Of a DNA stretch of 64,000 nt, positions 1 through 64,000 are shown piece after piece. Positions within the stretch are counted from its first letter, which is position 1. Each line of letters begins with the position of its first letter. Position numbers and translations under genes: made by a program. This DNA is from Liolophura sinensis (lineage: Eukaryota > Mollusca > Polyplacophora > Chitonida > Chitonidae). Under the pieces are notes generated by a model that did not search any database, had not been told where the DNA came from, and saw nothing but the letters and a program-made list of their open reading frames with translations. The DNA lies in assembly GCF_032854445.1 (NCBI RefSeq), contig NC_088300.1, forward strand, positions 73,461,005 through 73,525,004, given 5' to 3'.

Positions 1-3000
1 CCCAGCTCAGTGTTATCTGAGATCAAACTACCAACAGAACTGTGCTATATACATTTTGCGCCTGTGAACTAGTTAAAGGCGTATTGGGCGGACTAGATAC
101 CAGGACGTTGCATGGATGGACATAAGCCGGTATTTGTTGATCAAAGGCTCTAGACATCTGGACAAGACATTAGTATAAGCCGATGTTCGGCCGGAGCATG
201 CGCAGTGATAAATAAGACAACCTGCAATTTCATATTCTGATTCCCGACATTCCTCCGCTTTACATTGGAATGAGAAGCATGTTTACTCTAACGTAGCTGT
301 TGTCAATAGCTGTATATGCTGGCCTCTATACTTGATCCATGTTCCATTTCATTGTGGAGTGGGACAATGTACTAAAATAAATACTAATGTCAGACCGTCA
401 TTATAAATCAATATGCAAATCAAAACGAATACAATGTCAAACTCAAATAGATTCAAGAATATCTTAATTGGTTTGAGGAATTCATAGCTGTATGTTACAT
501 TTACAAAGTAAAGGACCTACTATGGTAAGGCGGAGAATCGGCCCCAGAGAAGTACAATAAGAAAGTTCGAATTTCAAAATCCCGGCGCAATTCAGTACAT
601 TTCCAAATCGGAAGTATAAATCTTGATGAAAGCACACATAAAAGTTACATGGCCATAAAAGAAATGATTACTTAATAATAATCCATCAAAAACCCACTCT
701 CGATCAAAAAAGCCATTTTTTCGTTCAAACGAGGCATTGTGTTTTTAATTTACTGTATGAAGATCAATGTTAACCAGAAAAATATCTTTACTGAAACTTT
801 CATGTGTGTATTTCTACGTGCTGTCAAAGATTTGGTCTTCATGTATGTCTTCATAATTATGTGAAACATAAAACTTTATAATGTGATCAGTTTTGTCATA
901 TTTGGCAAGTCTAAAATCCGTATTTCTGCGATAGTATTCAGGTATCCTCCAGTAGAACAGTGGCTGTTGAGAACAGGTTGCACCTAGGGGTGTGGCCCTC
1001 TAGCTATTATTAACATCAACATGTTAGGCGTAGCGGAAGTATAAAGTTATAAATTTATTTAATTGATTGATGCATAACAACGTGATCAATAATTTTTCAA
1101 AAAGTTACATTTGTGTTGCAGTGATTGTCCCAATTCTACAGTGTCTGATGCAAAAGAAAAAAAAATTCCGTGTGACTAGCCTGCTACAATTTTTCGATTT
1201 TATGACTTATACATCGCTTCAGTGCATGTTTGAAGCTTTACAAGCCGCATGTTGCCATATAACAGGAAAAGAACAGTAAAAAAGAACCGAAAGAAGTAGC
1301 CTTACGAGTGTGTCAGTGGCTGTCACACACAGCTATAGCCAATTTCGCTGCTTGAGATGCACAGTTTCTCGCACTGGGGCCGATTCCTTGCCTTATCGTA
1401 CCAGGTCTTTTGTAGCAATTTCCAAATCGCAACGTCTTTCAACCTAGCTTACACATTGCTTTAGTTTTCGTTACGGCATCTATACCCTATATGTAAACAC
1501 ATGAAAATATAAACGTATTTCTCCCCACAATAGTCCGATGCATTTCATTCCGGAACATTAACTCTACGTATACTTCTAATCATTATCGTTACGCATTGCA
1601 TTACTTTTAAATTGAATTTAAATTCTTTTCGAATTTTCGAACGGCTCAGATTATACACGTAAAAGTTATATTCATAACTATATCACAGAATACAGTTTAA
1701 AGGTTAAACGTATGCTAACAACTAGTAATCTCTTTAGCATGACATGTTTCAGCAGAGATCAATGCTTGGGGCGAAAGGATCGAAACTTTATATATACTCG
1801 AGGCCCGTGGTGAACGACTTGTTATAAAATGAATTGAATAAACTGTTAAACCCCATTTCAGTAGCCATATTTACATGTTGGCTTCAAAGACGCTGAGTGC
1901 TGTTAGTTACAATAATACCGAAGGTGCTCCCATTAGCTTCACACCATTGATTAAGGTCTTTAAATTAGTCCTGTAAATGCGTGATAACATCACTATGTAT
2001 TGACATACCTCTTCATTTATGTGTAGACCTATCACTCTACTATAAGGCCACCTTTATCTTTAAACGACTCCGCCCAGCGATGTCCAATGTGTGTGATAGG
2101 CTCAAACGATCAATATAAGGTAGGCAGAATGCATGATCGACAATAATGGATTTTTTTTTTCTGTGTCCTTACATATGGAGGCAGTGTTTAGCAATTTATC
2201 GCAATCATGCAAGACCGTGTGTACACTAGAGTCTAGAATAACCAAATTTCGCCATAAATCATATATGGGGTAAATTCTTGTGAATTTATGAAAGAGTGTC
2301 GAAACGAAGACATTTGTTACCCGGTATGTAAAAGAGGGCGTCCAATGGATTGACGGCATTTTCTTGTAGCAGATCGTTCTCCACCGACCAGAATGTCGGG
2401 GCGTGGGCAGGTATCAGGTGTCAGTGATCAGAAGCGCGCGCGCGGTCGCTATGCCAACAAATCTGCGACTGTGCCGTCAACTCTGGAAAGACCTGATCAA
2501 TAAACGTCATATGTTTCTCAAGTAGTTTTTTGTCATCAACAGAAAAACAGCCATTATGCAGTGGCTGTATGTTGGCCTGAATCCGGTCAACAAACAGCAC
2601 AAGGCAGACGTAAACATGAGCTGACTAGATCTCTTACATCGTTAACAATAATCAGGATGTCACAGCTTGGTGATGAAGCACCGCCATGCTTCTCACGCAC
2701 AGAAAAAATTGTTACCGTGTCTTCATTTTGACAAAAATGTTTTTCTGTTTTCATCGCTCTATTGACGTAGTATAATTTGTGATAAAACCACGCAGTCAAA
2801 GTATAAATACCAATATGTTCACACCAGTTCACAACGAGGATAGAATTACAACCTGACGATGGTTAGAGTAGTATACACCGTACCTGTATGAGTGGGTATC
2901 ACACTCGGTGACACTATTCCGTGTCGTTTGTAAAGGTCCATATCTGAGATTTTACCGTGCGAAATCTATATGTCTAACGTACCGTCAGCAGTCCAGCAGA

Positions 3001-3680
3001 AAACTAACAGTAAATACAGCGTATCATAATTGTATTTATATCAACAAATAGTCATTTAATTGCCGTTTGCCGATCTCTATAAGGTTAATCTTCTCATGGC
3101 CGAAACCAGGTGATCCCAGGTGAGACGATTAATTAGTAGTGTAGGCCACCTTATGAAGGGATTTATTATAGGCCTGTGTGAAGGTCTGCCTCCATAAACT
3201 GAGTACAACATGCGAGAATATATAAGTGAAAACATAGTAAGCATATATATTAACAACTTATAGGAAACATTTGAACATGCCCATTATATAAAATGATTTT
3301 ACCTTACCTTAACAATTACCAAAATCTATTTATTATACAAAATCTAATATATTTTAAATTTATTGAGCGGGTTTATACATGTTGTTCATAAAACGCATTT
3401 TTTTCTAATGAAAGCTTATATGATTTAAATAATAAAAAGTATTAAATAGTATTATAATCATGTCTGGGTAATATTTCGACCGTATCTCCATGCGCCATGT
3501 TGATATTGCCGCCTCACTGTTGACATCAGGAGTTACATATCAATGCCGTTAACGTCAAACAAAGACGCTAGTTAGTATATTATTCCAGTCATCGTCTGAA
3601 ACATGCCGCATATACATGAGCTATAATATTTTAATTGATAATCATGTTAATACATGCGTGCACATCATCCAAACGCGTCG
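1..3680. other. AT-rich intergenic DNA, no gene recognised
   Basis: I see no recognisable coding segment, splice-consistent exon or RNA gene here. The short open frames are low-complexity and have no family resemblance. A (GC)n run sits near 2436-2447. Otherwise this is AT-rich spacer DNA. Confidence 0.6.
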
Positions 3681-3976
3681 GGGCCTCCGTGGCCGAGGGG
3701 GAGGGGGCGGTCTTCGTTTTAAGCGGCTATACATACATATATTATTTTATCGCAACGCTATATAGGCATCGTGTGTAATCGGCTATTTTCAGTCGAAATT
3801 CAAATGTTTTTTAGTATGTTTATTTATTTTATGTTAAGTTTGAGCTATTCTGATTCAATAGGGGAATATTTCTGAATTTCTATGTTTTGGACTTCACAGA
3901 CCTCAAAAGTGACTCCATTTGCAGAGGCTTTCGAATCATTGCTACCACGCTAACCACTGTGCCACGGAAGGTCCAT
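3681..3976. repeat. Fragments of SINE-1 tRNA-like heads
   Basis: Position 3681 onward reads GGGGCCTCCGTGGCCGAG, the start of the tRNA-derived head of the main SINE family (SINE-1) on the plus strand. At about 3945-3975 a minus-strand remnant of the same head appears (ACGCTAACCACTGTGCCACG). Both are short and decayed, with no body or tail visible. Confidence 0.45.
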
Positions 3977-4486
3977 GCACAAACGTGAGTGCACGTCTTG
4001 GCACCATATAAATTGGTTGTCCAGCCTTGCGTGTTTTTATCTGAAACCCTGCTTTATAGGTCTGTAAATGCAACGTTTTCATTTATGGCATCTAGGCAAT
4101 GACCGTAGCAGACACGCCAAATACACTTCTATACATGATTTATTACTTTTCTTACAAATTGGGTTGTAAAGGTGTCCCTGTAGTATACATGGACGTATGG
4201 GTTTATGGAAAAGGTGCCATTAATTTCAGGTTAATTCAAAGCTGAATCAACATCAAACAGGTTAAAAATGATAGACCTAGAAACAACAGGTCCATATTCT
4301 CATCACCCTCGCTTCCAAATCTATGCATTAATTGACCAGCAAAAAATCACCCAATCAGTTTGTCAGTCATAAACTCAGACCTTTCACGTGAAATCGGAAT
4401 TATCAGAAAGCAGACCGCCACCGTGAATGTGGGATATTCAAAACCAACCAAATAACCAATTAAGCGTAGGATTATATCATGTTACT

Positions 4487-4664
4487 TAAACAATATTCTG
4501 TGGCTTCCTCTCCGGCCGAACGTGGGAAGGTCTGCCAGCAACCTGCGGATGGTCGTGGGTTTCCGGTTTCCACCCACCATAATGCTGGCCGCCGTCGTAT
4601 AAGTGAAATATTCTTGAGTACGGCGTAAAACACCAATCAAATAAATAAATTAAACAATATTCTG
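4487..4664 (+). repeat. SINE-1 copy, 5'-truncated, with 14-bp target-site duplication
   Basis: The element body is 4501-4650. It starts inside the family sequence (TGGCTTCCTCTCCGGCC), carries the conserved central block (GGTCTGCCAGCAACCTGCGG), and ends in the CGGCGTAAAACACCAATC tail plus an (AAAT)n run. Perfect direct repeats TAAACAATATTCTG at 4487-4500 and 4651-4664 flank it. The duplication and the 5' truncation are what target-primed reverse transcription leaves behind. Confidence 0.85.
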
Positions 4665-5839
4665 CCGTTAAAGTAGAAATAAATAAATAAACTAAACACA
4701 ATCCACATTTTTAGTGTCATACAGTCTTTGTCTGAATTGTTTTGTTGTTTCCTGAACATCAATACAGTTGGCAATTCCTGGACAGAAAGCGATGTTTGAG
4801 TTCTAATCAGTAAAACTTATTTCTCAACATGGGTATTTTGCTCCAATTCTTCTTCTACAGGATCTATATACGGAAGGGTTCAAGAGTTCTACTTCAATAA
4901 AAACAGGCTCGGTTTTCCCCGAACGACGGCCTGATATAACGTTAAGCATCGCTGTTTTTTTTTTTTCTTATGAAAATTATTATCTCAGTTCTGTTCTTTT
5001 TATTTAGCTCTTCACTTTCGTCCTGGATTATATTGGCACTCAAGGATATAGGGCCATTTCACTTTTAAATGAGAGCAGCGGTCATGATTATAGTTAAAGG
5101 ACAAACTCCCGGAGGAAACCAAGGGCTCATCTCGTCTGGTCACAAACCTTCCTACGTAATCTTAATGAAGGACCTACACTCATATGTTATTTGTCTTATT
5201 CATCGGTGCTTAACTGCTCATCGGCGAAAAGAAATACATTAAACATATGCGTGATTCGCAGTTTCATAACGTGTTCGTTAAGAACGCTTTAGTCAAACTG
5301 TATACCCTTTCTTCACTTCTGAAAACTGCCCAATCATCCGTCTTCAAACCCTGTATAAATGTACATAATTGTGGTGGATCGTGCCAATTCGCCAGAAAGG
5401 CATAAAATCTTGGGAGAATCTTAACAACTAGGCGTTTGTGGTTGTGTATATGAAGGCAGGAAGGAATAAATGCCACATTATGAAGAGGACAATCATGTTT
5501 GTATTCCACATCAAATACAAGGCAGATTTGATGGCACGATTATGGTCATCTGGATAAACAGGTAGAAAGCAAATATGGGGAGAGTCATTCCGAACGGCCT
5601 CACTCTCTACCAATAACTCCTAACTATTGATCTCGCGAAGAATGTCGGTATTCGATTCTGGGCATCGTTTCTCTGAATGGTGAGAGATCGACATGGCGTT
5701 TGTTGGGTTTATGGACAAGGGTACTCAGGAATTGTTCCCACCTACAATTCCCACTCAATTTCTGTTGACTGGATATTGTTGTTTGTGTGTATGTATGCTT
5801 GGAGTTCTACGTCCTACTCAAGAAGTTTTTAAGTCATAT

Positions 5840-6084
5840 CACGATCACGTCTGCACATATATAGTATGTCTTCTTGTGGCAGGGCGGCTCCATCCCCACC
5901 CAGTCACATTATACTGACATCGGGCAAACCAGTCCTGTTTCCTCGCTCTGACCTCTCAATGCTGAATTCCAAGCGAGGCAGCAACAACTACCATTTTGAA
6001 TTCTTTGGTTTGACCCAAACCGAGGACTTCGAGGCGGACGCCCCAACCATTCGGCCAACAAAGCGGTCAAACCCCCAGTGTGTC

Positions 6085-6118
<34 letters not shown>
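5840..6118 (-). repeat. SINE-2 copy (second tRNA-derived family) next to a 31-bp poly(A)
   Basis: On the minus strand the tRNA-like head lies near 6030-6085 and the body carries the block around GAGGCAGCAACAAC (plus-strand view, about 5973). The tail has CTTGTGGCAGGGCGG at about 5873. The same head, body and tail layout recurs at 26911-27181 (minus) and 56900-57190 (plus). A pure A tract of 31 bases (6088-6118) abuts the head. Confidence 0.65.
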
Positions 6119-6119
<1 letters not shown>

Positions 6120-9100
6120 ATAAAGACGTGCACTAAGGGTTATTAAAGCTGACACACGTGAATGCCCCCCAGTCTCCAATACTTACCTGAATACTGGACA
6201 GAACCCTTGACAGGTGTCCACTTTCTTGGTAAAATCGCTTTGTGGAAGTGGTCATATCCCAAGTTGCCAAAGAAATTCCCACGATATGGTAAGAATCTTT
6301 TAATGCACTCTCAACAAACTTCAGTCTTGACTTAAATGCCAAAAGAACTGTATATATGGTGATCTCAACGAAACCAAGGTCATATCGAGACTTGAAATCT
6401 TCATCCGTATTCCTTAAAATCTATAATCAAATGGTACAACTGTAATAACAAGCTTCACAACTTCCCTGGGTAAATCATGTTTTATTATACACATTGGCCA
6501 CAAGCCTGTTAACTTGGTCAAAAGTTCACTTGCAATTAAATAACCATACAAAACATAAAAACTAGAGTAAAATCTATGACTGGACCTCATTCACCGAGGC
6601 ACAGATTTGATATAACACGCTACAAACAAAGCCCCAACCAAAATTTTAAATATTCTTCCGATAAAACGGACCAAGGAATCTGGCTTTGTAATATGTGAAT
6701 CGTAAATAGGGCTAAGGGTGTAAAAATGTCCGTTTGACTGAGCAGCAAAATTTGTAATGTCTGAACAATCTGTTTCTATTCACCCACACCTTACAGTTAA
6801 AACAACAATAACTGCAGTGACATTTTTGCTCCAGCTCGCCGCCTGGGTTTGTGTGGCTATCTCAGGAAGCTCGGGCAAAAGCATCAAAGTAAACAGTGTC
6901 AAATGTCAACGATGTGGCTTGTCCTGCTGATGACAACAAGGTCAGAGGCTGTGTTGGGATACCTGGCCGTCTGCTCAGACTCACGGGGTGTATGGTCAGG
7001 TAATACGGACATATCTTGGAGAGTTAGGGGGAGACCTCACTCTTTATCATCTTTGATCAACCTATACATAATACCGTATTGTCAGGAATAGTTAGAACAG
7101 AATCCAGCTGCCTATATGTATAAGATGTAAAATGTAAAGTTCATATGTATTGAAGTTACACTCGTCATGAAGCTAAATTCTTTCCATCTAGCTGAAAATT
7201 CCTAATAGCATAACATAGATTATACAGATATAATGATAGCAATAATAAACAACAACACTAAACTGTACCTTTCAATACACCCGAGTCCATCTCAATCTGT
7301 ACACAGGCTATTTAATAACAGGAGTAATACTATCCAAAATTCTTTGAGCACTTTGAAAACTATCATAAGCTGAAGACAAAAATGAAAACACATAGGTATA
7401 TTTCCCAACAACAGCAGGCCAAATGCACAGCAATAAATTATATGGACATGTAACTGACACCAATTACTGATGTGCAAGCCTTTGTTACCACCATTTAGAA
7501 GGGCAGTTAAACTGTAATTAAGTTCTGTAAATAGATCGGAGTTCAGAGTCCATCAAGGCCAGGCAAAACACATGGTTGAAAATTCAGAATGAGACTTCCA
7601 ATGCAGCAATTAATGTCGAGTACATTTGCACTTCAGTTTTCAAAAAGTGTTATGGAATGATATGCACATTTTGTGAAAATAAGGTTTCCATAACAATGGA
7701 CAAGGAAATAGGAATGTGTACAGATTATAAAATCCACCATAAATTGGAAAAAGGTACTGATAATAAATGTTTCAGATTCCTGTACTTGTTGACATGGCAC
7801 ACCCATTGCCTGCACTTGGATAATTGTATGAGGGAATGTAATAAAACCAGTAAGTGTGACAGTGGCTGGTGAAGTTCATCTAAATATAACATATACTTTC
7901 ACAAACAACCTGCTCAATACATGCATGCGATCACTGCATGATGGAATGAGAGACAAGATAGTATTTGGTTTATAATTCTAAATTCACCAAAGGTAGTGTA
8001 TTGATTCACAGTCAGAGAGGAGTCCATTTGTGCTTCATATATGACAGTTGTTTTGAGGCATACATTTTAGGATGGCTTGGCTTGTATGTCGTTAAACTGA
8101 ATCAGAAGTTAGTATTTGCACATCACAGGTCGCGGATACTGATTAGAATGTATTTACTCAACAGATAGAGTTTTAACCTGGTATCACATATCAATAGACT
8201 ATGCTCATAAGGAAATTGATATCAACATATGAGAATCAAATATGACCTACTATAGTAGGGAAGTAGTTGCCATTCAAACAACATTGGGCGTTCTCATTTT
8301 CCGTAAAAGTACCAGTTTTAAAGCCCTATTTCCTTAACCTTTTCTTTACATACGAAAATACAATTTTCAGTGTGATCTAAGCACCTTTTAAATTTAATTT
8401 TGGACACAAAACTACTTTGGTTGGGTTGACCAATTTCAGGACTTCATAAAAGCTTTCTTCAGTCTGAACAAAATAATTCCCTCAGAATACGCTTAAACAA
8501 ACAAAAAGGCTGAAGAACAGTCGATCGGCCAAAAAGTATGAGGAGTTTAAAAACGCCCTTCAACATTGCCCCAGGAAACTAAAACTCAAAGGCAACAATT
8601 CTGAAGATATCTGACCATACCATACCTTCAAATCTCTGACTAGATAAAGACAAATTATTTCAGTTTGTTGTATATAACATTTTGGACAGACTGCAGTCAG
8701 GTTAAAAAACCTCAATCCCCAGATTCTAAAAAATGGTCCAGGTAATAAAATAGGATGACTCCTACGGTATGCACATGAAGGCCTACATTGATATTCCAGT
8801 AAAACTGGTTGACTTTTATTGCAAGCCAACAAAAGATATGTTACCACACAACATATACAGACTCCTGCTGACATGCCCATTTAAAAAGTTTGCACCAGGT
8901 GTGTATTTCTGTACACCGAGAGCACTATACAAGAAGCAGGGTTACACTGACATGTGATATTAATAGACTGCTCTGTTCACAATAAGGACTCATTTGTTTC
9001 CAGCCAGGAACAAATAAAACTGTTCACACTTACAACTGCTCATGTGTAAAATTGTATAGAAACACAGCATAATCATGCATCCACTATTATTTATTAATTG

Positions 9101-12100
9101 TTGGTTATTCCTAGAAGGCTAATGGCTGACATAATTTCCATTCACAAACGTAGGTAATAAGATAAGCAAAAAATGTTTTCAGTGAACACGAACTTGTTTA
9201 CCAAGGAATTTTTCTAATCTTAAAATACATGTCTTTAATATTGGCTATTCAGTAAAATGACATGATAACCTAAGACTCTGGCTGAATCATGAACCCTATG
9301 TACATGTGTATTAATTTATACATGCCAACACTTGTGCACAAGAAATACAATCTGAGCTTTTCCTTTTCATCAAATACTAGCATCAAAACACCTTGCTATA
9401 CTAAAGAGCAATATTACAAAAGCTTTAAATTGATCAGTATTGCCTTAGCAAAGTAAATGTTGTGCCATGTGGGAGACATAGTGTGCAGTCAGATTTGCAG
9501 TCTATGTAGTCTTTGACTAATACAATTGGTAAGCTGGTGTGATGCCAAGCTATTCACAAAACCACATCAATATTTCACAGGTCTACTCTGATTATTTCCT
9601 CCACACTTGGACAGCTGCGATTGTTGAGAGATAAACAAACTGGCCTTGATTCATGCGAGACAAATACTGAACAATCCCCATGTAAACCCACAGGCCACAG
9701 GATCCACATTTGCTTAGTTAAAGTTGATAATCCATAAAGTTGAGGTCACTAGTTTCATCCATATGCAGCTGTGTGCCCACGCTCCTTAAAAATATGAGGG
9801 AAGAAATTGAACATTGACAAAATCAGTTGAAATGAAAGCCTAAACACTCAAGGTCAGAATCATAACTTTAACTTGGGAATTATGGGGTCTACAATTTAAA
9901 TCTGTACCAACAAAAAGCACAAAACAAAGGCTTTTGCCCTGGCAGGCCACCTGTGCAAATCAAATAACTTGAGTGTAAAATAAAATTCTCACTTAGCCTA
10001 CTTCTGGAATCTGCTTCTAAATCATTCAACACCCCCATTGTGTTATTACAGAAATACTGTTTCCATTTAATTTCTTCACCTACATGTATATCATAATTCA
10101 AAAATTCAAATTTCTGTTGGACTCCAAATAGTTTTATGCATGTCCTTACAAATGTAGGTGTACTGGGGAACAGTTATGGCAAGTGATGGGCTTCCACCAT
10201 GCACAACAAGTATAGCACCATAGGCTTGCTGTGGATTTACTTATTTATCTGATTGCTGTTTAATGCCGCACTTAACAATAGCTCGCTGTGAAAATGAAGG
10301 GTTGAACACATAACAGTACATCTGAAGGAATAACTAACCGCTTATTTTTGGTGAGAATCTCTCTCAAATTTGCCAAGCTGATCAGCAAATAAAGGTTACC
10401 ATGCCAACATAGAGCATCTGATGACAAAGACATTCTTATTTACCATGGAATCAAACACTGGTGAGAGCTAAACTGTTTGCTTTCCTCTATCATTTAACCA
10501 ATGTTGACAGTGTGAACTGAGAGTATGATAAGATTGGTCCAAACAGAAACTTCACCCCACATGGTACTAAACATGTACCTATATGAATAAGGGTATGTCA
10601 TATCTCCACACAGGGTGCTCATTCAATAACTTGATACATGGATGGATAACATTAGGATGGAATCAAATCTTCTTAAAAATATTATCTTTTTATCTTAAAT
10701 GTTCAAAGATCTAAAATCATACTGCAAACAGAAATGTATAATATTCATTATATATATATATGACATTCTAATATAGTTATAATATTAACCTTACGTTTTC
10801 TGCTATGTATATGTACATGTAGATATACAAGTGTACCTATATATCATAAATATGTACAGCACATATCCACATAATATACAAACACAAACATTACAACTAT
10901 CATTCACAGAGTATGCTGGCAGAATTCTTTTGAACAATAGTGGGCCATGTTAGTACACACACAACCATCCACGGGTATGTATATACATGCATACATAGAT
11001 ATATAGGTATAAAATGAGAACCAAAAATATTCCTGATTCTTCTGTATCACATTTTTCAATGATGAAAAGGCATTAATGGTAACAGTTAATCCTACAGCAT
11101 TTTGCACACCAATGTTGTATTGAAAGCTCAGCTAAACATCAATGAAGTTTGAGGCAAGATGACGTCCCAAATGTTTGAGCAAAGCATTGTTCCACAACAC
11201 ATGTTTTTACAAGAACTGAAATATGAGTGTCAAAAATTATCAATTTCAAAAGCTTTTCCCGCTAAGTTGCTAATGTCTTTTAAATTACTGAACACTGATA
11301 TGTAACATATCCAGATATAGCAAATAGGTCAAACTTCTTCCTGTCTAATATTGGACATTTATTGCCAAATGAAAGAAACAATGATAACATGAATTGCACA
11401 GGGGACCACCTTGACTAACGCTCTTCATGAATGTGTGGAATGTTTCCCTAAACCAAATCTCTACAAATTTTTCCTTGAACCCACATCATGTATTTCTTCA
11501 CTGCAGGCCACCTCTACCAGGTAACACAGTTCACCAAAGAAATGTGATAATCAAAGGGCGTGAACTGGGTGTTTGCTGACAAGTAGGTCACCTATGTACA
11601 CCCCTCAGCTGAAGGTTAGGCCCTTGCTGGCTACAGATTTTTACATAGCCAATATTTAGTTACCAGGTTTTCCCCATGACTCTAATCACTATCTGACGGT
11701 AATACTTGCCTCACATATTTTAGTGTTTTCAGAATACACACATGAACGGCTTGACCAATTATGGCGGCACAGTAAGCAGGGTTTGGTCTTGTGGGCCTGG
11801 CTTCAAATTGACCAGCTCAACCTTCCTGAACCTCAGCAATTAAGTTCTGGCTTTTTCCACTGAACTTTCAACATATAAGTTTCTGTGATAACATTTGGGG
11901 GAAATTGTTTTGTGCTTTTCAATCAACACCATACATATACAGATTCTTCCACGGGGCGGGGCAGGACAGGGTGGGGTTTGCTGTGTAGAGGAGCAAGATC
12001 TCCTTTTAAGCAGGTAGAATCCTACACATACATTGTTCACCTACCAATGAATATTGCCATGGGGTGAAATGAGCTTGAGTAGCTCCATGTACTGAACAAG

Positions 12101-12563
12101 GTGTAATGTGACATGTAATATATGCAGGTATCCAATACAAGTAGCTGCAGTGGTTCTTCTGGTGTATATACTTTTGTGAAGCTTTCTTGTGTGCTTTCTT
12201 CACCAACGCTGTTGTCCACACTTTGGTCAACAGACACGTGTATACCTAAATCACAGTCTTCAATTAACAACTCTAAATTGCATGATCCTGGCGTCACCTG
12301 ACAGTGTATCTGATCAACCACCATAACACTCCAATTTTCACACAAAAAACATACATGTTTTGTCTTTGATCCTGAATTCATTCACGTACATGTGTTTCTA
12401 TTTTGTACATGTCAATATCTCATCTCTGCATCCTTGGCAACAGTGGTTTGGGAGGGCACTGTACATCCACACTCATGTGGACAACCCTCCACAAATACTA
12501 TCTGGCTTGTAAGTACTGCACCACCAGGAGCTTCATCAACAACATGCTTTAACACACATAACT
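6119..12563. other. Region downstream of the clarin gene, no gene recognised
   Basis: No family-like coding segment was found. Because clarin ends at 12564 on the minus strand, the right end of this stretch is likely its 3' UTR. A possible AATAAA on the minus strand lies at 11358-11363, about 1.2 kb past the stop codon. Recognisable contents are a dispersed repeat copy near 8330-8530, a SINE-1 tail relic near 10240-10275 (minus) and a short (TA)n run near 10750. Confidence 0.5.
8330..8530 (+). repeat. Dispersed repeat family D, diverged copy
   Basis: The segment contains an interrupted match to TTTTGGAGACAAAACTAC followed by sequence resembling 21618-21850 (plus) and the reverse complement of 56410-56565. 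Shared landmarks in order are CAACTTTCAGTG, CACATTTTAAAT, GGAGACAAAACTAC, AGTTTCA and ATGCTTAAATAAAC. This copy is the most diverged of the set. No terminal repeats or coding capacity are visible. Confidence 0.5.
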
Positions 12564-12826
12564 TTAGTACATCATCACCCCATCCAGGTTTTTCTCTGCT
12601 GTCGAGGAATAACTAGGCAGGCGGAGGTTAACTCCCCCTAGAAAGACGAGGAGAATGTTTATTGCAAAGGCTAGCGTGGCTCCCACTACCAACCAGAATG
12701 AATAACCAGGGGTTGTGCCTTTTGATACCCACTGGTTCTCAAGATCAACCTCCAGAAGAATGTTCACCTTGAGATCTTGATAATATAACACTGTATACAG
12801 GATCACACATAGTAAGGTGAAGAAAG
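12564..12826 (-). CDS. CLRN: Clarin exon 4 (end of TM3, TM4, C-terminus, stop)
   Basis: The acceptor is a T8 tract followed by CCAG, just before 12826. The reading continues from G|CT (Ala173) through AFFTLLCVILYTVLYYQ, completing TM3, then the loop and TM4 (SFWLVVGATLAFAINILLVF). It ends in VMMY and TAA at 12564-12566. The intron upstream is 2.5 kb. Confidence 0.87.
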
Positions 12827-15800
12827 CTGGAAAAAAAAGGAAGGAAATAAGTGTTAGTAATAACATACATTGCAGAACTGATCCTTTATAAGGCCATCAT
12901 TAAAAATATGTTCGTTGAGGGTAACCTGGCAATTAGCCTCACAAAAAGGGCCAAACTCCAAAGTTTTTATTAGGGTTTTGATGGAAATTCCTTCTTTTGA
13001 TATTGATTTCTTCAAAATCCCTATCTCATTCATGGGACAGAATAAAAACGATAAATTCCTTGCTGACCTGCCCCACATGTATGTTTTGTGATGGGGTAAT
13101 TGTGCTATCCCTCATTTTTTTTTTTAATAAAGAATTTTTAAGGATGTTCTGCAGTTAAGGATTTCCATCAATTGGGACCTGGATTTGATGAAGTATTTCT
13201 TTCATTTTTGTGTCTAATCGTTTACTCAATCTGTCTTAATCTGTACTCAAAAATAATTCATTCTACACGACTGCAGTCAGACTCACAGGTAGAGGAAACC
13301 AGGCATGTTGAGAGGTGATCATCTAACCAGCAAGAGTTCACAACTTCAAAGGCCAAGAGATAGTAAATTTCTGCTAGAAGGCATTAGGTCACTAGAGCAG
13401 ATAGGACGATCATACAATGAATTAAGATTAGGTGCATGAACAAGGGATTTTTACCGTAACAAAGATGTCACCTCACCAGCAATGAAAGTTTTTGGCATTA
13501 TGCAATCAGAGCTGATTTTACTTGCCATGTGATTCAATTGCTCACACCCCTTGGCCTAATCCCATCCAAAACCTCACCCTCCCAAATAACCTTGTGTGTA
13601 CTTAATGCTCACATTGTGGGTAGTGTTGACGCCACACCAACTGTGTCTCCCCTCATAATTACATACACTTTCATGATGAAAGGCTTTCTAGGAAAATGTA
13701 CTGTGTAGGTTAATTTACAGCAGATATGTGAGGGCAGTGCCTCCTGTCTCAGGTAAAACTTAACGTGTAGTGGGACGTGAGAATGGGGAAACCTTTTACA
13801 CCTAATACATGTTTGGTCCAAGGTGTACAGTGTTCCTGATCTATTCCTGCAATGTGTCTGTCAAATGTTGATTTGGGGTTGAGCTGTCAAGGTGGTTTAT
13901 ATATATATACATATATATATTGACAGAAAATAATACACACCTGAGCTCGAACTCAATTAGCAGACAAAAGTATCTGCAGCAATGCCAAAAGATTATGTGA
14001 TTTCAAGTCTATAACCATGGTAACAGTGGCATCAGAGCATAGATATAAGAAGAGAATATAACACCAAGCGTTACATAATACTCATAATCCAATTGTGAGT
14101 CAAATTCAGGGCACATGTACCTATGAATCCTAAGTAATCCAACATGTGCAATATAAAGCTTTCAACCATAGATCAATCTGACTGACGCGCAGTGAGTGCT
14201 ATCAGTCTCGTAGTTTGGCTAATATGTCAAAGAAAAAAAAACCCACCATACCATAAACTGGTGAGATAAACCATGTAGATTTTATCGAAATTCAGTTTTT
14301 TAAAAAAATAACCTGTGTGTTACAGATTATGTAAATAGGGGATCAACACCAAAAGCAACGGTTAAAATCCAGAGAGATAATGTGTACATGGTAATCAATA
14401 AATCAAGTACATGTAGATGTCAATGAGAGGATATCCAAAGTGATAGAAATACCATAAAAATGTGTATTAACATGTGTCACTTCATGACTCATATACTAAT
14501 GCCAACTGCTGCAACATATTTAGAAATGTATCTTCTATTGTATAACAAATCTGTTTCTGTTTTCATTTTTCCATGTATTGGCCTGTTATTTGGGAGGGGG
14601 GGAGTATTCTTTGCTGGTGGCAATAGTTACAAATAGCCTGTACATACGTATCAATCCAAATCTGTATTCTCCAATTTACTGCAGTAGTTGTTTGTGATCA
14701 TGATGAGCATATACATGCAAACTGAAACAGTTATGCAATTGCTGTCCAGTTCTGCCCTGTTTTGGGGTCCTTCCGAGCAGTTATGGCTTTGCTGTGTAAT
14801 ATTTGTTTGATTGGGTTTAACATCACATTCAACATTATTTTGATCATATCAAGAGGTACCAGGCTTTACCCAACGGCACAATATTTAAAGTGGTGCCTCA
14901 CTGGAATGCTGTGCTGAAGCCACCGAACATGAGCCCTCACCCAGTCATGTCAAACTGATACTGGGCGGAACAAAGTACTACGCCTCTTCCTCTTGCACTG
15001 AGAGTCAAGCGAGGTAGTGCCACGACTACGAATGTTTAGGTCTTACATGTAAGTATCCCTCAGTTCGGGATCAAACTTCTTGTTAAATAAACAATTCATG
15101 TACCACCATGCAAAGAAACCAAAGAATTCACAGATTAAATTATAACAGTGAATGCAATGCTAGATTGATCAAATGATTTTACATCATCAGATCTGTTGTT
15201 TCCATTCCTACAAAACTGGGCAAGTACTGTTGTTTATGACAGCCCTAAGGTGGTAAGGCCAATAATTACATGTCTCCCTATCACTATCCTCTGACTGGCA
15301 GTCCCTGGTATGTGTGTGAGTAGTGTATACTTACCAGCTATAGCATTCCACACATACAGCCCTACTGGGCCAGTTATGGTTTCAATGGGATGTGACAGGA
15401 CATTGAAACAGCCAAATCCAAATGCTATGAGGCCCCAAGCAATGCCCAGTGCTGCCATGACGATTGTTCCCACCCACAGTCCATAATCAAACATTCCATA
15501 TGTCAGGGCATAATCTTTCACTGCAAAAAAAATCAGAAGCTGTGTTAAAGGGATGACCTGAATATTGTGGAATACCATATCATTAGGTTTTAGGTTGTGG
15601 CGATATTTTACTTTTGAAAAATTTTTGTTAAACATTTTTATTTTTAATTAAAAACTGTCATGTTGTTATCACCTGTAAATTGTATTACTGATAATTTGAT
15701 TGGCTACCAAGCTTTGAAGTCAGTCAAGTCTACCATTGTGATTAATATAATTGTCTTATTAAAACTCTCAATTTAACAGGAATCAAGCTACATGTATATC

Positions 15801-18800
15801 AACACATGTAACACTGTGTGTGCAAAGTCAGAAGTAAACAATAATGATACATTTTCTACATGCATAAAAACAGTTGCACTTAAATTTCATTCCCAAATGA
15901 AGAAATTTGAATAAATGATCGAAACATAGATGATGAATTAATTCTAATTATGTCAATACACCACTGTATGTGTATATGCATTGTACATATTATTGTTTGC
16001 ATTCTAGACTGACACAAAGAGGAATTTATGGAAATTTTTCAATGGTAAATATGCCAAGTGGGATTTATTTTCCTTCATCAAGGGGAAATTTCTGATGACA
16101 AACTGAAGTGGGCCTATTTACTCTGTTGTCAGAATCGGTGGAGGTGAAGTCCAAGTGCAAGTCACAGTATATACTGTAGTGTGTATCATTTCTCCTAATG
16201 TGCTAACATCATATTATAACTGATTTATCAGCTCTATATGAAATATCAGGAAGTCTCATAATATAAATGTTGTATTCACAGTAAACCAAGCTCTATAGTA
16301 TCAAATGTTTTATCTTCCTCACACACACACACATATGTTATCCTAAGGCATCAGGACATGTGCTCTTCTGAACATGATATGAATATTTTTGCACCTGATA
16401 TGATCATTTAACACGGGTGGGTACAGGCCGATCACAAAATGTAACAAGGCAGGCAAAATGGCTGTACTATACGATACTGGTGAATCAACTACTGTATAAA
16501 GTTACAGATTTGTAACGTTGCATAAAATCATGATCATTCCATTTTAAACATAAGTACACTATTAAAGCTAACAGTGACACTTCACAGACATTAATCACAC
16601 CCTATACATCTGTCCACATATGCTATATCACATACTAGAAGAATGAAAATGTTACTTATTCCATGTGGCCTACAGCAATTATTGACTAGTTCAGCATGTT
16701 TAGTGGGTTGTTTTTTTATCTCTACGAATAGCATACACCTTAGTACAATCTGTTAATGGTGTGATTGTTTTTAGGTACCGGTACTTTCTATTTGTGAAAG
16801 TTCATCCAGCAGCCACTGGTTAATAATGGAAATCAACTGCTGGATGTTAATTAGACTGGGTGAGGTCAGAAATACCTTAATCTGGACTTATGAACATGTA
16901 TACTGGGTATAGGTAGATAGGGAAGATTTTCTTACTAGGAGAGAAGCCAGTGCTGCTACCTATATATTAGTGCATAGTCAGTAATGAGGCGGGAGGTATA
17001 CAAGCATATCATAGGGTTCACGTTCAGTATATGTATATTCATACATATTGGAAAAATACATAAATATGATTATGAATACGCCAGTGAATGCAAACATATT
17101 GTGGAGTAAGTCTTTTCTAAGAATATAGCTGCATGCTTGATGCTGAAAACTGTAATAACTACAATACAAACTCTGCAAGTTTCTCTGGTTCAACTGAAGA
17201 ATTTACAATCAAATGCTAATGTATTTATGAAGGTGTTCCAAGAGTACAACTTCATATAACATCACAAGTTGATAAATTTAATTTCACAATAGCTAAATAT
17301 GTTTTTTTTTTATGTTTAAGTGGCATAATTTGTCACAAAACAAATAATGCATATATTCATGCCATGATTTCAAAACCTTAACATACTGGCATGTAAAGTT
17401 TTTTTTTAAATTTCCGAATCTATTAACAAAACAATGCATAAAATGTGATAAATTACCACCCATGAATATACAGTTTTATTCTTCATTGTTCAAGGTATGA
17501 GTCGACATTTTTTGGTGTAGAATAATGCACTACGATAAACCTCTGCTTAGGTTTCAGTTTGATACACTAGCTGTCACACCTTCACACTGCAGGCCACTCT
17601 AATTTGATATGAACTCAACAAAGCTGTACTGTTGATTGATTGATTGATTGATTGATCGATTCACTGTTGCTTGTTACTAAACGTGGTTAGTAACTTATGA
17701 TCATCACCACAAAAATAAAAAAGATGGCATAATAAAAGTTCTCCTGAGAAGTTAACTGAAGCCAAAATACTGATAAGCACACACGCAAAAAATTCTTCAG
17801 GGTTAGAATCAATGCTTATCTATTGGCCACAAAACCCACTTGTACCTAGGCCTGGATATATGTACACGTACATTACACCTGGCATACATGTACTTAACAG
17901 CGATGTGTACTGACTGCTGTTGCCCATAGTCGTGGGTTTCCCCAGACCCTGCCAAGTTTCCTCCCACCATAATGCTGGCCGCCGCCATTGTATATGTGAA
18001 ATATTCTCAAGTACAGCATAAAACAACAATCAAATAAATAAATAAATAAATACTGACTTCTGTGAGCGAGTCACACATTTACATAATGTACGTCATCAGT
18101 AGAATTAGGGACTTTGATCGACCAGCTTCACAGGGTGTGTAAAGCTGGTCACAATCACAAGCTTTGACAATGCACCGCCTGCAGCAGGCTAGGAAAACAG
18201 GTCAGGAAAATGAAACCATCCTGCTCTGCCCAAATCAAAGGTTACAGTACATTTATTTTTTTCTACCTTGCTAATATAACCAACCATGCCTGTATACGAG
18301 TATAAAGTCCAAGTTCAGGTAACCTTATAGCCTCAAATTCAGGAAAAATTTCCCATATTCTAACATTTCAAGTCTAAGCTCTATATACCCATTTTGCCCC
18401 TTTTTCCTGGTTCAGAGTTCTACTGATTTTAGGAAGGTGTTTTGAGGTTTGGTTGGAACATGGGAAGATATTCTACTGGAAAATTGTAAGTTTCGCCACC
18501 AAAAATAATAGCTTGTGATATTTATTTACCTTTAAAACTGCACTTTTGTGGACACAGTTTTAGGTCAATTAGGGTATGTAATCTGCTTACATATAATCTG
18601 AACATTGGTTACAATATTTTAAGGGCCTTATCTGCACCCAGACTATGCTCTCTCTGCATTTCTGTGAGTTTAACACGTAGGCTAAGGTAATTCTTTAGAA
18701 GAGGTCACACATTTATATTTAGCTCTTGCTGATTTACATCAGGTTTGTCAGGTTGCTGGCTGAGGTGTGCTGACTCCTTTATCTGTTCACAGTTTCTACC

Positions 18801-21800
18801 ACTCCAAAACCTGACAGCCCTTATAGAAGTGAAATCTTCATATTAAGAAGCAGATAACACCAATATGAAGTTAACTTCATTCATAAACAGTAATATCGAA
18901 GTCTGGCAATATGAACACAAACCTCCTATATTGTACAACCTTGACTTCGGTCTCAAAATTACCACATATGTCAATGGACACTAGATTTTAATAATGAATA
19001 TTTGGCATGTGTTATATGGATGAATAATATGATTTATTTATTTATTTGATTGGTGTTTTACGCCGTACTCAAGAATATTGAATAATATGACAATACAGCA
19101 GCCACATCATAGTGAGGATATGCTATATGCAATACTCGTGAACATAAATGTATTAGAAAACAAAAAATTTGCTGTTTTCTTATATGGTTTTAAAAAATGA
19201 CCAGAAAGTGACATGTCCATGTGGAGAGTCACTGCATTATCGCCACACATGGCCATGACAACTGTGGCTACAGGAGGTGGACAGTCACACATACACACAT
19301 GTACCTAAACCTGCTGGGTGCTTTGTAGTGACCAGCGTAAATGTGGGTGTAACATGTGTATACCTGTTTATAATATGGGTCTGTCACAGGTGTCATTAGT
19401 CTTACAATGTTTACACACCTGTAAAATTCAGCTCTTTCATTTTCTTTGCAATGTACATCCAAAACAAGGCTTAATTACATCAATAATTACAGTGTCACTT
19501 CATTATTTATTTGATTGTTGTTGAAACGTCATTAACAATATGTTTTATTAGTAGCAATTACAGAAAAATTCAAAATGTTCTGGTTTAAATTTAAAAGTCA
19601 TTTAAAAATTTCCTGCAGGTCGAGATCATTAAAGTTTTCCCAGTTGCACATCCATTGGCATATGCCCAGAATGCCCCAGAACAAATGAATAACAAAAAAG
19701 TACTGTGTAAAAATACATTTTTTCCCTTTACTTCTTTAACTACAGTGTCTACTTGTGTATCTCTTATGCTTTAGAGGAAAAGAAAAGATCATCAGTTTTA
19801 TTCTTCCACTACCCCTGGAAAGCATGTATATTTTAATCTTTTCGAATCTTCCCTTTGTTCAAACACACACCAAACTGTCCTGCATGGCTTTCATAAAGAA
19901 AAGCATACAAACGTACACACTTTTTAGACGACTTCCAGTCAACACTAACTGAAGATCATCTAAAATGTCTTGTCTCTTTTCTGTGTGGAAAAGCTACACT
20001 GTATAACCATGAAGTGTAGGACACACTGGCTCCATACATATATGTCAAGGCATACACATGTACAATTGTACATGCATATGTATGCTTGGGTGCATACAGA
20101 TCTACTGCTTAATTTATCCTATTTATAAGGCCAATGGAAATTTATGTACAGATGTCTCAGAATAATGTAAATACTGATGCACATAATACATGCACTGATG
20201 CTCAATTATCTGCTGTACTGAGAATGTGTTTACCAGTGCAGCCACATCAGCCACATAAAATGAACCTAATCTTTTCAGGGATTAAGACAGACACTTAATC
20301 CCAGATGGGTGTCCTTTCGTTTTGCACTTTATTTATATGTTAACACTCCTAGCTGTAAATATACACAGAATGTGAGCAGAAACTACACTAAGTTTGTTAT
20401 TTTTTGTTCCATTTTGATGAAAAATAAACCTGCATGTGTATAAAAAAATGAAGACAACACAAAAAGCATATTATTTCTATCTACATTTGAAAAGTGTTGC
20501 TTATCATGCATATACTACATGCAGTGTATGAAGCACTAATCTGCCTGCCTAATAATCAATGTATCAGTGAGTGTAAATAAAGTGGTGTGTACGTGCAAAT
20601 ACTTTCTTTGTAAGGTTTACTCAAACAAATTGGTAAGAGTGGTAAAGGAGAGGTGTGAAGTCAGTTACAAGCAGAATAGAATGATCAATATTTAAGATAG
20701 TATGGAAGAGGAAAAACCTGATTCGTTTTTGTCAATGGCATCCAAAATGGCGAACTGCAAGTTTTGTTCCCGTCCCTCTGCGGAAGGCTCACCAGACCAG
20801 AAGCATTGACCAAAACTGGCATTACAAACAGCTGTTAGGGCACGGTGCAAGAGAGAAAAAAACATAAGGAAAAGGCATGCTTCAAATTACTACATCATCT
20901 AAAACCATGAAGAACAGGTAAATCAAAACCATAAAAAAAAATTGGTTACCTTTTCTCATCTAATGACATGTCAAGTTTCAATTGAAGTGGGCAATCTTCA
21001 CACAATATCAAAATTCATAAACAGATATACATGTTAATTTACTTCTGGTTGAATGACACACTATTTGGACTTGACTTACCATTGGTAGAAAAGATTTTCA
21101 ACAAAAGAAATGGAAAGATCACTAAATACAAATAACATATTGTACATCAATGCACCATCCAGTTTTCAGAACCATGAGATTTCTTGTTGACCTGGTATTG
21201 TATTCACACAAGGAAAAATGAACACAATTTGCTCATATGCATGACACCTCACGAGCTGCCTTGTTTGAACACTCAACATGTTTGACAAATTCTGAGGAAA
21301 ATATGAAGAGAAAATTCATATAAATTCCTTGTGATTAAATTTGGTAAATCAGACGAAATACAGCTAAAGAATGCAAGCAGAAGTTTGACTATGACCCTGA
21401 GTATTTTGAGAGGAAACAGAAGCAAGTACAGTGTAACAAGGCTTTACGCTGCTTAGTTACATTAAACAAAATGTTTCACAAAATGGCATATATTATATAT
21501 AAAATATCTTTCTTCAGCATACATGTGGCAGTGGTATTATTTGATTGATACTGAAATCCTGGATAATGCTTGATTTAGAAAATATCACCAACTTCAAGAG
21601 TCGGAATACAGTAAGACGTCAGCCAAACTCTAATTCCTCAACCTTTTGAAATATGAAAGGGCAACTTTCAGTGCAATTTATGCACATTTTAAATCTGATT
21701 TTGGAGACAAAACTACACTTGTTGAATTGGCCAGTTTCATGGCATAACAAAAAGTATATAGGTCTACACAGAATAATGCCTTCACCATATGCTTAAATAA

Positions 21801-24800
21801 ACACCTTGCAACTAGGTAAAAAGGTTGAAGAATTACAGGACAATGGACAATTTTTAGTGGCAGTGTGACATTACATTCTCCAAAGCTGTATTTATTGTGA
21901 AAACTCATCTAGGGGCAAATTTTGACACTTGATACTGTCCACTTTCTCAGACCCTTCTGTTGGCCACTATGGAGGGTAATACATGTTAAAAAGAAAGCTA
22001 AAACATGAAGTAAGGTTAATCCTACAAACAACTCAAAACTATACATAAAAATACTTTCATTTATTTTTTCAGATTTTTTGAAGATGTTGAAAGGCATCCA
22101 AATATCTGAATACTATGGTGGGCTATATGAGCCATACTGATGGTATCTAGAGCTTTAATGACACGGACACATCACCTTTTTTTCCTGATGATCACCAGAA
22201 AAAAGGAATTTTTGAAAACATTATTTCAGTAATCTTTCACCCATAGGTAAAAAAGAGTTATTCCAACAACAATTCCAACATTCAATGTCGAGATTAGAGT
22301 TGGATAAACTTCCTGTGACGCCAGAATTCCTAGCCTCTGATAGTATGGTCCATAAAGTCCACCTTAGAAATCAAATGTTTGAGTGCCTTTAACTCTTTTC
22401 ACAAAAATCTAAATATGTAAATGAAAATATATTTATGCTCAATTTTAAGTGGTCTGTTTAGTCATGCTTACTTCAATTTTAAAAGTCTTTTTCTTTAATA
22501 CACACATGTACAAAAGCATTTTCCACAGCTTTTATTCTTTAACTTGTTAACAAATTAAAGTAAACAGCAGGTCATTTTGTTTTTACATTTTTACACTAGT
22601 GATCCGATGTACATGTGTGTATGATAAACATGAGAAAACAATACTGAGTGTGCATATAGTAACACACAATTGTACTACAACATGCAGTGTACAGCTACAG
22701 TTACTAATTGGACAACAGCAAAGGAAATATACATTAGGGTAAAGAGAATATATATACATATATAAATAAGATAATAAATGTAACAAAAAAATAAATAAAC
22801 GAGCAGTAGCGCAACGCCATAAGTACATGCACATGTACCAGGGTTGAAAAATTGGGACACTTTAAACAATATTGTACAACATGTACCGGAACGTCATCAT
22901 ATTGCATTCTTCTAGTCACTGCATTCACCAAAATTTCTTTGTAAAGTATGCGTTTTATAAAATTCTGGGTATAACCAGTCTTTTACTGATAATGTACATG
23001 TTTTCCATTTAGACAGTCGTAAACTTTTACCAATAAAAGTACATGTAGCTTGAAGGTTGCACCCAATGATAAAGTGCATCCTGAAGCAAAGTGTCCAAAT
23101 TTTTCTGCAGCAGCATGCGATCAGTTGCAGCCTAAGTCATCCAAATCATCATGCTATAATATATGTAAGAGTATTACTGAACAGCAATATACTTGATTAA
23201 AATGCAGGACTCAACGGGATACTAAGTAGAGGTGTGTAAAAATATAGATGTAATATGTAACTCAGCAGTGATACAATGCATGCGCGTGCAGCAATACTAA
23301 GAGCAAGTAGGTGATAAGTCACTGTACTTTCATATGGCAGCGCATGTAAATACCTCAATATGGTGCATGTAAGCGTCTGAAAATACATGTTTTTTGCTGT
23401 GTAAGTTTCATTACTGGTTTGCCGGTTTACCATTTCAAACATTTCTACTAGAGCATGACATGCCCTGTGAAAAGAAGTCACAGTAAGAAAGTATGTAATA
23501 TACATTTATATACATGTAAGAATCTAACTTCAAGAAACTGTTTCAAAACCTTCAAAGAAATGTGCAGCCACATCAATTCTGCAACATGAGAGTGCGCGCA
23601 GCATGGTGAGATTTCCAAATAATTATGCTGAAACAAAAATTTTGTTATGTGATAATGAAATGAATTGACAATATAAATTTATTCAATAATCAGCACGTGT
23701 ACATGTACTATTCTTTAGCCCAGAGCAACCAAGGCTGTGCCAGACATCTGACAAATTTACATCCTTGGACCAATGAGGGCGATGTCATCTGACTGACATA
23801 ATGCATCACAGTTTCATGTATGAGGTACTGATAGATATATATGTAGGCATACTCATGTCTTACAAAAATTACAGGTAAAACTGTAAATCATGTAAATTAA
23901 GACTTATTTCAATGCTGAGAAGTTGGCCTTCTCACAACACTGCTTAAATATGTCAAACACTCAGATCTTCAATGCAAGATTTAGGTGACTTACCTGAGTG
24001 CCCAATTATCAATGCAGGAATATGTATCAGATGCAATACTGCTGAATGCTTCACTGTGCCATGAGACATACTTACCTCCCTGAACAATGTGCAGCCCAGT
24101 ACCAAATATTTATTCTATCTTAAGCACAATGTACATGTACATGCATGCATGTGTATCCAATTTATCAAATTGTAACTCCTTGCATACATGTACACTTGTA
24201 GCTGATCTTTAGTTGAGAAAGTGTCGGAACACTAAATAACACTGAGGAAACATCAGATGATTTTTCTCCCAGAACCCAAAGAAGTTGGCCAGTTATATGT
24301 GTCCTGATACATTTATTTCCCAAATTAAAGAACGTTTAACCTGATGAAATACTTAAATCAAAACCATTACAAAAGAACTGATTGAAGAAAATAAAATGAA
24401 ACTAAGACCACCTTGTTACTATTACTTCTATTATAGTTGTGATAACAAATTCTACAAGTACAGTACATATAAAATACCTCAGTTTGCTAATTTATGCTCA
24501 TTTCAACAAACGAAAGGCTTTTAAAACCACTTAATGCTATGATCCATTCTTAACACACAGCCAAAATGTTTCTGTTATAACACATCAGTGTTCACTGAAG
24601 AACGGCTGAGCATATTAAATCATCCATCACGCCTCCACATACAGCTTGAGCAGAGAGTTTTGTGACAGGTATTACTGTCCCTGCTTCACTGTGGACTTAG
24701 GAACTTGATAGCTGAACCCTAAGTCAATATCTATTGTAGGCAATGCCACTGAAGCATTCATTACAACATGTACAAAAAGGGCGGTTTTAATAGTGAATGG

Positions 24801-27800
24801 TCAGGATTTCTATCAACCTAATTTCACTGAAATACCTCACAGAATTTCACACTCCAGTTTGCCACTATCAAACTTGTTTCCCTGTACATGTATTTCTGGA
24901 AAATGGTCATCCAAGATCCCTCAGCCAGTATTGACTGATCACCACCAGATCCTCGAGAATTTTATGACGTCACAATTTTTTTTAAGTTCTAATCATTATA
25001 GTACTAATGATATTATTAAGCATCTTGAACGTATTTGTAAAAACACCAAAGACAAGCCATTAAATGTATGAGAATGAAGATGAATGATTCTACAAGTATG
25101 CACTCCTCTTTATGACAAAACTGAACGCATAAGTATACAAATTGCTTCCATAAAGAATTCCTTTAAGAATATGCTCCTGATAGAAATGACTGGATTGGCC
25201 AATACCAGCGTCTTCTATATACACGTATTTGTTCTTGACTTTGTAGCTATCGTCACGAGACACTCGCTGAGGATGTGAATGTTAAGCCTACATTATCCCT
25301 TCTGGGAAAGAAAGGGCTACTTCATCACATAGGACAGCCTTGAAATCAACAACATGAGAAATCAACAGGCCACTGTAGATGAGACATAGGCCTATCAAGC
25401 ATACTGCCCAATGGGCAACCCTGCAGGATCAGCTGCTTGAAAATACCTTTTTCCAATGTTGACAATTTTTATAAGCAAGGCACACAACAACGCCAAGGAA
25501 ATCGAAATCTGGCATGCTTGTCTTATTTACGTATGAACAATGTGTATGTTTGCGTGTCTTTACTTGACAGCTTGCGTAAGCAAAAACATATTTTCATCTA
25601 GTTCTCCGATGAATGAAATTAAATAGCTGTAAATTCAGATAAATCGATATCAGAAACTGTTAAAAGCATTACAGGGTGAGACTGGATTCTCAATTCCCTG
25701 AATACAGATGAGAAACATTCCATGACATGTTTTGTATACTGAGCCCCATACGCGTGCCTCACTACATCATCACCTGTCTCAACCGTGAATCCCCAAGTGA
25801 GCCAAAAGGATAGTAGACCTGTTGATAGCCTGCCTCATAGTTAACATTCCTTACGTTCTTAACAGTGTAGTAATGGACACTTCTGATCTGTGTTGGTGTA
25901 TACCTCCCTCTCCCCACACTCTCCCACACTTCCCACCAACACCACCACCCCATCCTCCCAAGAATTTACACACTTTAATAGTGGAGTTATGATCATGATG
26001 CAGCACCTGAGGTAGCACATACAGACCTTCCAATCTGCTCATTTATGTGCTGTGTCTAATAAACCTAACAGAAAATGTCCCGGTCAAAATTGACCATGTT
26101 AACAGGCCAATCAATTCTGCAAACACAGGCTAGGTGTGAATCTCTGGACCCTCCATCCACTGTCAACAAGTGGCTGAGCAGGGAAACCACAGCCATAGGT
26201 GGGAAATAACTGCAAGATTTAGCCACTGTCTTTCTGGGAAACTTAAATCCTGTCATGGACGAACATATCCTTTATATTGTCAAAATACTACTTCCTCCTT
26301 TGGTTTGAAACTAGGTTTAAGTTTCAGCAATAAGTCATGCATAATAAACGTTGACTGTTTACAGACATATTGGCTCAGGCTAATATTTTATTAGCTGGAT
26401 GCATGTAGCCACTGTACAATGTATATATGTGCACACTGTAGACTGCTGCTGTGTACCCTTGGCTATTTTAGGGCCTCACTGCTTTGGTGGCCAAATGGCT
26501 ACAGAGTCCACTTTGAAGTCGGGAGACCCCAGGGTCAAACCCGGGTAGGGTCAAACCAACAGCATTTTGGCAGCATGGACTTCAAGAAGACACAACATAC
26601 CCGTATACACACACACTAATGATTATAAAAATACATGATCAGGTAATAAAAGAATTAATGAAAAGAGGCTCATTTATGAAAGTGTTAAATACATGGCAAA
26701 TCAAAACTGTACCCATAATTTAGTAAAAGGCAGACGTTTATGCATGCTGCTAGATTTTATTGACACGCATTTACACTGTAACTTGAAGACAATTGCCAAA
26801 AATCTACAAAGGCTGCATTAACAGTAACGTTCTCAAATCACAATCCTTAGTATGTATGTATACTTGAGCTTGTATTTCGTACTTATCAATTTTTCAGTCA
26901 TATGACGTATGGTGGCGAGGAGTCAATAGGTGTGTGTACATAAACTGTATCTTTTTGTGGCAGGGTAAAGCATCAGGCTGAGGGTACCAGACATGACACA
27001 CATCCAGTCGGTTTTAATACTATACAAGTCCTCTTTCCTAGCTCTAACTTCTCGGTGCTGAGTGCCAAGTGAGGCAGCAACAAGTACAGTTTTTTTTAAA
27101 TTTTCGGTGTGACCAACCTGGGTTTGATCCCAGGTTTCCCGGCTTTGAGGCGGATACTCTAACCATAAGGCCATAGAAGCAGTTCTTAATACACAATATT
27201 ATACAATGCTAAATTCCCTTGGAAAATACATGTCCATTGATGATGAGTCCGTCTTTGTGACTTTCCGCACAAGCCTCACAGTTGTCAACTATGAATGTTT
27301 ACCAATTTTAATTGTGGTGAACAGCTAGTTTGTGACACCAGACTATGAATCCTGATGACACAATTTACCTGATAAAGACTGCAATTACTTATTTTAAACA
27401 TTTTCCACTCTTAATATACATGGAGCATTTATTTAACTACGATGAATGACTGAAAACTGATTTAGCATTACATTGTATGTATAATATATATTGTGCGTGC
27501 ATCTGTTATGAATGTTGACTTGTATATGGCCAACCATTACTACATAAACTGACCACATCATGTTACTACCTCATAGTTACAGTTTCTGGGTGTGCTTTGT
27601 AAATACACACGAACTGAAACAGGATACCCAAAGGGTCTGCACATATGTCAGTCAGCCATGAAATGCACTGATTAGGAAACTAGAGGCATGTTCAGCCTGA
27701 AGCTTTTTTGTTTACTAATCATGCCTAAATAGGCGAGTAATTAATATATTCTGATGAAAAAACACTAATCAACAATGAGCTCTGGGCCACTTACATGTAC

Positions 27801-29796
27801 TTTCCCCTCTAACATTGTACATATAAAATTCTAACAGCTTAAAATGTTTACCTTAGTTTCTTAAACATCTTTTCACAAAAACAATAATTGAGAAGGGACA
27901 TTTTTTGCTTGAAGTTCACAGGCTAGATTATACTCTGGAGATCTGTCTAAGGCAGATCTGCTTGTTTCAGGTGTAAAAAAAAAGGAATGAAATGCATACA
28001 GATGACTATTTTTTATAAACTGTCAAAAAAGATAACACAAAAAAGCAAAATAAAACAAACAAACAACAACCAATCAATGGCCACGAACATCTGCCATGTT
28101 CAACATGTTGAATCGCTAATCAGCATGAATTTCAGGGGTTTTATATTGATATAGGCAATAACTTATGAATTGGTGGTTTTCAGTCAACCATTCCGATTGC
28201 TTTGTCTGATTAGCTACATGTAGTGGTAGATTATATGTTGATAAACTCAAACATGGCTGTGCACTGGTATGGTTCACTGACTCTCAATTGCACTTGGATA
28301 AGGAACCTTGCAAATTTGATCTATAAACCAAACAATATATGCTAGAGATGCAGATTAAATAAGAACAGTAACTATCTGTCTTCAGATGGACAGGTAAGAA
28401 TTCCAATATCTGTTGTGTTGCCTGTAACTTCATACTGAATGATTACATGTGCAGCTGACCTAAAGAAAGATGTAATAGTGAAAGTTTCTCTATACATATC
28501 AAGTTTAACAGAGAAAATAATTTTATTGTAGTGAGAATTAAAATCAACAGCAGTGTACAACAGATGACAGATAATGTTACTTTAAAATTTAAAAACTACA
28601 CACCTTTTTACTAAACTTGGCATTGACTTCACTTTACATGCAACTAAGTCTCTAAATTATACTCATGAATAATGAAGACATGAATGCTTCAGAAGAAAGC
28701 AATAAGGTCTTTGAATGCGACTCATGCTTCTTGTTAATAATGGAATTTAAAAATAGTACACATGTACATGTATCTGCACAATAACTATGCAGATTGAGAT
28801 ATTCTTAATTCTTGTAACTCATTGTAATCCAAATAGCAAATGCTTACAAACCCGATCCCCTCCTCCCACCCATTGCTTCTGTGTGTTATCTCGCCATATG
28901 TAACAGGCAGTAACTGATTTATGAGCCCATTGTCCGTAAGCCAGTCTAATTATCACCTCTCTCTGATGTGTACACTTAGGCCCCTCATTAAGTGAATGAC
29001 CTATGTTAATGGATACAATGTCAAAAATTTTACTACCTAAGTTACATGCTGTGAGATGCTTATCTAAGATGAAAAGTACTGCATTTGTGAAGAAGAATGG
29101 AGTTAATGATGAGTCTGCAGTACCTGAACAATACATAAATATCTGACATGTCAAGACACTGACAGGCATAGCTGTTCCTGCACTTTTACACCCACTCAAT
29201 CACAGTTGACCTCATATTGTCATATTCGGACACATTGGGCTGCATTTGCATGAGGCAGCATCTACCCAAGTATAATGATTAATGCCTGAATGTTCCCTCC
29301 AATAAAAGACATATAATTCCTGTGTTAAAAGGAGAAATCAAATAATAAACAAATAGTGCACTTTCACAAGCACTGCATCCGACACAAATTCCTCTGCACG
29401 ATATAGGGCACACATATTGCATTAATTTCTCCCGACAATCTGAAAGGAAAGAATATAAGATTACTGCTCTCTAACAGGGAAGTACATGTGGGAACTACTT
29501 AAGAGAACAGATGACAACTGCTAAACCATTAAGTCTACATCATGATCAGGGTTTCTTGGATAACAGGAATCATACATACCCCATATCTCTTTCGGTCTTG
29601 CCCCCAGGTAATTCAAATTTTGATTCCCATGAAATAGTCCAAAATTTACCGAACCGGTATTTGTTTCATTTTTTAATTCTAAAGTGGGTTGGGACACCAC
29701 CCAGTAGTCTGTAGCCAGGGCTGCCGTGATAAGACCGATGGCGATCACACAGCCTGCCAACGTTAGTCCGATGAAAACCTTCTTTGTTTTCGCCAT
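12564..29796 (-). CDS. CLRN: Clarin-family four-transmembrane protein (4 exons, 259 aa)
   Basis: Exons (minus): 29580-29796, 20718-20831, 15335-15520, 12564-12826, joined by phase-1 introns. Clarins are small tetraspan membrane proteins; human CLRN1 is needed at hair-cell and photoreceptor synapses and is mutated in Usher syndrome type 3. Visible here: TM1 at about residues 7-29 and the first-loop signature FGLFHG...LGARP (residues 52-67), which is diagnostic for clarins. Sequons NET (43-45), NAS (76-78) and NES (108-110) lie in the predicted extracellular loop. TM2 is about 123-149. GPVGLYVWNA (161-170) matches the clarin GP.G..LWN block and starts TM3. TM4 is about 219-243, and the C-terminus DGVMMY resembles the family ending. 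The start at MAKTKK was chosen as the first ATG before the signal-anchor-like TM1. At 259 aa it is longer than vertebrate clarins (about 230 aa), mostly through exon 2. The CLRN paralogue (1, 2 or 3) cannot be assigned. Confidence 0.88.
14830..15080 (-). repeat. Diverged SINE-2-like relic in clarin intron 3
   Basis: In the plus-strand view, CCCAGTCATGTCAAACTGAT and AGTCAAGCGAGGTAGTGCC resemble the SINE-2 blocks CCCAGTCACATTATACTGA and CCAAGCGAGGCAGCAAC of the 5840-6118 copy. A head-like GTTCGGGATCAAAC follows at about 15063. The resemblance is partial and the copy is old. Confidence 0.4.
15335..15520 (-). CDS. CLRN: Clarin exon 3 (TM2 and start of TM3)
   Basis: The exon has 186 nt (62 codons), phase 1 at both ends. 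The acceptor is a T-rich tract ending TTTGCAG and the donor is GTAAGT. It encodes VKDYALTYGMF, then TM2 (LWVGTIVMAALGIAWG...), and ends in GPVGLYVWNAIA, the clarin TM3 block. Confidence 0.87.
15521..20717. other. Clarin intron 2
   Basis: 5.2 kb without coding signal. It holds a SINE-1 copy (17908-18063), a SINE-1 tail relic (about 19034-19078, minus), a GATT tetranucleotide run near 17632-17655 and a (CA)n run near 16320. Confidence 0.6.
17908..18063 (+). repeat. SINE-1 copy with imperfect target-site duplication (clarin intron 2)
   Basis: The body, about 17921-18050, has the central block (CGTGGGTTTCC, TCCTCCCACCATAATGCTGG) and the tail (TGAAATATTCTCAAGTAC, then an AAAT run). TACTGACTGCTGT at 17908-17920 and TACTGACTTCTGT at 18051-18063 are the flanking direct repeats, with one mismatch. 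It is 5'-truncated and lies antisense to the clarin gene. Confidence 0.78.
20718..20831 (-). CDS. CLRN: Clarin exon 2 (extracellular loop), inferred
   Basis: The exon has 114 nt (38 codons), phase 1 at both ends, so it fits exactly between exons 1 and 3. The acceptor has a long pyrimidine tract ending CCCTAACAG. It encodes AVCNASFGQCFWSG through DAIDKNES, a hydrophilic loop with two sequons (NAS, NES) and two cysteines in its first 13 residues. The donor is weak (CAG|GTTTTT), so skipping is possible; skipping would keep the frame. It was found by reading for phase-compatible exons. Confidence 0.68.
21618..21850 (+). repeat. Dispersed repeat family D, best copy
   Basis: This copy serves as the reference for the family. 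It runs from TCCTCAACC through GGCAACTTTCAGTGCA, GGAGACAAAACTAC, CAGAATAATGCC and ATGCTTAAATAAACACC to GGTTGAAGAATTACAGGAC. Matching copies are at 8330-8530 (plus), about 40565-40650 (minus, 3' half) and 56410-56565 (minus, 5' half). It has no open frame. Confidence 0.6.
24793..25340 (+). pseudogene. Possible decayed coding remnant inside clarin intron 1
   Basis: Open stretches in different frames follow one another. One frame is open over 24793-25071 with NDIIKHLERICKNTKDKP at its end. Another reads DWIGQYQRLLYTRICS near 25190-25238. A third reads YRHETLAEDVNVK and SLLGKKGLLHHIGQ near 25250-25340. The composition looks protein-like, but stops and frame changes break it. I cannot name the parent gene, and chance is possible. 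Confidence 0.25.
26476..26635 (+). repeat. SINE-2 copy, internally deleted
   Basis: The tRNA-derived head shows an A-box-like GTGGCCAAATGGCTACAG and a B-box-like GGTCAAACCC, then jumps to the family tail (CAAGAAGACACAACATAC). The central block seen in the 56900-57190 copy is missing. Confidence 0.6.
26911..27181 (-). repeat. SINE-2 copy, near complete
   Basis: In the plus-strand view the tail comes first (GAGGAGTCAATAGGTGTG, TTTTTGTGGCAGGG), then the body (CCAAGTGAGGCAGCAAC). The head complement follows (GGGTTTGATCCCAGG as B box, CTCTAACCATAAGGCCAT as A box). It is inverted relative to the 26476 copy 300 bp away. Confidence 0.7.
29580..29796 (-). CDS. CLRN: Clarin exon 1 (start codon, TM1, GLFHG/LGARP motif)
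   Basis: ATG is at 29794-29796. The exon encodes MAKTKKVFIG, TM1 and the GLFHG...LGARPKEIW segment. It ends at TGG G|GTATGT, phase 1. An in-frame read-through past the donor reaches a stop 59 bases on (29521), which marks where the exon must end. Confidence 0.86.
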
Positions 29797-30307
29797 GACG
29801 ATGTCTTTCAAGCTACATGAAATTGGCTAAAACCCTTTCACTGATCGGCTTTCTTCGTTGAGCACACTTGTAACCACGGTTCTTTGAACAGGCCGCATGA
29901 GTTAGTACTGTTAAGGCACACCCTCCGATCTTTCCAGGTAAGTCCGCAGGTCATCGGCGGTATAATGACGGAAGCAAGTGAGAATTCCGGAAGAATCCAA
30001 CAGCCAATAAAATTCCTTCATTTAAGGTACTCGTACATTGACCTATGTGGCTTTATACTGTATTAACAGGAATGACAACAAGGTACGAGAACTATAAAAT
30101 CTTAACCTTGTTCAATAAACCCGTTCCGGCTTGAATGGGCAATGTCATGAAACGACATTTAGACGGATTATTTATGGTTCCAATTGTATATTCTTCATTC
30201 AGTTAACATCCTAAATATTTTAAACTAAAATCTGTTGAATGTTCATCTTCCACAGACAGTGAGGAACGAACTAGGGCTCGTCCCTGGGATTATGGTAAAC
30301 GTGAAAA
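29797..30307. promoter_or_regulatory. Shared intergenic promoter of clarin (-) and BRD8 (+)
   Basis: Only 511 bp separate the two start codons, so both 5' UTRs and core promoters must lie here unless there are unseen non-coding exons. A CCAAT motif is present at about 30003-30007 (in AGCCAATAAAA). No TATA box at a convincing position was identified. Co-regulation of the two genes is an inference from distance only. Confidence 0.55.
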
Positions 30308-33300
30308 ATGGCGACGTCCAGTAAGTACGACTGGAAACCATCGATTATCAAGCTTTCTCTTAAACTTCCCAGTCTTTCAGAGTTGTAGAAAAAATTTAGT
30401 TGATTATCGAAATTGATGACACACAATGGTTTGCTCCGAGTGGCCATTTTTGTAAATCCGCGAAGAAAAATGTTTTCTTGTCAGCCACATTTGCCCTGTT
30501 CTTTATCTTTGCAACAACAACACGTAAAATCAGCTGAGTGAAAAGCAGATTCTTCATTGAATAATCCAGATCGGCATTTCAGCCAAATTCAGGAGTTCAC
30601 ACAAGCATGGACGAGGCAGCGTGGGTGCTCTCGCAAACAATGAGGGCTAAGAGGTGTGATATTACGATATTTGCTAGACTGAATATACATCATTTCACAG
30701 GGTAAATTGACTAAACGGTGCCACTAGCAGCTACCATAAATCTTGTCTTGTAGCTGTGTTTGTGTGCGAGAGCGCCCTATATCTTTATCTCGCCTAAACC
30801 TGCTTAAACGTGTGAGACTCCTGACATGCCGGTTTGACTTATAATAAACCGTTTGCATTTCAAGATAAGCACCACTACTCTCACCACAACATAGCAGCCG
30901 TGGTCAAAGCACCCAGTCTCAATAGCGGACAGTGACATTTGAAGTTTGAGGCTGGAGCGGCTTTCCATGACCAATAAAATGGCAACATTTGAAAGTAACA
31001 TTAGCTTCTCGGCATTTTCAGTTTCTCTATTGTTCTTATTGTAGAATTTCTAAAATACGGACATTTAATGTAGTAAGCCTGCTGCTGGTAAGTTAAAGCA
31101 TAGGCTGTTGAGTAAAAACTAGCACAGAGCTCCTGTGTACTAGCTGTCAGATATTTCAACTAAGAAAGTTGTGGCGGTTCGAAATGAAAATGTGGCTTGT
31201 TGACGTCACTCGACCACATAACAGCGTTTCATTAATAGACTCCTAGTCTCCTTCACGGAAAATGTATTTCCGTCCTACGGTCAACCATTACAATGGATAA
31301 TGCTGCATGAATCGATGGATCAATCGCAGTGAGATCTAAATCAGACAGCATAAACAAGGAATGTGACAACTACAAAAGTCAGTTGTAGAAGTGGAATACG
31401 GAATAGCCTCTCCACTGTTGCTTCAATATTTCGAAATGACTTTCCATTTATTTTTCTTGGAATAGTACCCGAGAATTGTGTGGCCCTGCATGTCTTTTGC
31501 TGAAGTACATACTTGCACAGATATATGTGCTACAATTTTGTCAGCTTCACTTTACTCCTTAGGAGCTTGTCAGCCTCAAAGATCATTGAAACAAACCTGT
31601 AATGGCATATAAACAAAATGATGTGATTGACTCACTTTCATAACATTTGATCCTGTCTAAAATCATGTAAAACCTAGTAAGTAAAGTTTACTGCACAGGT
31701 GGTACCAGTTTCACCCCACTAGTCGCCGAGGTCAAATCTGTGAAATGTTGCAGTTGTTATAGTCCTCAAAATGACATGTTGAGATAGAAAATATGTGGCT
31801 TTGATGGGAACTCTCCACAACTATGAGGCAATGCTGTCGACACTATAGCCACAGTCATAATAATAGGTTAGTCCCCAGTTAATATGGGGTAGTGACTTAG
31901 ACAAGACCTGGTCGTGTAGTTAGATACATTAAGTGTTGAGATCTGCATGCATTTCCAACATTTACTAACATTTGCCTGCTTCAACTTTTAGTAACTAAAG
32001 TGAAAAATCTAATTTGTCTTTGCAATCCGGTTTGTACTACATGTATTTAACACTTAAGTACAGGGTCCTTTTTATCACTCCTACATTACATGTATTAAAT
32101 TTATTCTCAACTGCTGAAATATTCCAGGTTTGTCCTAAAAAAATAACTTTGTGCAATAGTGACATATCAGGCTCACTCCAGATATGGAGCCATTGGAGTC
32201 TGTCCAATCTTGGCAACATGCACGAGACAGAAGTCCTATTTTGATTGGATGAGAAGTATTTCATTAGGAGCATGAATGGCATCCATATCTGGATGATTAT
32301 GATTTCAAATGATTCAGGGGCCTCTGGTTGGCATGCCAGCTCGGCACAATGACTCAGTCTAGCTCATGCTGGCTCGCTCTCTACATATGTCATTTGCGAA
32401 GATCTGTCAGCAACCTGCAGGTGGTCGTGGTTTTCCCCCCGGGCTCTGCGGGGTTTCTCCCCACCACCATGATGTTGTATAAGTGAAAGATATTCTTAAG
32501 TATGACATATTTAACGATATTTAAAGTTAACATGCCCCTCTTTACAGAGCTGAAATTAAAGCAGGGTCCTTTGGATGTGTGGTCGGTAAGAGAGAGACTC
32601 TCATTGGCCAGTTCAGTTTTGCGAAATGGAGATCAAAACTGGTAAATATATTATAACCACAACAAAAATTATAAATATGATTAATGACTTGATACTTTGC
32701 CAGTGACTAAGTTGTACATTTTGCCAGATTCTCGGAGTTCTATTGATTTCAGAAAGATGCTTTGAGGTTTGTGTGGAAGTAAATTAATATCGTGATGAAA
32801 AATGTAAATTTGCTTGTAGAATTTTTTCTTTTTTTTTGTTGCATTTTTGTGCAAAACTTTGGCCAATTTACATATAACAAAATAATAAGACAAAATTCTG
32901 TATTTTCTAATTATTGTCTCAAATGATATCAGAGCTGAAACATTTTATAATACCAACATATTAGTTTATATTAATAAAAATAGATGCTTAACAGTAAAAT
33001 GTTTATATGCAGTGTAGTAGTAATGCATGTTCTTTAGAACAAAAACAAACAAGGGAAAAAAACATAGTTATAAGTCTGCTGCTTTTACAGGGTCTCAGTT
33101 AGCCGAGCAATTAAACCATTTGGGGAAAGTGACAGACCACCGGATTGGTTTTCACAGAAGGTGAATCTTTGTACATAAACGTACTGTGTTACTGAGCTTT
33201 TTGTTCATTCCTTTAATTTAAGCTGTAATGTTATATCTTATGCATATATGTTACGGATGATTACAACATCCGGATTGTAATGGAATTTTGTTTCATTGTC

Positions 33301-34460
33301 ATGTTGTATATTTGAAGAGCAGGAATTATCTTTTGGCAATGATGGTAGTCATAGTATTCAGTTTTATATGTACGTGGAAGCTTTAGCAATTAGTTAATTT
33401 ATGTACAAGTATCTGTGTATCTCGTAGACTTAAAAGCATTTTGATCAAGGTTAACTGGGTAGAAAATATTTCCTTTATACTCTTTTTTTGTTTTTTGCAG
33501 AATTGTGCCTCGCAGTACTCAGAACTCCTTGAGAAAGTTGAAACACCAAAGTGAGCGTTCATGATATTACCATCTGTAAACTCAATTTTGGAAAAGGTCA
33601 TTTTCTAGGAGGGGTGCAAGGACATATCTTCAAAATCTATGAGAAAGGTTTTGTTTGGATGAAAGTTGGGGCAGACTTTCAGAGGGTTTAAAATTCATTG
33701 GATACTAAAAGTAAAACTCAGTTTTTTTTTTTTTGGTGTACATTTTTGTGAAACTTTCCTGATAGTTAAAAACTATCTAAGGTAAACAACTATGCTATGG
33801 ATTCTGCATCCATTAGAACTTCAGTTGTGATGTTGTGCATGTTGGTAACTGTATTTGTTTGATGTTTGACAGACGAAAACGTGGTGACAGGGGTGAAATA
33901 GAGACACCAGGCAATCAGATCATCAGGAAACTGACCATAGAAAGAATAGAGGAGCTGAAGAAAATGGTGTTAGAGGAGCAACACAAGTACAAGTAAGACA
34001 CCTAAGTCCCTGCTGGCATGTAATAATGACATGCTCTAAATGCTAAATATGGTAAATTAGCTAAAATTTCACTGCTTCCCGCCCCCAAAATTGGACTTGT
34101 AGAAGCAGATAATTATGTTTTTAGTGTAGGATGCGCCTACCTTCCCAACAAAACACAATACACCTATCTAAGAATGTTCAGAATCCTGCATAATGTGCAA
34201 TGTATCCTTCAATGAAATTTTAGGTCATACACCGTGATTCTTTTGTAGGTATTAAAAAGTAGAGCTTTGACTTTCTTCCTATACTTTGTGAGTTTGCTTT
34301 GTTTATAATAAACATTGTTGTAACTATCGTTTGAGTTATGGCAGTTTGTCATCCATTTTACATTATATATTTTCTGTAGGAAATTAAAAAAGGAAGTGGA
34401 AATGATCAAGACTGGGCAGTGGGATGACAAACTTCCAGAAGTCTGGGCCAATATGCAGGC
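30308..34460 (+). CDS. BRD8: BRD8 exons 1-6: SANT-like domain and charged helix
   Basis: Exon 1 has only 13 coding bases (MATS, then A|GTAAGT). The intron of 2.2 kb is followed by exon 2, which continues KLKLKQGPLDVWSVRERLS. This matches the human N-terminus in layout, including the Trp-Ser-x-Arg-Glu and GDQNW (32-36) residues. Exon 3 gives SVSRAIKPF and RPPDWFSQK, exon 4 NCASQYSELLEKVETPK. Exons 5-6 form a Lys/Glu-rich helical region that includes the RKLTIERIEELKK block. The start codon is the only ATG that splices in frame to exon 2. Confidence 0.9.
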
Positions 34461-37400
34461 GTAAGTTTTGTATCAACTATCATTCCACTTTGAGATGTCT
34501 TTCTACTACAAGATGTAGTCATCTCTGAGTTCTGGTCATTATATAATTTTTATTTTATTTGTTGTCGTTCCATTGTGAGATCATCTAGTCTTCATAAGAC
34601 TTGATTTGACTGTTGGGTGGGGGGTGGGGGGTGGGGTTGGGGGAGAGGGACCCATGACCCACGATCATCTGCAGGACCTTCCCACATACGCCCACAGAGG
34701 AAGCCAGCGAGAGCATTGGTGAGAGGCTCCTGGGTTATTGTGCACCACTGCTAACCACCTCGGCCACAGAGGCCCCCCATTCTTCATAAGAGTTCTAGCT
34801 CATATGAATTATCATTCCACTGTAAGTTCTAGTTCATGTATACCGAAACAGTACAAGTCTCAATGTGTGAATCATATTTCATACATCCTGTGTGTTCTCG
34901 CTACGATATGCCTGAAATATTGGCCATGTGGTGTTGAGCCATAATCATTCATTCATTCCTTCTTTCTGTGTTCATAGAGAGAAAGCAGCAGCTGCCGAAG
35001 TGAAGAAAGCTGCTACACCGAAGAAGTCTGAGACAGTCACATCATCCAGTGATGCCAGCCAAGGTAAAACTGGGAAGTGATTTCTCATGATTGTGAATGC
35101 TTACCAGTTTCAAACACAATTCTCTAGTCAGTTATCAGTTGCTATTTCCAAAATTGTCTGATATCAGAATAATTTCTTATAAGTTTCCTAATGGTATGTA
35201 GGATTAATCTACTTTATGAACACACTTCATAAAAACTTGTTTATATAAATCTTTCTTTTTTTTTTTTTTTTTTTTTTGCTTTTGAAGGCATTCGACCAAA
35301 GAAGTTGATTATCTCCCCTCCCAGTGTGTCTGAACCTGACGACAGTACACTGGAATCGGTCATGGACATGGTACGACCACTCTGGACACTGTTCCAAAAT
35401 GTGATATCAGAAAGCATTATGTTCAGTTGTTGTCATACCTTTCTACTTTCCTGTACTGGTTTGTTGATAGATTGTCAATATTTCAGTAGACAGTGATACA
35501 GAGCAGTTCATGCATAGTTTTGCATTGATGTGATACCTGCTTTGAGCCTTTGGTCACATAACTAGAGTACTGGAGGTGAAAACAAAGCAAATTTAACCCA
35601 GGTGAGATAGGCATTGAAGACAATTTCACCATAAAAAATGGAAAATATAACTCTAAGGTTAGCACTTAATTAAGGAATTATTCCCGGAAAAGTAAAGAGA
35701 ATGTTTATAGCCTTCAGATATGATAGATCCAATATCCTCTAGTAATTTAGACTAAAAAATTGGCAGAAATCTGCATTTTGCCCATTTAGCTCCATATTAT
35801 TTCTCACCTCCTTGCAAAGAACCTTGGTGTTCAAAACTGTGAATTGGTATGCTTTATAAGCACAGTTCCATCTAGAGTCCTGCAGATAAACTTTGTGAAA
35901 TATTACTCATTAGTATGCATGTAGCTTCCCATCCATGGAAATTTAGGCTGTAAACATGCTGATCATCTTGGATTTCCTTAAATTAAATATATTGTCCATC
36001 GCTGGAAGTGCTAATTATTAAACGTCTTGCAGTTTAAGTCTTTGATTCAGTTGCTTTTAGTGTTGACCCAGTTGAAAGAGAAGTGCTAACAGTTTGGTTT
36101 GTGGGATAGAGGTGATAGTGAAACCGCATTGCTGACTAGATATACTTCTGTACTCGTTATTGAAAAATAAGTAATAAACCAGCTGTGTGGGAAGCGTTTC
36201 CTATCTAAGTTAATTGAGGACAGCTTTTGCAATGGCATTTTATATGAAAATTTATGTAAGAGAAAAATGTCAGTCCTGGTTTGACAAAAGTGTTCCTTGC
36301 CACAATAAAGCTGGCGGCCGGCGTAGAAGTGAAGTAGTCTTGAGTATGGCGTAAGATAACAATCAAATAAATAAATAGACGGAAGTGGTCTTTCTGTTAT
36401 CAGTCTAATGATGAGGACAGTAACCAGACCATACCAGGGACGTCTGCGGCTGAGGGGAACCTGTCTGAGCAGGTAGATGTCACATCCCCCCAGGTTCACC
36501 CTCTCACCATCCCTGGGGCATTGACCAAGCTGCAGGCTATCCCCGTCACCCCTGTGCCCTCATTCCAGGCCACCCCAGGGGGAGGGGCCACCACCTTGAC
36601 CCCACCATCACTCCAGCAGACCAGCCCACAGACCAACTTGGCTGGACGAGCCAGCAGGACCACGCCCCCCTCCTCGCCACTTCTCTCATCTCTGCTCAAA
36701 AGCAAGCATCACTCTGCAGAGATGCTTCAGCAGATGAAAACGGTAAGCAGACTTACAACAGTATATAATTGACATACTTAGTTTAGGATGAATCTTAGCC
36801 AGTCCAGTCGCAGGTTAAAATGTTCACACTAGAAAAGGGCTCTCAATGACTCATTTGGTTGAAAGGTTTCTCTCTCTCCTCAGCTGACTGATTTGTCACC
36901 AATAGTTGGGCCCCAGTGTTTATAACCAACAGATTGTCAGGTACTTGCCAGGGGCTGAAGTTTTTCACCAAGATGAAGCTATTCCTGGTTTTCTTCAACC
37001 TAGCCTGGGCTAGTTTAGTGAACTGGGCTGGGCCAAGGGTAGTTGGTTTAGAATAATAATTTAATAATGGCCAATGTGTTGCACTTAAATATTTTAACAT
37101 TAGATGAATGACAGTACACCACCATATATTTGGCATTTCCGTAGGAAGTTGAGCAAGGACAAGCTTCCCAGGCTCTTGCTCAAACTTTAGTGGTGTCCCC
37201 TCCTGTGGCCCACCAATCAACACCTGTAGATTTACCAGCCAGTCAGAACAAGGATGCCAAAAAGCTACCCTCGCCATTCAAAATGATTGTTTCTCAAGCT
37301 GATGGTCTGTCCTCTTCATCAGGTATGCTTGAAGAGATGGGTAAACAGCAAACGTATTGTGGGTCATCAGTTTGTAATAATCCCTGTATGTGGAATTTTT

Positions 37401-40400
37401 GACTTGCTGCTAGTTGACCTACACATTTTAACAGATACCTTGTATCAGTCTTGCGTATTACATTTTGTGTATTTCAGTACATGTTAGATGGTTGTTGTGC
37501 AAAGAATGACAAAATTATAGATGGTCTAGATGCATAAATTGGTTTATAAATTCACTTTTATACTTACTGAAACAGTTTGAGAAATAAGATTATTTTGAAA
37601 TGTTTATTCTGATTTTTGGCGGAAAAAATTTTATTGTTCAACCACGCGTATTCAGCTGTCACAAGTTGAAGATTTTGTGTTGTATTTTTATTTACAAGGG
37701 GCACCAACTCTTTCCAAGTTACTGGCAGTTCCAGTTATGGCTAAGAGTGCTCTGACAGCTCATGCTGGTGTCACTGTCACTCAATCAATCAAAAACATGA
37801 TCGTGGAAACAGATCAGACTAAACAGGGTAAGATGATGAAATAAGTGAATTCGAGTGCCTGTGATGTAATGGTCTCATGTATGACTTACACAAAGCATCA
37901 AGTCATCTTAAGTAAAATTAAGCAGGCACTTAAAGTGAAGATTTCTGTATTGTTTTGTGCAAATGTTGTGAATGATGATGTACTGATCATGTACATTTAT
38001 GATCACATACATTTATGAAAGTATAAATTGATGTGAAGGACTGCCTAATATACATTTTAGAAGCTGTTCCCCAGGCTGTAGCAGAAGTTGTCCTGACTAC
38101 TGCTCCACCTAGTGAGCAAATGAAACAGTCATCAGAGTTGCCTGCACCTTCCCAGACAATCCCTACAACAGATTCTAAGACAGAGATTAAACAGGTGAGT
38201 GTTTTTTTCCTTGTCAGCCTTTGTCCCAGTTTATGTTTTTTTCTTTTTTTTGATACTGACCATTTAAGCTGAGTTTCAGTTTAAAGAAAGTAAAGGCTCT
38301 AAAGAAGTATGTAACAGTTATGATTATGTTCATATTGTTTGGTTTATGAACTTTTTCTTACATTGTCTTCATGCCAAAAATTGGCACTTTAAGAAAACAA
38401 CCACAACAAGGTTGAAGTGATGGTTATTCTAATTGCTAATTAGCTGGCTGATAGTATGAGTAGTTTTGTGTAGAATCGCCGGCCCTTTCAGTTTTTTATT
38501 TTAGGCGACATGAATTTTACTAAAAACATTAAAAACTGCAAAATTGGAGTCCCAGCAATGTATTTCCCGTGAAATAGATGATTCTTCAGTTTAATTTTAT
38601 GCCCTCTGAGACTCAAAAAATATTTATTCTAGCTGTATTTTGTTTGGTGGCTCCTGGGTCATTGCGTTACGCTGGCGTGCTAACCCCCTCAGCCACGGAG
38701 GCCCCCTGTTTCTGCCTGTTAAATAAAAATATAATTTGGTGTGGTTTTACATATGTATTTTGCCTGTGTATACACTCATATGCCCTTAGTGTAGCTACTC
38801 CCCAGACCTTTATAAGACTTATGTTGTAAATTGATAAGTGTAGCTACTCCCCAAATCATTATAATACTTATGTTGTAAATTGTAGCTAATCCCTGAACCT
38901 TCGTAAGACTTATGTTGTAAATTGATAAGTGTAGCTACTCCCCAGATCTTTATAAGTCTTACGTTGTAAATTGTAGCTAATCCCCAGACCTTCATAAGAC
39001 TTATGTTGTAAATTGTTATGTGTAGCTACTCCCCAGATCTTTATAAGACTTACGTTGTAAATTGTATCTAATCCCCAGACCTTTGTAAGACTTATGTTGT
39101 AAATTGTTAAGTGTAGCTACTCCCCAGACTTTAATACGACTTATGTTGCAAGTATCACTATTCCCCAGATATTCAGAACACTTGTGTTGTAACTACAGGA
39201 AGTGCATGTAGCTGATGTGAAACTAGTGGATGTGGACAATGAGAAGTTGACCCCTGTACAGACCAGCACAAAGCTGGAAGTGAACAACGAAGCCGGTACA
39301 GAGGTAGAGAGTCAGCCAGGAGAATCCCGGAGTCAGATAGCAGAGGAAAGCGAGAGTCAGTCAACACTGGTTCCTGAGGATGAAGTGACCATAAAGGAGG
39401 AGCCTCTGTCACCTTCAAGCAGCGTGTCCTCACGAGTCAGCGAAACTGGTGCCACCAAGACCACGCGCAGGAGGAGAAAAGGTATGGTGTTAAAGACAAC
39501 TGTACATGGAGGAAAATGTTAGTTGGGAAAACTAGAAATGCACTGTGATTGACCAAAGTTTATGGCCATATACTGTCATCTTGACGTCATTGTACATGAA
39601 GACGGTATTTATCGGCCATTCCTCAGTGAGGCCATTATTAAAAATATGTTCATATGACTAACCATGTGACTGACCATATGACTAACCATATGACTAACCA
39701 TGTGACTGACCATCCTACTCAAAAGTTAACTTGCAGAAGACCCTTATGTGTAATTTGCCATATGTCCAGTTCAGTGGAGCATATCCTATGCCAGTAAAAT
39801 ACATACTCGTAGTTTTCATTCTGCTTGTGGAAATTTGCCCTTTTGAAGAAGTCAAATTCTGCACAGTAGAATGAAAATTACAGGGATGGGACATGCACCA
39901 ACTGTATCCCGTGATCTGGCTTTTTACAGATATGACAACAGATTTGAGCTATGATCAATAGTTTTTTTTTTTTTTTGGTATGATGCTAACTTTGATTTGT
40001 AAGGCAAAAATATCAAAATCAGTTCAACATATTCATATATTATGCCTGGGCCTTTATGGTAAAGATTTGATCATACTTTGAAATCACCTGCAATTTACAA
40101 TATATGCAATGGATCTATGTCAGAAAATCAAGTTTAACGAACTGGAAGTGACATAATCAAAACAGAAGTCACTGTATTGCATTTGCAAATGATGCTAACA
40201 TGGGATTGAAGTGTGATCAAAATTTACAGAATTAATCAAACTGGACTTTGAACTGGGCATCATATTGACTGGAAATGCTGGCTTGAACCCTGGTATTGCT
40301 TTAAGGCAAATAACAGTTATATTTTGGCTTCAATTTCTACCTTTGCATTTGTAGGAAGAAGATCTAAAGGAGGCAGAAGAAGCACCCGGCTGACTAGAAA

Positions 40401-43400
40401 GGTAGAATATTTACTGAAACCAAAGTTAATCAAAGGACTTTAAAATGATAAGGGAAATATGTTGATAGTTTTTAAGGATAAATTACACTAATATTTATAA
40501 CCCACTTCTTCTCAAATCTCAGTATTATTGATATGATCGACGTATTGTACACATTGTAATTTGTTGTAAAGGTGTTTATTCAAGCATATTCTGAGGACAT
40601 TATTCTGTGTAGAGTGACAAAACTTTTTGTGAAATCCTGAAATCCGTCAACCAACGTAGTGTTGTCTCTGACAGCCTAGTAAACAAGTACATAAATCTTC
40701 CTGAAAGTTCCTCTGTCATGCGCGAAAAGGTGGAGGAATTAGGCTAGATCATATCTAGGTACATAAATAGAATTGTATAGGTATAAAAGTAAGATTTTTC
40801 TGATGTGGAAAAATGATAGAATAAAGAAACAAATAAGCCCTCTTAGTTTCAAACGTCTTGTTAAATGCTTGATAAGAACAAGAGGTTTGAAACTTTAGTT
40901 GGAATACAAACATGTAGAAAGGCTTATTTGTTTTTTTTATTCTAGAATTCTACATATATGTTTTTTTTTTTTTTTTTTTTTGTGGCTATGCTAGGATCAA
41001 TGGGATTATGACATGAACTATATGTATTGTCCAGCATGGTGTATAATGGGAGCTAGCTGATGATCACTGTGAGGTATACATGTAACATGAAGCTTGTTTG
41101 TAACCAAGGTGGTAAATTGACAGGTTACTCAACCAGTGATCATGATGATTATAGTAATTGTTGTCTCGTAGCAGTTTCCTTGTGGGCATTTATGACACAA
41201 ATCAATATATGCAATCCATACATACAATCCATACTTATGTGTAGCAGGAGGAGGAGAAAAAGGATAAGGATGATGCCAGCAGCAAACCCAGTGATGGGGA
41301 AACTTCAGATGAAGAACGAGAGAGTGATGGGTCTGTGATGGCCTCTAAGATGACCCCCATCAATACCACGCCCTCAGCCTTCTCAGAGTCCATCCCCAAC
41401 AGCCCTCTGTCACAGTGGTGGGTATCATTGTCTAGTCTCTGCAAGCCTCGGTTTTTACTTTGTTTTCATGTAACATATATGGCCTTCGTGGCTGAGTGGT
41501 TAACATGCCACAATGACACAGGAGTCTCTCCACAATGTAATTACTTTGAGTTCAAGTCCAGCTCATACTGGCTTCTTCTCAGTTCGTACTTGGAACTTTC
41601 AGCAACTTTGGATGGTTGTGGATGATCATAAAGAAATAAACATACATGACTCCATGTTACTTGGGATCAAGTGGTTGCCCAGATCAATTGATTTGATCAC
41701 TACTTGGGAATGTATTTTCTGAGCACTTCAGCTTCAGCATCTCGCTTCAAATCCAGCACTCACTAGGATGAATATTTAAGAAAAGAAGTTTGTCATCCGA
41801 CAAACTGTGGTTGTTTGCTGCGGTTGTTTGCTGCAGTTGTTTGCTGTGGTTGTTTGCTGCGGTTTGTTTGCTGCAATTACCTCCGCCCATAAAACTGACT
41901 GAAATCATATTGAAGATTTTTCAATGTTCCAGCACCAATCAAATTATACAAAAAATTCAGCACCTAAATTTATTGATTTATTTATTTTATTGGTGTTTTG
42001 TGCTGTACTCAAGAATATTTCTCTTTAATGATAATGGCCAGCATTATAGTGCTAGGAAACCCGGGGAAAACCCACATCCATGCTCAAATTGCTGGTAAAC
42101 CTTCCAGTTATGCTGCATTAGCATACTGATCACCAGGTTACAAGTAGTATTGTAACTTTGTTGACTACAAAGATATCCATTTTGTACTATGCCTTAATAC
42201 AGATGTGGTTTGTTAGATTCAAAGTGTTTGAATTAGGAAAATTTTTTGTTCTGACTTCTCATGATGCAGTAGTGACACAGAAGACGAGAGGGCATATAAG
42301 AGCTGGAAGAAATCAATCATGTTGGTCTGGAGAGCTGCATCCACTCACAAGTAAGTCATAACATCTGCTCAGACAAGTCCGTCATCTTTCTGCATCCACT
42401 CACAAGTAAGTCAGAACATCTGCTCAGACAAGTCCGTCATCTTCCTGCATCCACTCACAAGTAAGTCAGAACATCTGCTCAGACAAGTCCGTCATCTTCC
42501 TGCATCCACTCACAAGTAAGTCAGAACATCTGCTCAGACAAGTCCGTCATCTTCCTGCATCCACTCACAAGTAAGTCAGAACATCTGCTCAGACAAGTCC
42601 GTCATCTTCCTGCATCCACTCACAAGTAAGTCAGAACATCTGCTCAGACAAGTCCGTCATCTTCCTGCATCCACTCACAAGTAAGTCAGAACATCTGCTC
42701 CGACAAGTCCGTCATCTTTCTGCATCCACTCCCAAGTAAGTCTTAACATCTGCTCAGACAAGTCCATCATCTTCCTGCATCGACTCACAAGTAAGTCAGA
42801 ACATCTGCTCAGACAAGTCCGTCATCTTCCTGCATCCACTTACAAGTAAGTCAGAACATCTGCTCAGATAAGTCCGTCATCTTCCTGCATCCACTCACAA
42901 GTAAGTCAGAACATCTGCTCAGATAAGTCCGTCATCTTCCTGCATCCCCTCACAAGTAAGTCAGAACATCTGCTCAGACAAGTCCGTCATCTTCCTGCAT
43001 CCACTCACAAGTAAGTCAAAACATCTGCTCAGACAAGTCCGTCATCTTCCTGCATCCACTCACAAGTAAGTCAGAACATCTGCTCAGACAAGTCCGTCAT
43101 CTTCCTGCATCCACTCACAAGTAAGTCAGAACATCTGCTCAGACAAGTCCGTCATCTTCCTGCATCCACTCACAAGTAAGTCAGAACATCTGCTCAGACA
43201 AGTCCGTCATCTTCCTGCATCCACTCACAAGTAAGTCAGAACATCTGCTCAGACAAGTCCGTCATCTTCCTGCATCCACTCACAAGTAAGTCAGAACATC
43301 TGCTCAGACAAGTCCATCATCTTCCTGCATCCACTCACAAGTAAGTCAGAACATCTGCTCAGACAAGTCCATCATCTTCCTGCATCCACTCACAAGTAAG

Positions 43401-46400
43401 TCAGAACATCTGCTCAGACAAGTCCATCATCTTCCTGCATCCACTCACAAGTAAGTCAGAACATCTGCTCAGATAAGTCCATCATCTTCCTGCATCCACT
43501 CACAAGTAAGTCAAAACATCTGCTCAGATAAGTCCATCATCTTCCTGCATCCCCTCACAAGTAAGTCAGAACATCTGCTCAGACAAGTCCATCATCTTCT
43601 TGCATCCACTCACAAGTAAGTCAGAACATCTGCTTGGACAAGTCCATCATCTTCCTATTGCACAACATAATTGTTGTGTGTTTGATTTTTCATCGTAATG
43701 TTTGGTAAAGCTGTTTTGGGTTTCCCTGCGTTGTAGGCAAGGATTGATATCTGTTCTGGGATAGTCTAATGTTAGCCACCCTAAACGATTATTTTGACCA
43801 AATTTATCAAAAATTTTAATAGACCATAAATTTAAGTGACTTAGAAATTTCCATCTAACCTGACTGAAATGACTTTCTGACATCCAAACTCATCTATTTG
43901 ACAGCAGTACTTTTTTCTGAGTGTTCACACCATTGCATTTTCCTGCTATTGTGTAGGTTTCTTCTATGCGTTAAATGACATAAAGTTTTGCCTGTTGATT
44001 ACTGTTTACTTTCGCACGGACTGAGTTGGCAGCAAAATGACAAAAGTGGGTGATTGGTTCCCCTGCCCATTTCATTACCCAGCATGGCAGCTGTTTGACC
44101 TAAAATCCGCACCACGTACTGACAGCGAGAAAATGTCTCCCGGCCAGCCCATGTGAATTTCTAGTTATACCCATGAATTAACCCGAAGAAAGCATAAAGT
44201 AAGGCGATGACTATAACAACCCTGTAAATTCCTGAAGGCAGGGCCGTCCCTGCCTCAGTGTACACCGCAGACCTCGTAACGGCCAACGTACCATTGTTTG
44301 GGTAACGTGGAAGTCACGTAGTCACATTTTGTTTTGTTACAACCAGATATGCCCTATTGTAGAAGAGTTACCTTTCCTGCGTGTTGGAATCGGAAACCTG
44401 CCATTAAACACAGAGAATTACCACAACTAACTTTGACACCTTTTTGATAGGACTGTGCGAGTCCGGCATATATTGGAAGTCAGACAGGATTTGTCTGTGT
44501 TGTTGACACATTAGGAGTTTGCGAAACACTGACTGGCTATATATCAAAGTAAAGTGCATGTTTAATTACCAGTATGCAAATTTTTGCCCAGGCCTGATTT
44601 ATGCATGGCCAGAGACAGGTAAGATTATTTTTTGCCTTTTGTCGGCAAAAATCCTGTCATCAATGGGTATAATAGACACATGGAGATTTCGAGCCATGTT
44701 GATTGTAAGTTGTCACTGTCAGTTTGACATCATGGTAGTTTACAAGTAAGATTTCACAGGGTGCTTAGTTCTATAGCTCTGTACATGAAAAATGTACATT
44801 TTAACAGATATTTGACTTACCACTCCAGGTATACAAAGGTGCTGGGTAGTCATGCTCAATCTTCAGGGGGGGTCTCCCGAATTCCCATTCATCATAAAAC
44901 GGTGATCATAAAACAATCCAGATGCACCTTTTGTGAAGTAAGTCTGTATGTACTAAATTCATTATGATTGAAACAGAAGAAAACATGAACTGTAAGAGCA
45001 TAGACTGATTGCCCAGTGAAGCTTGAGCTTCCATGTTTATTACGTTTGGGAACTGTCCATATAATCTCCCTGACCACCTTCGATGCTCTCCCGCGGCACC
45101 CGGTCAGTAAGAACCACAATCAACGCATTAAATCATGGGATACACTTTCCAAGTCTAAGGGCGAATTTTAAGGTCATTTACCGTGTTTCAGACTGTTTAG
45201 ACAGCTACGTCACATACTCTGCAGTATCACATTAACAATTTGTAAACCTGCTATTTTATTCATGTGATTGTGAAGTGGCCATGAAAAACATGGGCCATCA
45301 ACATTGAGAAAAGAACAGCTACTGTAGAAAGAAGCTTTCCACATTCGCCTCTTCTATTTGGGTTGTTATTTATATAATAATCTGTAGTTTATCCTGTATG
45401 TTTTAGAATTGCCACTTCTCATTTACAACTTTGTTATATTGCTAAACAGGTTATGTGTTGCTTTGTCATTTTCAGATATGCATCTTTATTCCTCCATCCA
45501 GTTACCAATGACATAGCACCAGGATACCACAGTATTGTGCACAGGTAAACATATCAATTAATGCCATACACTTAATAACACCTGGTTAACCTGAGGAATT
45601 ACAACAGGTCTTTTGTTTTCTGTTCATGCTGACACATAAATTACTTACATTTACTCATGGTAATCATAGAAAGCTCCCCTCTTGATGGCTGAACTGTGTT
45701 TATCCTTTGTAGAATTTTCCAGAATTTTACATGATCTCATGTCAAAGAATTTGAATTTCAGTAAATTTCATTGATCGGTATAATCAATATAATATAATAG
45801 GCTGAGTAGGCCCTACATCACTAAATGAACCAACTGGTGCAGAAAGATACTCCACCAGTTTTGCTTCTCTGTTTAAGTTTGTGAAACCTTGGGTACTTAT
45901 GTATAATTTGCAGACCAATGGACCTGAGTGTGATAAAGAAGAACATAGAGACGGGGATGTTGCGTACAACAGTGGAGTTTCAGCGAGACATGATGTTAAT
46001 GTTTACAAACGCAATAATGTACAACAGCTCTGACCATAACGTGTATAGGATGGCTGTGGAAATGTACAATGATGTACTCCAGCATATTGAGGTAAGTTGT
46101 TATTGTGAGCAGTGTGTTTGTACATCACTATGTTGTCCATTTTTGCGGAATTCTTCCTGGTGTGTTATGGCTGATAATCATTGCTTTCCTGTCTCATGTG
46201 TTTCACACGTGAGTGTTTGATTCTTTCATTCATTTGATTCTTTCTTGGAACCAATGTACAGATTTATTCCTTATCTACAGGTGTTTGTTGTCACTAGAAT
46301 CCTTCATTAGAGTATCAAATGTCACTTACCTACATAAAGCTCAGATTTTTCTCTATAAACATGGAGGTACATGTGTGTATGCAAGTGTAAAGGAGCCTTC

Positions 46401-47704
46401 AATTTTTATGGACACTCATTGCTACATTTATATTTGTATTCTGTTACTTAATGTTTTAGAAGGATACATGTGTGTGTACTGTAATTTTGGATATTTTGGA
46501 TGAGGTTTACCAACTGAAGTAATGCTTATGTGTAAAGCTTACAGTAGACGTACTAAGATAAAAGTATATTTGGGTAGTGGGTTAGGAAAATATCTTTGCC
46601 AGACTTCTGCATAATAATAGAGTAAGTGTTCTACAAACTAGTGAAATATCCACATTGTAGAAAATGGTTGTTGTAGTTTAAATTTTTGATAGCCCACTGT
46701 AATTATTATCAATTATGAGTGAGACAGTAAGACATCACTGATATTTGTTCTGTTTCTTTCCAGCAATATGTAAGCACCCAGCTGATGGTTCAGACCAATG
46801 AGGCCAAAATACTCCGAGCATCAAGAAGACCAGACATTGCTGAGAAGGTGAGTAATCCGTCTGTGCTGAGAGAGATGATGACAAGTTTTTATGTGGTGCA
46901 GTTCCAGATCGAAGATGGGCCAGTAAGGGAGATAACCTAGTACATGTTTCAACCAATCTAGTGCCTTGTTCAGCTGTGCTGGTTGCCTCGCAGTTGTGTA
47001 ATGTAGGGCTAGTATTTAGTGAGCAAGTTTTGCAGCTGTTAACACCTTTTGGCGCTGTAGCCTAGACGTCATTTATGATAAATGAACTAAAGAGTTGACT
47101 TCCCAATTTTTGTGAAAGAAGCCCCAGAGTGCCATGGCAAGCCATTCTCTTATAGCATGTCACTAATGTACTTCATTAGTCAAGTCATAACACAAGTTGT
47201 CTTCATCAAATGGAAGACTGCATTAATGAGAACATGTACACAGAGTATTGTTTATAGTGAGCTAGTCAGTTTGTTTTTGCAGTGAGATTGCAGTGAGTGA
47301 GGTTGAAATTGAAACTACACTTTCTGTGCCTCTTGGTTCAGAGTCATACACGTTACCACTGAGCCGTGGCATACTCACCCTGTTAAACTAATCTAATGTA
47401 ATAGAGTGAAATGTGTTAATAGCCATACAGCAGGCATTGCTTAGCCAGATGTATTTCCGCTGATCAGCTCCCAGTCATAGTTGCAGGTTAAAGTTCAGCT
47501 GGTAGAATACAGCTTTAAAAGTTTTGTCATTTACCAGGAAAAAACCAGTGGATTACTGCAGGCTCTCTTCACTTAAACTTGGTTTCCTGATTTTACAAAG
47601 GCTGAGTTATTGTAATTTCTGACTTTCAGGAGGAAGAGGCCAAGAAGAGGCGAACATCAGCTGATCAACAAGATGGAGGGAAGAGCAAGAAGCGAAAGCC
47701 CTGA
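30308..47704 (+). CDS. BRD8: Bromodomain-containing protein 8 (20 exons, 787 aa)
   Basis: Exons: 30308-30320, 32548-32641, 33091-33160, 33501-33550, 33873-33992, 34380-34460, 34978-35063, 35288-35370, 36404-36742, 37145-37322, 37699-37827, 38061-38194, 39199-39481, 40355-40401, 41248-41417, 42270-42350, 45476-45544, 45914-46091, 46764-46847, 47630-47704. All join in frame with GT-AG borders (2364 nt). BRD8 is a nuclear subunit of the NuA4/TIP60 histone acetyltransferase complex that reads acetylated chromatin. Visible: SANT/Myb-like N-terminus (about 15-70: VWSVRERLSLASSVLRNGDQ), KRKRG (76-80), a charged helical stretch (about 90-150), a Pro/Thr/Ser-rich middle, GAPTLSKLL matching the vertebrate GAPTLSRLL block, SUMO-type IKEEP in exon 13, a basic RRRRK, one bromodomain (about 636-740), and a basic C-terminal KSKKRKP. 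It is shorter than human isoforms (about 950-1235 aa), so a middle exon may have been missed. Confidence 0.93.
32317..32515 (+). repeat. SINE-1 copy in BRD8 intron 1
   Basis: It begins GGGGCCTCTGGTTGGCATGC and continues through CAGCAACCTGCAGGTGGTCG and GGGCTCTGCGGGGTTTCTCC. It ends near GTATAAGTGAAAGATATTC. The tail is degraded and the element stops about 30 bp before BRD8 exon 2. Confidence 0.7.
34610..34783 (-). repeat. SINE-1 head fragment in BRD8 intron 6
   Basis: In the plus-strand view it contains GACCTTCCCACATACG, GAGAGGCTCCTGGGTTATTG, GCTAACCACCTCGGCC and ACAGAGGCCCCCC. This is the reverse complement of the family head and first body block. A G-rich run (34617-34648) precedes it. Confidence 0.7.
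35483..35880 (+). repeat. Dispersed repeat family F, uninterrupted copy (BRD8 intron 8)
   Basis: TTTGGTCACATAACTAGAGT at about 35550 and ACTGGAGG after it, then ATGAGATAGG-like, CCTTCAGATA and CTCCTTGCAA-like blocks, match the sequence around 51390-51476 and 51857-52080 in order. That copy is split by a SINE. This copy represents the empty insertion site. Confidence 0.6.
36300..36381 (+). repeat. SINE-1 3' end immediately upstream of BRD8 exon 9
   Basis: CACAATAAAGCTGGCGGCCG, GAAGTGAAGTAGTCTTGAG and CAATCAAATAAATAAAT are the end of the family in sense orientation. The element ends about 22 bp before the exon 9 acceptor. The pyrimidine tract GGTCTTTCTGTTATCAG lies outside the element. Confidence 0.7.
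38645..38706 (-). repeat. SINE-1 head fragment in BRD8 intron 12
   Basis: TGGCTCCTGGGTCATTGCG, GCTGGCGTGCTAACC and CAGCCACGGAGGCCCCC are the reverse complement of the tRNA-like head. No body remains. Confidence 0.7.
38791..39198. repeat. Minisatellite of alternating 49/42-bp units ending at the BRD8 exon 13 acceptor
   Basis: Unit starts (GTAGCTAC/GTAGCTAA/GTATC) lie at 38791, 38840, 38882, 38931, 38973, 39022, 39064, 39113 and 39152. Spacings are 49, 42, 49, 42, 49, 42, 49, 39, then 47 bp to the exon. This is a 91-bp dimeric higher-order repeat of four copies plus diverged units. Each unit has CTACTCCCCAG- or CTAATCCCCAG-like and ACTTATGTTGTAAATTG cores. The real acceptor (GTTGTAACTACAG, exon at 39199) aligns with the GTTGTAAATTGTAG junction of the inner units. 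Confidence 0.88.
39651..39710. repeat. 12-bp tandem repeat in BRD8 intron 13
   Basis: Five consecutive 12-bp units of the type CATATGACTAAC or CATGTGACTGAC, in the order a-b-a-a-b. Confidence 0.9.
41479..41640 (+). repeat. SINE-1 copy in BRD8 intron 15
   Basis: The head GGCCTTCGTGGCTGAGTGG, B-box-like GAGTTCAAGTCCAGC and the block TGGATGGTTGTGG are visible. The 3' half is missing. Confidence 0.7.
41803..41872. repeat. 15-bp tandem repeat in BRD8 intron 15
   Basis: Units of GTTGTTTGCTGCGG with small changes repeat about four to five times (GGTTGTTTGCTGCGG, AGTTGTTTGCTGTGG, and so on). Confidence 0.8.
41968..42112 (-). repeat. SINE-1 3' half in BRD8 intron 15
   Basis: In the plus-strand view it starts with the tail complement (TTTATTTATTTTATTGGTG, CTGTACTCAAGAATATT), then ATAATGGCCAGCATTATAG and GAAACCCGGGGAAAACCC. 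It is antisense to BRD8. Confidence 0.75.
42270..46847 (+). CDS. BRD8: BRD8 exons 16-19: the bromodomain
   Basis: Exon 16 (42270-42350) encodes helix Z (KSWKKSIMLVWRAASTHK). Exon 17 (45476-45544) gives the ZA loop YASLFLHPVTNDIAPGYHSI. Exon 18 (45914-46091) gives RPMDLSVIKKNIE and helices A-B, ending with MYNSSDHNVY. The acetyl-lysine-binding Asn is residue 713 (in MYNSS) and the ZA-loop Tyr is 670 (in PGYHS). Exon 19 continues helix C. Similarity to vertebrate BRD8 is very high throughout. The exon 16-17 intron (42351-45475) starts with the 55-bp array described separately. Confidence 0.94.
42335..43655 (+). repeat. 55-bp tandem array that repeats the BRD8 exon 16 end and its 5' splice site (24 donors)
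   Basis: GTAAGT occurs at 42351 and then every 55 bp to 43616: 23 exact intervals, 24 donors, no net indel. Each unit carries the last 16 coding bases of exon 16 (CTGCATCCACTCACAA), then GTAAGTCAGAACATC, CTCAGACAAGTCC and (G/A)TCATCTTC. Point variants include CATCGACTC, CACTTACAA, CATCCCCTC, AGATAAGTCC and CCCAAGTAAG. Units with GTCCATC cluster in the 3' third (from about 43310), plus one near 42764. The period is not a multiple of 3. Only the first donor is taken as the real one because reading past it gives AAG-TAA. Confidence 0.95.
43656..45475. other. Rest of BRD8 intron 16
   Basis: 1.8 kb between the splice-donor array and exon 17. I saw no coding segment, SINE or tandem repeat in it. 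The open frames are short and unlike any family. Confidence 0.6.
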
Positions 47705-48737
47705 ACTAAACCTGGGGATGTGAATAGATCAGTGTGTTAGACTACAAGGTGTCACATGCCCTGTGATGACCACATCATGTTGCTGTTTGTGTTTTCAGCT
47801 GTCTGGTTTACATCGTGCCAGACTGGAAAAACTTATGCAGAACCAACATCTCCAGCCAATCTTACTGCTGCAGTGTTTCCTGGAAGATTCCATCGTCGAT
47901 CCAGTATACGAGGCCTGTCCAGTGCTAGGATGGTGGCCAGGGGTAACCAGGGGCCATTACATACATTCTGTAGTACAGTACAGAAATACAGGGATTAGAG
48001 TGAATACATCTTGTTATCCTCGCGTGAAATTGATATAGGTGCAGTCATGTTACATACCACACCTGAAGCTAACATTTTACAATTGTCACTAAACAGCCAA
48101 AATATATCTGCAGCATTGCGTATTGAAATGGTCATTGCAGAGACTTTTCATCTCGTCAGTGTCAGTAAAATATTTGCACAGAAAACGTATTCAGTCCGTT
48201 TCACAGGGGTATTCCTACTTGAAACATGGACACATTTTTTGGTGTGAGTAAAGTGTTAATACGTGTATGTGAATAGGAATCATTCCTCTTTAATGGCCCA
48301 ATCTTTCCCACTGTCACCAATATGGGGTCTCGTGTGGAATACCAGTTGGCTGTAATACCATGGGCAACGTGGGACCCCAGTTTGAATAGCATTCTGCTTG
48401 ACCAAGGCTAGCTGATATATGAATTGCGAGACAAGTGATATTTTACACCTCACAAGGATAGCTTGGCAGGAACAAGAACCCAGTCTGTAACCAGTGCTTG
48501 AGCGGGATATTCTAACTGTACAACGATGTAGTTATGAGCACTCATCCACTTTTACCTGCCAGAGGTAATAATCAGTCAGATTTATTACAGCAGTGTTTAA
48601 ATTACTAGGGGAGTGGGGGATTGGTTTGCACTGACATTCATGTTAAAATATACATTTCAAGTGATACATTTTTGTTTGCAGATCCTCACGTCAACTGGGA
48701 AAATTGTTAATTTTGGATCCGGATTAGTGTTACAGTC

Positions 48738-48743
48738 AATAAA
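48738..48743 (+). terminator. Candidate BRD8 poly(A) signal
   Basis: AATAAA lies 1.03 kb after the BRD8 stop codon in a stretch without other coding signal. Its use is inferred from position only, and earlier or later sites are possible. Confidence 0.4.
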
Positions 48744-49596
48744 CATTTGTACATGTATATGTAGGCAGTTTGAGGACTCCAATGCATACATGCAGATTTA
48801 GCAGCTTTGTCCTGTACAACATTTCAGCCATTCTTATTGAATCTTCACACCTTTTTTATCTGTGAAGAGATGATAGTGTATGTTGCCTTAATTCCCTGTA
48901 AAAAAAAAAAAATCTACTCCTGGATGCTTGGCTTTTCTTAATCCATCAGTGACACCTTGTGTATGTTGATAGCCTTTGAGCCTCAATACATGCATTAAAA
49001 CAGTGAAATATTAATTTTTTGTTTGAGTGAGTATTTTAAGGTTCGTACATGTACATACATACATGTATTGTCATCTACCAGAGGCATTTTGCATGTTTGA
49101 CATGTTCTGTGTTAGGTGTAACATTTATAGTAAGAGTCTGCAGAGGCTTAGCATTATGAGGAAGAAAAATAACACATTACCACAAGGTTACATACTAGGT
49201 AATAGAAGTTATATTTACAAGAATACATGTTCATACATTTACGAAATATGTAAAAAGCATATTTGTGCAAAGCAGTAGCTGTTGCTCCATGATTTCCATG
49301 ATTACAGATATATATGAGAACAAATCTACTTGAATACCACATTAGTGTGATTTTGTGATAGTAGATGTATTCGCACTGGAGATCTAACTTAATGATGAAC
49401 ATTTATGTTGTTGAAGTTCTCTCCACAATATCCAACAGTAGACAGAGTCTGGTTCAAATTCAGGAATTGGTAATATGTTTTTTTAACAGCTTTAGATGCA
49501 AACTTTTCACTACTATATCTAATGAATTGTTTTGACTGCTGCAACATTTACATATACACAAACTCTTGATCTTATCTTTAGGCAATATACATGGAC

Positions 49597-49795
49597 ATGG
49601 TTAACTGCAGGTCTAACTCTGGATTAATGATGTATGCTTTTAATTAATAAAGGTCTGCAGCAACCTGCGGATGTTTGGGTTTCCCTCTGGCTCTGTCCGG
49701 TTTCCTCCCACCATAATGCTGGGCGCCGTTGTGGAAGTGAAATATTCTTGAGTGCTGCGTAAAACACCAATCAAATCAAATCAAATTTTAGTTAA
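49597..49795 (+). repeat. SINE-1 variant with 60-bp insert segment
   Basis: It starts CATGGTTAACTGCAGGTC, then CTCTGGATTAATGATG and TTTTAATTAATAAAGGTC, before entering the usual body (CTGCAGCAACCTGCGG) and tail. The same unusual segment is found at 51638-51705, so this is a subfamily rather than a chance junction. Confidence 0.7.
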
Positions 49796-50439
49796 TACAA
49801 TATGTGATGAATTTTCACTTAAATGTCGAGAATGCCAAGTCATACTGTCAGTTATTTATATTATTTTAAGATGTTAGCACATAATAAATATCACAGATCT
49901 GATTATCACAACACTGTACATGTTTGACATGGATTCGTGCTACAGGGTTTATATTCCTTTATCAGGTAGTTATGCCCTGACAGGGGAAGGGACCTAAATT
50001 ACAGAAATGGAAGTCTAAAACCCTTCAAATAAATGGTCTCATTTTGCAGATTATATCAAAATCCATTCCTTTTAATGTTTCCAGCCAAAAAGTATGAACT
50101 GTGGTTCTAGAATAATGCCTGCTTATTCAGACAAAACCGCCTGACAACCATGTTTTTAAATAAAATGATGAATCTTTCTTGAAACATAGTACTGATAAAT
50201 TTTAACCAAAGTTACTCCAAGACAACTGAGGTGGCACCATATTAGAGGCTAACCATGGCTAACATTGCCACCAGTTTAACTGTGACCTGGAATTTATCAC
50301 AAAATATTCCACACACATACAAGCAATAGAAGATCTTCTCTCACTGACAAAACCACTGTACAAGATTGAATGAGAGGCTGATATTCCTCACCAGTGACAA
50401 GCAATATGCATCAATATTCATTTATTTGATGGCTGCATA

Positions 50440-50735
50440 CTCCAGAGTTTTTCACTTATACAATGGCAGTCAGTTTTATGGATGGAGGGAACCCTGAGTG
50501 CCCAGCATAAACCACCGACATTTGGCAAGTTACAAACCTTCCCTCGTTACTTGCAGATGTGCACACCACACTTGTGGAAGACAGTAGTCTTTAACAAACT
50601 GACTTTGTAAACAGTCATACGAGCGTCATCCACTGCTTCCTGTCACCAAGGCCCCCACAAGCAGTGAGAGCCGGGGAATACGTTTGAACCGACAAACGAA
50701 TCTGTGTCTAATCGCTAAACCACAGCTGGCTCCCT
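50440..50735 (-). repeat. SINE-3, another tRNA-derived family
   Basis: On the minus strand the head has A-box-like TGGTTTAGCGATTAG and B-box-like GGTTCAAACG (about 50675-50730). The body ends in the complement of TTTATTTGATGGCTGC at about 50442. The body differs from SINE-1, but the tail region (CACTTATACAATGGCAG) is related to it. Confidence 0.55.
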
Positions 50736-51132
50736 ATACCCATCAATGTACTTACAGTACTAAAATGCTTGTGTGCTTGCTGCTTGAGTGTTTAAAACCA
50801 TTTTACAGGCAGGAGGAAATCCTGAAGTTTTCAACTTGGAGTTTCTGTTTTATTCACTCAACACTTGTTGCCCTCTTGAAGTTGTGAAACCATTTCCTAA
50901 AATCTAAGTACACACTGTATTATATTTTTTTGATTGGTATTGAATGCTGTGCTTAAGAATTCTTCACTTACTAGACGGGTATATATTTAATGTGGATGAA
51001 ACCAAACCTTGTATTATAAACCTCAAGTTACAGATTATAATTGAACAGGAGTCCTATACAAGTAGAACATGACTCTCTTTGTTGTAACCTGATGAATATT
51101 AGACTGAAAAAGCAGATAAACTGTTCCATGTT

Positions 51133-54100
51133 TTATAATTTTACCAGACCTTCACACACAGCTAACGTGTACAGAAAGTTTTCTGTTGCAGCCGGCATTT
51201 TTCTGTCTTTTAATCGCTCCAATGTGATGTAGGACTGTCCATCTTCATGTTCTGTTGCCAAGGTTTTAAGGTTGTTCAATAGTTCCTTCGTTTTCACTGA
51301 AATATCCTGAAAGTAGATCACAAACTTTATAAACTCCAAAACAGTTAAACCAATCCTGTGACATCATAGAAGTATAGCAAGAATCACTAATGTATTCATA
51401 ATTCTGAAGTGATGTCACAGCTGCTCCGAGCCAATCATCAACACACTCTTTGGTCATGTGCCTAGAGTACTGGAGGGGCCTTTGTGGCTCAGTTGGTTAG
51501 TGCACTAGCGCAGCGTAATGATCCAGGAGTCTCTCACCAACACGGTCGCTGTGAATTCAAGTCCAGCTCATGCTGGCTTCCTTTCCAGCCATATGTGGGA
51601 ATGTCTGCCAGAAACCTACGGATGGTTGTGGGATTCCCCATGGTTAACTGCAAGTCTAACTCTGGATTAATGACGTAGTATGCTTTTAATTAATAAAGGT
51701 CTGCAGCAACCTGTGGATGGTTGTGGGTTTCACTCGGGCTCTGTCCCGTTTCCTCCCACCATAATGTTGGCCACTGTCGTATAAGTGAAATATCTTTTTT
51801 TCTTGAGTACGGCGTAAAACACCAATCAAATAAATAAATAAATGAAGTACTGGAGGCGAGAACTATGAGATAGGCCTTAAATAAGATTTTGCCACAAAAC
51901 ATGAGAAATATAGCTTTAACGTAAGAGTTTCTTATTGGAAAAGTAATCGGATTGTTCCTTGCCTTCAGATAGCTTCAATACTATTTACACTTTTATGAAT
52001 TAGATCCATGTTATTTATTATCACCGTCTTGCAAGGTACACGAGGCTGGAAACTCTGAACTGTTTGATGATAAAACAAAGACCCTCTACATGAGCTGTGT
52101 ACTTATGAGCTTAGATGTGTTAAATGCTGTCCTCACTGCTCTAAGTACCAAGAATGAAGATTATATGAAAAGCATCCCATGTTCTTGTCCATACACCTTA
52201 AACACGCTTGCTGTTTTTGGGGCCCATCAGAAGCAACTCTTGTGAGCGATGGATCAGCAGTCCCGTCTGCCCACTTGAATAAGATGCCAGATATGGATGT
52301 TCCTGATGAATTATTATTGAAATAACTGGCACGGTTATTGAAGTAGTCATAATGGGGCAGGTTAAAATATTTAATGCTACCTCAAATAACAGAAACTCGC
52401 AAACCAGACGCTTAGTTCTATCATGAACAAATTAAATCCTCCATTGGAAAGACCGTGATACTATACAATTTAATACCGTGGGAGTGGAAAGTGGGGAAAA
52501 ATAGATATTTGACGTTTACATATTTTGTCCCTTCTTTATGCTACTATGTAGCACTACCCTATGGTTCAAATTTTTACTAAGTACTCCCAAAAGACACCTT
52601 GGTGCTTCCAGGTACTGACCTTAATTATCTGCTGGTTGGATTTCTGGTCGTCTTCCACGGACTGAACCATAGCTATGGCCATGTCCTTATGCAACTTCCC
52701 CATAGCAAAGGATTCTGAATAAAGATCACACGAAGTGTTAAAAAACAATCTGATGATATGGGAATACGTATGAGCAGGTTGTGAAGGATGATAAAAATTG
52801 ACACTTAGCATGTAACATATTGTTGCATGTACTAAAGGTACATGGAGGGAGAAAACAAACTGATCCATGTCACTCATAATTCAATAATAGGATTTTATTG
52901 ATAAAACCCTCATGATGGAGTCCTCTCCGGCCGTACATGGGAAGGTCTTCCAGCAACCTGCGGATGGTTGTAGGTTTCCCCCGGGCTCTGGCCGCCGTCG
53001 TAAAGTAAAATATTCTTGAGTGCTGCCTAAACGGCCAATCAAATAAATAAATAAATATTGATAAAACTCCTGAAGATTGCGTTGTGACCATAGGTTTTTT
53101 ATCTACTCCTTATTTGTTATTTATTTGATTGGTGATTAATACCCTGTGCTAGCATTTTTGTCCCTTACATGTATGCGACAGCATCAAGCTTATGAAACAA
53201 TGCCCAAATTAAGCACTGTCCTAATTAGCCAGGTATGTAACAACCCTTTTCACTTAAGATTGCTTCAAAAACAATGAGAGCTGGATATCATTGGTCAAGT
53301 GGTATGATAGTCAAAGCATGCCAGCACTTCTGAGCCACAGAGGCTGCCCTTGTTATACCATCACATATTTCACAAACTTACCTTTAGCAGCAGGTGATAT
53401 CTCTATTTGTCGATCTGCTAACCCAATGTATACGTCATACAGATCTGTTCTGAAAACATGAGAAATAATACTGGAAATCTTTTCACTTCAGAAGTATGGT
53501 GCTTACAAAACATTGACTGGACTATTTGTACAATGCATATCTCAGACAAGAAACTATCATGGGCTTATTTACAGTTTACATACATAAACACTTGCAGGCT
53601 ACACTTTAACATTAGTCATGAAATCATTTATTTACAAACACGAACAGTCAGCTGTATCTTGGGGTAGACAATTCCACATTTCTTATACACATCAGAAACT
53701 GCAGATTAATAAAATGACTTACCTACTTTCAACTGACACATCAGTAAAGCCTGCTACATAGGCTGTATTAGATTTTAAGTTGTCTAAATCTTTTCCATCT
53801 AAGCTGAGATAAGGGAAGAGAATGGACCAATCCTGCCTATGCCAAACAAAGGCAGGTAGAATTCTGCAAAAACACAAAAAAACCTAGGATACTATGGATG
53901 CCCTACCCTAAATTTTCCACCTTTCCAACCACCTCTGCAACCAATATTTTCAAACATTCTGAGAGACCTATGGGGTGCAGAGAAATAATTTGCACAGTTT
54001 TATGAAGCTTGCATCAATACTGACACAAACAAATCATTTTTATTGTCATTTTCACAATAATTCTATGCATAAATTCCACTGACAAGAGTGCATTTGAGGT

Positions 54101-57100
54101 TGAAAAGGTTGAAGATTTACAGTAAATGTAGACAGCCAACACTAGCAGTAAGACATGGGACATGGAATGTATTTATTTATTTATTTGATTGGTGACTTAT
54201 GGCGTACTCAAGAATATTTCACTTATGCGACGGCGGCTAGCATTATGGTGAGAGGAAACTGGGCAGAGCCCAGGGAAAGCCCACAACCATCCGCAGGTTG
54301 CCATCAGACATTCCCACATGCGGCCAGAGGGGAAGCCAGCACAAGCTGGACTTGAACTCAGAGCCACCGCATTGGTGAGAGGCTCCCGGGTCATTACGCT
54401 CCGCTAGCGCGCTAACCAACTGAACCACGGAGGCCCCCAGCATGGAATGTAAATCTATGTACTATACAAGTTTGTTACAATTATCAGCCCTTGTCCACCT
54501 TGAGGTAACTTTAGAATCTGCGGCAAAGAACATTATCTGCTGGTAACTATGATGGCTACTTTGCGTTTATAACTTTACAGACCTTTGAAAAACTGATTTT
54601 TAGAGTTTGCTCGAAGAGATACCAGAAGAAAATCTTTCACACCCTTTGTGGAAGTCGACAAAAAAAACACTCACAAACAAACACAAATATAAACACTGAT
54701 AATAAACACCGAGTTGTGATTTTGTAACACTTGAAAACAATGAATTTTTCCTGAAACAAATTTTCAGGTGTATGTGACAAGTGCGCCTTGGACAAGGGAC
54801 AATTATTAAAAACACAGACTGAATATAAACAGGTCAAAGAATTCATGTAATTCTACACACCTTATAAACATCAGTAAGTCCTCCAAATGCGGATGGTAAA
54901 CAACTAATTTCTTTCGTAGGAGTAAAGCTGTGTATATTAAAATGGTTTCCACCCCAAATGTTTCTATGACATCTGGAAAAAAAATGAGATGTTTAAAAGC
55001 AAAAAAAAAAAAAGCTCACCAATTTTAAAGATATCCAAAATACACTGAATACCAAAGGCAAGTAAATTGGCTGGGTGGTCAGTCAAATGTCTAGTTTGAC
55101 TATGGTACCTGATTTGCATGTGACATTACATTAATGAGATCCAATCTCAACATTATAAGGTCATAATCAAGGGTTGACAGGTGCCAATGTAATCAATTTT
55201 ATTTCATATGAATTTTGTTGTAAACAATTTTCCTCATTTGACAAATATCATCATGTTTCACCATTTAAGTCAGGAGAGGAGAGGAAGCTAGCATGCTCTG
55301 GACTTGAACTCACAGCGATAGCACTGGTGAAAGGTGCCTGTACTATTGTGCTGTGCTGGCACATTATCCATTTGGCCGAGAAGGCCCAAATTACACTGAA
55401 CGGTGGTGAGGAATAAGTGTGAAGTATAATACTTGTGATCAATCAATATTTCTGCTTAAACAAGCCAGTTCTTCTCAAAGTGTAAATACACACCATTCTC
55501 TGCTGTAATGCTGTAGTGCTTGTGATATACCTCTTTGATTTACCAGTACAACAACACAGAACCAATGGAATATTACAGAAAAGAACAAAAGGAAAAAAAT
55601 GCAGCGCACTTCAACCAACTTGCTTTAGGCAGGTAGTATTTCCTATTAAACCACATATGGATACATGTAAACCTGACGGCTATTGTTTACGTCAAGTATT
55701 CTTGAATGACTGTAAAGTATCAACAGACTAGCTGCATGTACCTTCACTTTATACCTGTATAGATTGGGAATGACTAAGTTACCTTCCTTAGTGTTTATTG
55801 TGTCATTTATTCCCCAATCGCAAACTTAAATGTCAACTTACTCCTCATGGGACCATTAGCATAAGCTTGTCGATGATCAAAGTTTGCTAAAGTAAATGTC
55901 CCATTTTCTTCTCCATTGCACGTCCCTTTTGTGATGACAGACAGGTAACTCTCTAACATATTAGCTGGGTTTCCCGTCTTTCTGTATTGCTTGGTGAATA
56001 TTTTACACAGGGCTTCATATTTCTCTGGGTTGAAATCTTTGGCTGTAAGAACCAGTGAGAAATCTGTCACCTAAACACCAGAACAACAAGAATATAAGAG
56101 AAACCACCATATGGTGAAGGTGACATACTCACATGTAACTGTGAGACATAACATTTCAAACAGCCAGTGGCCACCCACGACATAATGTGATGCAAACTTA
56201 TGAAGATGAGGGCATATACAAGTACGTTCTATCACAAAACTGACTGACTTTACAGCGCATGTAAATTTATAAACTAGGGCCTCATCACCACATGTTATCA
56301 TGTAAAATTACTCTGAAGTACACCAACTACAATGGCCAATATATTTGTAATTGCATATCATAAGCTAATGATATATTCATATTCTGAAGACATTTTTCTG
56401 TGTTGACCGATAAAATTATACTTTCTGTGAAGCCCTGAAACTGCCCAATCTGAGCAAATATAGTTTTGTCTCCAAGATGAAATTAAAAATGTGCATAAAC
56501 TGCACTGAAAGTTGCTCTTTCATATTTGAAAACAGTTAAGAAATTAGGGTAGGTGCATCAAAAACAGTTTTCAAACTAAATTTACATTGTTTGTACATTA
56601 CATTAAAATGAACTATAAGAGAAATATTTGTGGTACCTTTGGTAGATTGTCATTTTCCTCCACATGACAATTATATATGTAATACCAGGTCCTTCGCCAC
56701 TGACTGTATACAAAGGGCAATAACTCTTGTTTGTCAGATGATAAGCCACACTTTCTAATGTATAGCTCCCTGAGCTCATGTGTCACTGAGGGATAACACC
56801 ATGTCCACAGCACATCACCATTTGTGTCTTTTTCTGCAACATATGTATACAATATGTATTGACCCAATATATAAATGTTGGCAGCCTACAAGTGAATAGC
56901 TGCTTCAGTGGCCTAATGGTTAGAGCGTCTGCCTCGAAGTTGGGAGAGATCACGAATGAAACTCAGTTCAGGTCATACCAAAGGCTTTAAAAATGTTTAC
57001 TGTTGCTGCCTCACTTGGCACTTAGCGATGGGAGGTTAGAACAAGGCAACAGGACTGGTTGGCACAGAGTCAGTATAATGTGACTGGTTGCGTGTCTAGT

Positions 57101-59657
57101 GTCTTCCGCATGATACTTCAGTGGCGACCGCATGGACTCGCCCTGCCACAAGAAGACACAATATATGTCCGCACACCTAATGACTCCTCCTCATCAAAAG
57201 ACTAAAAAATTGTTAAGTTTGATGTCAAAAACCCATACATACAAGGCATACCACTGAATATATCAATAAGACAATAAAGCAAAATGTAATGATGTGTGCG
57301 CTTAAGGGGATGTAGTGGAAAGGTCCTACTAGGTCAGTTTTACACACAATTTGATTTTTGTTTTAAGATCCTAAAATTCATAAGAATTTTCACATATATG
57401 AGACCATTTACTTGAATGGGTCAAGTAAATCTGAACGCTAGAGTAAATCAGAGTACTAGAGTAAACCAGAGTACTAGAGTGAACCAGAGTACTAGAGTAA
57501 ACCTCCCACCAACTTACATATACTGACAAATTTTCTTAAAAGTCAAACCAGTCTGTCATGTTTCATACCAGAACTTCCAGAATAGGCATGTGCTGGCTGT
57601 TTAAAAGATAGTGCACGCATGAGTTATTGAAAAGTCTATGCATCTTTGCAGAATTGACTGTTGACTTCTCGTTGCAAACGCTTCAATGGCAAGACTATTG
57701 TTAGACAAACATGGGCACTGCTTGTTTTGAATCCTTAAAGCCTGAATCACTAGGGAATTCATTGTCTTCCGAACATTAGGATGGACCTCAATTTTCCAGG
57801 TAGACCAGTCAGTAACCTGTGGAAGGCACTATTAAGTACAGTCCAGGATCACTGGGGTGGGTAGTCTTCGTCTGGTTCACCAATTGAGCACTGGCAGGTA
57901 CATGTACGTCTTGCCTACTCACTTAGCACATCAGGGCTATGTTTACATAAATAGCCCTGATACTTGAGCTAGGTATGTTTACATTACCTAAACACACCCT
58001 GCACTGACTTACCCTGTACTCCTCAGTTCTGAGTGTGCTCCCCTCAACAAAATGATGTTGTCCGCTGTATTACAAGGTTGTCCATAAAGTCCCTTTCCAT
58101 TTCATGTATGTCAGTTTAGTGGTATTCTCTCTGGAGCAAACGTGTACAAACGTATACTAGAACCAAAGGTCTCCATGTAGATGACCCACAGGCATTATCT
58201 GTCATTCACTCGCCATGTTTGAATTCACTCGGCAATACTCAGAACTTCTTGATTTCCTATGGAAATGGACGAAAATGTAAACAGCCATCTCTGAGTATGG
58301 CCAAGTGATATCCTGGGACTAAGAAGCCTGTTGATGCACTGTGTAAGTTTTGGTCCTGTGCACATTTACAAAGCAAAGCATATCACTAAACTGACATCAA
58401 TGGGAAGCAGAAATGAACAAGGATACAGAGAACCATGTCATGCAATGGACAACATCATGTATGCTGAGCACAGTGCACTTGAGAACAGAGGGGTGCAAGT
58501 TTAAGAATAGTTCGTCTAGATGGACTCAGTGCGCTATTCTAAAATTCTGACATTCATTGTTACACTGAATCCATTGCTGACTCTCAAAAAACATGGCGCG
58601 GATCAATGGCAATCAAAATGCATTTAGTACCAAACTACTATCTTCTTCCCACTCTAACTCACCTCCTCTGCCCATTTATATGTAATTTTATGGTGGAATC
58701 TAATACCTTCCTCTTAATTTACTATCCTCACCTATGAAAGTAATGAACTCGCTGTGTGGCGGTCACACTGACTGCTAGAACTTCGGCAATACTAAGTGCC
58801 TCGCCATAGACAGCCATTTTGAAGTGTCACGTGACCTACTTGTGGGTTTGGAATGCAACTGTTTTAGTACAGAAATCCTCAAGAAAACTATTATATTTTG
58901 ATTGCCATCTGCAAGAACAACTTCAACCTTCTTAAAATCCAAAAAGGAAAAAAAAAAAAAAAACAAGAACTTGTATTTTGGGGGCTATCTGTATCAACAT
59001 GGTCCCATATAGCTTTGTAGGGCTGTGATTACATATAGGAGGTTTGCGATGAGAGGCATCTTTGATGTAAGATTCAGTATTGCTCACTGGGTGTATTCAT
59101 TCAAGCTGGGCAGAGGCTCTTGACTAGCAAGGGCATACCATGGGCAATATATATACAAACTTACCTCAAAGATGGCTGCCACTGCAAACCATCTATACTA
59201 TAGCATAGTGTACACAATCACATCCTTACAGAGCCAAGTCCCATACATACAGCTAATAGCACATACATGAAATATTACTCGCCTACGTTCAACGGGTGTG
59301 TGGCCAACTAGTGACCACTGCCAGTGACCAGTTGCCAGTAAAACAATTTCAAATTAACACAGCTTCTTTACACATTAGATCAGGTGGGTGTTTCAGTCAG
59401 GAAAACATGTTCAGGATAAGGGGGCGTGTCGTAGATGCATGGGTTACTGTCGGGGAAACACAGGGATGGACCACCAAGATTACTAAAACAAGTAGATTAC
59501 TTAAGAATTCATTCAAGTGGGGCCCATAAATACAAAGAATACATTAGATCCCGCAAGTCCTTTTACTCTGTGTGAAGAAAGCCACTCCAACATTGCAGGA
59601 AAAGCAAAGAATTGTACCTATGAGTCCAGCAGACAGAATGTCACTGAGCGCTGCCAT
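51133..59657 (-). CDS. DENND10: DENN domain-containing protein 10 (8 exons, 351 aa)
   Basis: Exons (minus): 59618-59657, 56637-56833, 55842-56070, 54861-54972, 53723-53863, 53382-53449, 52620-52714, 51133-51306 (1056 nt). DENND10 (FAM45A) is a compact DENN-family protein linked in vertebrates to late-endosome/Rab regulation and to the retriever/commander assembly. Visible: EKDTNGDVLWTWCYPS near the N-terminus, RRTWYYIYN, LTAKDFNPEKYEALC (about 87-101), RKKLVVYHP, AFVWHRQDW, YVAGFTDVSV, DLYDVYIG, FAMGKLHKDMA and the C-terminal PAATENFLYTLAV. Every block has a counterpart in the human protein in the same order, and the length (351 vs about 357 aa) fits. All joins are in frame. The start at MAALSDILSAGLI was chosen because it splices to EKDTNG exactly as in vertebrates. 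The gene is divergent from EIF3A. Confidence 0.94.
51477..51845 (+). repeat. Full-length composite SINE-1 nested in repeat F (DENND10 3' side, intron 7)
   Basis: Perfect 11-bp target duplications AGTACTGGAGG lie at 51466-51476 and 51846-51856. The element has the tRNA-like head (GGCCTTTGTGGCTCAGTTGG), the first body block (CTACGGATGGTTGTGGG) and the 60-bp AT-rich insert seen at 49597. A second, duplicated body block (CTGTGGATGGTTGTGGG) follows, then the standard tail. It lies antisense to DENND10 in intron 7. Confidence 0.85.
52897..53067 (+). repeat. SINE-1 copy with target-site duplication (DENND10 intron 6)
   Basis: ATTGATAAAAC occurs at 52897-52907 and 53057-53067 on either side of a 5'-truncated element (about 52911-53056). 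The element has an internal deletion between the GGGCTCTG and GCCGCCGTCG blocks. Confidence 0.78.
53116..53152 (-). repeat. SINE-1 tail relic
   Basis: TTATTTATTTGATTGGTG is the complement of the family tail. Nothing else of the element remains. Confidence 0.5.
54161..54451 (-). repeat. Full-length SINE-1 with target-site duplication (DENND10 intron 4)
   Basis: The element spans 54172-54440 on the minus strand. CATGGAATGTA/CATGGAATGTAA repeats flank it at 54161 and 54441. From 5' to 3' on the minus strand it has the head GGCCTCCGTGGTTCAGTTGG, GTTAGCGCGC, a B-box-like GAGTTCAAGTCC, the body CTGCGGATGGTTGTGGGC, and the tail CTTGAGTACGCCATAAG then (AAAT)n. It is the best reference copy in the window (269 bp). 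Confidence 0.88.
55268..55392 (-). repeat. SINE-1 head fragment (DENND10 intron 3)
   Basis: GGACTTGAACTCACAGCG, GCACTGGTGAAAGGTGCC and TTTGGCCGAGAAGGCCC are the complement of a diverged head. Body and tail are absent. Confidence 0.65.
56410..56565 (-). repeat. Dispersed repeat family D, minus copy (DENND10 intron 2)
   Basis: The reverse complement contains CAAATATGAAAGAGCAAC, TTTCAGTGCAGTTTATGCAC and CTTGGAGACAAAACTAT, in the same order as the copy at 21618-21850. Confidence 0.6.
56900..57190 (+). repeat. SINE-2 copy, most complete (DENND10 intron 1)
   Basis: The head is CAGTGGCCTAATGGTTAGAG and CGTCTGCCTCGAAGTTGG (tRNA-like A box and anticodon-arm region), with a degraded B box. The body includes TTGCTGCCTCACTTGGCAC and AACAGGACTGGTTGGCAC. 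The tail is GCCACAAGAAGACACAATAT and CCGCACACCTAATGACTCC. It is the plus-strand reference for this family. Confidence 0.75.
57190..59617. other. Remainder of DENND10 intron 1
   Basis: No coding segment was recognised. It contains an 18-bp minisatellite (57439-57502) and a poly(A) run near 58949-58963. The first intron of DENND10 spans 56834-59617 in all. Confidence 0.6.
57439..57502. repeat. 18-bp tandem repeat in DENND10 intron 1
   Basis: AGAGTACTAGAGTAAACC repeats about three and a half times with single changes. A diverged start (CGCTAGAGTAAATC) lies just upstream. Confidence 0.85.
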
Positions 59658-60094
59658 TTTTATTTCCCATAAGCGCATGGGCATGCTGTCTCGAAGCACA
59701 CCAGTGATGTGAACAATGGTCTGGAACTGATCAACGCTTCAATGCTTTCAGTTTGTCACAAATGAATTATCAGTATTTACATTTCGTTTGCAACTTTTAT
59801 ATAGGTTCTTCTTGAAAAGGGATGTTTGTGTTTCTGCAATGCATTTAGTACCAAATGTTTGTTGTCAAAATTTCACGAATATCGTTTAATGAGTGGTAGT
59901 CCCACCATCTTGAATCGATAGTCGTCCAGACCTTGGTAAAATTCAAAACTTACCTTGGAAAGTCTGGTATATTGTGATCGACTGATTCAATTTTGGCACC
60001 ACAATAAATTTATACATTTAATGGATTGTATTAAGATGGTGAAAAAAAACAAATTAAAGGCAATCAGTTATATTTTGCAGAATTTTATCATTTG

Positions 60095-60102
60095 TGACGT
60101 CA
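60095..60102. promoter_or_regulatory. Palindromic CRE/ATF site
   Basis: TGACGTCA, 137 bp before the EIF3A start codon and 438 bp before that of DENND10. It suits CREB/ATF-family control of one or both genes. Confidence 0.55.
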
Positions 60103-60122
60103 TGACCCATGTGCTGCTGGCT

Positions 60123-60134
60123 GCCGCCATCTTG
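60123..60134 (-). promoter_or_regulatory. YY1-like site
   Basis: GCCGCCATCTTG, the exact complement of the CAAGATGGCGGC consensus. In animal promoters this element often sits at or just after the transcription start, so EIF3A transcription may begin nearby. Confidence 0.5.
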
Positions 60135-60238
60135 ACGTGCAGGGAAGGAATTTGCGCAATATTTTGTGCTTCTTGAACATAATTTACACGTCACAGCACG
60201 ATCTGCATTCCAAGCTAAGACAGTGAAATGCAGTAAAA

Positions 60239-63200
60239 ATGCCGACATATTTCCAGCGCCCAGAAAACGCTCTTAAAAGAGCAAATGGTGAGATCAAAAT
60301 GCTTTGTCCGGTAGAGAGCGGTAGTTGTTGATGTGGTTTCATTCATGTTGGTGGTTATTTGAGCAAAAGAGGCTTATGCTGAGTGGTTGTTTACGGGTAA
60401 AGGTGATAAATGTTTATACATAAATAGGTATATAGTTGAAAGGGTTTCAAGGTGGTATATGTCTGTATTTGTTGCTGAAATAAGTTCGGAAAAGTGTACT
60501 TGGCCTATACAGTCGTTACTCCTCAACTTCCTGTCCATATGGAACATAGCCAAAGATATCGGCTGTGGTCTTTCATGATGAGGTTAGGCGTAGATCACAG
60601 CCGAGGAGTCTTCCAGGTTAAAGTATTGGTGTTTAAGAATGATTTTAAGTTGAGAAACTGTGCACAACAAAAATCTGTGCAAAATGAACCATTACATGCA
60701 ATAACCAGGCAAAACTCCAATAAAGTATGTTCACCAAGACATTGTCTGTTCCGCCGCCAATTTTTTTCACATTCTGTAACCTTTACGATAATTCACAGTT
60801 GTGATTTACGCTCACATGCCGTGTTGACATCGTGACCTAACAAACCGGGTTCTTCCTCCCAGCACATGCGTGTTTGACCTTTCATGACGTCACTATATTT
60901 CCATCAGCTGGCTGTCAGTTTTGACATGTGACTGCAGAGGCACAAATGTGCAATTGACTGAAGGCTATGAAGCAGAATGCCAAACCCCACAGTTTGTCCG
61001 AGCTGTCAAGTTTGCATTAAAAAAAGGGGTATCTCCAGCATCCCTTTCATTCAATTTCATGGAATGGTCAACCGCTGCTGCGCGACTCACTGACCCAGAA
61101 TTTAAAAAGTTGGCAGCATCTGGCAGCCTGCTAAATATGAACCTTTTTGTAGGAGAATGGTGATGTAAAGGCAAAAAGTGATTGTGGCAAAATGTGCGTA
61201 AATATTTCAGCTTACAGAATTGCTGTGGTGTTTGTGTATATCGGGATGAATCTAACGCGCATGTGTTGGAATTGAATGAGGAGGCAACTCTTTGTAAGTA
61301 TTATAGTGGAATTGGGTCCGCATAGCTCTTGGGCTGAAGGTGGCCAGCGGTCCCCATGTATCAGTTTATATAAGCAACACTTAGAAAGAGGCCTCGGGCT
61401 ATATGGAACACAGACATTGAAAGACAGGTAGCGTAAGTCTAGGGCTACTATGAACAGTCTAGCCCTCCCAAGTTGTTATTCTTTAACCAGGCAGAAAGTG
61501 AGATCGCATTGAAGGAGTGCTCGCAGTGCTTCATTGAAGTTGTGCTTTGAATGCTTCTACATGTTGAACGATACCTGAAGATAAACATCAAAATTCGATT
61601 CAACATTTTCCTCTAAAGCCTTTTTACATTGCTACCTTTACTTCAAAACATCAAATTACCCTCCAGAACTAATGTTTCCTAATTCTGCGGCCCAGTTTAT
61701 AATGGCAAGTTTCACTATATATCATGACTTTCCATAGATTTACGATCGCCACAGCACATATGACAGTCTGGTATAGAGGAACTGCTTACACTGGTCATTC
61801 TGTTCACATTGTGGATATTTGGTGTGAGACTTACAAGACTTATGGATGTAGAAAACTAATGGAGAAATGCTTTGCTTTTGAAATCAGTGAAACTTTGTTT
61901 CTGACCTTCTCCTTTGTATTTAGTATATACAGTACACATAGGGTAATGACATGAGCCTCAATCAATTCAAAAAGAGTTAAAATACTGCCTGAATATCATC
62001 GCTGAACACCAATGAACTCCCCATTTTGCTTGGCATGTTTGACAGCTGTTGTATCAGATCACCAGCATTGGAGGAAGATCCGCAAAAGTGTGATTGACGC
62101 CTCCTTCAAAGATGACATTTATGAGGAATTTCAGCTGTTTTTTTAATAGATCTGAAGATGTCTTTGCACATAGCATGTAAATATTTACCTTCATTGACGG
62201 TTTTTAATGTTGTAGTTGGTGTATTAATCATGTGTGTCATTGAATATGCTTGATTGTAGAGTTCATTGATGTGGGGAAGAAACAGAGAGCCTTGGATGCC
62301 CTTTATGATGTCATTAAAAGCAAAAAGCATCGAACATGGCAGAAGATTCACGAACCGATCATGGAGAAGTATTTGGGGTTATGTGTGGACCTGCGCAAAT
62401 CTCACACAGCCAAGGAAGGGCTGTACCAATACAAAAATATTTGTCAACAGGTAACAGTGCTTGCAGGTGCCAAAATGTGTGAAAAGAGAATTAATTCCGG
62501 TGGTTCCAAAGTATTTTTTAATAGTGCCTATTAGTTGCAACCTGTGTTTGAATAATTAGTATATGATATAATGTTTGAATGTCATTAAGAAGTCATTAAA
62601 TTGAGTAATGTCACATCCTGAAACAGCTCATCTCACACAAAATAATGTACAACACATCTTTGATTGTTAATTACCCTCTGACATGTTTTAAATTCCCTAG
62701 AGAGAGCTTTGACACATCACACATTTATATAGTTTGTGTAAATATTACTCATCCAGTGAGACATATTACTGTATTGATTTAGTTTGATACCATAAGTTTC
62801 GTGTTTGGGCTGTCCTACATGTAGGTGAACATCAACTCGCTGGTAGATGTGGTCCGCCGTTACATTGCCCTGGCAGAGGAGAAAACAGAGGAGGCCAGGC
62901 AGGAGTCCCACCAGACTGTTGTCGATGTGGATGATCTTGAGATGCCAGACACACCAGAAAGGTTTGTGCAGCACTACATTTCATCAACTCTCCATTTTAT
63001 AGATATATTTGGGCCAAGCCAGCATTTGGCTTAATCCCAAATAAATTCCTGCGTGACAGATCTGCGTGGATCTGTTTTTGTCATATTGTGTGTACCAGCA
63101 ATGAAACAGTTTTTTTATCTCTGAACTGATTATCCATTTTTTTTTTCTTTGGCGTAAAACATTGATATTTAATTCATGGTTCCTATTTTAAAATACGCAT

Positions 63201-63783
63201 GTTGCAGCATGCTGCTGAAGGCTGTGAGCGGGGAGGACACCCAGGACCGTACAGACCGCGCTATCCTCACCCCCTGGGTCAAGTTCCTATGGGAGTCTTA
63301 CCGACAGTGTCTCGATCTGCTTAGAAACAACTCCCGTGTGGAGAGGCTTTACCAGGACATAGCACAGCAGGGTAAGGGAGAATAGAAGACAACTAGTGTT
63401 AACATGTGTATGGGACGCAAATAAATGTCTAGAAATAAGAAAAGAAAGGTTTTTTTTTTTTTGCATGAACTTTTTGTCTGTCCTGTTGATTGTTTGACAT
63501 TTTACCCATGGTACACTTAACAGAAAAGAGACATTAGCTTCAGGCTTAAATATAGTGGTGATAACAATATCAAATTCCTTGAGTCGTGACATACATACAT
63601 AAAGGGCAAAGATATCTCTTCCATCAATTCATATGTGTATCTATATTTCATTTGGGTGTAGGCAGTGAAAATCGGCATAAAATGTTTTAGATGGTTAGTT
63701 TGAAAGCTTTCATTTATTTTTCAGCTTTCAAGTTTTGTTTGAAATACACGAGGAAAACAGAATTCCGAAAGTTGTGTGACAAT
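60239..63783 (+). CDS. EIF3A: Eukaryotic translation initiation factor 3 subunit A, N-terminal 200 residues (gene continues beyond window)
   Basis: Exons: 60239-60287, 62260-62450, 62825-62961, 63208-63371, 63725-63783, giving exactly 200 codons and ending on a phase-0 donor (AAT|GTAAGT). eIF3a is the largest scaffold subunit of eIF3; its N-terminal helical repeats lead to the PCI domain and contact the 40S subunit. Visible: [18 protein letters not shown] at the start, [68 protein letters not shown] and [11 protein letters not shown]. All are nearly identical to the vertebrate protein with no gap. The PCI domain and the charged repeat region lie outside the window. The ATG is fixed by the conserved [16 protein letters not shown] start. 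Confidence 0.96.
60885..60892. promoter_or_regulatory. Second CRE palindrome, EIF3A intron 1
   Basis: TGACGTCA about 600 bp into the first intron of EIF3A and 790 bp from the first CRE. A regulatory role is speculative. Confidence 0.35.
60888..61163 (+). other. Unrecognised 91-codon open segment in EIF3A intron 1
   Basis: The frame is open from 60888 to a stop at 61161-61163. It has balanced composition, including the segments [18 protein letters not shown] and [15 protein letters not shown]. There is no ATG near the start of the frame, but a CTGCAG|AGGC acceptor-like site occurs at about 60932-60937. I do not recognise the family. It could be a terminal exon of an unseen transcript, a decayed gene fragment or chance. 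Confidence 0.25.
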
Positions 63784-63887
63784 GTAAGTAACTCTCAGAA
63801 CATTTCTGTAAACATGGTAGAAAATCAGAACTGTGCTGTCACTTAAACCTAGATATTTTGATATTGTCATTCATGATCCTGAAAAAT

Positions 63888-64000
63888 TGCTCCTAAAGCT
63901 GGTTTCCTCTCATGCCACTCCAGTTGTACATGGGACGGTCTGCCACCAACTGGCAGATTGTTGTGGAATTCTCCTGGGCTCTGCCCAGTTTCCTCCCACC
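63888..64000 (+). repeat. SINE-1 copy cut by the window edge (EIF3A intron 5)
   Basis: TGGTTTCCTCTCATGCCACT, GGACGGTCTGCCACCAAC and GGGCTCTGCCCAGTTTCCTC are the body of the family in sense orientation. The tail would lie beyond 64000. Confidence 0.8.

Follow-up and report, generated by a model that had tools for sequence, protein, structure and literature searches.

In the human gene IFI6, two downstream repeat units are reported to serve as splice donor sites and to give rise to three mRNA species, the variants encoding protein isoforms (PMC4526556). Internal tandem repeats have also been described at the exon-intron boundaries of human genes lying in segmental duplications, where splicing is altered; the genes are primate-specific products of recent duplications, the repeats average four units of 30 bp, and transcripts support them (PMC2812944). 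In human PAH, downstream binding of U1 determines the efficient splicing of exon 11, and the enhancer there is one intronic region, delimited by means of mutations, with no repeat array (PMC5933811).

Here we describe a native gene of the chiton Liolophura sinensis in which 24 near-identical donors stand in series at the end of exon 16, found in a window of 64,000 nucleotides (the whole stretch of DNA that was analysed). To our knowledge, work on how the spliceosome chooses among identical donors has relied mainly on engineered constructs, and this gene, together with the others like it reported below, offers a natural test of donor competition. As in IFI6, several successive donors come from a minisatellite whose repeat units carry them, and the first is the exon's own (24/24 units, with donor 1 keeping the bromodomain frame). 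The IFI6 repeat unit is 12 bp, whereas the present one is 55 bp and occurs in 24 copies. Like the repeats of the segmental duplications, the array straddles an exon-intron boundary, and like the PAH enhancer it is predicted to place U1-pairing sequence 3' of the natural donor. It differs from IFI6 in that use of the extra donors would lead to an immediate stop instead of protein isoforms, and from the primate repeats in its greater length and its occurrence in conserved genes. We conclude that the array probably belongs with the minisatellites that give multiple splice donors, and that its origin is probably ordinary.

The 55-bp array at the end of exon 16

TRF reports a single array at 42335-43656, with a period of 55, 24.0 copies, 97% matches, 0% indels and a score of 2448. 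Its units run head to tail at one locus and fall within the size range of minisatellites (approximately 10-100 bp; here 55 bp x 24). Each unit is composed of 16 exon bases followed by 39 intron bases (GTAAGT and 33 more). The GTAAGT hexamers, at 42351, 42406 and so on up to 43616, are spaced by exactly 55 bases and are intact in 24/24 units, the 10-mer CAAGTAAGTC is invariant across all 24, and 12/55 columns of the unit are variable. A preliminary description of this DNA had claimed both the exact periodicity, with the last 16 bases of the exon before every GTAAGT, and the amplification of the exon-intron boundary as a tandem array; the TRF result and the table of units bear out the former and, together with the spliced translation and Pfam, the latter. 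The features of the locus are as follows.

42335..43656, + strand: minisatellite of 24 units of 55 bp, each with CAA/GTAAGT (TRF, unit table, own-genome search)
42270..42350, + strand: exon 16, where the bromodomain begins, with its final 16 bases forming the head of unit 1 (open frame SDTEDERAYKSWKKSIMLVWRAASTH after the acceptor atgcag; Pfam on exons 16-18)
42351..42356, + strand: donor 1, keeping the frame into exon 17 (translation of spliced forms)
42406..43621, + strand: decoy donors 2-24, GTAAGT every 55 bases, whose use would give a stop after K653 (positions; donors 2, 3 and 24 translated)
45476..45544, + strand: exon 17, partner of donor 1 (acceptor tttcag, frame YASLFLHPVTNDIAPGYHSIVH)
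45914..46091, + strand: exon 18, remainder of the bromodomain (exon reconstruction; Pfam)

The array is not due to chance. Over its 1.3 kb the mean pairwise identity between units is 96%, and neighbouring units resemble each other beyond what is obtained by shuffling, differing at 1.48 sites versus 2.04 in shuffled orders (0/5000 shuffles as low). This patchy distribution of variants along the array fits tandem exchange, unlike simple assembly error. A satellite common to other loci was considered and rejected, since an own-genome search with 42300-42700 reported the array locus only (one candidate region scored).

The exon 16 donor is weak to middling for its gene. The energy of its duplex with U1, calculated with an unmodified U1 5' end, is -5.6 kcal/mol, and among the 18 donors of the host gene 13 are stronger and 4 weaker, so that the earlier proposal of a strong donor in each unit is overstated and finds no support. 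A better U1 match (-11.0), unrepeated, lies at 44619 in intron 16. Upstream of the array, exon 16 has a purine fraction of 0.69, compared with 0.44 for the repeat unit.

Host gene, reading frame and the stop after Lys653

Eighteen exons of the host gene were rebuilt in frame, from 30308 to 46091. When joined, exons 16-18 match Bromodomain in Pfam (3.4e-22), which upholds one half of the preliminary identification as a BRD8 bromodomain gene. The name itself, suggested by the overall sequence, did not gain the same standing: Pfam says just 'Bromodomain', and PDB brings no confirmation, the best 60 of 407 matches being other bromodomain proteins and the N-terminal 154 residues of the host protein having no PDB match at E 0.01. 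A second gene copy was also considered and rejected, as the bromodomain matches (n=8) comprise three that are the host gene's own exons and five elsewhere at 28-44% identity.

Exon 16 ends two bases into its final, split codon. Splicing from donor 1 gives ...STHKYASLF and keeps the bromodomain frame; splicing from donors 2, 3 and 24, the later donors that were translated, gives STHK and then a stop, the last residue being 653, a number that depends on the chosen start codon. Every other later donor would also stop at 653, because all of them read through into the shared TAA at 42352, and the truncation of the bromodomain after Lys653, as first proposed, is thereby supported. In the predicted donor-2 transcript the stop would be followed after 51 bases by the 16/17 junction and after 120 by the 17/18 junction (computed by hand from the exon coordinates); with both junctions downstream, nonsense-mediated decay would be expected. 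Decoy splicing would thus give a premature stop 5' of an exon junction, as in poison splicing, a potential written in the sequence.

The immediate stop is generic, since any intron that opens with GTAAGT and splits a codon after two bases reads NNG-TAA. A stop at +1 is found in 6/11 supported exon-end arrays (described below), and these six all have AA/ donors with the codon split after two bases, and exons 4 and 5, which have the host gene's two remaining AA/ donors, share the phase of exon 16. For these reasons we rejected the idea that the stop was selected as a fail-safe.

Periodic splice-site arrays elsewhere in the genome

We searched the genome for the donor motif three in a row, with a period of 33-63 for AGGTAAGT and of 43-68 for AAGTAAGT. 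The AGGTAAGT triplets gave 661 matches versus 547 for the backwards motif, the AAGTAAGT triplets 336 versus 1218, and CAAGTAAGT at shorter spacing 102 versus 211. An enrichment of donor arrays over the backwards motif was therefore rejected, the three comparisons giving no consistent excess. 4-base microsatellites probably account for part of the high backwards count of AAGTAAGT, and the single AGGTAAGT motif is no commoner than its reverse (26582 versus 29090).

From the matches listed, which follow the order of the contigs (C1 only for AGGTAAGT, C1 to part of C6 for AAGTAAGT), every distinct locus besides the exon 16 array was taken, which amounted to 22 + 28 = 50 loci (L005-L054), six of them extended. 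A peptide was scanned for 36/50, normally one that ran up to the array's first donor; it ended at an apparent donor just 5' of the array in L018, L027 and L037 and at a stop codon in L042, and in L011 it was extended 20 residues beyond the exon end. In ten of the 50 GTAAGT-periodic arrays the start lies at the end of an exon that is supported by homology to within a few residues of that end; they are listed here with the value of each match.

L007: RPTOR, 1.8e-15
L011: Branch (core-2 branching enzyme), 2e-6
L014: RNA polymerase III RPC1, 2.7e-7
L016: GH31, 1.5e-12
L035: FYVE, 1.8e-5, below the curated cut-off
L039: signal peptidase, 8.5e-6
L041: KTI12, 7.5e-6; the array includes no exon bases and starts precisely at the donor
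L047: glycerol-3-phosphate dehydrogenase, E 0.001
L051: Na/H exchanger, 5.6e-8
L052: MIR domain, 7.2e-9

The architecture of exon 16 recurs: several exon-edge minisatellites are present in this genome, and the exon 16 array is one of them. Twelve further loci (L018, L019, L022, L023, L027, L030, L032, L033, L034, L036, L037 and L044) look coding-like by eye and gave no Pfam or PDB match. Conserved genes can hold long tandem arrays across their exon edges, a fact that matters for annotation and for the study of variable splice-site repeats. In L014 and L016 the decoys outpair the true donor, with U1 medians of -13.2 and -12.1 versus -8.3, and these two loci set position against U1 pairing. The true donor of L007 pairs well with U1 (-10.7).

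Conservation of the decoys was expressed as the pooled ratio of change in the donor hexamer to change in the rest of the unit, skipping L010, L028 and L038, whose consensus lacks GTAAGT, and dropping L042, in which a stop codon precedes the array motif. The ratio was 0.76 for the supported exon-end arrays (n=11, the exon 16 array included), 0.79 in 12 arrays judged likely by eye and 0.68 in 24 arrays unconfirmed at exons; decoy donors therefore show no clear excess of conservation over the unconfirmed arrays, and the mild deficit of change in the hexamer would be expected from the search itself, which required three intact motifs. Taken one at a time, 9/11 supported, 7/12 likely and 15/24 other arrays conserve the hexamer better than the rest of the unit, a slight lean toward selection on decoys. 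In the exon 16 array alone, the probability that 0 of the 12 variable columns fall in the 9-base donor core is 0.089; with all 24 cores intact, this value is compatible with selection keeping the donors. Selection against decoys is not seen in this array, 0/23 of them being broken.

On the acceptor side, triplets of TTTNCAGG gave 1572 matches versus 696 for the backwards motif. A domain match follows right after the array in 2/23 acceptor-side arrays, DEP in L061 and fn3 in L064, the acceptor of the latter sitting after the last repeat unit. Together with the minisatellite next to exon 13 of the host gene (described below), they place exon-edge arrays at acceptors as well as at donors. The downstream peptide was scanned for 10/23 of these arrays, and a 24th listed place, being the reverse strand of L019, was left out. 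We rejected the idea that the donor side is special, since 11/51 (exon 16 array included) versus 2/23 gives a Fisher P of 0.32, at unequal depths of scanning (36/50 versus 10/23).

The general load of minisatellites was estimated from ten 9-kb pieces of C1, nearly evenly spaced, counting arrays with a period of at least 20 and at least 2.5 copies. These occupy 5798/90000 bases (6.4%) and are unevenly distributed, 4/10 samples having none. With a load this high, the capture of exon edges would be expected without any special mechanism.

Origin of the array and use of its donors

Our preferred reading, to which we assign a probability of roughly 0.7, is that an exon edge was captured by a neutral minisatellite, which is tolerated since splicing relies mostly on the exon's own donor. 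The array would have started from 55 bp that straddle the boundary between exon 16 and intron 16 and would have expanded to 24 copies through unequal exchange or slippage, in a genome rich in minisatellites; the 23 additional donors would be passengers. Donor 1 would probably be chosen in most cases, since just 5' of it the exon provides an acceptor and a purine-rich context, the repeat being pyrimidine-rich. Splicing from donors 2-24 would lead to the stop after Lys653 and then, probably, to nonsense-mediated decay. Some observations run against this reading: all 23 decoys are still intact, whereas decay would be expected of a harmful decoy, and downstream repeat donors are used in human IFI6 (PMC4526556). 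Donor use of the IFI6 kind and help from U1 of the PAH kind may both persist here as minor contributions.

The decoys could instead compete with donor 1 and set the fraction of transcripts that stops at K653 and decays, in which case copy number would tune the output of the gene. Such a role would draw on near-identical serial donors that all give the same stop, on the decay expected from a donor-2 stop 51 and 120 bases before the junctions, and on the precedent that repeat donors can be used in IFI6 (PMC4526556). We nevertheless consider it unlikely, since a split codon followed by GTAAGT suffices to produce the stop in the absence of selection, the pooled ratio shows decoys to be no better conserved than in arrays unconfirmed at exons, and like arrays occur at functionally unrelated genes. 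Extended to the genome, the same reasoning would have the amount of wasted transcript depend, gene by gene, on how many identical donors follow an exon; this we hold to be distinctly unlikely, although, if true, such a class of arrays would constitute a heritable, fast-mutating control of conserved genes such as RPTOR, the RNA polymerase III large subunit and the bromodomain gene. Less probable still is that unspliced decoys recruit U1 3' of a weak natural donor and thereby help to define exon 16. Donor 1 is indeed among the weaker donors of its gene (13 stronger, 4 weaker), and in human PAH downstream U1 binding is decisive for the efficient splicing of exon 11 (PMC5933811), but the decoys lack clear excess conservation and arrays of this type also occur at donors that pair well, such as that of L007 (-10.7).

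The preliminary description had also proposed that the array could be a shield against premature polyadenylation within the intron, or a sponge for U1. Twenty-four U1-pairing sites within an intron of 3125 bases would suit either function; however, intron 16 contains no AATAAA to be shielded, just two ATTAAA at 44403 and 45127, and 24 sites at one locus would be few next to the donors of the whole genome, which makes both functions highly improbable. We give equally little credence to an assembly artefact. Tandem repeats are often misassembled, and the array is read from a single assembly, but the unit variants are scattered and locally clustered, the flanks of the array are clear at both ends, and the same architecture is present at other loci; the copy number could still be wrong.

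In addition to donors, the units were considered as carriers of a 33-base in-frame microexon (CTCAG/.../GTAAGT), which we rejected, the acceptor tract being poor by eye; of the 23 units, 18 have this frame open, 4 have it interrupted by a stop and 1 lacks the site. The host gene has a second boundary array, located in intron 12:

38788..39192, + strand: minisatellite of intron 12, with a period of 42-49 or 91 (TRF)

This minisatellite, of the same kind as the exon 16 array, ends 6 bases 5' of exon 13, which starts at 39199.

Arrays of donor motifs and, for two of them, pairing with U1

In two of the tandem arrays fetched from other places in the same genome, L014 (at the end of an RPC1 exon) and L016 (at the end of a GH31 exon), the repeat donors in the downstream units pair better with U1 than does the true donor of the exon, which is GTAAAT in L014 and GTATGT in L016. 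Two other arrays lie as follows:

C1:51318046-51320721, L017 with its extension L080, a 56-bp unit in about 46 copies
C3:2225977-2227225, L042, array

Within L017, none of 274 aligned bases of the GTAAGT hexamer was changed, and the remainder of the unit carries 3% changes. The start of the L042 array seems to span a stop codon closing an open frame, and not a donor.

Likeness among units of the 24-unit array

In the minisatellite at window 42335-43656, units at lag 11 show a weak likeness (1.69 differences versus 2.04; 4.9% of shuffles were as low), hinting at the duplication of an 11-unit block.

Acceptor-side repeats

Across the whole genome, the acceptor-like sequence TTTNCAGG occurs three times in a row in 1572 cases, compared to 696 for the backwards control, whereas donor triplets show no clear excess over theirs. 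Arrays on the acceptor side include the following, one of them paired with a donor-side array:

window 38788-39192, second minisatellite of the bromodomain gene, in intron 12, period 42-49, or 91
C1:53592063-53596213, L018 and L073, one donor-side and one acceptor-side array, about 3 kb between them

The intron 12 minisatellite ends 6 bases before exon 13, and two of its units contain TTGTAAATTGTAG, which resembles the true acceptor, TTGTAACTACAG. A Pfam scan of the exons beside L018 and L073 returned no match; judged by eye, these exons resemble deoxyribose-phosphate aldolase.
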